Assembly (NCBI RefSeq): GCF_013371495.1
Contig: NZ_JABWTA010000001.1
Span: 496,001 to 560,000 of the forward strand
DNA length: 64,000 nt
Reading direction: 5' to 3'
Source of the DNA: Altererythrobacter lutimaris
GTDB lineage: Bacteria > Pseudomonadota > Alphaproteobacteria > Sphingomonadales > Sphingomonadaceae
This document shows positions 1 through 64,000 of the stretch, in pieces. The position numbers were made by a program, and so were the translations under genes. Under the pieces are notes generated by a model. It made no database searches. It worked only from the letters and a program-made list of their open reading frames with translations, and was not told the DNA's origin. Positions within the stretch are counted from its first letter, which is position 1, and the number at the start of each line of letters is the position of its first letter.

Positions 1-3000
1 AGCAATATCGGCGCGACCGACCGGCCCGCGACAAACCAGTGCCGTATTTCTTTTCAAACAATCGCAACCGGTGTGGTTGCTGACAGCGGCTCAACTGACC
101 GATACGCCGTCACTTTGGAGCAAAGCTCAGGTCTCGTCGAGCGCCAGTTCAACGATGGTGTGCAAGTGGGGTTCTCCGAAACGGAACCGCGCATATTGGA
201 CACAGCATCTTCGCCCATTCGGGACCAGAGGTCAGTAAAGATCAGAGAGAGAACAACTGGGCCATTGCTGGGCGATATCGACAGCGTCAACATTCCCCGC
301 TCAGTGCTCATCGCTGCGGGTGGCAATTGCGCGCTTTCAGCGCCGAATACTGCGCCAGTAATCGATGCCGGCCCTGATCAAACACAAGCGCCTAGCAACT
401 TCCAACTCGTCGGCTCGAGCTTCGATGCCGAAAACGATGCCATCGCTTTCAATTGGACGCAGGTTTCCGGCCCTACCGCAATAATCAATTCACCGACATC
501 GCGAACAACGAGTGTTTCTGGGCCCACGGTGTCATCTCCCACCACGCTCGTGTTCCAATTGGAAGGAACAGACGCTGCGCTCGAGACAGTTACAGATACT
601 GTTTCAGTGACGGTGCTTCCTAATCAAGCCCCTGTCGTCGATGCTGGCCCTGACCAGACCATCGCGGGGGACAGCACCGTTACACTCGCGGGCAGCGCTA
701 CAGACCAAGACAACGATCCGCTGATCATTCAATGGACGCAAACCGGCGGAGCAAATGTCACGCTCAGCGATCCGAGCGCGCTCAACCCGACTTTCACCGC
801 TCCGCCCCGGGCGCGCGACGATGAGGTCCTCACATTCGAACTCAGCGCCAATGATGGCACGGTGACGACGACCGACACAGTCACCATCACTGTTGCCGGC
901 AATGAAGCGCCCAATGTCGTCGCAGTCATCAATCCCACTTCCGGACTTGGCAATTCACAATTCACGTTGGACGGCTCCGGAACGACCGACCCTGAAGGCG
1001 ATCAGATCCTCTATGTCTGGTCGCAGGTGAGCGGACCAATCGGGACCATCGCCAATCCCAACGCAGCGGTGACAACTTTCACTGCGCCACAAGCGGGCGT
1101 CGGAGTGAACCAGACCCTGACCTTCCAGCTGACGGCTGTCGATACTTTCGATGAAAGCGACAGCGAGACAGCCAGCGCGACCCTGCTTGCGAACAGCGCC
1201 CCGGTGGCGGATGCGGGGGCTGACCAGAGCGTTGGCGGCAATTCAGTGGTAACACTTGATGGCTCGGGCTCCACGGATCCTGAAAACGATCCTCTGACCT
1301 TCACTTGGTCGCAGACGGCTGGCGCAAATGTGACCCTAAGCGATATAAACGCGGTGCAGCCGACCTTCACGACTCCCCCTGCGACTGGTCAGGACCAGAC
1401 ATTCGAATTTGAATTGCTGGTTGAGGATCGCAGCAGCGGAGGAACCTCCAATTCTGGCGGCAAGTCCCGCTTTGCACCACCACCCACAAGCTCAACAGAC
1501 ACGGTCGTCATCACAGTCCTCGCCAATCGCCCGCCGGTTGCGAATGCCGGACCCGATCAAGGCCCGGTTGATGCCGGCCAGACGGTTACGCTGGATGGCA
1601 CAGGCTCTTCCGATCCAGACAATGAAGCGCTGACCTACACCTGGGTGCAGACCAGCGGAGACGCGGTCACACTGAGCGATCCCAATTCCGCACAGCCCAC
1701 ATTTGTCGCGCCCAACGTCAATGGCGCAGTGACCTTCGAGCTTACTGTAAGCGATGGCTCCTTCTTCGCGCGTGACACTGTGAGTGTCGAGCTGCGCGCG
1801 ATCGGCTCGATCACGATCGTCCAGCAGATCATCGGCAGCGATACGCAAGTTGCCTTCACGTCGAGCCTTGCTGCACTGACGACCACGCTCAGCACCAGCG
1901 ATGGGACTGCGCAAGTCAGCGCGCAAAATGTGCCGGTGGGAACTTACACAGTGACCGCCGCTGATCTGACAAGCCTGGGCATAGGCATCACCGACATTAC
2001 TTGTTCGGACAGCGATTCCATCGGTGATCTCGCAACGCGCACGGCAACAATCGAGCTTAGCGCAGGCGAAGACGTAACCTGCACATTCAGCTCGGCCAAT
2101 TCGCGTGAAGCGGCGCAAGCGGCGATCTACAACTTCTTGACCGGTCGTAACCAGCTGATCCTTTCGCATCAGCCAGATCTGCAGCGCCGGTTGGATCGTC
2201 TCGCGGATCGCAGCATCGGGCGTCAGTCCGGGTCTGTGAACGCTTACGGCGTGCCTATTCCGGGCTCAGAAAAGCTGCCGCTCCAAGCCAGCATGATGGA
2301 CGGACAAGCGCGCTTCTCCACCAGCATGGGCATGGCGATTGGCGGCGCGAGCGAGCGCAAGTTCGATGTCTGGGCTGAAGCCTATTTGAGCCGTGCAAGC
2401 ATTGGCATACAAGATGCCGATTTCCGCATCCTGCATGTCGGCGCTGATGTTAAACTGGCGGACAGCATTCTTGTCGGCGGGATCTTGCAGCTCGACGATT
2501 ATAGCGATCGCGGCGAGTTTGAGGTGGGCGAAGCCGAAGGCGACGGCTGGATGGTCGGGCCTTATGTCACAGCACAGTTGGCACCGCAGCTTTACCTCGA
2601 GGCAAGGGCCGCCTGGGGTAGCTCGGACAACAGGGTCTCACCTCTCGCTGACATTGTCGATGCCTTTGACACGGATCGTAGCCTCTATTCCGGCTCGCTT
2701 TTCGGCGAGCTTGAAGTCGGTGACGACACAGTGCTGCGGCCGGAACTCACCGTGCGCCACTTCAGCGAAAAGCAGAAGGCTTACACGGACAGCTTCGGCA
2801 TTACAGTATCTGCGCAAACCGTCGATCAGGGCGATGTCAGCTTCAAGCCGCGTCTGTCGCATTTGATCGAGCTGGAAAGCGGCTGGTCACTTCGTCCGTT
2901 CGGCGTGATCGAAGGTATCTATACTTTCGGTACCGAGCCGGACGGCGCCCTTGCGAACATCGTCCCGACAGCTTTTTCCGATGCGTTTGGCGGGGTCCGC

Positions 3001-3135
3001 GCGCGTGTTGAAGGCGGCGTCGATATCTTCAGCAAGGGCGGCATCAGAGCGAGCGTCTCCGGCTTCCACGACGGGATCGGCGCAAGCGAATTCAGCAACA
3101 CAGGGGTCCACATCGGACTGTCTTTCGGGTTCTGA
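1..3135 (+). CDS. Autotransporter-like surface protein with PKD/REJ-type repeats, 5' end outside the window
   Basis: The frame is open from base 1 and the first start codon inside (GTG at 73) has no ribosome site, so the gene very probably begins upstream; at least 1,044 codons are present. Counting from that GTG, about five immunoglobulin-like repeats run from residue 90 to 585; several begin with a signature such as APVVDAGPDQT followed by VTLDGSGSxDP and a central tyrosine/phenylalanine-tryptophan pair, as in PKD/REJ (K319-like) domains. A threonine-rich prealbumin-like module follows (about 590-690), then a linker with NFLTGRNQL, and a C-terminal beta-barrel-like region (about 750-1020) ending in phenylalanine, as outer-membrane proteins do. 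I infer a protein secreted through its own barrel with an extended adhesive stalk. A Gly/Ser/Lys-rich insert (GGTSNSGGKS) sits in the fourth repeat. The ligand is unknown. Confidence 0.8.
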   Translation, partial: SNIGATDRPATNQCRISFQTIATGVVADSGSTDRYAVTLEQSSGLVERQFNDGVQVGFSETEPRILDTASSPIRDQRSVKIRERTTGPLLGDIDSVNIPRSVLIAAGGNCALSAPNTAPVIDAGPDQTQAPSNFQLVGSSFDAENDAIAFNWTQVSGPTAIINSPTSRTTSVSGPTVSSPTTLVFQLEGTDAALETVTDTVSVTVLPNQAPVVDAGPDQTIAGDSTVTLAGSATDQDNDPLIIQWTQTGGANVTLSDPSALNPTFTAPPRARDDEVLTFELSANDGTVTTTDTVTITVAGNEAPNVVAVINPTSGLGNSQFTLDGSGTTDPEGDQILYVWSQVSGPIGTIANPNAAVTTFTAPQAGVGVNQTLTFQLTAVDTFDESDSETASATLLANSAPVADAGADQSVGGNSVVTLDGSGSTDPENDPLTFTWSQTAGANVTLSDINAVQPTFTTPPATGQDQTFEFELLVEDRSSGGTSNSGGKSRFAPPPTSSTDTVVITVLANRPPVANAGPDQGPVDAGQTVTLDGTGSSDPDNEALTYTWVQTSGDAVTLSDPNSAQPTFVAPNVNGAVTFELTVSDGSFFARDTVSVELRAIGSITIVQQIIGSDTQVAFTSSLAALTTTLSTSDGTAQVSAQNVPVGTYTVTAADLTSLGIGITDITCSDSDSIGDLATRTATIELSAGEDVTCTFSSANSREAAQAAIYNFLTGRNQLILSHQPDLQRRLDRLADRSIGRQSGSVNAYGVPIPGSEKLPLQASMMDGQARFSTSMGMAIGGASERKFDVWAEAYLSRASIGIQDADFRILHVGADVKLADSILVGGILQLDDYSDRGEFEVGEAEGDGWMVGPYVTAQLAPQLYLEARAAWGSSDNRVSPLADIVDAFDTDRSLYSGSLFGELEVGDDTVLRPELTVRHFSEKQKAYTDSFGITVSAQTVDQGDVSFKPRLSHLIELESGWSLRPFGVIEGIYTFGTEPDGALANIVPTAFSDAFGGVRARVEGGVDIFSKGGIRASVSGFHDGIGASEFSNTGVHIGLSFGF

Positions 3136-3161
3136 CCCGGTCCGAAAGGCAAACTTGATGG

Positions 3162-3206
3162 TGCGGGAGGTATCAGGGGCTTGCTGCAATGCCTCCCGCA
3201 TTTTTT
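3162..3206 (+). terminator. Rho-independent terminator
   Basis: A 9-bp perfect stem (TGCGGGAGG with CCTCCCGCA) with a 21-nt loop is followed directly by six T residues. It lies 26 bases after the autotransporter-like gene and ends before the ribosome site of the next gene, so it should separate the two transcripts. Confidence 0.85.
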
Positions 3207-3229
3207 CTCAATTCAGGAAGAATTGCACC

Positions 3230-3559
3230 ATGACAAAAGGGAAATCGCACTATGTACCGCTGCTCGGCAGCATGGCCTTGCTCGCGGGGTGCGGGGAGGC
3301 GCCCTCAAGCGAAACGGCTGGCCCACCATCCAATCTCGATATCAATTCAGCTAAGCGCCAATGCGCGACGGTTGCGTCCATCAATCTGATGGGTAGCGGA
3401 GTGCCAGACGAAGCGATCGAGGCTGTTTGCAGCTGTAGTATCGACAAGCTGGTAAGGGACGGAAAGTTCAGCGATCAGCGCCAGCCAACCGAAGCGGAAG
3501 CCGAAGAGGCGATGAACACCTGCATCGACGAAGTCGCAGCGCAGATGTCTTCCGATTGA
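3230..3559 (+). CDS. Small putative lipoprotein, 109 aa
   Basis: ATG at 3230 is preceded by an AGGAAG ribosome site. The N-terminus has a short basic segment, a hydrophobic stretch and a lipobox ending LLAGC, so the mature protein would be acylated at Cys near residue 19. The rest is a small acidic domain with four further cysteines in a pattern like CATVA...CSCSI...CIDEVA, which could form disulfides in the periplasm. No family is recognised. It follows a terminator and has no clear operon partner, so no function is proposed. Confidence 0.7.
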   Translation: MTKGKSHYVPLLGSMALLAGCGEAPSSETAGPPSNLDINSAKRQCATVASINLMGSGVPDEAIEAVCSCSIDKLVRDGKFSDQRQPTEAEAEEAMNTCIDEVAAQMSSD

Positions 3560-3819
3560 GAATGGCTTGGTCGGAAGTACCTGAGGAATTCAAAGAGAAT
3601 AGAACGGCGCTTCAACAGGTTTCTCAGCAGAGCCATTTGTAAAGCAATGAGGCCAGCTCGCGCTGAGCATCAATTGTTGGATTCGTGTCGAAAACTGCCA
3701 GACAGCTTTCCAGTCCTGATTTTCAAGATCAGAGGGGCCGCAAACATCGAAGGATTGTTACCTTCAGCGCTATCTCGTTCCCGCTTGAAACTTCGAGGCA
3801 ACGCTGAATAATTGGAAAA

Positions 3820-3895
<76 letters not shown>

Positions 3896-4027
3896 ACACC
3901 GGTTTTACCGCTTGGAAAAGTAGCGTCTGACGGAGCGTAACACCGCATCCGATTCGCGCGAGGCGCTGCATATAGCGACGCTAGCGATATTGAAAAGGGG
4001 CTATTGCAAACTGCGAGGGTGAGCTGC

Positions 4028-5143
4028 TCAGCCGAAGCGCGCTTTTGGGGAGTTCCGGTTCCAGCGGTTCACCATCAAGAGTGCGCCGATACAGATCATG
4101 TTGGTCATCATGGACGAGCCGCCATGGCTCATGAAGGGAAGAGGAATACCAACCACGGGGGCAAGGCCCATGACCATCATCAGATTGATTGCAACGTAGA
4201 AGAAGATGGTTGCCACCATGCCGCCTGCGATCAGCCTTGCGAAACGGTCTTGCGAGGCGCGCGCGACTTTCCAGCCCCAGCTCAGGATGATAGCGAAAAC
4301 GCCGATCACGAACACGCCGCCAATGAGGCCCCATTCCTCTGCCATAGTCGCGAACACGAAATCGGTGTGCGGTTCAGGCAAATAGTTGAGGTGGCTTTGC
4401 GAGCCTTCGTTGAAACCTTTGCCGGTAATCCCGCCAGAGCCAATGGCGATCTTCGATTGCGTGATGTGATAGCCTGCGCCTAGCGGGTCGCTTTCCGGAT
4501 CAAGGAACGTCGTGACGCGGCGCTGCTGATAGGGTTGTAAGCCGAAGAAGAAAGCCAGCGGTGCAGCTACTGCGGCGGCGCCTGCTCCCCAAACGAACCA
4601 TTTCATCGGCAGCCCGGCGAGGAACATGATGACGACGCCGCCGAACACGATGGCAAGCGAGGTTCCCAAGTCGGGCTGCATCAGGACCAGCAAGACAGGC
4701 AGCCCGATCAGTGCGCCCGCGGGGACAAACGCTTGCCAGCTATTGAACATGCCCACTGGCAGCCCGTCATAGAACCGAGCTAGCGTCAGGATAATCACAG
4801 GCTTCATCAGCTCTGACGGCTGCAATTGCATAAAACCCAGATTGAGCCAGCGCTGGCTCCCGCCACCGACAAATCCCATTGCCTCCACTGCGACTAGCAT
4901 CAGTAACACGCCGATATAGGCCGGATACGTCATGAACTTGACGAAGTCGCGCGGCATGACAGCGATGACGCTCGCCATCGCGAGGAACACACCAAAGCGG
5001 ATCAGATGCGAGGATGCGTAGGGCTGCATCGAGCCGCCCGCCGCGGAGTAGAGGACCGCTGCGCCGAACGCGATCAGCGCGAAGAGCGGGATCAGCATTT
5101 GCCATGGCTGGCGCGCTATCGGGGCAGGGACGATGCTGTTCAT
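4028..5143 (-). CDS. rodA: RodA, SEDS peptidoglycan glycosyltransferase of the elongasome
   Basis: 371 aa with about ten hydrophobic membrane segments and the SEDS family pattern, including PSELMKP near the middle, the long periplasmic loop with DPLGAGYHITQS, and FVFATMAEEWG. RodA polymerises glycan strands from lipid II in the inner membrane during lateral growth, paired with the transpeptidase PBP2. Its ATG overlaps the mrdA stop by four bases (ATGA), so the two are translationally coupled, as expected for a fixed-ratio complex. It is the last gene of the mreB-mreC-mreD-mrdA-rodA operon. Length and motifs are those of a normal, intact family member. Confidence 0.95.
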   Translation of the reverse strand: MNSIVPAPIARQPWQMLIPLFALIAFGAAVLYSAAGGSMQPYASSHLIRFGVFLAMASVIAVMPRDFVKFMTYPAYIGVLLMLVAVEAMGFVGGGSQRWLNLGFMQLQPSELMKPVIILTLARFYDGLPVGMFNSWQAFVPAGALIGLPVLLVLMQPDLGTSLAIVFGGVVIMFLAGLPMKWFVWGAGAAAVAAPLAFFFGLQPYQQRRVTTFLDPESDPLGAGYHITQSKIAIGSGGITGKGFNEGSQSHLNYLPEPHTDFVFATMAEEWGLIGGVFVIGVFAIILSWGWKVARASQDRFARLIAGGMVATIFFYVAINLMMVMGLAPVVGIPLPFMSHGGSSMMTNMICIGALLMVNRWNRNSPKARFG

Positions 5144-7344
5144 GGCTGCGGCATCCTCTCCGACGGTGGTGGAGGGGGATTGGGTCGTGTCTCAGTCACA
5201 AGCGGCTCGGCAATCGTCGCGGTCTCCGCGCTCGCTGCAGCTTCAGTTGTAACAGCAGGTTCTATCGGAGTAGTTGGAGCGCTTTCTTGCGGGACCGCCG
5301 GCGCGGTGCGAGGTTCACCTCTTGGCGCAGCTTCAGGACGCGGCGCGACTACGTCATTCGCGATTTCCTCAGCTTGCGTGGCTGCGAGACGAGCTTCGGC
5401 TTCGACCTGGTCAAAAATGTCTTCATCGCGGCGAGGGGGAGGCGTGACCAGCTGGCCTCGCTCTGCCGCATATGCTGCATATTTGCGCTCAAGCCGTTCT
5501 TGTGCGGTGCCGCCCCATTGTTTTTCAAGTGCGCGCAAGGCCTCCATGCCTTTCGCAGGATCGAACAGGAACGTGCAGACATCGCGCGCGATCGGGTAAG
5601 CAGCGCCTGAGCCTCCGCCATGTTCGATTACCACCGCCCCGGCATAGCGTGGATTGTCGAACGGCGCGAAGAACGTGAACAAGCCGTGGTCGCGGAATTT
5701 CCACGGGCCGGTCTTGCCGTCTGACTTGTTGAGCGAGACGACTTGTGCCGTTCCGGTCTTGCCCGCCATCTTGATGTCTTCAAATGGCAAGCGCCCGCGC
5801 CCGGCAGTACCCGGGCCATTGACCACATCGCTCATCGCCTGGCGCACATAGCGCACATGCTCGTCGGAAAAATCGACCTGATCGAAACCCTTGGGCTCAG
5901 TGTCCAAGGTGAGGCGCGGCATGACGTGTCGTCCAGTGGCAAGCCGCGCCGCGCTGACGGCAAGCTGTAATGGGTTGGCGAGCATATAGCCTTGCCCGAT
6001 GGTTGCGTTGACAGTGTCGAAGGCTTGCCACTCGCGATCATATTTTTTGAGTTTCCACTCAGGATCAGGGACCGTGCCATAAAATTGACTTGTCACCGGC
6101 AATGGGAATTCTTCGCCCAAGCCGCAGCGCTTATTCATTGCAGCAATCGGATCCATCCCGATCCGCTGCGCGAAGTAGTAATAATAGACGTCGCAGCTCT
6201 GATAGATGCCCTTGGCCATATCGACGGTGCCATGTCCGCTCCGCTTCCAGCAGCGAAACACGCGGTTGCCGACGCGCAGACCGCCTCCGCAAAAGACAGT
6301 CTCGTCCGGGGAGAGACCCTCTTGCAAAAAGGCCATCGACACCATCGGCTTTACAGTTGAGCCAGGCGGGTAGAGACCTTTCAGAACCTTGTTGCGGAGC
6401 GGCACGCGCTCGTCATCACGTAACATGGAATACTCGACACTGCCAATCCCGTCAGAAAAACTGTTGGGATCGAAACTCGGCATGGATGCCATGCAAAGGA
6501 GATCGCCAGTCAAGCAGTCCATCACGACGACCGAGCCGCTTTCCAGCCCGATGCGCCGCGCGGCATAGTCCTGCAGCGGCCCATCTATCGTCAGACGGAC
6601 AGGATTGCCTTGAACGTCTTCGCGGGTTTCCAGATCGCGTACGATGCGGCCAGACGCGGTGACTTCAACGCGCCTTGCTCCGGGCACACCGCGCAATTCC
6701 TGCTCGAACTGTTTCTCCAGGCCATCCTTGCCGATCTTGTAGCCCGGCGTGATGAGCAACGGATTGCGGTCTTCCTCATACTCCTCGGCAGAAGCAGGTC
6801 CGACATAGCCGATCAAATGGCCAACAGATGTGGCGGTCGGATAGAAACGGGAGAAGCCGCGCTGCGGGACGACACCCTGCAGATCCGGCAACCGCACACT
6901 GACGGCAGCGAATTGGTCATATTCAAGGCCGCTCGCGATCTCAATCGGTTGGAAGCCGCGCGCTTGTGCGATCTCTTCCTTGATATCGCGAATACGGTTT
7001 GGCTCCAGCGCCAAGAGCTCGCCAAGCTGGTCGACGGTCGCTTCCGGATCTTTCAAGCGCTCCGGGATCACGTCGACGCGAAAGTCTGCACGGTTCGAGG
7101 CCAACGGCGCTCCATTGCGATCGAGTATCCAGCCTCGGCGCGGCGGGATCAGAGTCAGGTTGACGCGGTTGCTTTCAGATTCGACAGTGTATTTGTCACC
7201 TTCTGCGAGGACGATGTATCCCATTCGCACAGCCAAAAGCACACCGATCCCGCCTTGCACGGTACCAATGAAAAAACTGCGCCGGTCGAAGTCGTGCTTC
7301 AGGGTCGAGGCGCTGATAATCGGGCCTTTGCCCTTCTTCACCAT
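5140..7344 (-). CDS. mrdA: Penicillin-binding protein 2 (peptidoglycan D,D-transpeptidase)
   Basis: 734 aa. An N-terminal membrane anchor (about residues 25-48) precedes a PBP dimerisation domain (50-230) and a transpeptidase domain with the three active-site motifs: STVK at 329-332 (nucleophile Ser329), SCD at 383-385 and KTG at 529-531. It cross-links the glycan made by RodA during rod elongation. The last 90 or so residues, beyond the catalytic fold, are low-complexity and rich in Ala, Glu, Thr and Pro, ending PPPPSERMPQP; this tail makes the protein longer than typical PBP2 and is probably periplasmic and disordered. The start overlaps the mreD stop by one base (TGATG). Confidence 0.95.
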   Translation of the reverse strand: MVKKGKGPIISASTLKHDFDRRSFFIGTVQGGIGVLLAVRMGYIVLAEGDKYTVESESNRVNLTLIPPRRGWILDRNGAPLASNRADFRVDVIPERLKDPEATVDQLGELLALEPNRIRDIKEEIAQARGFQPIEIASGLEYDQFAAVSVRLPDLQGVVPQRGFSRFYPTATSVGHLIGYVGPASAEEYEEDRNPLLITPGYKIGKDGLEKQFEQELRGVPGARRVEVTASGRIVRDLETREDVQGNPVRLTIDGPLQDYAARRIGLESGSVVVMDCLTGDLLCMASMPSFDPNSFSDGIGSVEYSMLRDDERVPLRNKVLKGLYPPGSTVKPMVSMAFLQEGLSPDETVFCGGGLRVGNRVFRCWKRSGHGTVDMAKGIYQSCDVYYYYFAQRIGMDPIAAMNKRCGLGEEFPLPVTSQFYGTVPDPEWKLKKYDREWQAFDTVNATIGQGYMLANPLQLAVSAARLATGRHVMPRLTLDTEPKGFDQVDFSDEHVRYVRQAMSDVVNGPGTAGRGRLPFEDIKMAGKTGTAQVVSLNKSDGKTGPWKFRDHGLFTFFAPFDNPRYAGAVVIEHGGGSGAAYPIARDVCTFLFDPAKGMEALRALEKQWGGTAQERLERKYAAYAAERGQLVTPPPRRDEDIFDQVEAEARLAATQAEEIANDVVAPRPEAAPRGEPRTAPAVPQESAPTTPIEPAVTTEAAASAETATIAEPLVTETRPNPPPPPSERMPQP

Positions 7345-7898
7345 CAGCGAATGACCCTCACGCGCGAAAGCCGGTATTTATCAAGCGTAGCGACCATGAG
7401 CGCAATAATGGGGTAAAGCAGAATGGACAGCAAGGCCTGTGGTCCGCTGGCTGTGAGATGGAATACAGACGGCACCGTGCCAGACGCTGCCATGGCGGCA
7501 AGCAGATAGAGCACGATGGCTAAACTGGCGGTGAACCAGTCTTGCCAGAACCCGCGAAAGGGAAAGCGCTCCTCGAGCAGTTCAAGCACCAGCATGGTCA
7601 AAGACCAAAGCAGGATCGCACTGCCGAATGGTTGACCACTGAATAGGTCATCAAATGCCCCCAAAGGCAGCCCGACCCATAGCGGCAGCAGGCCTGGGCG
7701 AACCATGCGCCAGCCCAGCAGAACTATGAATCCCAAGGGCGGAGTCACGGGCATCGCGCCCGCCATGAAGAGGGCGGGCAGCATGGATGCAATCATGATC
7801 GAGGCGTAGGGTACGATCCGCGCTCGCAGCGGCGAGTGCACTCGGTTGATGCGACTGCCATAGCGATCAGAGCGCGATTTGAGATTCAAACGCTCCAT
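7344..7898 (-). CDS. mreD: MreD, rod-shape-determining membrane protein
   Basis: 184 aa from the ATG at 7898, which shares one base with the mreC stop (TGATG); an in-frame upstream extension is rejected because it would lie inside mreC. A basic N-terminus (MERLNLKSRSDRYG) is followed by five or so hydrophobic helices, with the family-typical PGLLPLWVGLPLGAFDDLFSG region. MreD is an inner-membrane component that helps couple MreB filaments to MreC and the RodA-PBP2 synthase. Its sequence is weakly conserved in all bacteria, so the call rests mostly on position and topology. Confidence 0.9.
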   Translation of the reverse strand: MERLNLKSRSDRYGSRINRVHSPLRARIVPYASIMIASMLPALFMAGAMPVTPPLGFIVLLGWRMVRPGLLPLWVGLPLGAFDDLFSGQPFGSAILLWSLTMLVLELLEERFPFRGFWQDWFTASLAIVLYLLAAMAASGTVPSVFHLTASGPQALLSILLYPIIALMVATLDKYRLSRVRVIR

Positions 7899-8803
7899 CA
7901 ATCGTCGCTCGTTTCTTCGCCCAGCTCCTGCTCGATCGGAGTGGCTGCGCTGTCTACCGCACCCGGTTGCCAAATTGGATCGACCGAGACGAAGTCGGTC
8001 GCGGACGGGTCCGCAATCAGCCTCGCAATACCGCCATCATCGGTAATCTCGCTTAGCACGGCGACAGCGACACCAGGACGATAGTAACCGCCAGCACCGC
8101 TGGTTACGAAGACATCGCCCACTTCAAGCGGGTTGAGGCCCAAATTGATCAGACGGATGCGGAGCAGTCCGTCACCGCGCCCTTCCGCAAAGGCGACAAT
8201 CTCGTCCGATGCACGGCGCACGGGCAGAACGCTTTCGCTGTCTGTGAGGAGCAACACGCGTGAAGAATTGATTGAAACTTCCAGCACACGCCCAACCACG
8301 CCGCGCGGTGACCTGACAGGTTGTCCGACGGCCACGCCGTCTGCGCTACCTGCACCCAAATATGCAAAGCGGCGGGTACTTGAAGAAGTAGACCCTACCA
8401 GACGTGAAACAGTCACTGGCTCGATGTCATTATCCTTCAAGTCCAGCAATGCTTTGAGCCGAGCATTCTCCTGCTCGACAGCTTCTGCCTCAGCAAGACG
8501 AATACGGGCGAGCTCGACCTCTTCCTTGAGCGCTGCATATTCGCTGCCGCGCTTAAGATAGCCGGAGACGGAATCGAAAAAGCCTGAGCTGCCGCTGCGT
8601 ACCGTTGAGGTGGCTTCGCCTGCAGGGGCAACGACCTCATTCGCTCCGTTGCGTAAACCTGAAAAGGCCTGCGGTTGCCAGAAGGAAATGCCGAGGAGAA
8701 CGCCGCCGATAAGCGCACCGATCCCGGCTATGACATAGCCGGTAAAGACCGAGTATTGCGCTCTGCGCGAATGGCCCGAGCGCCGGGATGATGGCGGCGC
8801 CAT
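7898..8803 (-). CDS. mreC: MreC, periplasmic rod-shape-determining protein
   Basis: 301 aa. One transmembrane helix (about residues 22-42) precedes a coiled-coil stretch (about 85-125, rich in E, A and L), then the two beta-barrel domains of MreC with recognisable ARLVGSTSSSTRRFAYLGAG-like and GDVFVTSGAGG motifs. MreC forms periplasmic filaments that activate PBP2. The C-terminus is acidic (EQELGEETSDD). It lies 60 bases after mreB and couples to mreD through a TGATG junction. Confidence 0.95.
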   Translation of the reverse strand: MAPPSSRRSGHSRRAQYSVFTGYVIAGIGALIGGVLLGISFWQPQAFSGLRNGANEVVAPAGEATSTVRSGSSGFFDSVSGYLKRGSEYAALKEEVELARIRLAEAEAVEQENARLKALLDLKDNDIEPVTVSRLVGSTSSSTRRFAYLGAGSADGVAVGQPVRSPRGVVGRVLEVSINSSRVLLLTDSESVLPVRRASDEIVAFAEGRGDGLLRIRLINLGLNPLEVGDVFVTSGAGGYYRPGVAVAVLSEITDDGGIARLIADPSATDFVSVDPIWQPGAVDSAATPIEQELGEETSDD

Positions 8804-8863
8804 GCCTTTGTCCTCCTCTTACGCCTGCCTTCCCATGCTCCCCAAAGCAAAGCGGGCTTTGGG

Positions 8864-9964
<1,101 letters not shown>

Positions 9965-10089
9965 TTAGTTGTTAGGTGTTCGTCTCCTAACCAATAGAGC
10001 ACACAAAGGCCAAAATAATTGTTGACGGGATCGGTCCTTTTCCACCGCTGGCCTCGAATTTCCGGCAATTGACCGCTAGATTGGCCACC

Positions 10090-11910
10090 ATGCCTGAAAT
10101 TCGCCGCCTTCCTGCCGCTTTGGTGAACCGCATTGCCGCCGGTGAAGTGGTCGAGCGACCGGCCGCCGCGCTCAAGGAATTGGTCGAAAATGCGATCGAT
10201 GCAGGCGCTAGTCGTATTGATGTGAAACTGGTCGATGGCGGCCTCACCAAAATCGAAGTGGCCGATGATGGCTGCGGAATGTCGCAAGGTGACATCGCGA
10301 TTGCACTGGAGCGGCATGCGACCTCCAAACTGCCATTGGAGCTGGTGGGCGAGGAAGGCGCTATAGAGCGTGTTCGTACGCTCGGCTTTCGCGGTGAAGC
10401 ACTTCCTTCGATTGCAAGTGTCGCGCAGCTGACCATTGAAAGCCGGGTTCGTGAGGCTGAAAGTGGCTGGAAGGCCGTGGTCGATCATGGGGAGCTGGTT
10501 GAGGAAGGCCCTGCCGCGCTTCCACCCGGAACGCGCATGACAGTCGAGAAGCTGTTCGCTCAAGTGCCTGCGCGTCGTAAGTTTCTGCGCACGCCAAGAA
10601 GCGAATATGCTGCCTGTTTGGATATCGTCCGGCGGCTTGCGATGGCGCGGCCTGACATCGCGTTTTCGATGCTGCATGGAGAACGCAAAGTCATCGCGAC
10701 ACAAGGCGATGAAGCGCTGGCTGATCGTGTGGCCGGGATTGTTGCGCGAGAGCTCAAGGACAATGGGGTCGCTATCGAGCTGGAGCGACCGTCGCCTTCG
10801 GGTGTGATGCGGCTGACCGGGATTGCCGGCCTACCGACCTACAATCGCGGTGTGGCCGATCATCAGTATCTCTTCGTAAATGGTCGTCCGGTGAAGGACC
10901 GCTTGCTGGTCGGCGCCGTGCGCGGCGCTTACTCGGATATGCTGGCGAGGGATCGCCATGCGGTGCTCGCGCTGTTCTTGGAACTGCCAAGCGAAGATGT
11001 GGATGTAAACGTCCATCCGGCCAAGACCGAGGTGCGGTTTCGCGATGCGAATGGTGTGCGCGGCTTTATCGTTTCGGGGCTACGACAAGCTTTGAGCACG
11101 GGTGACCGGCGCAGCGCGCAAGGTCCGGATCGCGGCGCGATGGAACGGTGGAAGCAAGAGCCTGCGCCTGCTTTGGCAAGCATTTTCTCGCGGGACTGGT
11201 CAGCACCGCAATCGCGCGTTTCAGAAAGCTCGCAAGTCTGGCGCGCGCCATCATCCGATGGCGAAGTGATCGCTGCACCGCATGGACGGGCAGAAGAGGC
11301 CGCGCCTTTGCCTGAAGATGCTGCTGAATTTCCGCTTGGCATCGCGCGCGGGCAAGTCGCGAACACCTATATCGTTGCGGAGAGCGCTGACGGGCTGGTG
11401 CTGGTCGATCAACACGCCGCGCATGAGCGTTTGGTGCTCGAGCGGCTCCGCGCGGCCGGTGCAGGGGAGGCCGCCGCACGCAGTCAAGCTCTGCTCGTGC
11501 CCGATGTGGTCGAAATGGATGAAATTGATTGCGACCTGCTTGAAGAGGCCGCTGATGGCTTTGCCAAGTTCGGGCTCGTGATCGAACGGTTCGGACCCTC
11601 GGCCATGCTCGTTCGCGCCATGCCGCACACTTTGCCCAAGGGCGATCCGCAAGCGCTGCTGGCCGACCTTGCTGACGATATCGCCAAACATGGGCAAGCG
11701 CTGCTTTTGGAAGAAAAGATCGAGCATGTGCTCGCCACGATGGCGTGCCATGGTTCAGTCAGGGCAGGGCGAGTGCTGAGCGTTGCCGAGATGAACGCGC
11801 TGCTACGCGAAATGGAAGCGACCCCGCGCTCAGGCCAATGCAATCACGGGCGTCCAACCTGGGTGAAACTCAGCATGGAAGACGTCGAAAAGCTGTTTGG
11901 TCGGCATTAG
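10090..11910 (+). CDS. mutL: DNA mismatch repair protein MutL (with endonuclease motif)
   Basis: 606 aa from ATG 10090. The N-terminal GHKL ATPase shows ENAIDAG, DDGCGM and GFRGEAL. The C-terminal dimerisation/endonuclease domain carries DQHA at 440-443 with Glu446 and Glu451, matching the DQHA(X)2E(X)4E metal site of nicking MutL proteins, plus CHGSVRAG and GQCNHGRPT. It joins MutS to downstream repair and nicks the new strand. The last 63 bases (11848-11910) have a diverged twin at 12339-12401, beyond the pilZ gene, so the 3' end of this gene may have been replaced by recombination (see findings). Confidence 0.97.
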   Translation: MPEIRRLPAALVNRIAAGEVVERPAAALKELVENAIDAGASRIDVKLVDGGLTKIEVADDGCGMSQGDIAIALERHATSKLPLELVGEEGAIERVRTLGFRGEALPSIASVAQLTIESRVREAESGWKAVVDHGELVEEGPAALPPGTRMTVEKLFAQVPARRKFLRTPRSEYAACLDIVRRLAMARPDIAFSMLHGERKVIATQGDEALADRVAGIVARELKDNGVAIELERPSPSGVMRLTGIAGLPTYNRGVADHQYLFVNGRPVKDRLLVGAVRGAYSDMLARDRHAVLALFLELPSEDVDVNVHPAKTEVRFRDANGVRGFIVSGLRQALSTGDRRSAQGPDRGAMERWKQEPAPALASIFSRDWSAPQSRVSESSQVWRAPSSDGEVIAAPHGRAEEAAPLPEDAAEFPLGIARGQVANTYIVAESADGLVLVDQHAAHERLVLERLRAAGAGEAAARSQALLVPDVVEMDEIDCDLLEEAADGFAKFGLVIERFGPSAMLVRAMPHTLPKGDPQALLADLADDIAKHGQALLLEEKIEHVLATMACHGSVRAGRVLSVAEMNALLREMEATPRSGQCNHGRPTWVKLSMEDVEKLFGRH

Positions 11911-11992
11911 CCGCGCACAGTACGCGCTCCGCAATACTGCTTATGCATTGAATAGGCTCGCGATGACTATATTCTGCGAAATTGAGTCTGTT

Positions 11993-12313
11993 ATGGCGAC
12001 CGCTCCAGACAATCGACCAATCGGATCTTACAGCCGACAAATCCCACGTGATCGCCGCTTCAAGATCAATAGATGGGTAAAAATCAGGCAGCCCAACGGC
12101 GATACTCTGAATGCTAAGATCTCGGACATTTCGAGGACGGGTTGCCGGATCGAATGTATGGTGAAACCCGACACCGACAAACCAGTCACAATCATGATAG
12201 ATCAAGCCAAGCGGCTGAATGCGAGGATCGTCTGGTCAAGCGTTGGCGCTTATGGCTGCCAGTTCGACGTCCGGCTGAACGATCGCGAGCTGACTGAGAT
12301 CGTCTGGATTTAG
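11993..12313 (+). CDS. PilZ-domain protein, candidate c-di-GMP receptor
   Basis: 106 aa from ATG 11993; an in-frame ATG at 11963 would add ten residues and neither has a good ribosome site. The protein is a single PilZ domain: RRFKIN with clustered arginines (RDRR) at the N-terminal side, then DISRTG, which fits the [D/N]xSxxG motif, and a beta-barrel ending GCQFDVRL. PilZ domains bind cyclic di-GMP and control motility, exopolysaccharide or other outputs; no partner gene is adjacent. It lies between mutL and a relic of the mutL 3' end, which suggests it was brought in by recombination. Confidence 0.85.
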   Translation: MATAPDNRPIGSYSRQIPRDRRFKINRWVKIRQPNGDTLNAKISDISRTGCRIECMVKPDTDKPVTIMIDQAKRLNARIVWSSVGAYGCQFDVRLNDRELTEIVWI

Positions 12314-12338
12314 CTCCACGCCATCCGCAGAGCAAATT

Positions 12339-12401
12339 GGCCGCCCGACTTGGGTTAAGCTAAGCAAGGAAGACGTCGAGAAACTGTTTGGACGGCATTG
12401 A
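12339..12401 (+). pseudogene. Relic of a second mutL 3' end (last 20 codons plus stop)
   Basis: Read in frame this stretch encodes GRPTWVKLSKEDVEKLFGRH and a TGA stop, identical to the MutL C-terminus except one residue (M to K). At DNA level 50 of 63 bases match mutL 11848-11910. Of the eleven differences in sense codons, ten are silent third-position changes, so the two copies diverged while both were selected as MutL. It has no start codon of its own. It ends five bases before the stop of the convergent gene at 12406. Confidence 0.85.
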
Positions 12402-12405
12402 GCTG

Positions 12406-13005
12406 CTACTGATTGCTATTTCTAGCGAGTCGATACTTTAGCCAAAGTGATCGTAGCCCCTGAGCAAGGCAAAGTGCGCTTCCAACGCCCCAAATATAAT
12501 CAATGCCCTGCCAAGGGCTTGCCTTGAGCAGGAGCACGCCCAGGACGATACCAGCTATTAGTGTTATCAATCCCAGCGGCACCCAACTGGTTTGCTGAAG
12601 ATAATTGCGCTGTGCGTCTTCGCTAGAAAGCGCGGGTGAAACAGATGGCTTTCTTCGGAGCGCTTTTTCCGGCGCGCCGTAGATAATCATCGTCCCAGGT
12701 ACCAAAGCTACAAGTGGACTGCAGTAAATGAATATCGCAATCGGATCGTCCGGATCAAGCCCAGCCGCATAAGTCGCAGTGACCATAATCGTGACTGCAG
12801 CAACAACACCCCATATCAGTCGGCGCGAAGAACGCCGAAAATCCTCTAGGCATGAGTCCCTCTCATTGGGTGTGCAGTGGTATGCTGCGCCGCGTTGGTT
12901 TCGTCGAAAGAGATATCCATCATCGACCGGCGTAAATTGATCCAAGAACAGACTGTCCATCAAATCAGGTTCTTTGCCTCTGAACAGTCCTTTCAGCCAT
13001 GACAT
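12406..13005 (-). CDS. Hypothetical multi-pass membrane protein, 199 aa
   Basis: Start taken at ATG 13005 (MSWLKGLFRG), which avoids overlap with the preceding gene; an upstream in-frame start at 13029 would overlap it. The first 75 residues are soluble and charged. Two hydrophobic pairs follow (about 75-115 and 140-190), giving roughly four transmembrane helices, and the C-terminus is basic. No family is recognised. It follows the MaoC-like gene by four bases, so it may be cotranscribed with it and ychF. Base use does not stand out from its neighbours. Confidence 0.65.
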   Translation of the reverse strand: MSWLKGLFRGKEPDLMDSLFLDQFTPVDDGYLFRRNQRGAAYHCTPNERDSCLEDFRRSSRRLIWGVVAAVTIMVTATYAAGLDPDDPIAIFIYCSPLVALVPGTMIIYGAPEKALRRKPSVSPALSSEDAQRNYLQQTSWVPLGLITLIAGIVLGVLLLKASPWQGIDYIWGVGSALCLAQGLRSLWLKYRLARNSNQ

Positions 13006-13009
13006 CGCA

Positions 13010-13486
13010 TTAGCTCTCAATCGGCGCATCCGGATCGCGGACTTGCATCAGCCCGATATTGGTCATCTCCAGCACGACTTCATCGTTCTGATTGAACACC
13101 CAGCTGCGTGACTTGGTGAGGCCCATTTCCGGACGAGACTTGCTGCGGCGTTTCTCGATCAACTCGCTTTCGACGCGCAATGTATCGCCCGGATAGACCG
13201 GCTTCTTCCATTTGAGATCTTCAAGACCGGGTGAGCCGAGTCCTGCGCTATTCTGCTCCGTGAAATTGTCGACCAGCATGCGCATGGTCATCGCGCATGT
13301 ATGCCAGCCGCTTGCGGATAGCCTGCCGAAATGAGTCTGTGCCGCGGCCTCATCATCGAGGTGAAACGGCTGAGGGTCGTATTTGCTGGCGAAGTCGATC
13401 ACCTCTTCGCGGGTGACTTCATAGCGGCCATAGCTTTGCCGTCTGCCGACTTCCAAATCCTCGAAATAGATCCTGTCATCGTTCAT
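13010..13486 (-). CDS. MaoC-like (R)-specific enoyl-CoA hydratase/dehydratase family protein
   Basis: 158 aa, a single hot-dog fold. The family signature is visible: YEVTREEVIDFASKYDPQPFHLDDE, with the Asp and His expected of the hydratase catalytic pair, then FGRLSASGWHTCAMTMRM and VYPGDTLRVESEL. Such proteins hydrate trans-2-enoyl-CoA in fatty acid or polyhydroxyalkanoate metabolism; substrate cannot be told from sequence alone. It starts 11 bases after ychF on the same strand. Confidence 0.85.
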   Translation of the reverse strand: MNDDRIYFEDLEVGRRQSYGRYEVTREEVIDFASKYDPQPFHLDDEAAAQTHFGRLSASGWHTCAMTMRMLVDNFTEQNSAGLGSPGLEDLKWKKPVYPGDTLRVESELIEKRRSKSRPEMGLTKSRSWVFNQNDEVVLEMTNIGLMQVRDPDAPIES

Positions 13487-13497
13487 TCTGGTCGCCT

Positions 13498-14598
13498 TTA
13501 GACGTTGAACTTGAAAAGCATGATGTCGCCATCCTGGACAAGGTATTCCTTGCCCTCCTGACGCATCTTGCCTGCCTCTTTCGCGCCTGCTTCCCCGTTC
13601 AAAGCGATGTAGTCTTCAAATGCTATGGTCTCGGCGCGGATGAAGCCTTTCTCGAAATCGGTGTGGATTTCGCCAGCGGCTTGCGGTGCCTTAGCACCGG
13701 TTGGGAAAGTCCACGCGCGAGACTCTTTCGGGCCCGCTGTAAAGAAGGTCTGCAAGCCTAGCAGGGTGTAGCCAGCGCGGATTACGCGGGCCAGGCCGCT
13801 TTCTTCGAGACCTAATGCTTCAAGATATTCCGCGCGATCCTCCATCGGCATGGCTACAAGTTCCGCTTCGATCGCAGCAGAGACGACCACCGCCTGCGCG
13901 CCCTCGGCTTCAGCCTTAGCAAACACTGCTTCCGACAAAGCGTTACCGCTCGCTGCTTCATCCTCGGCGACATTGCAGACGTAGAGCACGGGCTTGGCCG
14001 TCAGTAGCTGCGCCTGGGCGAAAATCCTGGCTTCTTCGTCATCCTTGGGTTCGGTCAGGCGCGCAGGCCTACCATCGCGCAGCAGGTCGAGCGCTTGCCC
14101 TAAGACGGACGCCATCAGCTTGGCTTCCTTGTCGCCGCCTGTCGCTCGCTTCTGTGCGTTCGGGACACGTTTTTCCAGGCTTTCCAGGTCAGCCAGCATC
14201 AGTTCGGTCTCAACAATTTCAGCATCCGCCAGCGGATCGACCTTGTTGCTGACATGCTGGATGTCATCATCTTCAAAGCACCGTAGCACATGCACAATTG
14301 CATCGACTTCGCGGATATTGCCAAGGAACTGGTTGCCCAGCCCTTCGCCTTGGCTTGCCCCTTTGACAAGACCCGCAATGTCGACGAATGCGAGCTGGGT
14401 CGGGATGACCTTGGCCGACTTTGCAATCGCCGCGATTTTGTCGAGCCGCTCGTCGGGCACGGCGACCTGGCCGACATTCGGCTCGATCGTGCAGAACGGA
14501 TAGTTCGCAGCCTGCGCGGCCTGCGTCTCTGTCAGTGCATTAAAGAGCGTGGACTTGCCGACATTTGGCAAGCCGACGATCCCGCAACGGAAACCCAT
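13498..14598 (-). CDS. ychF: YchF/OLA1-family redox-regulated ATPase
   Basis: 366 aa with the Obg-like P-loop GLPNVGKS at residues 9-16, the family-defining YPFCTIEPNVG stretch, DIAGLVKGASQGEGLGNQF (switch region) and a C-terminal TGS domain ending EGKEYLVQDGDIMLFKFNV. YchF binds ATP rather than GTP and associates with ribosomes, affecting stress responses and translation. It is complete and at family length. It leads a short minus-strand group with the MaoC-like gene and a membrane protein. Confidence 0.96.
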   Translation of the reverse strand: MGFRCGIVGLPNVGKSTLFNALTETQAAQAANYPFCTIEPNVGQVAVPDERLDKIAAIAKSAKVIPTQLAFVDIAGLVKGASQGEGLGNQFLGNIREVDAIVHVLRCFEDDDIQHVSNKVDPLADAEIVETELMLADLESLEKRVPNAQKRATGGDKEAKLMASVLGQALDLLRDGRPARLTEPKDDEEARIFAQAQLLTAKPVLYVCNVAEDEAASGNALSEAVFAKAEAEGAQAVVVSAAIEAELVAMPMEDRAEYLEALGLEESGLARVIRAGYTLLGLQTFFTAGPKESRAWTFPTGAKAPQAAGEIHTDFEKGFIRAETIAFEDYIALNGEAGAKEAGKMRQEGKEYLVQDGDIMLFKFNV

Positions 14599-14668
14599 CA
14601 GAAACTCCGGAATAATTGATTGGCGCGCCCTTTAGCGGGCATGCCGCATCATTGCCAGCCCAAGAGCG

Positions 14669-15661
14669 TCAAACGTTATGGACGGCCTTGATCCACGGAC
14701 CGAAGGGAGATTCGCCAAGCCACCCGACCTGAACTTTCGCGCTGACCTCATTGATTGCGATCTGCGGTTTCGCTCCCGGATGGACTTCACGACGCAAGGG
14801 GCGTGTGCCCGGCGGCATCGCGATAATCTCTGCGATGGCATTGGGCACATCCATCGGGTCAGTTGAACCGCCGCCAGTGCGTTGGCCGAGCTGCGCGATC
14901 ATCGCTTGGTAACCGGACGTATGCTTTTCTTCCGCTCGCTCAAGCAGCGCCAGTGCGTTCTCGTTAGCATTTTTCCAGATCATGGTTGGATAACCGCCTG
15001 GCTCGATAATCAGTACGTCAACCCCATGAGGCACGAGCTCATACGCCATCTGCTCGCTCATCGCTTCAAGAGCGAATTTGCTGGGCGAATACTGCGCATA
15101 TCCCGGAGCAATGACGCGTCCCAATTGAGATGTGACGTTGACGATCAGGCCGGATTTCGCCGCGCGCATTGCTGGCAAGGCCGCACGCGCCATCCGGTGC
15201 GGTCCAAATGTGTTCACATCAAACAGCAGCCTGGTCGCCTCCATGTCCTGAATTTCAATCGGCCCGCCCACTGAGGTACCGGCATTGTTGATGAGAACGT
15301 CGATTGCTCCTTCGTTGAGCGCTTCAGCTTTGGCAACGCCAGCCGCGACCTGCTCCTCGTCAGTGACATCGATTTCGATGACCGTGATATCGAGCCCCTC
15401 ATTGGCTGCGAGGGCTTCCAGTTCGTCCGCTTCAGGGCGAGGGAGATTGCGCATGGTGGCAAAGACCTTTGCGCCTTTGCGCGCATAGTCTTCTGCCATC
15501 AGCCGTCCGAAGCCAGTGGACGTGCCTGTGATAAGCACGCTTTTGCCGCTCATATCGATGTCAGCTGTGACAATGTCGGATTGAGCGAAGCTGGCCGTGG
15601 CTACAAAGGCTCCTGTGGCGGCAGCTCCGGCGAGCAGGGTACGGCGGTTGATATTGGGCAT
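14669..15661 (-). CDS. Exported short-chain dehydrogenase/reductase
   Basis: 330 aa from ATG 15661, with GAGAGGA seven bases upstream; a start five codons earlier is less well placed. The N-terminus (NRRTLLAGAAATGAFVATASFA) resembles a twin-arginine signal ending near residue 26. A classical SDR Rossmann domain follows, with TGTSTGFG at 45-52, NNAG, an active-site serine and YSPSK (Tyr and Lys of the catalytic tetrad). SDRs are usually cytosolic; a Tat-like leader would export the folded, cofactor-loaded enzyme. Substrate is unknown. Confidence 0.8.
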   Translation of the reverse strand: MPNINRRTLLAGAAATGAFVATASFAQSDIVTADIDMSGKSVLITGTSTGFGRLMAEDYARKGAKVFATMRNLPRPEADELEALAANEGLDITVIEIDVTDEEQVAAGVAKAEALNEGAIDVLINNAGTSVGGPIEIQDMEATRLLFDVNTFGPHRMARAALPAMRAAKSGLIVNVTSQLGRVIAPGYAQYSPSKFALEAMSEQMAYELVPHGVDVLIIEPGGYPTMIWKNANENALALLERAEEKHTSGYQAMIAQLGQRTGGGSTDPMDVPNAIAEIIAMPPGTRPLRREVHPGAKPQIAINEVSAKVQVGWLGESPFGPWIKAVHNV

Positions 15662-15694
15662 GGGGTATCCTCTCAAATGGTGACGTGACCCTAG

Positions 15695-16264
15695 CTACTC
15701 TTGGAGCCTTAGGGCAAGGTCGCTCATAAAGCGGGCATCGTTACCTTTGGCGAGCCATTCCGCCTCAGCGCCGATCGCGCCAAGCATCTGGACAAGATCA
15801 TCCTGCTCCGACTTGGCGAAATTGCCGAGTACATGACTGGTCACGCGATCCTTGTGCCCTGGATGACCTATCCCGAGCCGGACGCGGCGGAAGTCCGCAC
15901 CGATATGCTGGATCGTCGAGCGGATGCCGTTGTGGCCGGCAGCACCGCCGCCGCGCTTCACTTTGACCTTGAATGGATCAAGGTCGAGCTCGTCATAAAA
16001 GACAGTCAGGTCCTGCGGGCCGAGCTTGTAATAGCGCAGCGCTTCGCCAATGGAACGTCCGCTCTCGTTCATGAAGGTCGCGGGTTTTAACAGCAGGATC
16101 TTGTCAGATCCGATTGTGCCTTCCTGTATCCAGCCCTGAAACTTCTTTTGGACGGGACCAAACCCGTGCATTTCAGCCAGCACATCGACCGCCATGAAGC
16201 CGACATTATGCCGGTGCATCGCGTATTTCGGTCCAGGATTACCAAGGCCAGCCCAGATTTGCAT
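15695..16264 (-). CDS. pth: Peptidyl-tRNA hydrolase
   Basis: 189 aa of the bacterial Pth family: GLGNPGPKYAMHRHNVGF at the N-terminus with the catalytic histidine, KPATFMNESG, and the GGGAAGHNGIRS loop with the second conserved Asn/His group. The enzyme frees tRNA from stalled peptidyl-tRNA. It lies downstream of rplY on the same strand, the usual bacterial pairing, but a terminator-like hairpin separates them, so some transcripts probably end before pth. Confidence 0.96.
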   Translation of the reverse strand: MQIWAGLGNPGPKYAMHRHNVGFMAVDVLAEMHGFGPVQKKFQGWIQEGTIGSDKILLLKPATFMNESGRSIGEALRYYKLGPQDLTVFYDELDLDPFKVKVKRGGGAAGHNGIRSTIQHIGADFRRVRLGIGHPGHKDRVTSHVLGNFAKSEQDDLVQMLGAIGAEAEWLAKGNDARFMSDLALRLQE

Positions 16265-16289
16265 TTGGGTTCCCTAGAGCGACCTTCCA

Positions 16290-16326
16290 CAAAACAAAAC
16301 ACCGGACTTCTCGCGAAGCCCGGTGC
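16290..16326 (-). terminator. Rho-independent terminator after rplY
   Basis: On the minus strand CACCGGGCTT and AAGTCCGGTG form a near-perfect stem with a short loop, followed by TTTTGTTTTG. It is 36 bases beyond the rplY stop and 26 bases ahead of the pth start, so it can uncouple the two genes. Confidence 0.75.
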
Positions 16327-16361
16327 CTTGGTGATTTCGTATTGAAGTAGGGGAAAAGAGC

Positions 16362-17039
16362 TTACTCTTCACCGCCTTCTTCGCCAGCGTCATCGCCCTT
16401 CTGAGCGGTTGCTTCAACCTCATCAGCTGCGACTTCTTCGCCTTCTTCCTCTTCACTTTCGCTCTTCTTGAGAGCCGATGGAGCGACGAGCGTTGCGATG
16501 GTGTAGTCGCGATCAGTGATCGCGCTTTCGCTACCTTCAGGCAGCTTCACTTCGCTGATGTGGATCGAATCGCCGACTTCCTTGCCGGTAACATCCACTT
16601 CGATTTCGCCAGGGATCTTGTCGTTCTCGCAGACCAGCTCAAGCTCGTGGCGGACAACGTTGAGAACGCCGCCCTTCTTAAGGCCCGGCGAATCTTCTTC
16701 ATTCGCGAATACAACAGGGACAGAGACTTCAATCTTCCCACCCTTGGTCATGCGAAGGAAATCGGCATGCTCAGGTCGGTCCGTGACAGGATGCAGCGCC
16801 ACATCCTTCGGCAGACAACGGATCGTGTCTTTACCGAGAGTGATCTCAACGATGGAGTTCATGAAGTGGCCGGTCATCAACTGACGGACCAGTTCCTTCG
16901 ATTCCACGTGTATCATAGTGGGTGCTTCTTTGCCGCCATAGATTACAGCGGGTACTCGGCCTTCGCGACGCAGTGCACGGGAGGCTCCCTTGCCAGCCCG
17001 TTCGCGCGCTTCGGCCGGCAATGTCAGAGCGTCGCTCAT
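16362..17039 (-). CDS. rplY: 50S ribosomal protein L25/CTC (TL5 form)
   Basis: 225 aa from ATG 17039 ([18 protein letters not shown]). The N-terminal L25 domain binds 5S rRNA (residues 1-95, with [19 protein letters not shown]), followed by the extra TL5/CTC beta domain (about 100-190) and a highly acidic low-complexity tail ([20 protein letters not shown]). The long form with acidic tail is normal for alphaproteobacteria. It precedes pth. Upstream (17040-17175) is non-coding and should contain its promoter. Confidence 0.95.
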
Positions 17040-17175
17040 GTCACAAACCTTTCGAATTGCTTTGATTACAGTTTCGGTCCGCCACGCCTCCAGGGATGAC
17101 CATGCCGCCGAAGCGCGGTCCCTTAGAGGGGAGAGGGGGGAATGGCAAGCTTTGTCTGAGGCGATGCAAGCGGCG

Positions 17176-18051
17176 TTATTGGATGCGCTCAACCGTGTAG
17201 CCAAGCGCTTCCAGCTGTGCAGGCAAACCCTCGGGCCCGACCAAATGCGCCGCGCCAACCGCCACGAACGGCTTTGGATCACCTTGAAGCAAAGGAACGA
17301 GCTGGCGCATCCACTCATCATTGCGGTCTGTTAATATGGCGGCGCGCAGCTCCGGGTCTGTCATAATGCCGGTATTTGTTGCTTCGATAAGAATAGTCTC
17401 ATCGCCAGCAAGCCAGGCATTGCGCAGCCTTGTCGGATCGTCTGACTGGCTCTCCTCCAACACGCCTGAAAGCAGATCGCGCTGATCTTTCTCAGCTAAC
17501 TGATCGAATATGCCGAGTTGCACATCCGCGCCTTCAAACTCGCGGATATCGCGGCCTTGGAAATCCTTCAGCAGCGCGCGGTCTACGCCATTTGCAGGAT
17601 CTCCGGTCGCATTAACTTGCGCGAGCATCAGTGCCGCCGCCCAAGTCTCCACGCTGGCGAAATCGTGCGCCGAATAGCCTGCGCGGTCGATCAGATCGAA
17701 CAGTAAAGGGCGTTCGCTTTGCTCAACCCTTGTGCCAATGTCTGGTTGATCCGGCGTGCGTGAAAGAGCCATGAAGGTGTCGACCATCGCGCGCTGATTA
17801 TCGAGACCGGCGATCTCTACGACGAGATAATCTGAATTCTCGATCGTGTCCTGGAGGACATCCGTCCGCCACTCGGTTCCGTCAGGCAGAGCATGGATAG
17901 TCCCGAACAGCCATCCCTCGGTCGCGCCATCGGGGGACGTTACTTCGTAAAGTAACGGTGATGGCGCTGAACCTTGGGATGGGCTGTCGGGCGTATCGCT
18001 ACATGCTGCAACGCAGAGCGCTGCAAAGCCTGTCAGAAGTGTTCGGAGCAT
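17176..18051 (-). CDS. TraB/GumN-family lipoprotein
   Basis: 291 aa with an N-terminal lipobox (CVAACS, lipidation near Cys17). The TraB/GumN domain shows [10 protein letters not shown] (GxxH motif) and, near the C-terminus, [21 protein letters not shown] (GAxH motif); these conserved histidines belong to the Tiki/TraB metalloprotease-like fold. The physiological role of bacterial members is unclear. It starts at the stop of a paralogous gene through a TAATG junction, so the two are one transcription unit and arose by tandem duplication. Confidence 0.85.
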
Positions 18052-18971
18052 TACTGGACGCGGGTTACCGTCATTCCGCGCTGTTCGAGATAGTCCTGGA
18101 CGCTCTTCTCGCCGGCCAAGTGGCCAGCGCCGACTGCCATAAAGACTGTGCCCGGTGCATCCATGCGGGTTTCGATCCAGTCAGCCCAGTTGCGGTTACG
18201 ATAATAGAGGAGAGCTTCAGCAAGAGCTTCGTCGTCAAGACTTTCATTCATGATGTCAGCCAAGCCTTCCGCATCGCCTTCGAGCCATTCGGCAACCATT
18301 GCATCGAGCATCGGCTTGATTTCATCGACACTTTCGGATGCTTCGATAAGGAATTTGACCTGTGCGTCCTGCGGAAGGCCATCAAACACGCCGAGCTGGA
18401 ATTCAACGGTTTCCAGCGCGTCCTTGTCGATCTCGCCTGCTTGCTTGATCAGGACCGCTTCAACACCTGCGTCAGGTGAATAGCCTTGCTGCATCAGCGG
18501 CACGAGCGACATCATCATGCCTGCATACCACGGCTCGAACTGATCGAATGCAGCAGGCGGCACCTGGATTTTCTGCATGGCTGCTTCGTAGATCTTGACC
18601 TGATCTTCGCTCATCAGACTGCGCAAAGTAGTGCCAGCCGGCAGAACCGCTGTGGTTTGCACCAGCTCCACCATTTTAGGGCCAGCCATGGCTTCCATAT
18701 CGACTTCGGTGACCAGCGTGTCGGATGCGGCCAGCGCCGAGGAAATGTCTTCGTCGAGCCACTCTACGTCCTTGGGCAGCGCGTGCACCGTACCGAACAG
18801 ATAGATCGTTGTGTCTTCATCAGCGACCGACCATAGCGCCGGGCCAGCTGGCGCTTCTGCTACAGCAGGCGCAGTCGTCGCTGCCGCGTGATCATCTGCG
18901 GAAGCGGGAGTAGAAAGGAAGGCGACGCTCAGCGCGAGTGTGCCGGTGAGGGTGCGGAATGTGTTTTTCAT
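18051..18971 (-). CDS. TraB/GumN-family exported protein
   Basis: 306 aa with a cleavable signal peptide (MKNTFRTLTGTLALSVAFLSTPASA) and no lipobox, unlike its downstream paralogue. Family motifs are LFGTVHALPKDVEWLD near the start of the mature protein and GTVFMAVGAGHLAGE near the end. The pair would give one soluble periplasmic and one membrane-anchored copy of the same fold. Forty-odd bases separate it from the membrane protein upstream at 19015. Confidence 0.85.
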   Translation of the reverse strand: MKNTFRTLTGTLALSVAFLSTPASADDHAAATTAPAVAEAPAGPALWSVADEDTTIYLFGTVHALPKDVEWLDEDISSALAASDTLVTEVDMEAMAGPKMVELVQTTAVLPAGTTLRSLMSEDQVKIYEAAMQKIQVPPAAFDQFEPWYAGMMMSLVPLMQQGYSPDAGVEAVLIKQAGEIDKDALETVEFQLGVFDGLPQDAQVKFLIEASESVDEIKPMLDAMVAEWLEGDAEGLADIMNESLDDEALAEALLYYRNRNWADWIETRMDAPGTVFMAVGAGHLAGEKSVQDYLEQRGMTVTRVQ

Positions 18972-19014
18972 AAGAATGTCCTTTGAAGGTGAGGGTTTAA
19001 CCGAGGATGAAGGA

Positions 19015-19443
19015 TCAGCGCCAGCCCAGTCTGCGGGCGCCGTAAGCTAAGAATGTGAAGCCAATAAGAGCGAGAATGATACCCAGAGCTGTCGGTTCAG
19101 GTGTCAGGTCGAGCTCTGCCAGGAGGAACCAGCTGCCATAGACCATTACCGCTCCATAGACACCGATTAGGTGCGACCAGAGATTGTCCATCAGGTCGAG
19201 CTCATCAATGCGTTTGAAATAGTCAACGCTGAACCAGATCCAGAGCGCGATTGCGACGACGCCTGCTGAAAGCGGCACCCATAGACCGATTTCGCCATTT
19301 TCATAAGTGCCCATCAGGAAGCCGCTGAAAAAACCGGCCAGCATGGCGACAAATATAGCGATGCCAACGTAACGCCAGAAATTGCGACGGCGGTCCTTGA
19401 GGCGCTGCTCGCCGGATTGGCTCATGTCATTAGACTGCGTCAT
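19015..19443 (-). CDS. Four-helix membrane protein linked to an XRE regulator
   Basis: 142 aa with a charged N-terminus (MTQSNDMSQSGEQRLKDRRRNFWRY) and four hydrophobic segments at roughly 28-46, 53-71, 88-110 and 113-135. No catalytic motif or named family is recognised. The start overlaps the end of the XRE-regulator gene by 14 bases, so the two are translationally linked. This regulator-plus-membrane-protein pair is common in bacteria, and the regulator probably controls the operon itself. Confidence 0.75.
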   Translation of the reverse strand: MTQSNDMSQSGEQRLKDRRRNFWRYVGIAIFVAMLAGFFSGFLMGTYENGEIGLWVPLSAGVVAIALWIWFSVDYFKRIDELDLMDNLWSHLIGVYGAVMVYGSWFLLAELDLTPEPTALGIILALIGFTFLAYGARRLGWR

Positions 19444-19624
19444 CGAAAATCTCCTCGATGGACATGTTGAACAAGCGTGCGATCTTGAAAGCGAGCGGAA
19501 GCGAGGGATCGTGCTTCCCGGTTTCTATCGCGTTCACTGCTTGGCGGGACACGTCGAGCCTGCCAGCCAGTTCGGCCTGGCTCCAGTCGCGTTCCGCGCG
19601 CAGAACTTTGAGGCGGTTATTCAT
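19430..19624 (-). CDS. Short XRE-family DNA-binding regulator
   Basis: 64 aa, almost all helix-turn-helix: LRAERDWSQAELAGRLDVSR is the recognition region, followed by QAVNAIETGKHDPSLPLAFKIARLF and a short tail. These minimal XRE proteins dimerise and repress nearby promoters. The gene follows a 40-residue membrane peptide gene by five bases and overlaps the next membrane protein gene. The likely target is its own promoter, where four phased TGACT repeats lie. Confidence 0.9.
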   Translation of the reverse strand: MNNRLKVLRAERDWSQAELAGRLDVSRQAVNAIETGKHDPSLPLAFKIARLFNMSIEEIFDDAV

Positions 19625-19629
19625 GGCAA

Positions 19630-19752
19630 TCAGCCGAACACAGCCTGCGCAATTTTCGCGCCGATATTGCCGACCGCATAACCCGCTAGGCCAATCGTCA
19701 GCACGGCGAGAAACTGGCTAAGCCTCTCTTTGCGTTTTGGAGTGATTGTCAT
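19630..19752 (-). CDS. Small membrane peptide, 40 aa
   Basis: ATG 19752 is preceded by GGAG at seven bases. The peptide is basic at the N-terminus (MTITPKRKERLSQ) and then has one hydrophobic helix rich in Gly and Ala. It is the first gene of the operon with the XRE regulator (five-base gap) and the four-helix membrane protein. The clean ribosome site, spacing and position support it as a real gene; function is unknown. Confidence 0.65.
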   Translation of the reverse strand: MTITPKRKERLSQFLAVLTIGLAGYAVGNIGAKIAQAVFG

Positions 19753-19773
19753 GCTTGATCTCCGTAAGGTTTG

Positions 19774-19848
19774 AGTGACTTTATGTAAGGTATGCCTGAC
19801 TATATGTCGTGATTTGCTGACTATGTCAAGAGAACCTGACTTTTCGTC
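19774..19848 (-). promoter_or_regulatory. Promoter with four phased TGACT repeats for the small peptide/XRE operon
   Basis: TGACT occurs at 19776, 19797, 19818 and 19837, most copies followed by TATATG- or TTTATG-like bases, so the spacing is 21, 21 and 19 bp, close to two helical turns. On the minus strand TTGACA (19829-19824) and TATAGT (19804-19799) form a promoter with a 19-bp spacer, and both elements overlap repeats. The -10 is about 47 bases ahead of the small peptide ATG. The likely ligand is the XRE protein, giving autoregulation; glyQ, divergent on the other side, could also be affected. Confidence 0.6.
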
Positions 19849-19911
19849 ACAAAAACGTGACATCGTGGACCATGTGCGGATGCAGCATTGACGGGGCAAA
19901 GGGCTTACGCC

Positions 19912-20820
19912 ATGGCGCGCGCCATGACCGAAGCGGCCACTACCGATATTCCCGCCCGCAATCCGCAGGCATCTTTCCAGGACATGATCCTGACCCTGCA
20001 TGATTTCTGGAGCGCGCAGGGCTGTCTGATCCTGCAACCCTACGATATGCGTATGGGGGCAGGGACGTTTCATACAGCGACGACTTTACGCGCACTTGGA
20101 CCGAACCCGTGGAATGCAGCTTTCGTCCAGCCGTGCCGCCGTCCGACCGATGGCCGCTATGGCGAGAACCCCAACCGCTTGCAGCATTACTATCAGTATC
20201 AGGTGATCCTGAAGCCGAGTCCTGCTGACATTCAGGATCTCTATCTGGAGAGCCTGCGCCGGATCGGCATCGACCCTCTCAAGCATGATATCCGCTTTGT
20301 CGAAGATGACTGGGAATCGCCAACGCTCGGTGCTTGGGGGCTTGGCTGGGAAGTGTGGTGTGACGGTATGGAAGTCACGCAGTTCACGTACTTCCAGCAG
20401 ATGGGCGGGTTCGACTGCAAACCGGTCGCAGGCGAGCTGACATACGGGCTCGAGCGCTTGGCAATGTATATCCAGGGCGTAGACAATGTGTACGACCTCG
20501 ATTTCAATGGCCGTGGCGTTTCGTATGGGGAGGTTTTCCTCGAAAACGAGAAGCAGATGTCGAAGTGGAACTTCGAAGTCGCTGACACCGACGCGTTGTT
20601 TGAGCTGTTCAACAAGGCTGAGGCGGAGTGCCAGAACGCCCTCGCTAATGAAGTGCCCATCGCAGCTTACGAGCAAGCCATCGAGGCAAGCCACCTGTTC
20701 AACCTGTTGCAGGCGCGCGGCGTTATCAGCGTGCAGGAGCGCGCAAGCTACATGGCGCGGGTTCGCGATCTCGCACGCGGATCATGCGAGAAATATATGG
20801 AGGTCAACGGATGGACATGA
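19912..20820 (+). CDS. glyQ: Glycyl-tRNA synthetase alpha subunit
   Basis: 302 aa from ATG 19912, chosen over a TTG at 19888 because AAAGGG lies eight bases upstream; ATG 19924 is also possible. The class II catalytic subunit is clear: [44 protein letters not shown] (motif 2 region) and [13 protein letters not shown] (motif 3). With GlyS it charges tRNA-Gly as an alpha2beta2 enzyme. Unusually, a sulfotransferase-like gene stands between glyQ and glyS, overlapping the glyQ 3' end by ten bases. Confidence 0.97.
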
Positions 20821-21695
20821 GTTCGACCAAATCCCTCCTGCGTTCGATCAATTTTCGCAAGATTATGGGCGAAAGCCTGCACCAATCGCTGATCGAGACG
20901 GTCGCCAAACGTGACACATGGACGCCGGAGCCGGGCCAAGTGCGCTGGCTGTTTATCGCGACATTCAATAATGGCGGCTCTACGGCACTCGGCGAGCTGC
21001 TTGATACGGCAAGCGCTGCCATGCGGCTGGTCGACGATGGAGAAGGCCAGTGGCTTATGCCGCAGCTTCATGCGCCGGGTCGTCGCTGGAACGCAGATGC
21101 GGTAGTTGATTACAAACTTGTGCGCGGCATGTGGCTGCGTGAAGTGCGCAAGGTTGGCGGTTTCCCCAAGCTGGTCGTAGAGAAATCTCCCGGCAACATG
21201 GTCCGGATGCGCCCGCTTCTTGAGACATTCTCGGATATGCCGTGCACAGTCATCCGCCTTACGCGTGACCCTTATGCCGTTTGTGCGAGCTGGGCAAAGC
21301 GATACAGCCTTGAGCATCTGGAAAAGTTCTGGGACGAGGATGTCGCAGGTGTCGAAACCAAGAGCCTCGACCATTACCGCTTGCTGGGCGACATCTATGG
21401 CCGCCGCGCCAAACTGTTACTCGGCCTCGAAGATGTGACGCAAATGGCGCTCACTTATGAGGAACTGACGGAAAACCCGCGCGAAGTTCTCGACCGGCTG
21501 GCTGAGCTCGAGCCGCTGCTGCACGATGCCGACCGCGAAGCAAAGCTGCGTGTCAAGGATTACGAACCGCGTCCGCTTGAAAACATGAACGCGCGCCAGA
21601 TTAGCAAGCTTACGCCTGAACAGGTCGCTGCGATCAGCGCCGGACTGGAACCCCATGCGGAGGCTGTTTCCGCGCTTGGATATGACTTTCGCTAA
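20811..21695 (+). CDS. Sulfotransferase-like protein inside the glyQ-glyS operon
   Basis: 294 aa from ATG 20811, with GGAGG seven bases upstream. The fold is that of PAPS-dependent sulfotransferases: [14 protein letters not shown] (residues 52-65) fits the 5'-phosphosulfate loop, though with Asn where a basic residue is common, and [15 protein letters not shown] fits the 3'-phosphate-binding RxxxxxxxxS-type motif. It overlaps glyQ by ten bases and its TAA shares a base with the glyS ATG (TAATG), so it is translationally coupled on both sides. Acceptor substrate is unknown; catalytic activity is not certain given the altered loop. Confidence 0.75.
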
Positions 21696-23929
21696 TGGCT
21701 GATTTCCTTCTTGAACTTCGCTCTGAAGAAATCCCTGCGCGGATGCAGGCGGGCGCTCGCTCTGAGATGGAGAAGCTATTCCGGCGGGAGATGGCTGCCG
21801 CGGGCGTTGCGGTGGGCGAGCTGACTATCTGGTCGACGCCGCGCCGGCTTGCATTGATCGCGCGCGATCTTCCACAAGCAACCGAAGCAGTCAGCGAAGA
21901 GGCCAAGGGGCCGCCCGTTGGCGCGCCGGATCAGGCGGTCGACGGGTTCTGCCGCAAGAATGGCGTGACGCGCGACGATCTGGAAGTGCGCGACGTCAAG
22001 GGGCGCGAGACATACTTCGCGGTCAAGAACGTGCCGGGGCGTGAGACGTCGGACCTGTTGGCAGATGCAATCCCCGCCATCGTGCGCGACTTCAGCTGGC
22101 CCAAGTCGATGCGCTGGGGCGAGGCGTCGATCTCGACGGAAAGCCCGCGCTGGGTCCGGCCGCTTTCCGGTATCGTCGCGCTGCTCGATGGCGCGGTGGT
22201 CGAATGCGAAGCGGGCGGGGTGAAGGCTGGCCGCGAGACGATGGGGCATAGGTTTCATTCCTCCGGTGCGATCAACATCGATGGCGTGGATGACTACGCG
22301 GCAAAGCTGCGCGATGCCCATGTGATTGTCGATCAAGAAGAGCGGCAGAATGCGGTGCGATCAAGCGCGAAGGCTGCGGCGGAAGCAGCGGGTCTGACGC
22401 TGGTCGAGGATGAAGGTCTCGTGATCGAGAATGCAGGCCTCACCGAATGGCCGGTGCCGCTGCTCGGCCGGTTTGACGAAAACTATCTCGATGTTCCTCC
22501 CGAGGTGATCCAGCTCACCGCGCGGGTAAACCAGAAGTACTTCGTATGCGAGGACATGGACGGGAAGCTCGCGAATGCGTTCGTCTGCACTGCCAATATC
22601 GAGGCGGCGGACCCGGCGGTGGTGGTCGATGGCAACCGCAAAGTTCTCGCCGCAAGGCTTTCCGATGCGCGCTTCTTCTGGGAGCTCGATCAGAAGAAGA
22701 CGCTCGCAGAACATGCCAAGGGTCTGGAGCGGATTACCTTCCATGAAAAGCTCGGCACGGTTGCTGATAAGGTCGAGCGCGTGGCGAAACTGGCACGCTG
22801 GCTATGTGAGGAAGGGATCGTCAAGGGCGACGCCGACCTTGCCGAGCAAGCCGCGAAGCTCTGCAAGGCCGATCTCGTCACCGAGATGGTGGGCGAGTTT
22901 CCCGAGCTGCAAGGCCTGATGGGCGGATATTACGCCGAAAAGGAAGGGCTGCCGCAAGAAGTCTCCGAAGCGATCCGCGATCACTACAAGCCGGTTGGGC
23001 AGGGGGACGAAGTGCCAACCGCTCCGGTAACAGTGGCGGTGTCACTAGCGGATAAGCTGGATACACTTAGCTGCTTCTTTGCGATTGAAGAAAAGCCCAC
23101 CGGGTCCAAGGACCCGTTCGCACTGCGGCGCGCGGCGTTGGCCGCGCTTGCGTTGCTGGAAGCCAATCAAATCAGGATGCAGATTGGTAGGTCGGTTGAC
23201 TTCCATCGAAAGCTCGCCGTGGCAATCGCGGAGATTAGGTTAGAGGATGTAGAAGGCCCGCTTTTTCAAATTGGCTCTCATCCTTACAACTCCATTGTCG
23301 GCTCCGAGCCCGACAGGCTCGAATTGGCGACCGAGATGGGACTGAAGGTCTTCGACCTCGGGGATCGCGACTTTGTCAAAGTCACCGACCATATTGTGCT
23401 TTCGATAAACAACTATGACCTCCTCAACTTCTTCGCAGACCGCCTCAAGGTCCAGCAGCGCGAGGCGGGCGTTCGTCACGATTTGATCGATGCGGTGTTT
23501 GCGCTTGGTGGTGAAGACGATCTCGTCAGACTGCTCGCCCGCGTGAAGGCGCTCCAAAGCTTCATCGCAACCGAAAACGGAACCAACCTGCTCGCCGGCT
23601 ACAAGCGCGCGGCCAACATCCTCAAGAAAGAGGAGTGGGCAGGTCATGGCACTCTGACCGAACTTTCCTACTCTCCCGAACCCGCCGAGAAGGACCTGAT
23701 CGACGCGCTGCAATCAGCGGAACCCAAAGCCGCCGCAGCCATTGAAGCGGAAGACTTTGAAGCGGCCATGGCAGCCCTTGCAAGCTTGCGCGGACCGATC
23801 GACCAGTTTTTCGAGGAAGTGACCGTCAATGACCCGAATGAGGACAAGCGCACAAGCCGGCTCGACCTGCTCGCCGCTTTCCGCAATGCGGTTCATCGCG
23901 TGGCGGATTTCAGCCGCATTGAAGGGTGA
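21695..23929 (+). CDS. glyS: Glycyl-tRNA synthetase beta subunit
   Basis: 744 aa beginning [18 protein letters not shown], the family N-terminus. Conserved blocks include VRPLSGIVALLDG, FHEKLGTVADKVERV, LVTEMVGEFPELQGLMGGYYA and FADRLKVQQREAGVRHDLIDAVF. It is somewhat longer than many GlyS: roughly 70 residues encoded at 23180-23410 sit between the FALRRAALAAL block and the FADRLKV block, and the 5' part of that segment uses AGG and TTA codons that are rare elsewhere in the gene. The subunit binds tRNA-Gly and is needed with GlyQ. Confidence 0.96.
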   Translation: MADFLLELRSEEIPARMQAGARSEMEKLFRREMAAAGVAVGELTIWSTPRRLALIARDLPQATEAVSEEAKGPPVGAPDQAVDGFCRKNGVTRDDLEVRDVKGRETYFAVKNVPGRETSDLLADAIPAIVRDFSWPKSMRWGEASISTESPRWVRPLSGIVALLDGAVVECEAGGVKAGRETMGHRFHSSGAINIDGVDDYAAKLRDAHVIVDQEERQNAVRSSAKAAAEAAGLTLVEDEGLVIENAGLTEWPVPLLGRFDENYLDVPPEVIQLTARVNQKYFVCEDMDGKLANAFVCTANIEAADPAVVVDGNRKVLAARLSDARFFWELDQKKTLAEHAKGLERITFHEKLGTVADKVERVAKLARWLCEEGIVKGDADLAEQAAKLCKADLVTEMVGEFPELQGLMGGYYAEKEGLPQEVSEAIRDHYKPVGQGDEVPTAPVTVAVSLADKLDTLSCFFAIEEKPTGSKDPFALRRAALAALALLEANQIRMQIGRSVDFHRKLAVAIAEIRLEDVEGPLFQIGSHPYNSIVGSEPDRLELATEMGLKVFDLGDRDFVKVTDHIVLSINNYDLLNFFADRLKVQQREAGVRHDLIDAVFALGGEDDLVRLLARVKALQSFIATENGTNLLAGYKRAANILKKEEWAGHGTLTELSYSPEPAEKDLIDALQSAEPKAAAAIEAEDFEAAMAALASLRGPIDQFFEEVTVNDPNEDKRTSRLDLLAAFRNAVHRVADFSRIEG

Positions 23930-23934
23930 TTTTT

Positions 23935-23963
23935 CAGTCCGGGACTTTTTAGTCCTAGGACTG
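23935..23963. promoter_or_regulatory. Nested palindromes between glyS and ppdK
   Basis: CAGTCC at the left pairs with GGACTG at the right, and GGACT/AGTCC around TTTT form a second, inner stem, so the 29 bases can fold into one long interrupted hairpin. It begins six bases after the glyS stop and is not followed by a T run, so it is either a weak terminator/processing site or an operator for ppdK. Confidence 0.4.
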
Positions 23964-24019
23964 TGTAACATGCGTATCCAACATGGCCCAAACAGGGCGG
24001 CTCACGGAAGGTTAGAGCA

Positions 24020-26683
24020 TTGAAAACAGTCTATACATTCGGCGGCGCGGCGGACCATTCGGACGAGCGCCAGAAGGACAAGACTGTCACAGGCGGCAAA
24101 GGCGCAAACCTTGCTGAAATGGCGAGCATTGGCTTGCCGGTTCCTCCCGGTTTCACCATCACGACTGAAGAGTGCGTAAAGTATCTCAGCGAAGGTGCTG
24201 AATTCACGGACGAACTTCGCTCTGCCGTAGCCGAGGCGCTCGCGCATATCGAAGCGACCGTTGGCAAGAAATTCGGCGATGCGTCCGATCCGCTGTTGGT
24301 TTCTGTCCGCTCCGGCGCGCGTGTTTCCATGCCCGGCATGATGGATACCGTCCTGAACCTCGGCCTCAATGACAAGACAGTTGTCGGTCTTGCCAGCGCA
24401 TCGGGCGATGAGCGCTTTGCCTGGGACAGCTATCGCCGCTTCATCCAGATGTATTCGGATGTCGTGCTGGGCTTGGATCACGGGCTGTTCGAGGAAGCGC
24501 TTGAAATCGCGAAAGAGGACAAGGGCCTCTACGCTGACACCGAGATGGAAGCGTCTGACTGGCAGGAGCTGGTTGCTGAGTACAAGCGTATTACAGAAGG
24601 CGAGCTTGGTCATCCATTCCCGCAGGACGTGACCGAGCAGCTTTGGGGCGCGATCCGTGCGGTGTTTGACAGCTGGAATGCCGACCGCGCGAAGGTCTAT
24701 CGCCGCTTGAACGACATCCCGGCCGATTGGGGTACGGCGGTCAATGTGCAGGCGATGGTGTTCGGCAACATGGGCGACACCTCGGCCACTGGTGTTGCGT
24801 TCACCCGCGACCCTGCGACCGGAGAGCGCGCCTATTACGGCGAGTATCTTATCAATGCGCAGGGCGAGGACGTTGTCGCAGGCATCCGCACGCCGCAGTA
24901 TTTGACCAAGGCCGCGCGTGAGGCCGCGAACGCAAAGCCGCTTTCCATGGAAGAGGCTATGCCGGAGGCCTATGCCGAGCTTGCCCGCGTGTTCGACCTG
25001 CTCGAGAAGCATTACAAGGACATGCAGGATATCGAGTTCACCGTGCAGCAGGGCACGCTGTGGATGCTGCAGACCCGTTCCGGCAAGCGTACAGCCAAGG
25101 CGGCGCTCAAGATGGCGGTCGATATGGTCGGCGAAGGCCTGATCGACGAGAAAACCGCGATCCTGCGTGTCGATCCGATGGCGCTGGACCAATTGCTTCA
25201 CCCGACACTCGATCCAGAGGCAAAGCGCAATGTGCTGACCACCGGCCTGCCGGCGTCACCCGGCGCCGCAAGTGGCAAGATCGTGCTCGATGCGGATACT
25301 GCGGAAGTGTATGCTGCACGCGGCGACAAAGTCATCCTGGTTCGCGTCGAGACTTCACCTGAAGACATTCATGGCATGCATGCGGCGCAAGGCATTCTGA
25401 CCGCGCGTGGCGGCATGACGTCACACGCGGCCGTCGTTGCACGCGGGATGGGTCGGCCCTGTGTATCCGGCGCAAGCGGGGTGTCGATTGACCGTGCGAA
25501 TAAGACGCTTCGCATTGGCGATGCAGAGCTCAAGGAAGGCGATGTCATAACGCTTGATGGCGCGAATGGTCAGGTGATGTCGGGTGAAGTGCCTACCGTA
25601 GAGCCTGAGCTTGCAGGTGACTTCGGCACTTTGATGGAGTGGGCGGACAAGCATCGCCGGATGAAAGTGCGCACTAACGCAGAAACCCCAGACGATTGTC
25701 GCCGTGCAAGACAGTTCGGGGCAGAAGGCATCGGCCTTTGCCGTACAGAGCACATGTTCTTCGATGCGCGCCGCATTCGAGCAGTGCGTCAGATGATCCT
25801 CGCTGAGAATGAGGGCACCCGGCGCGAAGCTCTTGAACAGTTGCTCCCAGAGCAGCGCGACGACTTTCGCGAGATATTCGAGGTGATGACCGGGCTGCCG
25901 TGCACCATCCGCTTGCTCGATCCGCCACTGCATGAATTTCTGCCGCATAATGACGAGGATTTTGCTGATCTTGCCGATGCAACCGGCCTTGGTGTCGATC
26001 ATTTGAAGCGGCGCGCGGAAGAACTGCATGAGTTCAACCCAATGCTCGGACATCGCGGTTGCCGTTTGGGAATCACCTTTCCGGAAATCTACGAGATGCA
26101 GGCGCGAGCGATCTTTGAAGCGGCTTGCGAAGTGACCAAGGCATCGAGCGAAGCGCCGATCCCTGAAGTGATGATCCCGCTGGTGGCGACCAAGCGCGAG
26201 CTGGAGCTGCTCAAGGCACTGGTCGATGCTACAGCAAAAGTTGTCTTCGAAGAGCATGGCACAACGATCGAGTATCTCGTCGGGACAATGATCGAACTTC
26301 CGCGCGCAGCCCTCATGGCGGGCGAGATCGCGGAAGAAGGCGCGTTCTTCAGCTTCGGGACGAACGATCTCACACAAACCGCGATTGGTGTGTCGCGCGA
26401 CGATTCTGCCAAATTCCTCGCTCCTTATGTCGAGAAAGGCATTTTCGCGCGCGATCCGTTTGTGAGCCTGGACATTGAAGGCGTAGGCCAGTTGGTCGAG
26501 ATCGCAGCAGAGCGGGGCAGGGCAACGCGGCCTGACATCAAGCTCGGCATTTGCGGTGAGCATGGCGGCGATCCGGCCTCAATCGCTTTTTGCGAGCAAG
26601 TCGGCCTGGATTACGTCAGCGCTTCGCCTTACCGCGTGCCAATCGCACGGCTTGCCGCTGCGCAGGCAGCGCTTGCTGACTGA
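24020..26683 (+). CDS. ppdK: Pyruvate, phosphate dikinase
   Basis: 887 aa from a TTG start with a GGAAGG site about ten bases upstream; no ATG is available nearby (the protein begins MKTVYTFGG). Domain order is that of PPDK: ATP-grasp nucleotide domain (residues 1-340, with GGKGANLAEM), phosphohistidine domain with GGMTSHAAVVARGMG (catalytic His469), and the C-terminal PEP/pyruvate barrel (about 515-885) with GTNDLTQTAIGVSRDD and GICGEHGGDP. It interconverts pyruvate and phosphoenolpyruvate using ATP and phosphate. Confidence 0.97.
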   Translation: MKTVYTFGGAADHSDERQKDKTVTGGKGANLAEMASIGLPVPPGFTITTEECVKYLSEGAEFTDELRSAVAEALAHIEATVGKKFGDASDPLLVSVRSGARVSMPGMMDTVLNLGLNDKTVVGLASASGDERFAWDSYRRFIQMYSDVVLGLDHGLFEEALEIAKEDKGLYADTEMEASDWQELVAEYKRITEGELGHPFPQDVTEQLWGAIRAVFDSWNADRAKVYRRLNDIPADWGTAVNVQAMVFGNMGDTSATGVAFTRDPATGERAYYGEYLINAQGEDVVAGIRTPQYLTKAAREAANAKPLSMEEAMPEAYAELARVFDLLEKHYKDMQDIEFTVQQGTLWMLQTRSGKRTAKAALKMAVDMVGEGLIDEKTAILRVDPMALDQLLHPTLDPEAKRNVLTTGLPASPGAASGKIVLDADTAEVYAARGDKVILVRVETSPEDIHGMHAAQGILTARGGMTSHAAVVARGMGRPCVSGASGVSIDRANKTLRIGDAELKEGDVITLDGANGQVMSGEVPTVEPELAGDFGTLMEWADKHRRMKVRTNAETPDDCRRARQFGAEGIGLCRTEHMFFDARRIRAVRQMILAENEGTRREALEQLLPEQRDDFREIFEVMTGLPCTIRLLDPPLHEFLPHNDEDFADLADATGLGVDHLKRRAEELHEFNPMLGHRGCRLGITFPEIYEMQARAIFEAACEVTKASSEAPIPEVMIPLVATKRELELLKALVDATAKVVFEEHGTTIEYLVGTMIELPRAALMAGEIAEEGAFFSFGTNDLTQTAIGVSRDDSAKFLAPYVEKGIFARDPFVSLDIEGVGQLVEIAAERGRATRPDIKLGICGEHGGDPASIAFCEQVGLDYVSASPYRVPIARLAAAQAALAD

Positions 26684-26692
26684 GTTGACGTG

Positions 26693-27454
26693 TTAGCGCC
26701 AACCGGTGAGCGTGAGTATTTCGAAGGTTTCTGTGACCTTGCCATCCTCTTCGCTGAGGCTCGCAAAGGCGTCCTGAGCGCGCTCGAGGCCCGACTTTCC
26801 TACATAGGGTGCGGGAGATAGCAGCACGGATGTCAGCGCTTGCTCTCGCGAATCGCTGACTAAGCGATCGAGGCTGGAAAACCGCACTTGCAGCGTGCGG
26901 CTATCGACGACCTGTCGCTTGAACCCCGCACGTTCCAGCAACGCGGTGGCCGCGCGATTATCGACTTGCGGGTGGATACGGGCTGCGGGTCTGTCGCCGT
27001 CAGCGGCGAGCATGATCTGGCGTAAAGCAGGGACACTTCCCGCGCCGAGCATCTGGCCGATGAACAAGCCATCTTCGCTCAGTGCGTTGCGTAAGTGGAT
27101 CAGCGCGCCCGGCAAATCGTTGACGGTCTCAAGCGAGCCACAAGCGAGGATGAGATCAAATTGTGCGGCGCTGATCGGGCTTTCATGGTCGACCAGAGAG
27201 TTGAAAGTGACCTCGATCTCGCGTTGGACAAGCTGCTTGGCTACGACAGCACCATTGGGTCCGCAAACCAACGCTCGCGGCGGGGAGAGCTGCATGAAGT
27301 CCAGCCTCTCCCCGATTTCATCGGCGAAGTCCTCCGCGAGCCAAGTCGCGGCATCCGGATTGCTCGCCAGTTTCTCCGCGCGCTCAATCGCAAGATCGCG
27401 GCGCAGCCTTGAGAATATTGTCGGGACAGATTTTGAGGATTTCAAACTGTTCAT
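26693..27454 (-). CDS. SAM-dependent methyltransferase, BioC/NDUFAF5-like
   Basis: 253 aa. The N-terminal part (FSRLRRDLAIERAEKL) matches the arginine-rich entry common to the BioC/NDUFAF5-like methyltransferases of alphaproteobacteria. Motif I is degenerate (RALVCGPNG) but FDLILACGSLETVNDLPGALIHLRNALSEDG matches the DLVxxxLxLHWxxDLPxxLxxxxxxLxPxG segment of the family. Divergent from comF, whose start lies 59 bases away. Substrate is not certain; a complex I assembly or hydroxylation role as in NDUFAF5 is possible. Confidence 0.75.
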   Translation of the reverse strand: MNSLKSSKSVPTIFSRLRRDLAIERAEKLASNPDAATWLAEDFADEIGERLDFMQLSPPRALVCGPNGAVVAKQLVQREIEVTFNSLVDHESPISAAQFDLILACGSLETVNDLPGALIHLRNALSEDGLFIGQMLGAGSVPALRQIMLAADGDRPAARIHPQVDNRAATALLERAGFKRQVVDSRTLQVRFSSLDRLVSDSREQALTSVLLSPAPYVGKSGLERAQDAFASLSEEDGKVTETFEILTLTGWR

Positions 27455-27512
27455 CGGCTCAGCCCCCTGCCGTGCTTGTGCCGTGTGCGCAAGAGGTTCA
27501 GCGTGGCCGCTG

Positions 27513-28277
27513 ATGGAATGGCGGCATACAATTGCTGAAGGCCTCGCGCCAGTTGTGGACTTGGTCTACCCACCGCGATGCCCTTTATGCGGCGACGCAA
27601 TCGCGCGACAAAAGGGATTGTGCATGCCCTGCTGGTCAAGCCTCGCTATTCCAGGATCGCCTAAATGCAAGAGGTGTGGACGGCCATTCGGGAGCGAAAC
27701 GGCGTCGGACGAAACTGTTTGTGCACCGTGCCTTGCGCACCCACCAAGACATGCTGGGATCGCGGCGGGTACACTCTACAATGATGCGTCGCGGCAGCTG
27801 GTCCTCGCATTCAAGCATGGTGGGAAGATTGCCTTCGCTCCGATGTTGGCAGGACTGATCGCAACTCATTTGGCGGATGCTGACGAAAGCGACCCGCCTT
27901 TATTGGTTCCTGTTCCCTTGCACCGCTGGCGGTTGTGGAAGCGTGGCTACAATCAAGCGGCGCTCCTTGCGCGCGAACTGGCAAAACTTGGCAAAGGCGA
28001 GCTGATGCTGGAAGGGCTCGAGCGGCATAGGGTGACGCCGTCGTTAGGCGGATTAGGCCGATCTGCTCGACAGCGTGCGATTGCCGGCTCGATCCGTGTC
28101 CCAAAGTCACGGCAGGCGCGGATTAGGGGCAGGGATGTGATCCTCGTCGATGATGTGATGACCAGCGGAGCGACGAGCGAAGTTTGCGTTGGCGCGTTGC
28201 TCAAGGCAGGTGCCCGGTCAGTGCAGATTGCTTGCTTTGCCCGGGTGCTGGACGAGGCACTGGATGCCGCCGCTTGA
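27513..28277 (+). CDS. comF: ComF-family phosphoribosyltransferase-like protein
   Basis: 254 aa from ATG 27513; a GTG at 27483 in frame is an alternative. The N-terminus has a zinc ribbon (CPLCGD, CMPC, CKRCGRPF, CAPC) and the C-terminal domain a type I phosphoribosyltransferase fold with the PRPP loop VILVDDVMTSGAT and the ComF signature KRGYNQAALLARELAK. ComF is needed for DNA uptake in competent bacteria; its enzymatic substrate is not established. Placed divergently from a methyltransferase as in other sphingomonads. Confidence 0.92.
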   Translation: MEWRHTIAEGLAPVVDLVYPPRCPLCGDAIARQKGLCMPCWSSLAIPGSPKCKRCGRPFGSETASDETVCAPCLAHPPRHAGIAAGTLYNDASRQLVLAFKHGGKIAFAPMLAGLIATHLADADESDPPLLVPVPLHRWRLWKRGYNQAALLARELAKLGKGELMLEGLERHRVTPSLGGLGRSARQRAIAGSIRVPKSRQARIRGRDVILVDDVMTSGATSEVCVGALLKAGARSVQIACFARVLDEALDAAA

Positions 28278-28309
28278 TAAAAGACAGAGGATTCATTGAC
28301 CCAAGAAAG

Positions 28310-28532
28310 TGAAACGCCCGAGGTCCTAAGACCCCGGGCGCCACGTGACGAAATTAAATGAACCCGCTCTTTCGAGCTATGGACAGCGTCCCCCGATGCT
28401 GTCCTGGGTTCTAACCCTCATCATACGTTTCAGGCGCTCCTGCCACCCCCATGGCGGCGCTGCCTGATTACCCCCTGACCCTTGGCGCTCTTTAACGGCA
28501 CCGTTAGTCTGGTGTTGCGCCCTTGCGGGTGC
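28310..28532. ncRNA. Candidate structured RNA of unknown family, strand uncertain
   Basis: The gene-free stretch 28278-28664 holds a compact set of helices. TGAAACG (28310-28316) pairs with CGTTTCA (28426-28432) and encloses a 26-base hairpin (28315-28340, GCCCG..GGTC/GACC..CGGGC) and a three-way junction (28361-28410): AACCC/GGGTT around GCTC-TTTC-GAGC and GGACAGC/GCTGTCC. Two more hairpins follow at 28431-28466 and 28517-28532. Read on the minus strand two loops become GNRA tetraloops (GAAA, GCAA), but one G-U pair favours the plus strand. It does not match tmRNA, RNase P, SRP or 6S RNA hallmarks. Confidence 0.45.
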
Positions 28533-28664
28533 GAAGCGGAAACTGTCATCTGATATTCATAATCCAAAGCTCGAAAGCATTGCGCGGCAGATTTTGGTGA
28601 CAGTCTGTGGTTATCGTGCAACAAACCATCGCGTGACTAGGGCATTTGATCGAAGGGCGGATAA

Positions 28665-29063
28665 GTGTGCGCTGATAGTAAAAAGGTTTCGGCAGCGGAG
28701 CGCGAGCAAGGCAGTGCCTTCTTCCCTAAATTCGACTCGGCGGGGCTGCTGACAGCGATTGCATGCGAGGTCGAAACCAATGAGGTTTTGATGGTCGCGT
28801 TCATGAATCGCGAGGCGCTCGACAAAACTCGAGAGACGAGTCTCGCACACTTCTGGTCGCGCTCGCGCCAGAGCCTTTGGTGCAAAGGCGAAACCAGCGG
28901 CAATCTGCTCGAAGTGAAAGAGATCCTGGTCGACTGCGATCAGGATGCTTTGGTTATGAAAGTACAGCCGCGCGGTCCCGCTTGCCATACTGGGGAGAAG
29001 TCCTGTTTCTACCGCAAGCTGGGTTTAGACAATGACGAGGGTGACGTTCTCGTAAAGGCTTGA
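28665..29063 (+). CDS. hisI: Phosphoribosyl-AMP cyclohydrolase
   Basis: 132 aa from GTG 28665. Motifs are those of His[44 protein letters not shown] and the metal-binding cysteines in [11 protein letters not shown]. The enzyme opens the adenine ring of PR-AMP in histidine synthesis. It is a single-domain HisI without the HisE part, as usual in alphaproteobacteria. Its stop codon lies within the operator of the next gene. The other his genes are not in the window. Confidence 0.95.
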
Positions 29064-29088
29064 CCTTGACGTAAAGGTAAAGTAGATA
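29059..29088 (+). promoter_or_regulatory. MerR-type promoter with inverted-repeat operator
   Basis: CTTGACCTTGA (29059-29069) and TAAAGGTAAAG (29072-29082) are an 11-bp inverted repeat with a two-base centre and two mismatches. It covers the spacer of a promoter with -35 TTGACC (29060-29065) and -10 TAGATA (29083-29088), 17 bp apart. A transcript would start at about 29095, at or one base ahead of the ATG at 29096, where no ribosome site is visible, so the regulator mRNA may be leaderless. The site is of the type bound by MerR regulators of acyl-CoA and branched-chain degradation. Confidence 0.6.
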
Positions 29089-29095
29089 GCTGGCC

Positions 29096-29533
29096 ATGGC
29101 TACTGCAAATTCCACTGCTGACAAGCACGCAGGTGCGCATCTTGATCGTCCCGATGCGCAAGACCGCGAGACCTATTCCATCTCAGACCTGACCGCAGAA
29201 TTCGGCTGCACCGCGAGAGCTTTGCGCTTTTACGAAGATGAAGGCTTGATTGCGCCGGCCCGTGTCGGGCTCAGCCGTGTCTATTCCAAGCGCGACAGGG
29301 CGAGGCTTGCCTGGATCATGCGCGCGAAGAATGTCGGCTTCAGCCTCAATGAAATCCGCGAGATGATCGATCTTTATGATCTCGGTGATGGCCGGGTCGA
29401 GCAGCGCCGCGTCACAATTGAGAAATGCCGCGATCACATTGCCAAGCTGAAAGCTCAGCGCGCTGATATCGATTCTTCAATCAAGGATCTCACAGAGTTT
29501 GTGAAAGAGATCGAAAAGCTCGACCTCAGCTGA
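29096..29533 (+). CDS. MerR-family regulator, LiuR-like
   Basis: 145 aa. After a hydrophilic 25-residue start the winged helix begins with YSISDLTAEFGCTARALRFYEDEGL and RVYSKRDRARL, followed by a coiled coil (about residues 95-140). There are no metal-binding cysteines near the C-terminus, which agrees with the subgroup (LiuR/AtuR-like) that controls acyl-CoA degradation. It lies 48 bases ahead of an acyl-CoA dehydrogenase, and its own promoter bears the inverted repeat. Effector not known. Confidence 0.85.
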   Translation: MATANSTADKHAGAHLDRPDAQDRETYSISDLTAEFGCTARALRFYEDEGLIAPARVGLSRVYSKRDRARLAWIMRAKNVGFSLNEIREMIDLYDLGDGRVEQRRVTIEKCRDHIAKLKAQRADIDSSIKDLTEFVKEIEKLDLS

Positions 29534-29581
29534 TCTCACTTAACCCGTTCATTCGAAGACCACTCATCAAGGACACGCCAG

Positions 29582-31387
29582 ATGCCCATCTACAACGCAC
29601 CAACACGTGACACCCGTTTCGTCATCAATGAGATGCTCGATCTTGCCAGCTATGGAAACCTCCCGGGTTTCGAGAGCGCTGATGCTGACATGGTCGAAGC
29701 GGTCGTTAACGAAGCAGGCAAGTTCTGTTCCGAGGTACTCGCTCCGCTCAATCAGATTGGCGACCAGCAGGGCTGTACCCGCCATGAAGATGGCAGCGTA
29801 ACGACCCCTGACGGTTTCAAGGAAGCGTTTGACCAGTATCGCGAAGCGGGCTGGGGCACGATTTCCGCACCTGAGGAGTTCGGTGGACAGGGCCTTCCGC
29901 ATGTGCTCGGTTTTGTGATCGAGGAATTTGTGGCTGCCTCGAACCAGGCCTTCGGGATGTATCCTGGACTTACGACCGGTGCGATCTCTGCGCTGATCGC
30001 CGCTGGCACGGACGAGCAGAAAGAGAAGTATGTCTCGAAGATGGTTTCAGGCGAATGGCTCGGCACCATGAACCTGACCGAGCCGCATTGCGGCACTGAT
30101 CTCGGCATGATCCGCACGAAAGCGGAGCCTCAGGCCGACGGTTCCTATGCCATCTCCGGTACGAAGATATTCATCTCCGCAGGCGAGCATGACTTGACGG
30201 ACAACATCATTCACCTGGTGCTGGCCAAGACACCCGGCGCGCCGGACAGCTCGAAAGGCATTTCGCTGTTCGTTGTTCCCAAGGTGCTCGTGAACGACGA
30301 TGGTTCGCTGGGCGAGCGCAACGCGGTCACTTGCGGTTCGATCGAGCACAAGATGGGCATTCACGGCAATGCGACATGCGTGCTGAACTATGACGGCGCG
30401 AAAGGCTGGATGGTCGGCGAAGAAAACAAGGGGCTCGCGGCCATGTTCGTCATGATGAATGCCGCGCGGCTGGGCGTGGGCATGCAAGGGCTCGCGCAGG
30501 CAGAGGTGTCCTATCAGAACGCCGTTGCTTATGCGATTGATCGTCGTCAGGGTCGCGCGCTGACCGGACCGACCGAGCCCGAAGCACAGGCCGATCCGAT
30601 CTTTGTCCACCCGGATGTTCGCCGTATGCTGATGGACGCGAAAGTCTTCACTGAAGGCATGCGCGCACTCTGCCTGTGGGGCGCGCTTCAGGTGGACCTG
30701 ACGCACAAAGCGCAGACCGAGGAAGAGCGGGTAGAAGCCGATGCTCTGATCGGTCTTCTGACTCCGGTCATCAAGGGCTACGGCACTGACAAGGGCTATG
30801 ACATTGCGACGAACATGCAGCAGGTTTTCGGCGGCCACGGCTATGTCGAGGAATGGGGCATGAGCCAGTTTGTGCGCGATGCCCGTATCGCTCAGATTTA
30901 TGAAGGCACGAATGGCGTTCAGGCCATGGACTTGTGCGGACGCAAGCTTGCGAGCAAGGGCGGGGCGGCGATCCAGGCCTACTTCAAGATGGTCGGCGAA
31001 GACATCGCCGCCGCCAAGCAGGATGAGAGCCTGAAGGACATCGCAGAGATGCTGGAAAAGGCTCTCGGCCAGCAGCAAGCGGCGACAATGTGGTTCATGA
31101 ACAATGCGATGCAGAACCCGAACCATCTGGGTGCAGGCGCGCATCATTACATGCATATCATGGGCATCGTGACGCTGGGCTGGATGTGGCTGCGCATGGC
31201 GAAGACCGCGAGCGCGGCGCTGGCTGGCTCGCCATCTGATCCGGCGTTCTACGAAGCGAAGCTGACCAGCGCGCGTTACTATGCCGAGCGCTTCCTGCCC
31301 GATGCGGGCGCGCTGCGCCGCAAGCTGGAGGCGGGCAGCGAGAACATGATGGCGCTGGGCGAAGAGGCGTTTGCGACGGCTGCTTGA
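29582..31387 (+). CDS. Acyl-CoA dehydrogenase, long (about 600 aa) form
   Basis: 601 aa, start with AAGGACA site. The N-terminus MPIYNAPTRDTRFVINEML and the length fit the 600-residue acyl-CoA dehydrogenase subgroup that includes DmdC. FAD-binding and active-site parts are visible: LTEPHCGTDLGMIRTKA, KIFISAGEHDL, MQQVFGGHGYVEEWGMSQ and RDARIAQIYEGTNGVQAMDL with the catalytic Glu in YEGTNG. A C-terminal extension domain follows after residue 450. It introduces a trans double bond into an acyl-CoA; chain specificity is unknown. Probably controlled by the MerR protein upstream. Confidence 0.92.
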   Translation: MPIYNAPTRDTRFVINEMLDLASYGNLPGFESADADMVEAVVNEAGKFCSEVLAPLNQIGDQQGCTRHEDGSVTTPDGFKEAFDQYREAGWGTISAPEEFGGQGLPHVLGFVIEEFVAASNQAFGMYPGLTTGAISALIAAGTDEQKEKYVSKMVSGEWLGTMNLTEPHCGTDLGMIRTKAEPQADGSYAISGTKIFISAGEHDLTDNIIHLVLAKTPGAPDSSKGISLFVVPKVLVNDDGSLGERNAVTCGSIEHKMGIHGNATCVLNYDGAKGWMVGEENKGLAAMFVMMNAARLGVGMQGLAQAEVSYQNAVAYAIDRRQGRALTGPTEPEAQADPIFVHPDVRRMLMDAKVFTEGMRALCLWGALQVDLTHKAQTEEERVEADALIGLLTPVIKGYGTDKGYDIATNMQQVFGGHGYVEEWGMSQFVRDARIAQIYEGTNGVQAMDLCGRKLASKGGAAIQAYFKMVGEDIAAAKQDESLKDIAEMLEKALGQQQAATMWFMNNAMQNPNHLGAGAHHYMHIMGIVTLGWMWLRMAKTASAALAGSPSDPAFYEAKLTSARYYAERFLPDAGALRRKLEAGSENMMALGEEAFATAA

Positions 31388-31414
31388 CCTAAGAGCACCA
31401 CGCTACAGATTGCT

Positions 31415-31445
31415 AAGGGGCGTCCTTTCAAGGGCGCCCTTTTTG
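31415..31445 (+). terminator. Rho-independent terminator after acyl-CoA dehydrogenase
   Basis: A 10-12 bp stem (GGGGCGTCCT with AGGGCGCCCT, two G-T pairs) closes a four-base TTCA loop and is followed by TTTTT. It ends the MerR/acyl-CoA dehydrogenase unit. Confidence 0.85.
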
Positions 31446-31524
31446 CATTGCGCAGCCGCTGTTCATCCAGCGGCATGCAGAGAAGCATTAGTGTCTTCTC
31501 TGTGATGGCTTGGAGAATGTCACC

Positions 31525-32652
31525 TTGAGCGGGCCCGCGAGATTAACGGCAGCAGCATTGGTGGGTCTGGTACTTACCTTGCCTGCCTTCGCATTGAACA
31601 GATCTAAGCAAGCAGCCGAACGAACTTTTCCAATCGAGGGCCGCTGCGCGCATGATGTCGAGCGTCTGCTGACCAGCAAAGAGAGGCTCCGAGCCAATGT
31701 GATGGGGTTCAACACCGCCTCGCTGATTGACCCCAACGCGAAACAGCATTTGCAAGGTATCGCGCGCTTCGAGGCTGGTGGAAAACAGTTCCTCTTTGTC
31801 TCGCAAAGCAGCAAACGCGGCGAGGGCGGCCTGCTCGCGACCGTTGAGATGGGCAGCCGAGGCGAGGGTCGCTGGCGCTCCAACCGACAGTTCTTTATCA
31901 ATGGCAGGGCTTCGTTCTACACGGCGCCTCACGCAGCTGATCGGGTTGTTGCTGTGAAGCGTGACGAGAGTTTTGCCGACTATTTCCATCCTGGCGGGCT
32001 GGCGATCCACCGCAATATCCTCGCGGTGGGAATGGAAGGCGCGCACAATGAAAGTACGCATGCGAGGGGGCGCGTGGACCTTTATCGTATCCAAAGTCCG
32101 ACTTCGCTGAAGCTGATCAACAGTGTGCCGAATTCGGGGCAGCTTGCAGCAGCAGTCGCATTTACGCGGTTGTCGAGCGGCGCGTATCTCTTCGCAGTCC
32201 CTGACAACTCGCCCAAGAATATCCGCTTCTATCGTTCTGTCGGGACGGCTGAATTGGACGAGGAAACGCGGTTTGAGCACGTCGCGGTTTTCAGCGAGGC
32301 GGACTTGCGCCCCGGCGACAATAACTACTTCCAAAATGTCGACTTCGTTACTGATTGTGCGTCAGGGCGGCTCTACATGGTGCTCGCGTTTCAGGACCAT
32401 GACTGGCTGGGGCTGTGGCAAAAGAACCGGATTGCGCGGTATGAAATCCGCGATCCGGATGGTGATTTGAACCTTCGCCATTTGGGGCGGCAAAAGGTCG
32501 ATTGCAGCCCCCATCTGGCCGGAAAGGTATGCGATTTTGACGCGAGTTTCGGTGCCTATGTGACGTCTGAAGGCAAGCTCATTTACTATGCGTCTGAGCA
32601 TGCCAACACCGGACCCGGCGGGTCAGTCAGTTTGGCTGAGATTGTGCCTTGA
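31525..32652 (+). CDS. Secreted protein of unknown function, 375 aa
   Basis: Start taken at TTG 31525 because GGAGAA lies seven bases upstream; a TTG at 31510 is the other option. The first 25 residues (LTAAALVGLVLTLPAFA) form a clear signal peptide. The mature protein has regularly spaced beta-strand-like segments such as FLFVSQSS, GGLAIHRNILAVGME, YLFAVPDNS and RLYMVLAFQDHDW, which suggests a beta-propeller, with paired cysteines near the N-terminus (GRCAHD) and C-terminus (VDCSPHLAGKVCDF). No catalytic motif is recognised. It stands alone between a terminator and a repeat-bearing spacer. Confidence 0.7.
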   Translation: MSGPARLTAAALVGLVLTLPAFALNRSKQAAERTFPIEGRCAHDVERLLTSKERLRANVMGFNTASLIDPNAKQHLQGIARFEAGGKQFLFVSQSSKRGEGGLLATVEMGSRGEGRWRSNRQFFINGRASFYTAPHAADRVVAVKRDESFADYFHPGGLAIHRNILAVGMEGAHNESTHARGRVDLYRIQSPTSLKLINSVPNSGQLAAAVAFTRLSSGAYLFAVPDNSPKNIRFYRSVGTAELDEETRFEHVAVFSEADLRPGDNNYFQNVDFVTDCASGRLYMVLAFQDHDWLGLWQKNRIARYEIRDPDGDLNLRHLGRQKVDCSPHLAGKVCDFDASFGAYVTSEGKLIYYASEHANTGPGGSVSLAEIVP

Positions 32653-33084
32653 GCGCCTGGTTGACGAGCGAGAGATTCGTACGCGGCGACGCAATATTGT
32701 TCTCCAACAAACTTGACATAGTTGACACCTGTCAATCGGGCCAAATTGGCCTCAAGCCCGCAGAAGCCTGCCGTTTTTGGCCTTTCCAACAAAGTTGACA
32801 CTTTTCCTATTTTTTGAAAACTCGTGTGAGTGTGATGGGCGGGAGCTTGCAGCGCAATTGCGTCCACGCGAGGGGAATCGACAGATTGACGGAGTCGCTT
32901 GCGGTGTAGCTTGCGGGGGCGGTGTAGGAAATGTTTGGAGGGTTGAGCCTCTACCCTTTCGTCATGCTGAACTCGTTTCAGCATAACCCCTGCTCGTTGA
33001 AACTGTTATCTTGAAACAAATTCAGGATGACGGAGGGGGAGCTGCGGGGTGACGGAAATCGGGGTGGAAAGCGGACAACTCGCC
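32653..33084. other. Intergenic spacer with TTGACA palindrome and a repeat element
   Basis: This 432-base stretch lies between the 3' ends of two convergent genes, so no promoter is expected here. It contains TTGACA-CC-TGTCAA (32722-32735), two near-copies of CCAACAAA followed by TTGACA (from 32704 and 32789), and the inverted-repeat element at 32960-33032. Short open frames here end in peptides such as LKRVQHDE or RHAELVSA, which are encoded by the repeat and are not taken as genes. Confidence 0.6.
32960..33032. repeat. Short palindromic intergenic repeat (REP/MITE-like)
   Basis: CGTCATGCTGAACTCGTTTCA at 32960-32980 is the inverted complement, with three mismatches, of the 21 bases at 33012-33032. 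The pair would fold as a long hairpin with a 31-base loop. Repeats of this kind, producing LKRVQHDE-like peptides in chance open frames, are scattered in many alphaproteobacterial genomes. It is the only full copy I see in the window. Confidence 0.65.
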
Positions 33085-33771
33085 CTATTCAATTATTCGC
33101 TTCGGGCGGATGTTCGAGTAGCGCGACTGAGGAAACCAGCTGGCTATTGTGCGCACCAGATAGGCCGAGCCGGTCACCGTGAGATCATCGCTTGATATGG
33201 CCTCGCGTACCGCAACATCTCCCATCCACACCTCCGCCAAATTGGGCAGATTGGCATGCAGATATAGATCGACATCCTTACCTGGATCATCTGTACAGAG
33301 ATCTACGTCTTCTGAAGTAGCTATCAGCCACCATCGGCCATACGTCTTGGTGTCTTTCAGCGTGACGCTGATAACTGTTTCACCATCTGGCAGTTCACCG
33401 GTATTTAGTGATCGGTGAAAGTCCCACATGAAGCTGCCTGCGTCCAGGTCCTCGTCCCGAATGCGCCGCCGTGCCCACCGCAAACCCCACTTCGACATCT
33501 GGTCTATGAGAGGCGCAAGCTCTCTGCCGCATCGGGTCAGATGATATTCCGTGCCTTGGCCAGTTCCAGCTTTCTTGATGATCAGTCCGTTTGCTTCCAT
33601 CTGTTTGAGACGGTTGCTCAGCACCGTTGGTGAAATACGCGGAAGCGCGCGCTGAAAATTCTTGTATCGCGTCGCTCCCAGCAGAAACTCACGCATGATT
33701 AGCAGAACCCAGCGGTCTCCGATCATATCTGCAGCTTTGATCGCTGGACATAGGCTCCCGGAACTACTCAT
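33085..33771 (-). CDS. HxlR-family transcriptional regulator with C-terminal extension
   Basis: 228 aa from ATG 33771, with AGGAG seven bases upstream. The HxlR winged helix occupies residues 8-100: CPAIKAADMIGDRWVLLIMREFLLG, RISPTVLSNRLKQMEANGLI and GTEYHLTRCGRELAPLI. Cys8 matches the conserved N-terminal cysteine that senses electrophiles in YodB, CatR and HypR of Bacillus. The C-terminal 110 residues form an extra domain, possibly SCP2-like, of unknown ligand. It is divergent from a tautomerase gene, the probable target, with two palindromes between them. Confidence 0.85.
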   Translation of the reverse strand: MSSSGSLCPAIKAADMIGDRWVLLIMREFLLGATRYKNFQRALPRISPTVLSNRLKQMEANGLIIKKAGTGQGTEYHLTRCGRELAPLIDQMSKWGLRWARRRIRDEDLDAGSFMWDFHRSLNTGELPDGETVISVTLKDTKTYGRWWLIATSEDVDLCTDDPGKDVDLYLHANLPNLAEVWMGDVAVREAISSDDLTVTGSAYLVRTIASWFPQSRYSNIRPKRIIE

Positions 33772-33802
33772 TGATTTCTCCTGCCATGCGCGCGTCCCGC
33801 CG

Positions 33803-33865
33803 TTAGTTATAACTAAACGTGTCGCAAATTGCATGGCCGAGGTTGGTAACTACGCGATACGTAGT
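33803..33865. promoter_or_regulatory. Two palindromic operator candidates between HxlR and tautomerase genes
   Basis: TTAGTTATAACTAA at 33803-33816 is a perfect 14-base palindrome 31 bases ahead of the HxlR start. ACTACG-N5-CGTAGT at 33849-33865 is a second inverted repeat, nearer the middle of the 210-base divergent region. Either could bind the HxlR dimer; their sequences differ, so a second factor is possible. Confidence 0.5.
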
Positions 33866-33981
33866 GGTCTCCTACGCTTGCAATAGCGTCTTGCTCTGTT
33901 TTGCGGACTATCTGAGGTTGAGCAATTGCGCGATTGTCCTTGTGTCGCCGGAATGATCCGGCCGCATTTAGGAGAATTAGA

Positions 33982-34212
33982 ATGCCAATGGTTACTATCG
34001 ACGTCATAAAAGACGTATTCACGCCTGCTCAGAAAGCGGAAATGATCGAGAAGGTAACGGAAACGATGGTTGCACTCGAGGGCGAGGCGCTACGACAGGT
34101 CACTTGGGTGCGGATCAAGGAATTTGAGCAAGGAGACTGGGGAATCGGTGGACATCTGCTCTTTGCCTCTGACGTGCACGAAATGGCCGCAGGCAATTCG
34201 CAGGCAGCGTAG
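33982..34212 (+). CDS. 4-oxalocrotonate tautomerase-like enzyme
   Basis: 76 aa from ATG 33982, with GGAG at the usual distance. After removal of Met the protein begins [16 protein letters not shown], so the catalytic N-terminal proline of the 4-OT family is present (Pro1). The length and the beta-alpha-beta pattern fit a 4-OT monomer. Such enzymes move double bonds in 2-hydroxymuconate-like or related dienols; the true substrate is unknown. The pairing with a Cys-bearing HxlR regulator hints at electrophile or aromatic metabolism. Confidence 0.85.
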
Positions 34213-34216
34213 AATG

Positions 34217-34305
34217 ATCTCCGCTTGCCGATAATGGTGGGGGCCTAGCATGATCTGTCTGGCCCCTATCCCTTAAAGGCCCGCAAATGGGTCGATAGCG
34301 GAGAT
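34217..34305. terminator. Nested hairpins between convergent tautomerase and uvrD genes
   Basis: ATCTCCGCT (34217-34225) and AGCGGAGAT (34297-34305) are perfect inverted repeats and enclose an inner GGGGCC/GGCCCC stem. The structure lies just after the tautomerase stop and just after the uvrD stop on the other strand, so it may act as a bidirectional terminator. There is no long T run, so the assignment is tentative. Confidence 0.45.
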
Positions 34306-34316
34306 TTGCTCGCGAC

Positions 34317-36638
34317 CTAATCCGCCACGCAAACAAAGCTGTCGATCACGCGCTTTGTCCCGGCTTTTTCAAACTCGATCTCGAGCTTGTTGCCTTCCTG
34401 ATCCATAACCGTGCCATAGCCAAACTTCTCGTGGAACACGCGCGCGCCGATCGCGACATCGCTGCGCGGTTTGGCGGCGAAGCTTGCGGCAGATCGCTTG
34501 TTCTCCCGCACCCTTGGCTGCTTGGTTTCATAACCGTTTGTGAGCGCGCGCTGCCATCCGGGGCCGCGTGCGCCCGAGCGTTCCGGCCTTGAGGTAGCGA
34601 CACGCGCAAACGGGTCTTCGCTCTCTGACCAATTGGCTTGCCACAGCGACTTGCCGCCAGTCATCGTGCTTTCGACCTCGATATGCTCTTCGGGCAGCTC
34701 CTCGATAAAGCGCGACGGGATCGAGCTTGTCCATTGGCCATAGATCCGACGGTTCGCCGCATGGAAAATCGTGCACTTCTTCTTCGCCCGCGTGATCGCG
34801 ACGTAAGCCAGACGTCGCTCCTCTTCCAAGGACGCGAGACCCCCTTCATCGAGCGAGCGCTGCGAAGGAAACACGCCTTCTTCCCATCCGGGCAGGAAGA
34901 CATTGTCGAACTCCAGCCCCTTGGCCGCATGCATCGTCATGATAGTGACTTTCTCGCCATCATCGCGCGCGTCATTGTCCATCACCAGGCTGACATGTTC
35001 GAGGAAGTCGCCGAGCGTCTCATACTCTTCCATCGCGCGGGCGAGCTCGGACAGGTTCTCCGCACGCCCGGCGCTTTCCGCACTGCGGTCGGCGGCGAGC
35101 ATATCGTTATAGCCTGTCTCATCGAGCACTTGCCGCAGCAAGTCTGCCGGCGTCATTTCCTCGGCCGCCTCGCGCCAGGCGAGGAATTGCCGCATCAGGG
35201 AGCCAATCGTATTCGAGGCGCGCGCTGGCAGTTCATCGCTATCCGCCAGATCGAGCGAAGCGGCGGCCAGCGGCATACCTGTACGCCGGGCATGCTGGTG
35301 CATCTTTTCCAGCGTTTTCGCGCCAAGCCCGCGCTTGGGCTGGTTATAGATGCGTTCAAACGCCAGATCGTCCTGCGGCTGCGCAATCACCCGCAAGTAG
35401 GCGAGGGCATCGCGGATTTCCGCACGCTCGTAGAAACGGAATCCGCCGATAATCCGGTAATTGATGCCTATCTGGATGAAGCGGTCTTCAAATTCGCGGG
35501 TCTGATATTGCGCGCGTACGAGGATCGCGACCTGATCGAGGTTTGCGCCTTCATGCTCCAACCGCTCGATGGCTTCGCCTACGCGACGTGCCTCCTCTGG
35601 CGCGTCCCACACGCCGGTGACGCGCAACTTGTCGCCTCCATTGACTTCGGTCCACAGGGTTTTCTCATGTCGCTCGGAGTTAGAGCGGATGAGGCCCGAG
35701 GCTGCGCCGAGGATATGCGGGGTGGAGCGGTAATTCTGCTCCAGACGCACAACATGCGCGCCGGGAAAATCCTTCTCGAAACGCAATATGTTGGCGACTT
35801 CGGCGCCGCGCCAGGAATAGATCGACTGGTCATCATCGCCGACCACGCAGATATTCTTGTGATCCTGCGCAAGCAGCCGCAGCCAGAGATACTGCACTGC
35901 GTTGGTGTCCTGATACTCGTCGACGAGGATATACTTAAAGCGCTGCTGGTAATCGCGCAGGATATCCGTGTGCTTGCGGAAGATGTTGAGAACATGCAGC
36001 ATCAGATCGCCGAAATCGCAGGCGTTCAGCCGCTTCATCCGGTCCTGATACAGCTGATACATCTGTTGCCCGCGGCCATTGGCATAGGCCTCGTTTTCGA
36101 CCGCGTCCAAGTCACCGGGGTTAAGCCCGCGGTTCTTCCAGCGGTCGATAAGCCCGGCGAGCTGACGCGCAGGCCAGCGCTTCTCGTCCAGATCCTGATC
36201 ATTGATGAGCTGTTTGAGCAAACGCAGCTGATCATCGGTGTCGATGATCGTGTAATTGCTTTCGAGGCCCACCAGCTCTGCATGACGGCGCAGCATCTTC
36301 GCGCAGATGGAATGGAATGTGCCGAGCCACGGCATGCCTTCGACCGCTTGGCCCAGATGCCCTGCAACACGCTCGCGCATCTCCCGCGCGGCCTTGTTGG
36401 TGAAGGTGACGCAGAGGATCTGGCTCGGCCAGGCGCGCCGTGTCGCTACCAGATGCGCGAGCCGCGATGTGAGCGCAGCAGTCTTGCCTGTGCCAGCGCC
36501 TGCCAGCATCAGCACAGGCCCCTCGGTCGTCAGAACAGCCTCGCGCTGCGGCGGGTTCAACCGCGCGGCATAGGGCGGCACTGGTCCGTCAGGGGCGCGC
36601 TGGGCTGAAGTCGCAGGAAGGGAAGGGCTGTCAGTCAT
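34317..36638 (-). CDS. uvrD: UvrD/PcrA-type superfamily 1 DNA helicase
   Basis: 773 aa with all SF1A motifs: Walker A AGAGTGKT at 46-53, LCVTFTNKAAREMRERV (Ia), VDEYQDTNAVQYLWLRLL (II), GDDDQSIYSWRGAE (III), LEQNYRSTP (IV), VTIMTMHAAKGLEFDNVF (V) and RLAYVAITRAKKK (VI). The C-terminal part (VFHEKFGYGTVMDQEGNKLEIEFEKAG) is the Tudor-like fold that binds RNA polymerase in PcrA. It unwinds DNA in mismatch and nucleotide-excision repair and clears replication conflicts. It is complete. Confidence 0.96.
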   Translation of the reverse strand: MTDSPSLPATSAQRAPDGPVPPYAARLNPPQREAVLTTEGPVLMLAGAGTGKTAALTSRLAHLVATRRAWPSQILCVTFTNKAAREMRERVAGHLGQAVEGMPWLGTFHSICAKMLRRHAELVGLESNYTIIDTDDQLRLLKQLINDQDLDEKRWPARQLAGLIDRWKNRGLNPGDLDAVENEAYANGRGQQMYQLYQDRMKRLNACDFGDLMLHVLNIFRKHTDILRDYQQRFKYILVDEYQDTNAVQYLWLRLLAQDHKNICVVGDDDQSIYSWRGAEVANILRFEKDFPGAHVVRLEQNYRSTPHILGAASGLIRSNSERHEKTLWTEVNGGDKLRVTGVWDAPEEARRVGEAIERLEHEGANLDQVAILVRAQYQTREFEDRFIQIGINYRIIGGFRFYERAEIRDALAYLRVIAQPQDDLAFERIYNQPKRGLGAKTLEKMHQHARRTGMPLAAASLDLADSDELPARASNTIGSLMRQFLAWREAAEEMTPADLLRQVLDETGYNDMLAADRSAESAGRAENLSELARAMEEYETLGDFLEHVSLVMDNDARDDGEKVTIMTMHAAKGLEFDNVFLPGWEEGVFPSQRSLDEGGLASLEEERRLAYVAITRAKKKCTIFHAANRRIYGQWTSSIPSRFIEELPEEHIEVESTMTGGKSLWQANWSESEDPFARVATSRPERSGARGPGWQRALTNGYETKQPRVRENKRSAASFAAKPRSDVAIGARVFHEKFGYGTVMDQEGNKLEIEFEKAGTKRVIDSFVCVAD

Positions 36639-36768
36639 GGATTAAGGCGAACAAGTAGAGAACAACGGGGAAAGCCGCAAGCCAGCATGTGCCGTTCCCG
36701 GACGAGATGAGGCAAGCGCTTGGGGCGAGTGGCCACTATGTGCGACAAGCGGCGCAGGAGAAAGAGCG

Positions 36769-37164
36769 ATGAAAGCGATTTGCACGCCTATCTTGGTGAC
36801 GCTGAGCGCGGTGAGCGTGTCGGTGGTGGCGCAGGAAACACCTGTGACCGAAGTAGCGACTCATCCCGAAGCTACTGAAGAAGCGCCCCCGGTTGTCGAA
36901 ATCATCGAGCGCGACGAAACTGGCAAAGCAACGCGCATTCGTATCGAAAGCCGCGAGTATGCGCTCTGCAGCGACACAGTAATGGATAGCTGCATCAGCC
37001 CGCGCGCAGCCGGGTTTGACTGGGGGTCGCAGCCGCTCGATCACTGGCCAGGGCAGACCGCAACAAGCTTGAAGCAAGAGCGTGCGAGCAAGGCTCAGGC
37101 TTCCCAAGAGTTGTCGGAAGAGGCGGGCGATGCCGAAGAAGCAGCGCCGCCCCAAGGCCAGTAA
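36769..37164 (+). CDS. Small exported protein of unknown function, 131 aa
   Basis: AGGAG lies eight bases ahead of ATG 36769. A signal peptide (MKAICTPILVTLSAVSVSVVAQ) precedes a short proline/glutamate-rich linker, a compact middle (VEIIERDETGKATRIRIESREYALC) with two conserved-looking cysteines, and a tryptophan-containing segment DWGSQPLDHWPGQT; the C-terminus is Glu/Ala/Gln-rich. No family recognised. It is divergent from uvrD across 130 bases. Confidence 0.65.
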   Translation: MKAICTPILVTLSAVSVSVVAQETPVTEVATHPEATEEAPPVVEIIERDETGKATRIRIESREYALCSDTVMDSCISPRAAGFDWGSQPLDHWPGQTATSLKQERASKAQASQELSEEAGDAEEAAPPQGQ

Positions 37165-37364
37165 GAACGTTTTGCAGCTTGCCTGATTTCGGCCACGCCT
37201 GACGCTTGCGCGGGTCGATCCTGCGATCAGCAGAACCGCTGGCTCTTTCCATTTCACATCGGAAATCCCACAAGAGGTCAGCCCGATCTTTCGGGTCGCA
37301 CGCTCGTCACAGCTTGAAAGTGCAGGGGAAACAAGCCCGGGGGCTTGAACAAAGGAAATACCCC

Positions 37365-37763
37365 ATGCGCAAATCCGATCTGGCCGTGATAGGGATTGGC
37401 ATCGCAACGGTGGCTGTCGCTTTAGGTGCCGCGGTTCCGGCCGCGGCTTCGAGCCAGTCTGCCGTCGACGAAATGACTGCAGACGCAGCTAGCACAACCA
37501 TGACGCCTGAACAGCAAGCGCAATACGATGCCTGGCCCCCTGACAGGCAAGCGCTGTTCAACAGTTGGAGCGCAGAAGCGCAGGAGTACTTCTGGTCGCT
37601 GAACCCTTCGCGTCAGGACTTTTTCTGGATGCTGAGCGATGAAGATCGCTCGTCTTTGATGGCAATGCAGCCGGACGAGCGTGAAGAGGCCTGGCAACGG
37701 GTCGAAGGGCGCGGCGCAGAACCACCTTCAGGTGCTGAACCCTCAGCTGAACCAGAGGGCTGA
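37365..37763 (+). CDS. Exported protein made of 11-residue repeats, 132 aa
   Basis: ATG 37365 has AAAGGA upstream. The signal peptide ends near AAVPAAASS. Residues 54-108 are five tandem 11-residue units (YDAWPPDRQAL, FNSWSAEAQEY, FWSLNPSRQDF, FWMLSDEDRSS, LMAMQPDEREE), each with aromatic or Leu/Met residues at positions 1-4 and polar residues at 7-10, then a Gly/Glu/Pro-rich tail. The pattern predicts a right-handed helical or hendecad helix in the periplasm. It is reminiscent of DUF3106-like proteins but not a clear member. Convergent with rsmD. Confidence 0.7.
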   Translation: MRKSDLAVIGIGIATVAVALGAAVPAAASSQSAVDEMTADAASTTMTPEQQAQYDAWPPDRQALFNSWSAEAQEYFWSLNPSRQDFFWMLSDEDRSSLMAMQPDEREEAWQRVEGRGAEPPSGAEPSAEPEG

Positions 37764-37783
37764 TTCCTCCATCTCAGCTCTCC

Positions 37784-38335
37784 TCACTCCGGGTCGGACA
37801 ACATCAATAGATGAAGCATTGCCTTCCCGACCCGGCGCTGGGCGAGGATGTCGAGTCCCTTTATCTCGACATTCTCGCCTGCAGAGGTTTCCAGAGCGAT
37901 CCAGGTCGCGGGGCCAATCCATCCGAGCCTCAGCATTCTGTCCAGCGCGACTGCGCCGGCCCCTGTGTTGTAAGGCGGATCAAGCAGCAACAGGTCCCAG
38001 CTTTCTTTGGCAGGACCAAGGCTCATGACAGAACCAGCTTGGACGGATGACCGCGCGCGGGCATCGAACTGAGCGAGATTGGCCTTGATCGCTTTGACCG
38101 CATCGGGCTCTTGCTCGACAAACAGGCAATGCGCCGCACCGCGTGACAGAGCCTCGATCCCGAGCGCGCCCGAGCCAGCAAACAGGTCTGCAACACGCAG
38201 CCCGCCAAAATCGCCAAGCCTGCTGTTCAGCATATTGAACAAGGTCTCGCGTGTCCGATCCGCCGTTGGCCGGGTCAGCTCGCCTTTGGGCGCTTTCAGG
38301 TTTCGTCCGCGCCATTCACCTGCGATGACTCTCAT
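37784..38335 (-). CDS. rsmD: 16S rRNA (guanine966-N2)-methyltransferase
   Basis: 183 aa. Starts MRVIAGEWRGRNLKAPKG, the RsmD N-terminal signature, followed by RETLFNML, the SAM motif VADLFAGSGALGIEALSRGA and the catalytic DPPYN in LLLLDPPYNTG. It methylates G966 of 16S rRNA during small-subunit assembly. It overlaps the preceding pseudouridine synthase gene by four bases (ATGA), so the two rRNA-modifying enzymes are co-translated. Confidence 0.95.
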   Translation of the reverse strand: MRVIAGEWRGRNLKAPKGELTRPTADRTRETLFNMLNSRLGDFGGLRVADLFAGSGALGIEALSRGAAHCLFVEQEPDAVKAIKANLAQFDARARSSVQAGSVMSLGPAKESWDLLLLDPPYNTGAGAVALDRMLRLGWIGPATWIALETSAGENVEIKGLDILAQRRVGKAMLHLLMLSDPE

Positions 38336-39117
38336 GATCTGCGGTGTTGCCTGATCTGGCTACGAAATTTGCCGATTTCATGCTTCTTGAGCTCAACGGC
38401 TGCCCCGCGCGGCAGATCGCCAAGCTCGAACACGCCGTAGCCGGTGCGAATGAGCCTGCTGACCTTGAGGCCAAGATGCTCCAGCACCCGGCGCACTTCG
38501 CGGTTCTTGCCCTCCGTGATCGTGACCTGGATCCACTGATTGCGCCCACCCGCATTCTTTGTGCGTTGCTCCAGGTTTGCGTCGATGGAGCCATAGTGCA
38601 CGCCGTCGATTGTGATCCCGTCGATCAGACTTTCGAGCTGCTCTTGCGTCACTTCGCCGAAAGTACGCGCGCGATATGTGCGCGGAATGCCGGTTGCCGG
38701 AAGCTCCATCTCACGCTTGAATCCGCCGTCATTGGTGAGCAGCAGCAAGCCTTCGGTGTTGAGGTCAAGCCGTCCAATCGGCATCAGTCGCGGCGCGCCT
38801 TTAGGCAGAGCATTGCGCAAAGCGGTGTAGATTGTCGGACGACCTTTGGGATCGCGCTCGGCCGTCAGAAGTCCAGTGGGCTTGTGGAACGCGAACAGCC
38901 GCGTTGGCTCGGGCGCGGCAACGGGTTTGCCATCGACAGTGACACCGCGCAGCGATGTGAGAAAAGTCGCCGGTGTCTCGACTGGATTGCCGTCAATCGC
39001 GATCCGCTTGTCCTCGATCATGCGCTCAATCTCGCGGCGGCTTGCCACGCCTGCACGCGCCAGCAATTTGGCAATGCGGTCGCCTTCCGGACGGTCTTCT
39101 GAGCGCTTGCTGGTCAT
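38332..39117 (-). CDS. RsuA/RluB/RluE-family pseudouridine synthase
   Basis: 261 aa. An S4 RNA-binding domain (residues 8-65, KLLARAGVASRREIERMI) precedes the catalytic fold with the conserved motif MPIGRLDLNTEGLLLLTNDGG, whose aspartate is the catalytic residue, and later NREVRRVLEHLGLKVSRLIRTGYG. The S4 and sequence type suggest RluB (23S U2605) or RsuA. I leave the symbol blank because the members cannot be told apart reliably by eye. Downstream partner is rsmD. Confidence 0.9.
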   Translation of the reverse strand: MTSKRSEDRPEGDRIAKLLARAGVASRREIERMIEDKRIAIDGNPVETPATFLTSLRGVTVDGKPVAAPEPTRLFAFHKPTGLLTAERDPKGRPTIYTALRNALPKGAPRLMPIGRLDLNTEGLLLLTNDGGFKREMELPATGIPRTYRARTFGEVTQEQLESLIDGITIDGVHYGSIDANLEQRTKNAGGRNQWIQVTITEGKNREVRRVLEHLGLKVSRLIRTGYGVFELGDLPRGAAVELKKHEIGKFRSQIRQHRRS

Positions 39118-39135
39118 GCGCGCTGCGCTAGGCGT

Positions 39136-40296
39136 TCAATTGCTTGCGCGCAACGCCTCATGCACGATTGCGCTGAAATGCGAGACACCGCCTTCCAGCG
39201 TGCCGAGAGTGACACTCTCGATAGCGCCGGTTGAAAGGCCATTCTGGCCGAGCTCTGCCGCGCGGAAATCTTCGCTCGCGAAGACGCCGCCATCAAGCAG
39301 GTTCCAGCTGCGCTCCCAATGATCGCGCGCCTTTTCGGTGGTTGGCTCTTCAGGGATCAGCATGAAGTCCTCAACCAGAGTCACGCCTTCCGATTGCGGC
39401 ATCAGCACCATGACATTGAAATAATCCGGGCTGGGAATAACAATGGTTGCTGGAAAGAGCTGGTAGGCGAAGGTCACGATCTGCCGCATTTCATGCATAT
39501 CAGTGAGGTCGACGCCTTCCATTTCCTCAAGTCGCGCGACGGCAGAGCGCATATGCGGCCCGACAGTGTCGCCAGCAGTGATCCCGTCAGTAAAGAACGG
39601 CCCGATGGTGTTCGCGTGCAGCCGCGTTACATGGTAGCTTTCCAGAAACGCATCCATGATGAGCTTCCAATTGCCGTTCACGGTGTGAAGCTTGCGGCGA
39701 TAGAGGAAATTGTCGCCAAGGCCGAACGCGTCGAAATCCTCGCTTACTTTTGCCGCATCGCTAAAATCGGCGTTTTCGTCAGGCGCGAACCAGATCAGGC
39801 CGCCAGCTTCCAAACTGGGTAGCTCGATCAGGCCGTAATCGGACTTGTCTAGACCCGGAAAGGTCTCAGGGCGGGGCAGGGCAAGCAGCCGCCCGTCAAG
39901 TTTGTAGGTCCACGCGTGATAAGGACAGACGAGGCGCTTTGCGCATTGCACCTCTCCCCCTTCGACCAGACGCGTCCCGCGATGACGGCAGACGTTCAGA
40001 AAGACATGTGCTGTGCCTTCTGCGTCGCGTGTAATGAGCAAAGGGCGTCCGGTGGCATCATGCGGAATGGCCATGCCGGGCTCAGGCAAAAGCGCTGAGA
40101 CACACAGAACTTGAGGAAGCCGGTCGAACAGCGCAGCTTTTTCGCGAGCGAAGTGATCAGGGCAAGTGTAGTCGCTAGCGGGGACAGTTGTGATGGCTTG
40201 AGCCCGCTCAGCGCCGCCATTCTTTACTTGCTCTGCCAAAGCCAGCTGACCCGGCGTCGGGCTGCGCCGCTTCTGATCTGTTAGCGCTTCATTCAT
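39136..40296 (-). CDS. Rieske-type aromatic ring-hydroxylating oxygenase alpha subunit
   Basis: 386 aa from ATG 40296. The Rieske cluster ligands are C103-R-H105 and C124-x2-H127. The mononuclear iron site is visible in [16 protein letters not shown] (His222 and His227). Such oxygenases use a separate reductase, absent here, to demethylate or hydroxylate aromatic or quaternary amine substrates; the specific substrate is unknown. It lies between an RNA-modifying cluster and a divergent AmpG gene with about 70 bases between starts. Confidence 0.88.
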
Positions 40297-40367
40297 CGCC
40301 AATTCCCAATCCTCTCATCCGCCGTTACTGTGTCAGAAATTTGCGGGATTAGGAAGGACGCTAGGGA

Positions 40368-41765
40368 ATGGACTGGAGCACAGTGATATTGTTCGGGGTC
40401 ATCGCTGCAATGGTGGGGCTGGCTTATCTTGTCCCGGCCTTTGCTCCCTATCGCCGAAAGATGCCCTTTGTGGCATTCCTGCTGGGCATCTCCTCCGGCT
40501 TCCCGCTGACGCTATTGCTTGGGACGATGACATTCTGGTTGTCAAAGGTTGGCATCGACAAGTCGACCATCGGCTTCGCTATTGGTCTCACGACGCCATA
40601 CACATTGAAATTCCTGTGGGCGCCGCTCGTGGACAAGCTGCGCATTCCAATCCTGTCAGACTTGCTCGGGCAACGCCGCGCGTGGCTGTACCTCGTTCAA
40701 GGCTTGCTGGTGCTTGCGCTATGGCAGTTGGGTGCGAGCGCGCCGACCAATGACAATATCGCGCCGTTTGCTGTCTGGGCGATCATTGTCGCGTTCCTGT
40801 CTGCGACGCAAGACATTGTGATTGACGCGTACCGGATCGAGATCCTTTCCGATGAAGAGATCGCACACGGCACGGCGATGAACCAGTTCGGCTATCGCAC
40901 AGGCAATCTTCTGGCTGGCGCGGGCACGATATATCTGGCTTCAACCGAAGGCTTTGGAGCGGGCTGGGCGATGGCCTATGGTCTCACGAGTTTTCTTGTG
41001 CTGCCAGCAGCGCTGGGTGCGCTTTGGGCCGGGGCAGGGCGATTCGATCCTTCAACCGCGCGTGCGGCCGGACAAAAATTCAGCAGTTGGTTGAAAGAGA
41101 CGGTCGTTAACCCGTTCCGCGAGTTTCTTGGCCGCAAGGGTGCGGTCCTGATCTTGCTGTTCGTGCTGATCTACAAGGTCGGTGATGCAATGGGGCAGGG
41201 CATGCTCAACCCGATGATTGTCGAGCTTGGCTTCAGCGATACCGAATTCATTACCATCAACAAGTTCGTCGGTTTCGGCGCGTTGATCGTCGGTTCAGCA
41301 TTGGGCGGACCGTTCATCGCATGGCTCGGCATGGGCCGCGCGCTCATCATTTCCGGTCTCTTGATGATGCTGTCGAACTTTATGTTCGTGCTTCTGGCGA
41401 TCGTCGGCGATAACAATATCATGCTGGCGCTGGCAGTGGGTACGGAGAACCTCACAAGCGGGATCGGGCTGACGGTCTTTGTCACCTATCTCTCCGGCCT
41501 GTCGAACCTTGCCTATACCGCGACACAGTTTGCGCTCTTGTCGAGCTTTGCCGCCGTCGGGAGGACATGGCTTGCGACTCCTTCTGGTTATCTGGCGGAG
41601 AACCTCGGCTGGGTCGGCTTTTGGACGTTCACGGTTATCATCGCGATTCCGGGCATGACCTTGCTCTGGATCCTATGGCGCAAGGGCTTCGTGGTTGAAA
41701 GCGTGCGTCAGACCAGCAACGAGCCGTTGGAAGAGGCGGGCGAGGCGAAGCCAGCCCCTGGCTAA
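40368..41765 (+). CDS. AmpG-like major facilitator permease
   Basis: 465 aa with 12 or so hydrophobic helices. Features typical of AmpG muropeptide permeases are SSGFPLTLLLGTMTFWL, TLKFLWAPLVDKLRIP, SATQDIVIDAYRIEIL and AMNQFGYRTGNLLAGAG. AmpG imports anhydro-muropeptides for cell-wall recycling, which would fit the elongasome genes at the left of the window only loosely. The stop abuts the folC stop with no gap, so the two genes converge exactly. Confidence 0.85.
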   Translation: MDWSTVILFGVIAAMVGLAYLVPAFAPYRRKMPFVAFLLGISSGFPLTLLLGTMTFWLSKVGIDKSTIGFAIGLTTPYTLKFLWAPLVDKLRIPILSDLLGQRRAWLYLVQGLLVLALWQLGASAPTNDNIAPFAVWAIIVAFLSATQDIVIDAYRIEILSDEEIAHGTAMNQFGYRTGNLLAGAGTIYLASTEGFGAGWAMAYGLTSFLVLPAALGALWAGAGRFDPSTARAAGQKFSSWLKETVVNPFREFLGRKGAVLILLFVLIYKVGDAMGQGMLNPMIVELGFSDTEFITINKFVGFGALIVGSALGGPFIAWLGMGRALIISGLLMMLSNFMFVLLAIVGDNNIMLALAVGTENLTSGIGLTVFVTYLSGLSNLAYTATQFALLSSFAAVGRTWLATPSGYLAENLGWVGFWTFTVIIAIPGMTLLWILWRKGFVVESVRQTSNEPLEEAGEAKPAPG

Positions 41766-43061
41766 TCAGTCCGGTATCTCGTCATTGAGACGCAGGACTT
41801 CGCCTGCAAGGTAGAGCGAGCCTGCAATGAGGATTGGAAAATCGTCGTTCGGAATGTTGAGGAGAGCCTCTTCGACATCCTGGGCGGCGCGAGCCTCGGG
41901 GCCAAATGCCTCGACTGGATGACTCTCATGGCCGGGGACCGGGACAATCGTCAGCGTCCGGATGCGGTTGCCAAGCGGGCCGGTGATTGCGGTCGGGTCC
42001 TTATTGTCCAGCATACCGAGGATTAGGTGGAGAGGGCCATCAAAGTGCATTGCGATCTGTGCCCCTGCGCTGGGATTATGACCGCCATCGAGGATGACTT
42101 GGCGCTCGCCAATCAATTGTCCGGGTGATAGCCGCTGCATGCGTGCTGGCCAGGCTGCATTCGCGGCACCCTCTTTCAACGCTTTCAGCGAAACCTCGAT
42201 CTTGTCCTGGTGGCGGATCATAGCGGCAGCGAGTGCGCAATTGGCGTATTGATGTTCGCCCAGCAAGGCTGGCGGAGGCAGTAAGATCGCTCCGTTCGCG
42301 TCATTATATCCGACACGCCGACCGATAGCTTGGCCGAAGTTCCATAGCCGGCCTTCGTCAATCAATCGCGCGCCTACTTTCTCCGACTGATCAGCAACAG
42401 CTTCATGCTGCTCCTCGGGATACCATTGCGTCACCAGCGGCACGCCCTTCTTGGCGATGCCTGCCTTCTCAAACGCAATCCGCGCCATCGGCTCTTTCGG
42501 CACGCCGTCTTCGGGTGCGAGAAGAAACCGCTCGTGATCTATCCCCAGCGCCGCGATGCCGCAGGCGGCCAGCACGTCCGGCTCCAGCACATTGGTCGCG
42601 TCGAGCCTTCCGCCTAGGCCCACTTCGACCACGCAGGCATCCGCTGGGATGCGCGCGAATTCGACAAAAGCCGCTGCGATGGTGATCTCGAAGAAGCTGC
42701 ATCCCAGACCCTCGGCAGCGTCGAAGACTTGCTCAAGCAGCTCCGCAAGCCGCGCGTCTTCGATCAACTTGTCAGCGATCCGGAAGCGCTCATTATAGCG
42801 CACCAAATGCGGGCTCGTTGTGACGTGGACCTGGTATCCTTCCGCTTCCAGCATTGCGCGCAGGAAAGCACAGGTCGAGCCTTTGCCATTGGTCCCTGCG
42901 ACATGAAACACAGGCGGCAAGCGTTTGTGAGGATCGCCCAAACGCGAGAGCAGTTCGCGGATCGCATCAAGTCCAAGCGTATCGCGCTGGATGCTCAAAC
43001 CCGAAAGTCTGTCGAGCTGCGCCTGCACGCGCGGATCGTCAGACCGGCCCATGTCTCTCAT
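41766..43061 (-). CDS. folC: Dihydrofolate synthase/folylpolyglutamate synthase
   Basis: 431 aa. The Mur-ligase-like P-loop is GTNGKGS at 56-62, followed by TTSPHLVRYNERFRI and the GGRLDATNVL block, with the C-terminal ILDGGHNPSAG motif. It adds glutamate to dihydropteroate and folates. It lies 21 bases after accD, the conserved accD-folC order, and is the last gene of the lapA-pyrF-trp-accD-folC unit. Start at 43061 is likely but an internal Met at 43052 is possible. Confidence 0.95.
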   Translation of the reverse strand: MRDMGRSDDPRVQAQLDRLSGLSIQRDTLGLDAIRELLSRLGDPHKRLPPVFHVAGTNGKGSTCAFLRAMLEAEGYQVHVTTSPHLVRYNERFRIADKLIEDARLAELLEQVFDAAEGLGCSFFEITIAAAFVEFARIPADACVVEVGLGGRLDATNVLEPDVLAACGIAALGIDHERFLLAPEDGVPKEPMARIAFEKAGIAKKGVPLVTQWYPEEQHEAVADQSEKVGARLIDEGRLWNFGQAIGRRVGYNDANGAILLPPPALLGEHQYANCALAAAMIRHQDKIEVSLKALKEGAANAAWPARMQRLSPGQLIGERQVILDGGHNPSAGAQIAMHFDGPLHLILGMLDNKDPTAITGPLGNRIRTLTIVPVPGHESHPVEAFGPEARAAQDVEEALLNIPNDDFPILIAGSLYLAGEVLRLNDEIPD

Positions 43062-43082
43062 GGTTAGTCCGTCCGGCTGGTC

Positions 43083-43931
43083 TTACGCCGCTTTCGCAGG
43101 CGAGAGATAATCGAGCATCGTCGCGATCTGCGCCTTCAGGTCTTTGCGGTGCACCACCATGTCGACCATGCCATGTTTGTGCAGATATTCCGCACGTTGG
43201 AAGCCTTCAGGCAGTTTCTCTCGGATCGTGTCCCGGATAACTCGCTGTCCAGCAAAACCGATCAGCGCGTTGGGCTCTGCGATATGGATATCGCCGAGCA
43301 TCGCATAGCTTGCCGTAACTCCGCCAGTCGTCGGGTCGGACAGCACCACGATGTAAGGCAATCCCGCCTCTTTCAGCCGCCGCGTCATCACAGTCGCCTT
43401 GGGCATCTGCATGAGGCTCAAAATGCCTTCCTGCATCCGCGCGCCACCCGCTGCGGTCACCACGATGTAAGCGCATTTGCGGGAAAGCGCGCGCTCTGCG
43501 CCCTGACAGAAGGCCGTGCCGACCGCCATGCCCATGCTACCGCCCATAAAGCTGAAATCCTGCACGCCGACGACCGCATCATGCCCGTCGATCGTGCCAG
43601 AGCCAACGCTGAAGGCATCGCGGTGCGGGCTCTTGGCGCGCGCGGCTTTCAAGCGGTCAGTGTACTTCTTGGAATCCTTGAACTTCAGCGGGTCTTCCTT
43701 GACCTCTGGCTGTTCCAGCAGGTCAAACCCCTCGTCCAGCAGCAGCGCGAGGCGTTGGTCGGCGTTGATCCGCCCATGATGGCCGCAACGCGGGCACACA
43801 TGCAGGTTTTCCTCATACTCCTGTTCGAACAGCATTTCCTGACAGGACGGGCATTTGACCCAGAGATCCTTCTCGCTGGTGCGCTTGGGCAGCCAGCCGA
43901 TGGAATTGCGGACGCGGGTGAACCAGTTCAT
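43083..43931 (-). CDS. accD: Acetyl-CoA carboxylase carboxyltransferase subunit beta
   Basis: 282 aa from ATG 43931 ([17 protein letters not shown]); an in-frame start 13 codons earlier would run into trpA. The zinc ribbon ligands are Cys27, Cys30, Cys46 and Cys49. The carboxyltransferase fold follows with [37 protein letters not shown] and [16 protein letters not shown]. With AccA it makes malonyl-CoA for fatty acid synthesis. It starts ten bases after trpA, the usual trpA-accD-folC order. Confidence 0.96.
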
Positions 43932-43941
43932 GTGTTTGTCC

Positions 43942-44721
43942 TTAGCGCGCGGTGCGAACCGCATTTGCAAGAGCCGAAGTCAGCTCCTTTAGCTTGGCGG
44001 GAGCCTCTTTGCCAAATTCGCCGACCAATCCGACGAATGCTGAGCCAACAACCACACCGTCTGCGACCTTGGCAATTTCAGCGGCTTGTTCGGGTGTCCT
44101 TACACCAAATCCAACCGCTACGGGCAGATCAGTCGATTGCTTGATGCGTGTCACATTGACTTCAATCGAGTCGATAGCGGCCTGCTGCTTGCCGGTGATG
44201 CCTGCCACGGAGACATAATAGAGGAAACCTTCCGATCCATCGATCACGGCGGGAAGGCGCGCCGCGTCCGTCGTCGGCGTAGAAAGGCGGATCGGTGCGA
44301 CGCCTTGAGCGCGCAGGGCAGGGCCAAGTTCCTGATCTTCCTCTGGCGGGATATCGACGCAGATCACGCCATCGACGCCGCATCCCTTGCATTGTTCGGC
44401 AAACCATTCCGGTCCGCGCCGGATCATGGGGTTGGCATAGCCCATCAGGACGAGCGGCACGTCAGGGTGCCGCGCGCGGAACTCGTTCGCGATCATCAGG
44501 ACGTCGCTGGTGGTCGTGCCTTTGCCCAAGCTGCGCAGGTTTGCCGCCTGGATCGCGGGGCCATCGGCCATCGGATCGGTGAAGGGCATGCCTAGCTCGA
44601 TCACATCCGCGCCGCCTTCGACCAGCGCGTCGAGATTGGCAGCAGTGTCGCCATCGCCTGCGGTGATGAAGCAGACAAGCGCGGGATGGGCTTTCGAAAA
44701 GGCTGAGGAGAGGCGGGTCAC
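43942..44721 (-). CDS. trpA: Tryptophan synthase alpha subunit
   Basis: 259 aa from a GTG start that overlaps the DUF559 gene stop by four bases (GTGA). Family motifs: [29 protein letters not shown] with the catalytic Glu and Asp, LMGYANPM and [12 protein letters not shown]. It cleaves indole-3-glycerol phosphate and channels indole to TrpB. Instead of adjoining trpB directly it is separated from it by a DUF559 gene and a 110-residue gene, and a diverged relic of its own 5' end lies beyond DUF559 at 45160-45195. Confidence 0.96.
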
Positions 44722-45113
44722 AAGATTGCCCCCTCACCTTCAGGGGAGGGGGTTGGGGGAGGGGCCTGCCTCAGCTCTCTCACTAAAGCACTCAATCGCT
44801 CCAGCACCCCATCCATATTCTCCATCACATCGGCGTTTCGAAATCTGATCACACGGTATCCCTGACTTCCCAGATATTGCGTACGCGACGCGTCGTATTG
44901 TTCATGCCCAGCGTGAGTATCACCATCAAGCTCAATCACCAGCTTCGGCTCGTTCGCAGCAAAATCAGCGATAAAATTTCCTATCACTTTTTGACGACGA
45001 AACTTGATTCCTTGGAACCTCCCGGCGCGTAGTTTCAACCACATGCGCGATTCGGGCTCAGGCATGGCCTTGCGCATATCTTTGGCGCGCTGCGTGAGGG
45101 TGGCGTCGCGCAT
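44718..45113 (-). CDS. DUF559 (Vsr-like endonuclease fold) protein flanked by inverted repeats
   Basis: 131 aa. The DUF559 domain shows RRAGRFQGIKFRRQKVIGNFIADF-like spacing (LRAGRFQGIKFRRQKVIGN), LVIELDGDTHAGHEQYDASRT and YRVIRFRNADVMENMDGVL; the E-x-D-x-x-x-H group resembles the metal site of Vsr/very-short-patch nucleases. Activity and role are unknown. The last 17 residues (PPPTPSPEGEG and AIL) are encoded by the left inverted repeat. The gene interrupts the trp operon, and its stop overlaps the trpA start, so it may be translated with it. Confidence 0.85.
   Translation of the reverse strand: MRDATLTQRAKDMRKAMPEPESRMWLKLRAGRFQGIKFRRQKVIGNFIADFAANEPKLVIELDGDTHAGHEQYDASRTQYLGSQGYRVIRFRNADVMENMDGVLERLSALVRELRQAPPPTPSPEGEGAIL
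44729..44764. repeat. Left inverted repeat of the DUF559 module
   Basis: 36 bases beginning CCCCCTCACCTTCAGGGGAG. Its inverted complement occurs with a few mismatches at 45116-45151. The repeat also encodes the C-terminus of the DUF559 protein. Confidence 0.8.
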
Positions 45114-45115
45114 TA

Positions 45116-45151
45116 CCCCTCTCCCAACCCTCTCCCCTGAAGGTGAGAGGG
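45116..45151. repeat. Right inverted repeat of the DUF559 module
   Basis: 36 bases ending TGAAGGTGAGAGGG, the inverted partner of 44729-44764. It begins two bases upstream of the DUF559 start codon on the minus strand. The two copies would bring the ends of the module together in a stem, as in mobile-element-like or REP-bounded cassettes. Confidence 0.8.
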
Positions 45152-45159
45152 CTTTTGGG

Positions 45160-45195
45160 GCTTGCTCAAGGCTGAGGAGAGGCGGCTAGTCAATT
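45160..45195 (-). pseudogene. Relic of a second trpA 5' end
   Basis: On the minus strand TTG ACT AGC CGC CTC TCC TCA GCC TTG AGC AAG CCC reads [12 protein letters not shown], against [11 protein letters not shown] for intact trpA; 17 consecutive bases (CGCCTCTCCTCAGCCTT) are identical. One serine is encoded by AGC here and TCG in trpA, so the copies have diverged as coding sequence. The TAG within it is the stop codon of the 110-residue gene, so this was probably the original trpA start directly coupled to that gene before the DUF559 module arrived. Confidence 0.75.
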
Positions 45196-45518
45196 GAGCC
45201 CCGCAGATCGGAAGCTTGCGCAAAGGATTCATTCAGCTGTTCGATAGTGATAATCCTATCGAATGCCTTCCAGAATGGGTTTGAGTATGCCGAGCGGATC
45301 TCGGCTTTCTTTGGAAAACGGCCGTCCGCCATCATTTCTCCAATTTCCCGAGAAAGGCGATTGAATGATTTCTCCCCATTCTCGATTCTATATTCCTCAA
45401 GTGCGGCGCCAAGACTTGGGTAAAGCTGGTCTGCCATCTGGTGCCAATAGCACTGCATGAAATCGACAAAAGCTGTGGAATTGCAATTTGCCGCATCTGA
45501 CGGGTTTTGCCCGCTCAC
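45186..45518 (-). CDS. Hypothetical protein, 110 aa, coupled to trpB
   Basis: The GTG start at 45518 overlaps the trpB stop (ATGTGA). Codon use and the lack of stops support a real gene. It encodes a helical, mostly acidic cytosolic protein ([31 protein letters not shown], then [25 protein letters not shown]) with no signal or membrane segment. No family recognised. The gene ends inside the relic of the trpA 5' end, so in the ancestral order it sat between trpB and trpA with direct overlap. A role in tryptophan synthesis is unproven. Confidence 0.6.
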
Positions 45519-46732
45519 ATCTCCACCCCAAGCTTTTCCGCTACAGTGAAGATGTCCTTGTCGCCGCGACCGCACAGATTCATCAGGATGATCTGGTCCT
45601 CGCGCATCTGCTTGGCACGGTCGGCAACAGCTGCGATGGCGTGTGACGGTTCAAGCGCAGGGATGATCCCTTCCGTCCGACAAAGCAGCTGGAAACCGTC
45701 CAATGCCTCGTCATCGGTCACTGCGGTGTATTCGACCCGTCCGCTCTCTTTTAGCCACGCATGCTCCGGTCCGATGCCGGGATAGTCGAGGCCTGCCGAA
45801 ATCGAGTGGCCTTCGGTGATCTGGCCGTCCTCGTCCTGCAGCAGATAGGTCTTGTTACCGTGGAGAACACCGGGCGATCCGCCGAGCAGGCTCGCCGCAT
45901 GTTCATCACCATCCAGGCCATGTCCTGCGGCTTCGACACCGAGCATTTTCACGTCGGGATCATCCAAGAACGGGTGGAACAGCCCCAGCGCGTTTGAGCC
46001 GCCGCCAATGCAGGCGACCAGCAGGTCCGGCAGGCGTCCGACGCGTTCCAGCATTTGCTCGCGCGCTTCCTTGCCAATCACGCTCTGGAAGTTGCGCACC
46101 ATCTCCGGATAGGGATGCGGCCCCGCCGCCGTGCCGATGATGTAGAACGTGTCATGGACATTCGCGACCCAATCCCGCAGTCCTTCATTCATCGCGTCTT
46201 TCAGCGTCGCGCCGCCGCTGGTCACGGGGACGACTTCCGCGCCGAGCAACTTCATGCGGAAGACATTGGGCGATTGCCGCTTTACGTCCTCGGCGCCCAT
46301 GTAAATCACGCAAGGCAGGCCGAACCGCGCGCAGACGGTTGCCGTTGCAACGCCATGCTGGCCCGCGCCGGTCTCCGCAATAATGCGCGTCTTGCCCATG
46401 CGGATCGCGAGCAGGATCTGCCCGATGCAATTGTTGATCTTGTGCGCGCCGGTGTGATTGAGCTCGTCGCGCTTGAACCAGACCTGCGCGCCGCCGAGCG
46501 CGTCTGTCAGCCGCTCAGCGAAATAGAGCGGGGAAGGGCGCCCGACATAATGCTTCATCAGGTCATCAAACTCGGCCTGGAACGCCGGATCGGCCTGCGC
46601 CGCGCGGTACTCCTTCTCCAGATCGAGGATCAGCGGCATCAGAGTTTCGGCGACATAGCGCCCGCCAAACTGGCCGAAATGCCCGCGATCATCGGGCTGG
46701 TTGCGGAAGGAGTTGGGTGTTGTCTCGTTCAT
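45515..46732 (-). CDS. trpB: Tryptophan synthase beta subunit
   Basis: 405 aa. The PLP lysine is Lys98 in [49 protein letters not shown] and the phosphate-binding [12 protein letters not shown] follow, and the C-terminal half carries [16 protein letters not shown]. It condenses indole with serine. It starts seven bases downstream of trpF on the same strand, giving trpF-trpB as in many alphaproteobacteria. Confidence 0.97.
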
Positions 46733-46739
46733 AACAATC

Positions 46740-47378
46740 TCACGCTTCGCGGGCCGCCTTACAGAAGGCCGCGATCAAGTCCACATCCTTGATGCCGGGC
46801 GCGGTCTCTACACCCGAAGACGTGTCGACTAGAGTGGTTCCCGTCTGGCGGATCGCCTCGGCAACATTTTCCGGCGTCAGACCGCCTGCAAGCCCCCAGG
46901 GAAGCGCGCCGTCATAGGCCTCGAGCAATCCCCAATCGAAGCCCAATCCCATGCCGCCCGGAAGCGCGCCTTTGGGTGTTTTGGTGTCAAACAAGAGGAA
47001 GTCAGCGACGTCGGCATAGCGCACCGCTTTCGTCACATCTTCAGCCGTTTCGACGCTCAGGACCTTCCAGACAGGCAGGCCAAACTTCGCCTTCACTTCG
47101 CGCACGCGATCAGGCGTCTCCTTGCCGTGCAGTTGGAGGATGTCGAGTGCTCCAGCACGGAGGTTTTGTTCAATAAACCCATCTGTAGCATCGACGAAAA
47201 CGCCAACTTTTGAAATTTCATTTCCTATGTTGGAAACGATCTGAGCCGCTGTACTTACGCTTACAAAACGCGGGGAGGGCGGATAGAAATTCAAGCCAAT
47301 ATGCGTCGCGCCCGCATCAATCGACGCCGCAATCGTCTCAGGCGTTGTAAGCCCGCATATCTTGATCTGATTTGGCAT
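46740..47378 (-). CDS. trpF: Phosphoribosylanthranilate isomerase
   Basis: 212 aa of the TIM-barrel TrpF family: [20 protein letters not shown] with the catalytic cysteine, [20 protein letters not shown], and [17 protein letters not shown] with [16 protein letters not shown] at the phosphate-binding end. It makes CdRP for the next step of tryptophan synthesis. It starts seven bases after the pyrF stop. Confidence 0.96.
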
Positions 47379-47385
47379 TCGAGCG

Positions 47386-48063
47386 CTACAGCGTTGCTTC
47401 GATTTCGCGCGCAGCCATGACTGGATCCACCGCTTTGCTGATCGGGCGACCGATTACTAGCACGCTGGCTCCATCATCGCGCGCTGCGCGCGGCGTAACC
47501 ACCCGCTTCTGATCGCCCGTGGCTTTCCCTTCAGGACGAAGGCCCGGAACGACGAAAAATCCGTCTTTCCATTGCTTGTGCACTGCGCCGACTTCGTGGC
47601 CTGAACACACAATCCCATCGAGCCCTGCTTCCTGCGCGAGATCGGCCAGGCGCAGGACCTGGTCATTCGCAGAGCCGCTAAGCCCAGTGCGCGCCATATC
47701 GCGCTCGTCCAGGCTAGTGAGCATTGTGACTGCGACAACCTTGCAACCGTCAGCAGCCGCGGCCTTCGCATCTTCCATCATGGCGCGCCCGCCGCTTGCA
47801 TGGATGGTCACAATGGCAGGTTCCAGCACGTGGATCGCCTGCATAGCGCCTGCGACAGTGTTGGGAATGTCATGCAGCTTCAAATCGAGAAAGATTGGCA
47901 GCCCGCTCGCATGTGCGATCTCATGGACACCGTGATGGCCATGCGCGCAGAAGAATTCGAGCCCCAGCTTTACTCCGCCAATGTGCCCTTTCAGCTTCTC
48001 GACCAGCGCTTTGGCCGGATCAATCTGAGGAACATCAAGCGCAAGATAGATGGGGTTGGTCAC
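47386..48063 (-). CDS. pyrF: Orotidine 5'-phosphate decarboxylase
   Basis: 225 aa. The catalytic core is DLKLHDIPNTVAGA (Asp-Lys-...-Asp with the active-site lysine), preceded by LALDVPQIDPAKALVEKL and followed by TVTMLTSLDERD and VVPGLRPEGKATGDQKRVVTP. It makes UMP. Its place upstream of trpF, behind lapA, is a common alphaproteobacterial arrangement and ties pyrimidine and tryptophan synthesis to one transcript. Confidence 0.96.
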   Translation of the reverse strand: MTNPIYLALDVPQIDPAKALVEKLKGHIGGVKLGLEFFCAHGHHGVHEIAHASGLPIFLDLKLHDIPNTVAGAMQAIHVLEPAIVTIHASGGRAMMEDAKAAAADGCKVVAVTMLTSLDERDMARTGLSGSANDQVLRLADLAQEAGLDGIVCSGHEVGAVHKQWKDGFFVVPGLRPEGKATGDQKRVVTPRAARDDGASVLVIGRPISKAVDPVMAAREIEATL

Positions 48064-48073
48064 GAGGCTCGCT

Positions 48074-48412
48074 TTATTCGCTGGCTGGTTTCAATGCGTC
48101 GGAGGCAGGAGCAGACTGTGCTGCGGGTGAGGCAGGCGCAGCGGGCTTTGGCTCGTGACGGGCCAGCGCTGCATTGCGCGCGGCATTTTCAAGCGAGCTG
48201 ATCCGGCGGTTAAGCTGCCATTTGACCCCGCGATGGAGCATCCACATCGGGATAAGGCCCAGAAGGAAAGAGACAATCACCAGCACAGGGACTTTGGTTT
48301 CCAGCACCAGGCCTTCCCACAAGGTGACTTCGACAGCGTCCCAATTGAATGCGGAAAACAGCATGATTGCTGCCACGATTACAACCCAGATGACTGTGCG
48401 AACGATCTGCAT
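48074..48412 (-). CDS. LapA-domain (DUF1049) inner-membrane protein
   Basis: 112 aa. Two transmembrane helices (about residues 5-22 and 42-60) flank a short periplasmic loop with FNWDAVEVTLWEG, the LapA/DUF1049 pattern; the cytosolic part has a coiled-coil-like stretch (NRRISSLENAARNAALAR) and an Ala/Pro-rich tail. In E. coli LapA works with LapB in lipopolysaccharide assembly; here it lies next to pyrF, and lapB is not adjacent. It is the first gene of the pyrF-trp unit. Confidence 0.85.
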   Translation of the reverse strand: MQIVRTVIWVVIVAAIMLFSAFNWDAVEVTLWEGLVLETKVPVLVIVSFLLGLIPMWMLHRGVKWQLNRRISSLENAARNAALARHEPKPAAPASPAAQSAPASDALKPASE

Positions 48413-48487
48413 TTCAGATCCCCTCTCTTCCTCAACTAATGCCGCGAGACTAGGCGATTTTCCGCCAAAGTCTAGGGAAGCTCTGGG

Positions 48488-49798
48488 TTAATCGAGCACA
48501 CGGGCGAAGATCGTTTCGACATGCTTGAAGTGGTATTCAAGGTCGAATTTCTCTTCGAGCTCAGCCTCTGAAAGCGCAGCGGTGACTTCTTCGTCCTGCC
48601 TGAGCAGGTCGAGCAGCATCAGCGCGCCATCCGATTCCCATACTTTCATCGCGTTACGCTGGACCAGGCGATACGCATCCTCGCGGCTCACGCCTGCTTG
48701 CGTCAGCGCCAGCAGCACGCGCTGTGAGTGGATCAGGCCGCCCATGCGGTCCATATTGGCCTGCATCCGCTCCGGATAAACGAGCAGCTTGTCGACCACG
48801 CCGGTCAGCCGCGCGAGCGCGAAGTCCAATGTGATCGTCGCATCTGGGCCAATAAAGCGCTCGACGGAAGAATGGCTGATGTCCCGCTCATGCCACAAAG
48901 CGACATTCTCCAGAGCAGGCATCGCGTAGGCGCGGATCATGCGTGCCTGGCCGGTGAGGTTTTCCGTCAGGATCGGATTGCGCTTGTGCGGCATCGCTGA
49001 CGAGCCCTTTTGGCCCGGAGCGAAATACTCTTCCGCCTCCAGCACTTCGGTGCGCTGCAAATGGCGGATTTCCACCGCAAGCCGCTCGATAGAGCCAGCA
49101 ATTACGGCGAGCGTCGAGAAATACATCGCGTGGCGGTCACGCGGGATCACCTGCGTAGATACTGGCTCGACTGTCAGACCCATTTGCTCAGCGACATATT
49201 CTTCGACGGAAGGGTCGATATTGGCGAATGTGCCGACCGCGCCGGAGATCGCACAGGTCGCGATTTCTGCGCGCGCTGCTTCCAGCCGAGCCTTGCAGCG
49301 ATCAAACTCGGCATAGGCCTGAACGAGTTTTAATCCGAAGGTCACTGGCTCTGCATGGATGCCGTGGCTGCGGCCAATCGTAGGGGTGAATTTGTGCTCT
49401 TCTGCACGGCGTTTGATCGCTGCGAGAAGATCATCGAGGTCAGCGAGCAAAATGTCGGTTGCACGGGCTAATTGAACGGCCAGCGTGGTATCAAGCACGT
49501 CAGAGCTGGTCATGCCCTGATGCATGAAGCGAGCCTCGTCGCCGACTTGCTCTGCCACCCAGGTGAGAAATGCGATCACGTCATGCTTGGTGACCGCTTC
49601 GATTGCGTCGATGGCGGTAACGTCGATGGTCGGGTTAGTCGCCCACCAATCCCACAGCGCTTTTCCGGCGCTTTCAGGGACCACACCAAGTTCGCCGAGC
49701 TTTTGCGTCGCATGGGCTTCGATCTCGAACCAGATGCTGTACTTGGCCTCAGGCTCCCACAAGGCTGTCATTTCAGGGCGGGCATAACGCGGGACCAT
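48488..49798 (-). CDS. purB: Adenylosuccinate lyase
   Basis: 436 aa from ATG 49798, with AGGAG six bases upstream; a start 42 codons earlier is rejected for lack of homology and of a ribosome site. Motifs: [14 protein letters not shown]-like N-terminus ([15 protein letters not shown]), [15 protein letters not shown], the HTxHAEP region [16 protein letters not shown] with catalytic His, and the fumarase-superfamily signature [17 protein letters not shown]. It acts twice in purine synthesis. Divergent from the large periplasmic protein at 49979. Confidence 0.96.
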
Positions 49799-49978
49799 CG
49801 GATTCTCCTGCTCTGGTCGCTGGGCTTGGAATATGGCTGGCGCGGCTAAGGCGGGCGGCAGGGCTTGGCAAGCTCTGTCTTGGGATGGTCCACATGCAAG
49901 ACTTGCAATTGACTTGGCGCTCATGCTCGTTAGCCCTTGTAACTACAGGACGATTACGAGTTTTCGAGGGGCGTTACC

Positions 49979-52771
49979 ATGAAACTGGCTTTGCGTGCGT
50001 TGCTGACGTCGACGGCGGCAGTGTGTCTGACTTCTACAGCATGGGCGGGGGAGGGTCCGCTCTATGCTGACGCGCCTGATTGGGTCGATGAGCCAGTGGT
50101 CACTGCTGAAGATGCAGAGAGCACCAATCTTTTCCTTCTCCTCGAACAACAGGCACGTCTGGAAGACGGCCTCGTCTCTGTCTACTCGGACTTCGCTGTC
50201 GAACTGACGTCTCCGGAAGCTTTGACGCAGTTCGGTACGCTTAATGCAGCCTGGCAGCCCGACAAAGGCGACTTGATCGTTCACCGGGCCGAGCTGCTTC
50301 GCGACGGCGAAACGATTAATCTGCTTGAGAACGAAGAAAAGTTCGACGTATTGCGGCGCGAACGGCAGCTTGAGCGACGCACTCTGGATGGCGTTCTGAC
50401 TGCCACGATGCCGCTCACTGGCGCTCAGGTCGGCGATGTCTTGCGGCTGAGCTATACGGTCACCAACAGGGACCAGGCGCTTGGCGAAGAAATGCAATGG
50501 CAGACCGGTCTGATAGCCGAACCCGTTCCACTGGAGAAAGGATCGATCACAGTCTCTTGGCCGGTCGACGAGCCTATCCAGTATGGCAAGTTTGGCGATT
50601 TCGAGATTGGCGATCCGGTAGAGCGCGATGGCTACATGTATTGGCGTGCCGAAGTGCCGATCGCAAAACCGGACGATCGTCCATCGGATGCGCCTGCCCG
50701 CTATCGATTGACGCCGCGCATGCTCGTCACTTCGTTCCAGGATTGGCCTGATGTCTCCAGCTCCATGGCGCCGCATTACGACATCACAGATAGCATCGCT
50801 GAAGGTGGCGACCTGGCGGCAGAAATTGCGAAGATCGCTGCAACAACCGACGATCCGATGATCCGCATGGCCATGGCGACGGAGCTGGTTCAGGATGAGA
50901 TCAGCTATCTCCATAACGGCCTTAATGGCGGCAACTACCTTCCTCAGATGCCTGAAGAGACATGGGAGAAGCGGTTTGGCGACTGCAAGGCCAAGTCTGT
51001 CCTGCTGCATGCGGTGCTGCAAGAGCTTGGGATAACTTCGGAAGTCGTTCTTGTTGCATCGCAAGGGGGCGACGCCTTGGCAGTCTTGACCCCGCTGCCC
51101 GGCAACTTCGATCACATGATCGTTCGGGCAGAAGTCAATGGCGTTTCTTACTGGATCGATGGCACGACCTCCGGAACTCGGCTTGATACGATCGATACTG
51201 TGCCGCGTTTTCATTATGCTCTGCCAATCCGTGCGGATGGCTCTGACCTATTGCCAATGGATGTGCGCCCGCAGGCCAATCCTGACCAAACGACATATAT
51301 CACTATGGACCAACGCGCCGGGCTGTTGCTGCCGGCAATGGTTGATGTGAAGATCGAGTTCCGCGGCTCTACTGGTGCGCAATGGCGCACTGTCGTCGAA
51401 CAGGAAGGCGAAATTGTTGAGGATGCGATTTCATCGACATTGAGCTCAACATTTGGCTCGACACAGTTCAGGGATGAAGATGTCACCTATGACGAAGAGC
51501 GGGGGGTTGCCACGCTCACAGCCAAGGGGTTGATGAGTTCGCCGTGGAGCCGCGAACGACGCATCTATGAATTCTCTGCGCCAGCTGAAGCGGCTCGCAC
51601 TATCGGCTTCGGAGCAAACCGCGCGAGGGCTGACTGGCGCGACATTCCGTTATCGCTCAACGGGCCGATTTATCATCGCAGCGAGCTTGAATTGCTGCTT
51701 CCCGATGAAACGTCTCCTTTCACCATTAAAGGCGACGCTAAACTTGCAGAGACAATCGGCGCGGTGGAGCTGGGGTCAAACGCAGAGCTTTCGGAGGGCC
51801 GCTATATCCTGTCGCAAAGCATGCGCACGATCGAACCGGAATTGCCGGCAGACCAATTGCGCGATGCGAAGCGCGGTTTGAACCGGTTTACTCGCGCTTT
51901 GCCGACCCTTCGTTCCGGTCAAGATGTGCGCGAATTGTGGGAGTATTCCGAAAAGGATGCAGACCTGATCGCACCGATCCTTGCATTCTACGACGCTGAA
52001 GTTGCGGACGCTGAAGAAGATGATGAAATGCCGCTGTTCAATCGGGCGGATTTTCATTCTGATCTCTACAATTTTGAAGCGGCGCTTGCGGATATTGAAG
52101 CCGCGATGGAAGTTGAGGCGTCCCGTGAGCTTTATGATTGGCGCAGCTGGCTGAAAGTCCGGCTAGGCGATCTCGAAGGCGCTTTGGAAGACTTCGAGAT
52201 GATGGAAGAGCTGCAACCTGATGGCAGTACCTACGAAAGCCGGATCGAAGTTCTCGCTTTGCTCGACCGCGCCGATGAAGGGCTCGAACTTGCTGAAGAC
52301 TATCGCGGACTTGGATCAGACGAGGTCACAGAAGATGTATTGATGGCTATCGCTTTGGGTTGGGCTGGTGACGCCAAAAGTGGCTTGGAGCTGCTAGAAG
52401 CGCAGCGGGAAATCCGGCCTGGCGATGGCAATCTGCTGAACAATATTTGTTGGCATGCTGCGACAAATGACATCGTGACAGATGAGCTGCTCGCCACCTG
52501 CACGGAAGCAGTCGAGAAGGGTAACTACGCAGCAAATGTTCTCGATAGCCGTGCCTTCGCGCATTACCGCATGGGCAATCTTGAAGCGGCCAAGGCTGAT
52601 CTCGATTCTGCTCTCTTGCTGAAGCCTGATCTTGCCGGTTCGCGCTTGCTGCGCGGTATTGTGATGCAAGAGCTTGGCGACAAGAAAGAAGGCAAGGATG
52701 AGGTGAAACTCGGCTTGAAGAAGAATCCCATGAATGGACCCATCTACAAGGCGTGGGGATTGAAGTTCTGA
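49979..52771 (+). CDS. DUF3857/transglutaminase-like/TPR exported protein
   Basis: 930 aa with a signal peptide ending LTSTAWA. Residues 60-230 form a DUF3857 domain. A transglutaminase-like domain follows with GDCKAKSVLLHAVL (Cys near 336), FDHMIVRAEVNG (His) and SYWIDGT (Asp), the Cys-His-Asp triad. The C-terminal 260 residues are TPR-like repeats (YNFEAALADIEAAMEVE, LGDLEGALEDFEMMEE, MGNLEAAKADLDSAL). Such proteins are periplasmic or surface-anchored; the substrate of the transglutaminase fold is unknown. It stands alone, convergent with radC. Confidence 0.85.
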   Translation: MKLALRALLTSTAAVCLTSTAWAGEGPLYADAPDWVDEPVVTAEDAESTNLFLLLEQQARLEDGLVSVYSDFAVELTSPEALTQFGTLNAAWQPDKGDLIVHRAELLRDGETINLLENEEKFDVLRRERQLERRTLDGVLTATMPLTGAQVGDVLRLSYTVTNRDQALGEEMQWQTGLIAEPVPLEKGSITVSWPVDEPIQYGKFGDFEIGDPVERDGYMYWRAEVPIAKPDDRPSDAPARYRLTPRMLVTSFQDWPDVSSSMAPHYDITDSIAEGGDLAAEIAKIAATTDDPMIRMAMATELVQDEISYLHNGLNGGNYLPQMPEETWEKRFGDCKAKSVLLHAVLQELGITSEVVLVASQGGDALAVLTPLPGNFDHMIVRAEVNGVSYWIDGTTSGTRLDTIDTVPRFHYALPIRADGSDLLPMDVRPQANPDQTTYITMDQRAGLLLPAMVDVKIEFRGSTGAQWRTVVEQEGEIVEDAISSTLSSTFGSTQFRDEDVTYDEERGVATLTAKGLMSSPWSRERRIYEFSAPAEAARTIGFGANRARADWRDIPLSLNGPIYHRSELELLLPDETSPFTIKGDAKLAETIGAVELGSNAELSEGRYILSQSMRTIEPELPADQLRDAKRGLNRFTRALPTLRSGQDVRELWEYSEKDADLIAPILAFYDAEVADAEEDDEMPLFNRADFHSDLYNFEAALADIEAAMEVEASRELYDWRSWLKVRLGDLEGALEDFEMMEELQPDGSTYESRIEVLALLDRADEGLELAEDYRGLGSDEVTEDVLMAIALGWAGDAKSGLELLEAQREIRPGDGNLLNNICWHAATNDIVTDELLATCTEAVEKGNYAANVLDSRAFAHYRMGNLEAAKADLDSALLLKPDLAGSRLLRGIVMQELGDKKEGKDEVKLGLKKNPMNGPIYKAWGLKF

Positions 52772-52780
52772 GCTAGCGCT

Positions 52781-53554
52781 TCAGATCAATCCCTTCGCGC
52801 GTAGGCTAACATGACCTTCACGTCCGACGATCACATGATCGTGGACGGTCACGCCGAGAATCCTTCCAGCTTCTGCGATCCGCTGGGTTATAGCGATGTC
52901 TGCCTTGCTAGGTTCCGGACTGCCACTGGGGTGGTTATGGACGAGGATCAGGGCGCTTGCGCCTAGATCCATGGCGCGGCGAATGACCTCACGCGGGTGG
53001 ATTGCAGCTTCGTCGATCGAACCGTCACCGACATGGTGATCGTCGATCAGGCGGTTTCTTGTGTCGAGATAAAGCACCCGCACGCGCTCTACCGTCAGAT
53101 GCGCCATATCGATCTGGAGATAGTCCAGCAGCGCTTGCCAGCTGCTTAGAATGGGCTTCTCTGACACTTTGCTTCGCGCCATGCGGCGAGCGGCGACGGC
53201 CACGCTTTTCAACGCCGCTGCACTCGTTTCGCCAACGCCTTTGGTTTGCTTCAAAGCAGCAGGGTCAGCGTTCAGGACGGCGGCCAATGATCCGAACCGC
53301 GCCAGCAACGCTTTCGCGACAGGTTTGGTGTCACCTTGCCGCATGCCTGCAAAAAGCAAGTATTCGAGGATTTCATAGTCAGCAAGCGCTTCCGCCCCTC
53401 CGCCAAGCAATCGCTCACGCAGCCGCGCGCGGTGGCCCAGATGCCCCGGCTTCTCCGGCGATAGCGATGGAATGTCTTCAGCTTGCGGCAATGCGCTCCC
53501 CGCCAGTGACTGAGGTCTTGATGGCGCATTGCCTTTCGCGAGGGTTCCGCGCAA
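52781..53554 (-). CDS. radC: RadC-family JAB/MPN protein
   Basis: 257 aa if it starts at TTG 53554; a TTG at 53491 preceded by GGGGAG is an alternative. The helix-hairpin-helix part (GSLAAVLNADPAALKQTKGVGETSAAALKSV) precedes the JAMM motif HNHPSGSPEPSKADI. Despite its name, RadC has no confirmed DNA repair role; a metal-dependent hydrolase fold is clear. The start lies a few bases from the start of the ydbH-like gene on the other strand, so the two promoters must lie inside coding sequence or overlap. Confidence 0.88.
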   Translation of the reverse strand: MRGTLAKGNAPSRPQSLAGSALPQAEDIPSLSPEKPGHLGHRARLRERLLGGGAEALADYEILEYLLFAGMRQGDTKPVAKALLARFGSLAAVLNADPAALKQTKGVGETSAAALKSVAVAARRMARSKVSEKPILSSWQALLDYLQIDMAHLTVERVRVLYLDTRNRLIDDHHVGDGSIDEAAIHPREVIRRAMDLGASALILVHNHPSGSPEPSKADIAITQRIAEAGRILGVTVHDHVIVGREGHVSLRAKGLI

Positions 53555-53558
53555 GAGT

Positions 53559-56500
53559 ATGAGCCGAATGCCTGAGGGTCAAAGTCCGTTAGAAGCGCCT
53601 GCGATGCGCGCCCGCCTGTGGCCTCGCCGCAAGCGCTGGCAATTCGTATTTGGAGTGTGCCTGCTTCTGATCGGATTGGTCGCCTATGCGTGGTTTTCGC
53701 GCGAACAGATTGCGCGTGAGATTATCTCTGACGAACTGGACAGGCTGAACATTCCGGCAAGCTATTCGATCAACTCGATTGGCCCGGAAGTTCAAGTCCT
53801 GCACAATGTCGTGCTGGGCGATCCGGATCGGCCTGATTTCACTGCTGATGAAGTCCGAGTAAAGCTGGTTTACGGATTAGAAGCGCCCACAATCGGGCAG
53901 ATTTCACTTCTCAATCCACGCTTGTTTGGCAGCTATCGTAATGGCCAGTTGTCATTTGGATCGCTCGATTCCGCTATATTCGCGCCGAGCGAAGAAGCGC
54001 CCGCTCTGCCAGACATGGACATGGATTTGCGTGATGGCAGAGCGCTGATTGAGAGCGATTTTGGCGATTTCGGGATCAAGGCAGAAGGGCAAGGAAATCT
54101 TGCGGATGGCTTTGTTGGTGTGCTTGCTGTCAGTGCGCCAGAGCTTGCAAATGAGAGCTGTCGGGCACGCGATTTGAGCGTTTTCGGGCAGGTCAAAACC
54201 TCGAGCAGATTACCGAGTTTTAACGGGCCTGTGCGGGTTCGCGGTGTTTCCTGCGCAGACCAAAGCTTGGCTGCGAATGCGCTTGACTGGCAGTTGGAGC
54301 TAACTGGAGAATCGGACTTTAGCGGTTTTGATGCCGATGGCGCTTTTGATGCTCAAAGCCTGTCCGGGGCCGGAGTGAATGCGCGATCTGCCAGAGGTGA
54401 AACGCGCATCACCTTGAACGGAGAGGGCCTGCGTTCGCGTTTCGATATCACGGCGCAAGATGTCGCTAATGACACTGTCAGAGCAAGCAGCCTCAACTTG
54501 GCCGGCGGCATGCGCGCGCAGAGCGATCTCACCTGGATAAACGCTGATGTCGATGCGGAGGCATCGGATGTGCGCCTTGCAGAAACGTCGAGGCAATCAC
54601 TTGACGAACTGCGATCCAATGCCGCGTTTGCTCCATTTGCGCCTTTGATGGAGCGGTTGAAGCGCGGCTTGGACCGTGCGCAAGCTGGCAACTCACTGCG
54701 TGCGACTGTCAATGTTCGCCAGAGCGTCGGAGCTGCATCCTACGTTATCCCGCAAGCATTAATGCAGGACGATGCAGGCGTGACAATCGCCTCGCTTTCG
54801 CGGGTCCGACTGCAATACTCCGATGGTGACAGTGTTCCGCGCATTGACGGCAATGCGGTTATATCCGGACGAGACCTCCCCCAGATCACCGCGCGCATGG
54901 AGCAATTGGATACGGACGCCTCGGTCATGCGTGTCAGGATGGAGCCCTATGCGGCAGGAGGCGCGAGTCTTTCCTTGCCTGAGCTTGCGGTCTCGCAAGA
55001 TCAAAGCGGCGCGCTGCGCTTTGCCGGGCGCGCGCTTGCGAGCGGAGCGATGGAAGACGGAGCCACGGTCGACGCGCTTTCGTTGCCGCTTCAGGGGCGT
55101 TGGGACCCGCATGCGGGGTTGGCAGCAATTACGCGCTGTGCGTCGGTAATGGCTCGACGCATCTCCTATTCTGGCATCGACCTGTTTCAGCCACGCATGG
55201 AATTGTGCCCGAGTGGGCAACGCGCGGCCTTTCGGCTCCGTGACGGCGTGTTTGCTGCCGATCTGAGGGTTAAGCCGATGGATCTTAGCGGCATCTATGA
55301 CGGCCAGCCGATATCTTTAACTTCGGGCGCGATCGCGTTTTCTAGCACACGCGGCCTTGCGGCTAGCGATGTGTCGCTCGCGCTAGGCAAGGGGGAAGGT
55401 GCGTCACGCTTTGCTCTTGCCGAGTTGAATGGTGCTCCCGGTGATGCATGGTCAGGAGAGTTTTCCGATGCAGCCTTCGCGCTGGGCGCGGTTCCGCTCG
55501 ATATCTCTGACTCGTCGGGTGCATGGCGGTTCGCGGACGGTGAGCTATTCATCAGCGATGGCGCACTCAAAGTGTCCGACCGAGAAGCTGATCCGCGGTT
55601 CGAGCCGCTTGTCGCACGCGGAGCTGCCATGTCGTTCGAAGACGGCTTGATTTCAGCGAGTGCAGACTTGCGTGAACCCTTCAGCGATCGCCTGATAACA
55701 CGAGTTTTGATGCAACATGACTTGGAAAGCGGCTCCGGAAGCGCGGACCTGCTTGTGCGAGACCTGCGCTTCGATGAAGGCTTACAGCCTGCTGCAGGCT
55801 CTGACGTATGCTTGAACCGCGCGAGCCTCGCGCCCGATTACCGCCCGAGCGATCCCGGGCTTAGCTGCCTCGCATTGGGCATCATCGCTAACGTTGAAGG
55901 CAGCGTCAGCGGGCAAGGGCAGATCAACTGGACACCCGACAGTGTCACCAGCAGCGGCGATTTCACAACTATGGATGCTGATATGGCGGCCGCTTTCGGT
56001 CCGCTTAGAGGAGTAAGTGGGACAGTCCGCTTCACTGACCTGCTTGAGCTGACCACCGCACCGAACCAGGTTTTCAATATTGATGCAGTCAATCCAGGAA
56101 TTGAGGTGTTCGACGGAACGGTCGCGTTCAATCTCAGCGAAGGGCAAGTGCTGGAGATCGAAGGCGGGCGCTGGCCCTTCATGGGCGGGGAGCTTGCCTT
56201 GGAGCCTGCCCTGCTCGATTTCCGTGAGCCGATGGACCGCCGCTATGTGCTGCTCATAGACGGGCTCGATGCTGCGCGCTTTATCGAGCAGATGGAGCTT
56301 GGCAATATCAGCGCAAGCGGCGTGTTCGATGGTGCAGTCCCGATCGTGTTCGACACTGATGGTAATGGCCGGATCGAGCAAGGGCTGCTGACGTCGCGTC
56401 AGCCTGGCGGCAACGTCTCCTACATCGGCGAGCTGACTTATGAGGACTTAGGCGCGATGGCGAACTTCGCATTCCAGTCGCTACGCTCGCTCGACTTCAC

Positions 56501-56867
56501 GCAAATGGAAGTAGAAATGAACGGTCCGCTGACCGGCGAAATCATCACGCGATTGAAATTCGACGGCGTAAGCCAAGGGGAGGGCGCTTCTAACAACCTG
56601 ATTACGCGGCAGATCGCCAAGCTCCCGATCCAGTTCCGTGTAAATATCCGGGCCGACTTCTACAGCCTACTGACCAATCTGCAATCGATGTATGATCCTG
56701 CTTTCGTGCGTGATCCGCGCGAATTGGGGCTGCTGGAAAGCGACGGAACGCGCTTCACTGTGCCGCAACCCCCTGAAATGCCTGCACTTAAACCCGAAGA
56801 CCCCGAGGAATCTGACAATTCGGATGAACCTGCCATTCAGCCTCAAGAAAGCGAAGCACTGCCATGA
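53559..56867 (+). CDS. ydbH: YdbH-like intermembrane phospholipid transport protein
   Basis: 1,102 aa from ATG 53559 (in-frame ATGs at 53568 and 53601 are also possible). One transmembrane anchor near residues 28-45 (FVFGVCLLLIGLVAYAWFS) is followed by a long beta-rich AsmA/TamB-like body and a C-terminal segment (GGNVSYIGELTYEDLGAMANFAFQSL, then ITRQIAKLPIQFRVNIRADF), which is the YdbH signature. In E. coli YdbH acts with TamB and YhdP in phospholipid movement to the outer membrane. The next genes are ynbE-like and ydbL-like, as in E. coli, which makes the call secure. Confidence 0.85.
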   Translation: MSRMPEGQSPLEAPAMRARLWPRRKRWQFVFGVCLLLIGLVAYAWFSREQIAREIISDELDRLNIPASYSINSIGPEVQVLHNVVLGDPDRPDFTADEVRVKLVYGLEAPTIGQISLLNPRLFGSYRNGQLSFGSLDSAIFAPSEEAPALPDMDMDLRDGRALIESDFGDFGIKAEGQGNLADGFVGVLAVSAPELANESCRARDLSVFGQVKTSSRLPSFNGPVRVRGVSCADQSLAANALDWQLELTGESDFSGFDADGAFDAQSLSGAGVNARSARGETRITLNGEGLRSRFDITAQDVANDTVRASSLNLAGGMRAQSDLTWINADVDAEASDVRLAETSRQSLDELRSNAAFAPFAPLMERLKRGLDRAQAGNSLRATVNVRQSVGAASYVIPQALMQDDAGVTIASLSRVRLQYSDGDSVPRIDGNAVISGRDLPQITARMEQLDTDASVMRVRMEPYAAGGASLSLPELAVSQDQSGALRFAGRALASGAMEDGATVDALSLPLQGRWDPHAGLAAITRCASVMARRISYSGIDLFQPRMELCPSGQRAAFRLRDGVFAADLRVKPMDLSGIYDGQPISLTSGAIAFSSTRGLAASDVSLALGKGEGASRFALAELNGAPGDAWSGEFSDAAFALGAVPLDISDSSGAWRFADGELFISDGALKVSDREADPRFEPLVARGAAMSFEDGLISASADLREPFSDRLITRVLMQHDLESGSGSADLLVRDLRFDEGLQPAAGSDVCLNRASLAPDYRPSDPGLSCLALGIIANVEGSVSGQGQINWTPDSVTSSGDFTTMDADMAAAFGPLRGVSGTVRFTDLLELTTAPNQVFNIDAVNPGIEVFDGTVAFNLSEGQVLEIEGGRWPFMGGELALEPALLDFREPMDRRYVLLIDGLDAARFIEQMELGNISASGVFDGAVPIVFDTDGNGRIEQGLLTSRQPGGNVSYIGELTYEDLGAMANFAFQSLRSLDFTQMEVEMNGPLTGEIITRLKFDGVSQGEGASNNLITRQIAKLPIQFRVNIRADFYSLLTNLQSMYDPAFVRDPRELGLLESDGTRFTVPQPPEMPALKPEDPEESDNSDEPAIQPQESEALP

Positions 56868-56938
56868 AACACTTCAATTTGACCGCACTGCGCTGTGGTG
56901 TCACACCCGCCAAGCTGAACGCGAAGGAGGGATCGTGA
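56864..56938 (+). CDS. 24-codon bridging ORF between ydbH and ynbE
   Basis: ATG 56864 overlaps the ydbH stop (ATGA), and the TGA at 56936-56938 overlaps the ynbE GTG (GTGA), so the ORF exactly fills the gap. Its peptide would be MKHFNLTALRCGVTPAKLNA plus KEGS. The last codons contain the AAGGAGG ribosome site of ynbE. The most cautious reading is a translational coupler rather than a functional peptide. Confidence 0.45.
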   Translation: MKHFNLTALRCGVTPAKLNAKEGS

Positions 56939-57132
56939 CGGACATGCGCAGCGCCGGTTGGAGGATGGGAGCGGCGAGCTTGCTTGCAGCGGTCCTGAGC
57001 GGATGCATCAGTGTTGATGCGCCAGACGGACCGATTGTGATCGAGCTCAATGTGAACATCCGTCAGGAAGTGATTTACCGGCTCGCAGATGACGCGGCGA
57101 ATACGATTGAAGAAAACGCGGATATTTTTTGA
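56935..57132 (+). CDS. ynbE: YnbE-family outer-membrane lipoprotein
   Basis: 65 aa from GTG 56935, with AAGGAG five bases upstream; ATG 56944 is the alternative. A lipobox LLAAVLSGC gives a lipidated Cys, then DGPIVIELNVNIRQEVIYRLAD, which matches the short YnbE family (PItInxNVkIeHE-type). In E. coli YnbE forms an outer-membrane partner for YdbH. It lies between the ydbH-like and ydbL-like genes. Confidence 0.8.
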   Translation: MTDMRSAGWRMGAASLLAAVLSGCISVDAPDGPIVIELNVNIRQEVIYRLADDAANTIEENADIF

Positions 57133-57160
57133 AGCCGATATTTTTTAGAGGAAGTGGCCC

Positions 57161-57556
57161 ATGGCTATCAAGAACATGCAAAAACTGGCGATCAGCGGAG
57201 CGCTTGCAGCGCTCGCGCTGACAGGTGTTGCCGGCGTCGCCTACGCGCAGCGTGACCCAGCCTATGAAGCGGCTCGTTCGTCAGGCCAGGTTGGCGAGAA
57301 AATGGATGGTTATCTTGGAATCGTCGGCAACGCTTCGCCGGAGCTGCAGCGCCTAGTCGATGACATCAACATTAAGCGCAAGGCAGTCTATTCAGAGCGT
57401 GCACGGGAATCGCGCGCGACGCTTGAAGAATATGCTCTGACAGCAGGCTGTCAGGCGATTGCCAGAACGGTTCCGGGGGAGAAATATCAAGCGCCGGACG
57501 GCACGTGGCAGACCCGCACCAGCGCGCCGCCATTGCGCGATCCGCGCTGTCCGTAA
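57161..57556 (+). CDS. ydbL: YdbL (DUF1318) periplasmic protein
   Basis: 131 aa with a signal peptide ending GVAGVAYA. DUF1318 features are GQVGEKMDGYLGIV, ELQRLVDDINIKRKAVYSERARESRATLEEYALTAG and a C-terminal basic stretch. In E. coli YdbL is the soluble periplasmic partner of YdbH-YnbE and limits their stacking. It starts 28 bases after ynbE and closes the operon. A GCAACCG/CGGTTGC hairpin lies 13 bases after its stop, without a T run. Confidence 0.85.
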   Translation: MAIKNMQKLAISGALAALALTGVAGVAYAQRDPAYEAARSSGQVGEKMDGYLGIVGNASPELQRLVDDINIKRKAVYSERARESRATLEEYALTAGCQAIARTVPGEKYQAPDGTWQTRTSAPPLRDPRCP

Positions 57557-57747
57557 AGGCACATAGCCGCAACCGCGCCAGCTCGGTTGCGCAAAGCGCA
57601 AGACTGCTCTTCGAAAAAACAACCGCTGAGCGGGGACGAAACACCTTCCACCGGTTGACTCGGATATGCCCCCCTTCTAAGGGGTGCGCGCCCTCGGCGG
57701 GCACCTCTTGCCCGTGCTGCGCATTCCCTTGATCTAAGGAGGCTGGC

Positions 57748-58077
57748 ATGAACGAAGAGAAGCCCGCTCAGGAACCCATTGGTGAGGATGCGCGGATCGA
57801 CGCGCTCGAAGAGCGGCTGAAGGCTGCACGCGAGCGGGAAGAACAGCGCAACCGGCCGCAAGTGAAGGGGGTCGATGCGAACTATCGCAGCGGCAACCGG
57901 GTGCTAGCGGATTTACTCGGTGGGATCTTTGGCGGCGTCGTGATCGGCATGTCGATAGACTATTTTGCCGGAACATCGCCCTGGGGTCTGTTGGTGATGC
58001 TATTCATCGGAATAGTTGTCGCCTTCAGGAACATTATTCGTGCGGCGAACACACGCCCCGACGATCCTAAAAACTAG
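57748..58077 (+). CDS. atpI: ATP synthase protein I (AtpI/AtpZ)
   Basis: 109 aa. A charged coiled N-terminus (IDALEERLKAAREREEQRNRPQ) precedes two transmembrane helices with LADLLGGIFGGVVIGMSIDYFAGTSPWGLLVML, the AtpI/AtpZ pattern. It helps assemble the c-ring or bring in Mg2+/Ca2+. It has an AAGGAGG ribosome site and is the first gene of the F0 operon. The 190 bases upstream hold a weak TTGACT hexamer but no convincing promoter. Confidence 0.92.
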   Translation: MNEEKPAQEPIGEDARIDALEERLKAAREREEQRNRPQVKGVDANYRSGNRVLADLLGGIFGGVVIGMSIDYFAGTSPWGLLVMLFIGIVVAFRNIIRAANTRPDDPKN

Positions 58078-58125
58078 GATCATAATCGGGGCGCGTTTCA
58101 CATAAGGCTTAAGGACAAAGCGATC

Positions 58126-58908
58126 GTGGCAGCCGAAGGCAAAGTCGATCCAATGAAGCAGTTTCTGATTGAGCCTGTGGTAGGCTCTGGTTGGGAAGTT
58201 GCCGGATACAACATCGCATTTACGAACTCTGCGATGTGGATGTTGATCACCACTGTCCTGCTGTGGGTGTTCGTAGCCGGCGGCATGAAGCGCCAGCTCG
58301 TGCCCGGACGTTGGCAGATGGCTGTCGAAAGCTTCACCGGCTTCATCGACGATATGCTGGAGGCCAATGTCGGCAAGGAAGGGCGCAAATATGTGCCTTA
58401 CATCTTCAGCCTGTTCATGTTCATCCTCTTCGCCAACCTGCTCGGCCTGCTGCCGATTGGCGTCGTTGGCCTGCACCCGTTCACTTTCACCAGCCACTTC
58501 ACTGTGACAGGTGTTCTGGCGATCCTGAGCTTCTCGATTGTCCTGATCGTGGGCTTCTGGAAGCACGGGCTGCATTTCTTCAGCCTCTTCGTGCCGCACG
58601 GGACGCCAGCACCGATGATTCCAGCCATCGCGCTGATCGAATTCTTCTCATTCATGATCCGCCCTTTCAGCCTCGCACTGCGTTTGTTTGTTGCGATGAT
58701 GGCGGGCCACGTCCTGCTCAAGGTTCTCGCGAGCTTCGTCATCAACGGCATCAATGCCGGAGCCGGGATCGCTGCACTCGTCAGCGTTCCGAGCTTTATC
58801 CTGATGATCGGCATCAGCGCGCTGGAGATCCTGGTCGCGGGCATTCAGGCATATGTTTTTGCACTGCTCACGTCGCTCTACATCAACGACGCTGAGCATC
58901 TGCACTAA
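58126..58908 (+). CDS. atpB: F0F1 ATP synthase subunit a
   Basis: 260 aa from a GTG start behind AAGGA. Five or six transmembrane helices are visible. The critical arginine of the proton half-channel lies in PFSLALRLFVAMMAGH, and the C-terminal helix (LVAGIQAYVFALLTSLYIND) is the family signature. It carries protons past the c-ring. It follows atpI at 48 bases. Confidence 0.97.
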   Translation: MAAEGKVDPMKQFLIEPVVGSGWEVAGYNIAFTNSAMWMLITTVLLWVFVAGGMKRQLVPGRWQMAVESFTGFIDDMLEANVGKEGRKYVPYIFSLFMFILFANLLGLLPIGVVGLHPFTFTSHFTVTGVLAILSFSIVLIVGFWKHGLHFFSLFVPHGTPAPMIPAIALIEFFSFMIRPFSLALRLFVAMMAGHVLLKVLASFVINGINAGAGIAALVSVPSFILMIGISALEILVAGIQAYVFALLTSLYINDAEHLH

Positions 58909-58962
58909 GAGTTTTTCACCCTTCAATTTACTGACAAAAGTTTTTCCAAAGGAGTTTTCAAA

Positions 58963-59190
58963 ATGGAAGCAGAAGCAGCCAAGCTCGTAGGCGCTGGCCT
59001 TGCAGCAATCGGTGCCGGCATGGCCGCCATCGGTGTGGGTAACGTGTTCGGTTCGTTCCTGGAAAGCGCTCTGCGCAACCCGGGCGCAGCAGACGGCCAG
59101 CAGGGCCGCCTGTTCATCGGCTTCGCCGCAGCTGAACTTCTCGGCCTGCTGGCATTCGTTGTGGCGATGATCCTGATCTTCGTTGCCTAA
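58963..59190 (+). CDS. atpE: F0F1 ATP synthase subunit c
   Basis: 75 aa, a two-helix hairpin. The proton-binding carboxylate is Glu58 in FIGFAAAELLGLLAFV, and the polar loop is ALRNPGAADGQQGRLF. The glycine-rich first helix (GAGLAAIGAGMAAIGVG) packs the ring. AAGGAG lies nine bases ahead. It sits between atpB and the two b-type subunits. Confidence 0.97.
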   Translation: MEAEAAKLVGAGLAAIGAGMAAIGVGNVFGSFLESALRNPGAADGQQGRLFIGFAAAELLGLLAFVVAMILIFVA

Positions 59191-59273
59191 GCGATTTTGC
59201 GAATATGCGCCGGAGGGCTCGCTCTCCGGTTTGCATATTCGTGCTCTGACGATTTTATAATCGGAACGAAGTC

Positions 59274-59768
59274 ATGCCTCAGATAGCTCAACTTCCTGAA
59301 TTCTGGTCGAGCCAGGTTTTCTGGACTCTGATCTTTTTCGGCCTCACCTTCTTTGTCATCGGGCGAGGAATGGTGCCGAAAGTGATGGATACGGTTGCCA
59401 TGCGCGACAAGCAGATCGCTGACGATCTTGCTGCAGCGCAAGCCGCGCGTGATGCGGCAGACGAGCAGGAAGAAGCATGGCGCAAGCGCGAGAATGAAAA
59501 TCGCGCTCAGGCTCAGGCTGTGATTGCCAAAGCGAAAGCAGACGCAGCGGCCAAGTCTGACAAGAAGATCGCCGCTGCTCAGAAGCGTCTCGACAAGAAG
59601 ATGGCGGAAGCTGAAGCTGAAATCGCCGCAGCACGTGCCGCAGCGATGACGGAGATTGAAGGCGTGGCAGCCGATGCGACGCAAAGCATCGTCGAAAAGC
59701 TAGCAGGTTCGTCCGTTGACGGCGCTGCGGCTCAGGCTGCTGTGAAGGAGGCATTGGCTCATGGCTGA
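59274..59768 (+). CDS. F0F1 ATP synthase subunit b'
   Basis: 164 aa. A short N-terminus and one transmembrane helix (VFWTLIFFGLTFFVIGRGMV) are followed by a long Ala/Lys/Glu/Arg coiled coil to the end. It is the first of two b-type subunits that together make the heterodimeric outer stalk of alphaproteobacterial ATP synthase. It overlaps the following b gene by eight bases. Confidence 0.92.
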   Translation: MPQIAQLPEFWSSQVFWTLIFFGLTFFVIGRGMVPKVMDTVAMRDKQIADDLAAAQAARDAADEQEEAWRKRENENRAQAQAVIAKAKADAAAKSDKKIAAAQKRLDKKMAEAEAEIAAARAAAMTEIEGVAADATQSIVEKLAGSSVDGAAAQAAVKEALAHG

Positions 59769-60297
59769 TACACTTTTGCTCCTCGCTGCAGCGGGCGAAG
59801 CTGCGAGCTATTCTGAACCAACCGCTTTGGGCCTCGCTGCCTATAAGTGGGTTTCCGTTGCGATGCTGGTGCTGTTCGGCATATTCGTGTGGAAGAAGGT
59901 TCCGGGTCTCGTCACAGGCGGTCTTGACAAGAAAATCGCTGAAATACGCGACCAGCTCGCAGAAGCGAAGTCGCTGCGTGAAGAAGCGGAAAAGCTCCGC
60001 AACGAATATGCAGCCAAGATCGCTAATGCGGAGAAAGACGCAGAGGCAATGGTCGAAGGCGCGCAGCGCGAAGCGGATGCGATCCTTGAAAAAGCCGAGG
60101 CAGACAGCAAAGCGATGGTCGCCCGCCGCAAGCGTATGGCAGAAGACAAGATCGCTGCGGCTGAGCGCGAAGCGGTGGAAGACGTACGCGACAGTGCGGT
60201 TGCCGCGGCCACTGCGGCGAGCCGTAAGCTCATTGCCGAACGCCACGATGCGAATGCAGACAGCAGGCTGGCCGATGAAGTGATTTCGTCGATCTAA
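59761..60297 (+). CDS. atpF: F0F1 ATP synthase subunit b
   Basis: 178 aa. A short periplasmic start, one transmembrane helix (YKWVSVAMLVLFGIFVWKK) and a long charged coiled coil (LREEAEKLRNEYAAKIANAEKDAEAM) fit subunit b. Its ATG lies inside the b' coding region, so the two are co-translated in equal numbers. It closes the F0 operon ahead of a terminator. Confidence 0.95.
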   Translation: MADTLLLLAAAGEAASYSEPTALGLAAYKWVSVAMLVLFGIFVWKKVPGLVTGGLDKKIAEIRDQLAEAKSLREEAEKLRNEYAAKIANAEKDAEAMVEGAQREADAILEKAEADSKAMVARRKRMAEDKIAAAEREAVEDVRDSAVAAATAASRKLIAERHDANADSRLADEVISSI

Positions 60298-60323
60298 CCC
60301 TTCGCAAATGGCGAAAGAAACAA

Positions 60324-60349
60324 GGCGATCCCTCGGGGTCGCCTTTTTC
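60324..60349 (+). terminator. Rho-independent terminator of the F0 operon
   Basis: GGCGATCC and GGGTCGCC form an eight-base stem with one G-T pair and a CTCG loop, followed by TTTTTC. It lies 26 bases after the atpF stop. Confidence 0.9.
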
Positions 60350-60396
60350 TTTGCGCGATTGCGGATTTCGCTTGGCTTATCGGCTTAACTCTTTAT

Positions 60397-60411
60397 TGCG
60401 AACCATTCTCA
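60397..60411 (+). promoter_or_regulatory. Fur-like box upstream of the PepSY-type gene
   Basis: TGCGAACCATTCTCA agrees with the 7-1-7 Fur box pattern (TGnnAATnATTnnCA-like) in most positions. It lies 26 bases ahead of the GTG start of the next gene, where a repressor would block transcription. PepSY-type membrane proteins are often iron-controlled. A match by eye only. Confidence 0.45.
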
Positions 60412-60437
60412 AATTTGATTGATAGGGATCTCAGTCA

Positions 60438-60995
60438 GTGAACCGCGCATTTCTTACCAAGCTCCACCTCATCCTTGCCGCTTTCATGTTTCCGGCGGTG
60501 CTTATGTTTCTGATCACGGGCGCGCTTTACACTTGGGGTGAAAAGGGTGCCTGGTACGAAGAGACTGCGACAATTGCTTTGGAACAGCCGCTGTCCGAGC
60601 AGTCTGAGGGCGCAATCACGAATTTGGCGGTTCAGGAGCTGGCTAGCCGCGAGCTGCCCATGCCGAGCGGCAATCTGAGCGTTACCGAGGGCGAGGGCGC
60701 TTCTCTTACCTGGAATGGCGCGCGGGCAGAGATCGAGCTTGCTGCGACGGATAACCCGCTTGTGGCTGAAGCGACAATTCGCGAAGCGAGCTTCCATCGC
60801 TGGCTTGTTCAACTCCACAAGGCCAAGGGAAGTGACTACTTCAAGGTCTATGCCACTCTGCTCGCGTCCGTGCTATTCCTGCTGGTCGCCAGCGGCGTCA
60901 TCATGGGCCTGCAGGTAAAGGCGCTGCGCCGGATTACGATTGCAAGCAGCGTAGTTGGACTGTTCGCGTTTGTCGGTGCGGTTCTGCTCGGCTAA
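60438..60995 (+). CDS. PepSY-associated transmembrane protein
   Basis: 185 aa from GTG 60438. An N-terminal helix (LHLILAAFMFPAVLMFLITGALYTWG) and two C-terminal helices (LLASVLFLLVASGVIMGLQV and ITIASSVVGLFAFVGAVLLG) flank a periplasmic domain; the order and the Leu-His-Leu and LVQLHKAKG motifs fit PepSY-TM proteins, a family linked to iron uptake and ferric reduction. A Fur-like box lies upstream. Its stop overlaps the end of the convergent quinone oxidoreductase gene by four bases. Confidence 0.8.
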   Translation: MNRAFLTKLHLILAAFMFPAVLMFLITGALYTWGEKGAWYEETATIALEQPLSEQSEGAITNLAVQELASRELPMPSGNLSVTEGEGASLTWNGARAEIELAATDNPLVAEATIREASFHRWLVQLHKAKGSDYFKVYATLLASVLFLLVASGVIMGLQVKALRRITIASSVVGLFAFVGAVLLG

Positions 60996-61966
60996 AGTTC
61001 GAACACCACTTTTCCGACCAGTTCGCGGGTCGCCATCGCTTCGAATCCCTTGCGCCATTGTGCAAGTGGCAACACGCGGTCGATTGCGGGCTTGATCCTG
61101 CCCGCTTCAGCGAGGCGGTTGATCTCTGCCATGATCGCGGCTCCACGTTCCGGGAAACGTCGCGCATATTCGCCAGCCCGAAGGCCAACGACGGAAAAGC
61201 CTTTGATGAGCGGGATATTGGTCGCGATGTCTGCAATGCGGCCGCTGGTAAAACCGACGACGCAGAGCTTGCCTGCAAAGCTGACGCAGCGTGTGCATTC
61301 GTCAAACACATCGCCGCCGACGGGATCGAAGACGATATCGCAGAGATCGCCTTGCGTGATGTCGGCTACGGCTTCGCGAAAGCGCCCTTCAGAGACAATC
61401 ACCGCATCTGGCTCGTACAGAGGCGCGATACGCTGCATCTTGGCTGCTATACCTGTCGCAGCGATAACCCTGGCACCCAAAGCCTTGGCAAGATCGACTG
61501 CCGCCAGGCCCACACCGCCACTTGCGCCTGTCACCAGCACCCATTGGCCTTCTGTAAGCCCGCAGAGCTCCGCGAGGCCTGTATAGGCTGTCTGGTACGC
61601 TGCTCCCATTGCTGCGCCTTCTGCAAAGCTCAGGCCACGGGGTAGGGGGCTTAGACCGCGTTCAGGAATGCTGGCGATTTCCGCAAAGGCACCAGTCTTA
61701 TCGCCACCAATGACATGATCGCCGGGTTTGAACGCGCTGTCAGGATCGGCTTCCAGCACTTCGCCTGAGAGCTCCAACCCGGCCGTGAAGGGCACATGGG
61801 GTTTGAACTGATATTTGCCCTGCGTCATCAGCAGGTCTGGAAAGTTGAGCGACGCTGCTCTTACCTTGACCAGGACTTCGCCCGGTTTGCGTTCAGGCGG
61901 CTGCAGGTCATCCAGCTGGACGCCGGACAGGTCGTCTGACAGCGATTGGACCTGAAGTGCTTTCAT
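60992..61966 (-). CDS. Zinc-independent NADPH:quinone oxidoreductase (MDR superfamily)
   Basis: 324 aa of the medium-chain dehydrogenase/reductase type: SLNFPDLLMTQGKYQFKPHVPFTAGLELSGEV at the catalytic end, GAAYQTAYTGL, and the Rossmann motif VLVTGASGGVGLAAVDLAKALGA. Zinc-ligand cysteines are absent, as in quinone oxidoreductases. It reduces quinones or enones using NADPH. It lies six bases after gloB on the same strand, so the two detoxification genes are cotranscribed. Confidence 0.9.
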   Translation of the reverse strand: MKALQVQSLSDDLSGVQLDDLQPPERKPGEVLVKVRAASLNFPDLLMTQGKYQFKPHVPFTAGLELSGEVLEADPDSAFKPGDHVIGGDKTGAFAEIASIPERGLSPLPRGLSFAEGAAMGAAYQTAYTGLAELCGLTEGQWVLVTGASGGVGLAAVDLAKALGARVIAATGIAAKMQRIAPLYEPDAVIVSEGRFREAVADITQGDLCDIVFDPVGGDVFDECTRCVSFAGKLCVVGFTSGRIADIATNIPLIKGFSVVGLRAGEYARRFPERGAAIMAEINRLAEAGRIKPAIDRVLPLAQWRKGFEAMATRELVGKVVFEL

Positions 61967-61972
61967 GAAGGC

Positions 61973-62728
61973 TTAGAAATTGTCCTTGGCGGCTCTCAGC
62001 GCGGCGAAAGTCTCATGTGGCGCATCGCCGCCCCATTTGGCCATCAGCGCCGGATCGTCAGCTCGCAGGAACGGGTTGGTCGCAAGTTCGCGCGCAAGAA
62101 CGGTCGGAACGGTCGGCTTTCCAGCCGCACGGCGATTGTCGATGTCTTTGGAATAGGTCTGCAACGCTGCGTTGTCCGGATCGGCATGCAGCGCGAACTT
62201 CGCATTGGCCTGTGTGTACTCATGCGCGCAATAGAGCGTTGTTTCCGGCGGGAGTGCTTTGATTCGCGAGAGGCTATCCCAGAACTGCTTGGGTTCGCCT
62301 TCGAACATGCGGCCACAGCCTAGCGCGAAGACACTATCACCAACGAAAGCGATCCCTGCTTCCGGTAGATAATATGCGATATGGCCGTTGGTGTGACCGG
62401 AAACGTCGATTACATCCGCTGTGAATGCGCCGAGGTTGACCGTGTCGCCGTGGCTGACTTCGCGGTCGATCTCTGAGATTTTCTCGACTTCCTTTGGAGC
62501 GATGATCTTTGCACCGCTTGCCGCCACGATGTCCTTGTTCCCGCCTGCATGATCTGGATGCCAATGAGTGTTCCAGATCTGCGTTATCGTCCAGCCCTTC
62601 TTCTCCGCCTCTGCGAGATAGACCTTTGCGTCGGGCGTGTCGATCGCCGCGGTCTGGCCGCTGTCAGGATCGTGGAGGAGAAATCCGTAATTGTCGGACA
62701 GGCACGGGAATTGATGAACTTGGAGCAT
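61973..62728 (-). CDS. gloB: Hydroxyacylglutathione hydrolase (glyoxalase II)
   Basis: 251 aa. The metallo-beta-lactamase metal motif is THWHPDHAGG at 54-63. DVSGHTNGHIAYYLP, FVGDSVFALGCGRMFEG and YCAHEYTQANAKFALHAD supply the other ligands, and the C-terminal helical part contains the glutathione-binding PTVPTVLARELATNPFLRADD. It hydrolyses S-lactoylglutathione to D-lactate in methylglyoxal detoxification. Downstream partner is the quinone oxidoreductase. Confidence 0.96.
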   Translation of the reverse strand: MLQVHQFPCLSDNYGFLLHDPDSGQTAAIDTPDAKVYLAEAEKKGWTITQIWNTHWHPDHAGGNKDIVAASGAKIIAPKEVEKISEIDREVSHGDTVNLGAFTADVIDVSGHTNGHIAYYLPEAGIAFVGDSVFALGCGRMFEGEPKQFWDSLSRIKALPPETTLYCAHEYTQANAKFALHADPDNAALQTYSKDIDNRRAAGKPTVPTVLARELATNPFLRADDPALMAKWGGDAPHETFAALRAAKDNF

Positions 62729-62789
62729 GGAGTTTGTGTTGCCCTATCGCTTGGGTGCTTGAGGGCTGAATGTAGGACTTGAGAGCCCA

Positions 62790-62825
62790 ATAGGAAAGGC
62801 CCAGCGGTCTTTCGACCGCCGGGCC
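62790..62825 (-). terminator. Rho-independent terminator of rpsA
   Basis: On the minus strand GGCCCGGCGGTC and GACCGCTGGGCC make a 12-base stem with one mismatch-like G-T and a GAAA loop, followed by TTTCC. It lies 45 bases after the rpsA stop. Confidence 0.8.
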
Positions 62826-62870
62826 TCCATTTCATTGTCGTCTCAGCATAAGCTGAGATGACCACTATCC

Positions 62871-64000
62871 TTAGTCTTCCTTGCCCTTCAGAGCTTCGCC
62901 AAGAATGTCGCCGAGTGAAGCGCCGCTGTCGGAAGAACCGAATTGTGCCACTGCTTCTTTCTCTTCAGCGATCTGACGTGCCTTGATAGAGAAGTTCGGC
63001 TTCTTCGAACGATCGAAACCGGTAACAAGAGCATCGACCTTCTGGCCGGTCTGGAACCGGTCAGGACGCTGCTCGTCACGGTCACGGCCCAAGTCGCTGC
63101 GCTTGATGAAGCCGGTCGCGCCATCGTCGCCAACCTGCACTTCCAGGCCGCCATCGCGAACTTCGAGAACAGTGACTGTGACAGTCTGGCCACGACGCAG
63201 CGTGCTGGCGTCTGCGCCTTCTGCTGTCGGTGCACCCTTTTCAAGCTGCTTCATGCCGAGGCTGATGCGTTCCTTCTCGACGTCAACGTCGAGAACAACT
63301 GCCTTGACCTGCTCGCCCTTGCGGTGGAGCGCCAATGCGTCTTCGCCAGAGATGCCCCATGCGATGTCCGACATGTGAACCATGCCGTCGACGTCGCCAT
63401 CGAGGCCGATGAACAGACCGAATTCGGTCGCGTTCTTGACTTCGCCTTCGACTTCCGCGCCAACCGGGAATTTCTCTGCGAACTCTTCCCATGGATTGCG
63501 CTGAGCCTGCTTGAGGCCGAGCGAAATGCGACGCTTCTCGCTGTCGACTTCCAGAACCATCACGTCGACTTCCTGAGACGTGCTGACGATCTTGCCCGGG
63601 TGGACGTTTTTCTTCGTCCAGCTCATTTCCGAAACGTGGACCAAGCCTTCAATGCCTGCTTCCAGTTCAACGAACGCGCCGTACTCAGTGATGTTGGTGA
63701 CAGTGCCAGAAAGCTTCGCGCCAACCGGATATTTCGCACCAACGCCATCCCATGGATCGCTTTCGAGCTGCTTCATGCCCAAGCTGATGCGCTGCGTTTC
63801 TTCGTTGATACGAACGATCTGAACGGTCACGGTCTGACCGATCTCGATCACTTCGCTCGGGTGATTAACGCGCTTGTAGCTCATGTCGGTCACGTGCAGC
63901 AGGCCGTCAATGCCGCCGAGGTCAACGAACGCACCGTAATCGGTGATGTTCTTGACGACGCCTTCTGTGACTTGACCTTCAGCAAGATCGTTGATGAGTT
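62871..64000 (-). CDS. rpsA: 30S ribosomal protein S1, 5' end outside the window
   Basis: 376 codons are present and the frame is open to the window edge, so the N-terminal part lies beyond it. Four S1 (OB-fold) repeats can be seen: from ITDYGAFVDLGGIDGLLHV, from ITEYGAFVELEAGIEGLVHV, from ATEFGLFIGLDGDVDGMVHM, and a degenerate last one (GGLEVQVGDDGATGFIKRSDL). Each is followed by the conserved RISLGxKQ block. S1 brings mRNA to the 30S subunit. The C-terminal tail is short and acidic. Confidence 0.95.
   Translation of the reverse strand, partial: LINDLAEGQVTEGVVKNITDYGAFVDLGGIDGLLHVTDMSYKRVNHPSEVIEIGQTVTVQIVRINEETQRISLGMKQLESDPWDGVGAKYPVGAKLSGTVTNITEYGAFVELEAGIEGLVHVSEMSWTKKNVHPGKIVSTSQEVDVMVLEVDSEKRRISLGLKQAQRNPWEEFAEKFPVGAEVEGEVKNATEFGLFIGLDGDVDGMVHMSDIAWGISGEDALALHRKGEQVKAVVLDVDVEKERISLGMKQLEKGAPTAEGADASTLRRGQTVTVTVLEVRDGGLEVQVGDDGATGFIKRSDLGRDRDEQRPDRFQTGQKVDALVTGFDRSKKPNFSIKARQIAEEKEAVAQFGSSDSGASLGDILGEALKGKED

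Follow-up and report, generated by a model that had tools for sequence, protein, structure and literature searches.

The e14 element of Escherichia coli integrates inside the coding sequence of icd, supplies the gene with a working 3' end and displaces the native end, and the section of the source that deals with this site gives a duplication of 165 bp with 12 nucleotide exchanges and two conservative replacements (PMC11148124). The mutS elements of Vibrio splendidus 12B01 and other bacteria also dock in a mismatch-repair gene, supply a replacement end and leave the host end orphaned, but in the outline given in PMC5296598 they occupy the 5' end of mutS, the element in 12B01 is 27 kb long and its excision has been demonstrated, whereas here the 3' end of mutL is affected and the inserts are tiny. 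The mutL gene is also the target of SpyCI in Streptococcus pyogenes, but SpyCI, as summarized in PMC4701971, is a satellite prophage that sits at the 5' end of mutL and disrupts its expression. In the displacement of T6SS effectors in Vibrio, an imported module shifts the old 3' region downstream as an orphan. According to the relevant part of PMC5361080 this arises by homology-facilitated illegitimate recombination, a process that has been documented experimentally (PMC3240628 and PMC5361080, in the portions concerned), but the modules there are of the toxin-immunity kind and that part of the text describes no fixed junction.

The window, by which we mean the whole 64,000-nucleotide stretch of Altererythrobacter lutimaris DNA that was analysed (genome G000), has the feature seen in e14/icd, namely, a gene end duplicated on either side of an insert, and the upstream mutL copies here and in related genomes are presumably functional because their reading frames are intact. 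However, e14 is a prophage and encodes an integrase of its own, while the mutL inserts are of 0.3-2.2 kb and no recombinase was seen in them. Since no recombinase was found, we do not file the mutL inserts as members of the e14/icd type but only as working like one. We propose that foreign DNA of small size docks recurrently at the 3' end of mutL in this family, with the window as one instance, and we put the probability of this at about 0.7. A search of the open-licence literature gave no description of DNA inserted at the mutL 3' end in this group. When bacteria gain genes on a small scale, how this happened is often no longer visible, whereas here the recipient keeps a scar, which is its old 3' end.

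In the window the last 63 bases of mutL recur behind a pilZ gene (Table 1). Realignment confirmed what had been reported from the sequence: the alignment is free of gaps, 13 of the 63 bases differ, and the encoded tails agree in 19 of 20 residues. Eleven of the differences are in sense codons, 10 of them silent third-position changes and one an ATG to AAG change (M to K), and the remaining two are in the stop codon, which is TAG in the working tail and TGA in the relic. Just beyond the repeat the likeness is at chance level (2/10 bases upstream and 4/10 downstream). The best ungapped score of the window mutL tail against its own 3.5 kb downstream was 33.5; over 366 gene 3' ends (464 kb) the median of the same score was 10.5, and a score of at least 20 was reached only by the window mutL. 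A longer relic was also considered and dropped because the gapped extension to about -89 was not significant, being equalled by 59 of 1000 shuffles and by 143 of 2000 random 27-mers. Random substitutions in this tail would be silent in 22-23% of cases, and the probability that at least 10 of 11 are silent is about 3e-6, which rejects decay under random mutation. Judging from this pattern, the two tails are separately evolved mutL alleles, both selectively constrained, and the original prediction that two such alleles are needed is thus borne out.

Table 1. Features of the mutL locus in the window (positions are those of the window)
Feature	Position	Strand	Evidence
mutL, full-length working copy	10090..11910	+	ORF; MutL_C and DNA_mis_repair domains; 94% protein identity to G102
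Working (resident) mutL tail, stop TAG	11848..11910	+	38/42 last bases as in G102
ACCTGGGTGAAACT, putative recombination core in the working copy (T-W-V-K-L codons)	11857..11870	+	Same position as the switch in G372, G008, G513 and G476
Inserted segment, 428 bp, G+C 0.521	11911..12338	.	Absent from G102
pilZ gene, alternative ATG 11993	11963..12313	+	PF07238, E 3e-12
25-bp spacer, pilZ stop to relic	12314..12338	.	Gapped likeness to mutL not significant
Second mutL tail (relic), stop TGA	12339..12401	+	38/42 last bases as in G102
ACTTGGGTTAAGCT, core position in the relic	12348..12361	+	Matches the core position of the sister cases
Convergent 207-aa gene	12406..13029	-	No Pfam family; no relative in other mutL loci

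The G+C content of the insert is lower than that of the window (0.580), and only 2% of the window's 428-bp stretches are as low. The PilZ domain scored 47.1 bits against a cut-off of 22.5, and by reading, RQIPR and DISRTG in the translation fit RxxxR and D/NxSxxG, the c-di-GMP binding motifs of PilZ proteins. Among the matches listed from 397 genomes of the family, the best relatives of pilZ were 38-41% identical and from other genera, and no donor above 41% identity was present; no confirmed relative was found in genome_contigs and none in plasmids. Nor was mutL found within about 1.5 kb of the pilZ relatives in the nine nearest non-self matches that were examined. The convergent gene, whose stop codon starts four bases past the relic, also has a low G+C content (0.513) and is possibly another import.

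G102 is the closest species in the sample. It has no pilZ between mutL and maoC, so that a related form free of pilZ, which the original prediction had called for, does exist; the G102 contig stops about 565 bp behind mutL. Both window tails are equally close to G102 (Table 1). Since the tails tie and the mutL loci of relatives lack a counterpart of the convergent gene, neither tail can be assigned as native. No crossover step was seen near the 3' end when the identity of mutL to G102 was followed, G102 being only about 80% identical there, which makes this a weak test.

Second mutL tails were verified in 14 genomes of five genera, the window included, and the inserts between the tails are varied. 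A mutL tail match was obtained in 108 of 114 genomes of the window's genus, and 107 loci were compared because the match in G129 was too weak for mutL. A second tail with a DNA score of at least 20 was present in four of these 107 loci (window, G013, G112 and G077), and a fifth case in the genus, G008, was found by protein comparison. Of the 397 genomes of the family sample, 378 gave a tail match and 10 gave two, and from these G372, G150, G513, G476 and G382 were confirmed besides the window. The genus of G372 gave a match in 57 of 60 genomes and two tails in four (G372, G541, G542 and G559). Nothing new came from the genera of G513 and G382 (2/11 and 1/10, all already counted). G537 was added from the local comparison; its protein match is weak (E 0.03) and it was kept on its DNA score of 21.5 and its flank. 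The pairs G372/G559, which have a cargo gene in common, and G541/G542, which have common ends, may represent one event each. The second tail of G403 was rejected as an overlap of contig ends, and those of G380 and G485 were set aside, being 43-48% identical and on other contigs. Two full-length mutL tail matches were also seen on different contigs (C68 and C117) of the incomplete genome G402, as contamination or a second mutL would give. Insertion-free sites are available for two cases: G080 matches G077 over 1626 bp at 88.5% from the first base behind the relic, and G487 matches G382 in 28 of 30 flank bases. Because empty and filled sites exist in named species, docking is directly testable.

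The same DNA test was applied to other genes. In the window plus 20 stretches taken from 18 genomes of the genus, no second tail was found for any of 365 other 3' ends and no second copy for any of 354 gene heads. In 20 stretches of three other genera, one of 310 3' ends had a second tail and none of 291 heads did, which makes 1/675 for other 3' ends overall. The sole control case (G415, L294:17490-18000) is a true tail relic about 0.35 kb behind the stop of an unrelated gene that by eye looks like an HNH-type endonuclease, and it indicates that some scars need no special site. The difference between mutL loci (9/164) and other ends (1/675) has a P of 3e-6, and without the window and G372 (7/162) it has a P of 6e-5, but the comparison is approximate because the 164 loci are made up of 107 genus loci scored on DNA and 57 loci from the protein search. 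At ychF ends a second copy at E <0.05 was found in none of 98 loci.

The relic starts were placed by profile, counting back from the end of the tail. They are at -55 in G372, G513 and G559, at -56 in G008, G541 and G542, at -57 in G150 and at -50 in G382, so that eight of 14 cases lie at -50 to -57; the others are at -45 (G476), -35 (G537), -31 (G077), -64 (the window), -87 (G013) and -97 (G112). With the pairs merged, six of 12 events lie within 50-57 (P 0.007 in a uniform model over 20-120), and the clustering taken alone is modest evidence. A single universal attachment site for all 14 was ruled out because the relic starts span -31 to -97.

The tails themselves were more informative when they were compared with insertion-free relatives over -97 to -57 and then over -42 to 0. 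The working copy of G372 matches G463 in 38/40 and then 29/42 bases and the relic in 9/40 and then 40/42. The corresponding values are 39/40 and 27/42 with 8/40 and 39/42 for G008 against G012, 33/40 and 29/42 with 5/40 and 40/42 for G513 against G396, and 34/40 and 31/42 with 10/40 and 37/42 for G476 against G495. At -57 to -42 the four working copies match their relatives in 14-15 of 15 bases. A second relative of G372, G520, gave 35/40, 11/15 and 31/42 for the working copy and 42/42 for the relic. G541 and G559 have the same switch with less contrast (working tails 35 and 36 of 42, relics 40 and 39), and the foreign tails of G372 and G008, which belong to different genera, encode the same variant KLALEDVEKLFGRH. 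On these comparisons, the working mutL of G372, G008, G513 and G476 is native to -42 and foreign thereafter, while the relic is foreign to -57 and native thereafter. The switch inside the 15-bp core ACnTGGGTnAAr fits, and in these four cases points to, site-specific (or single reciprocal) recombination. The original prediction that the relic is the native tail therefore holds in these four, while in the window both tails tie against G102. Of the 14 cases, 12 could be scored for which tail is closer to the nearest relative, G150 having no relative and the G542 relic being without a stop and misaligned. The relic was closer in seven (by only one or two bases in G382 and G559), the window was tied, and the working tail was closer in G013, G112, G077 and G537. 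For G077, the empty-site sister G080 matches the working tail in 41/42 and the relic in 33/42 bases; in G013 the relic is nearer to G032 (40/42) and the working tail to G010 (41/42), both of which are near relatives by ychF.

Eight cargo proteins were examined. The Pfam families are GGDEF with 7TMR-DISM in G077, DUF2306 in G008, Abi_alpha in one of the two proteins of G372, DUF2971 in G382, and Glyoxalase_3 and PNPOx-like in G476; no Pfam family matched the other protein of G372 or that of G150. No recombinase was among the Pfam matches of these eight proteins, and a visual check of 16 motif matches in 192 loci revealed none near mutL. Outside the relic, the right ends of the inserts are alike at E <0.01 in only three of 14 cases, G008, G541 and G542: with the relic excluded, G008 and G541 match across genera over 56 bp at 84%, and further likeness within the three extends over 52 bp at 75% and 91 bp at 87%. 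The left ends are alike over short distances among G008, G476, G150, G541 and G542 and also between G372 and G559. G541 and G542 have both ends in common, and their inserts are 1036 and 1887 bp with no match reported in the middle. Searches of plasmids and phages with the G541 insert gave no match, nor did a search of viral contigs with the foreign-tail pattern.

The inserts resemble integron cassettes in being small, mostly of one or two genes, and in their varied cargo, and GTTAAGC in the relics of G000, G372 and G513 resembles the integron core, whose consensus is GTTRRRY. They differ from integron cassettes in being docked in mutL and in having no attC-like hairpin, and integron cassettes were rejected on the latter ground despite the core-like sequence in three relics: in 13 of 14 cases the right end did not fold better than its shuffled versions (z -2.31 to 1.22; RNA energies, both strands), and only G112, which holds a terminator-like hairpin, was below z -2. 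Several genera have an imperfect palindrome of about 38 bp, with the core GTCnGCnnACGACCCnATTGC, some 50 bases past the mutL stop (L197, L231, L235, L236, L237 and L066). It is commoner in mutL loci than in control sequence, being absent from 464 kb of the window's genus (g1) and occurring once in 400 kb of g99, g68 and g28. However, it is dispersed in 37 of 60 genomes of g99 (Qipengyuania-type), with 0-5 copies each and some pairs 0.9-2.8 kb apart, and as it is therefore not specific to mutL it was rejected as an element end.

The event that we envisage is that a segment with a donor mutL tail and pilZ would have recombined within the last 100 or so bases of the host mutL. The upstream copy would still be a full mutL because the incoming segment brought a working tail, and the other tail would be left behind pilZ as a relic. 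A recombinase encoded elsewhere may cut at the core ACnTGGGTnAAr, perhaps by way of a circular intermediate, and such a circle would join the insert ends at ACATGGGTTAAG. The window may have taken the same route as the four clear cases, and the core in its working copy would then be the one used in its own recombination. A more far-reaching proposal is that mobile cassettes without a recombinase circulate across related genera, dock at the mutL core with their own tail and one or two cargo genes (Abi_alpha, DUF2971, DUF2306, glyoxalase, PNPOx-like and perhaps PilZ) and are moved by a recombinase encoded elsewhere; we regard this as doubtful on balance.

For the window itself, we see little difference in likelihood between docking at the core and homology-facilitated illegitimate recombination. 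In the latter, to which we give close to an even chance, a linear donor crosses over anywhere in mutL and is joined at random downstream. It fits the window and the off-cluster relics of G013, G112 and G077, and the G415 relic indicates that the process is not limited to mutL. The G112 relic, which has decayed, lies directly behind a csp hairpin, as if a donor like G062, which has the same csp gene without a relic, had been joined there. Illegitimate recombination does not explain why four cases have both junctions within one 15-bp stretch, why relic starts cluster at -50 to -57, or why mutL is affected far more often than other genes. The illegitimate joining downstream in the original prediction is not borne out by the four sister cases, which point to a site used repeatedly and not to a single random accident, but the prediction still suits the three g1 cases, and perhaps the window, with their other boundaries. 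Site-specific integration in the window, with pilZ as cargo of a cassette docking at the mutL core, is quite possible though somewhat short of an even chance. The gene and architecture are the same, the cargo is a single gene, the relic includes the core, and such integration is clear for G372, G008, G513 and G476. On the other side, the likeness in the window relic reaches 7-14 bases farther upstream than the boundary of the main cluster, and a single 15-bp inverted match (E 0.02) is all that its insert ends have in common with those found elsewhere.

Recurrent docking at mutL also has to be weighed against a rescue of mutators, in which a strain without mutL function regained it through a foreign mutL end. 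Loss and reacquisition have been considered for mismatch-repair genes, mutL is affected more often than other genes, and the species divergence here is large, at which mismatch repair normally blocks recombination. However, the foreign part of mutL in the four clear cases amounts to only some 42 bases at its end, which is too little to mend the body of the gene, and the relics, apart from the decayed ones, resemble intact tails and not mutant alleles, so we consider a rescue improbable. A tandem duplication of the mutL end in place, followed by decay, would produce the repeat itself, but 10 of the 11 sense differences are silent and neither the upstream part of mutL nor the downstream flank is duplicated; this is very improbable. 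Still less credible is an assembly artefact. One such artefact did occur in the family sample, in G403, but the window lies inside a 2.94-Mb contig and its tails differ at 13 bases.

Should docking at mutL prove site-specific, mobile DNA would be exploiting mutL as well as mutS among the mismatch-repair genes, and excision or faulty docking at mutL could alter the mutation rate. The persistence of the relics may have a separate cause. By eye, a lipoprotein-like reading frame starts in or directly behind the relic end in G372, G541, G542, G559, G537, G513 and G476, and the relic may be retained for the ribosome-binding site of this gene. Such retention could account for the survival and shortness of the relic. 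It would leave the reciprocal switch unexplained, and nearly the same boundary is present in G008 and G382, in which no lipoprotein-like gene is evident. In G013 (L056:564-700) a short reading frame of the insert appears to be cut by the relic junction, as random joining would leave it. In the window's genus the interval between mutL and the convergent ychF ranges from 7 to 3351 bp in the 98 loci that reach ychF and differs in gene content, and is thus a variable spot between conserved genes.
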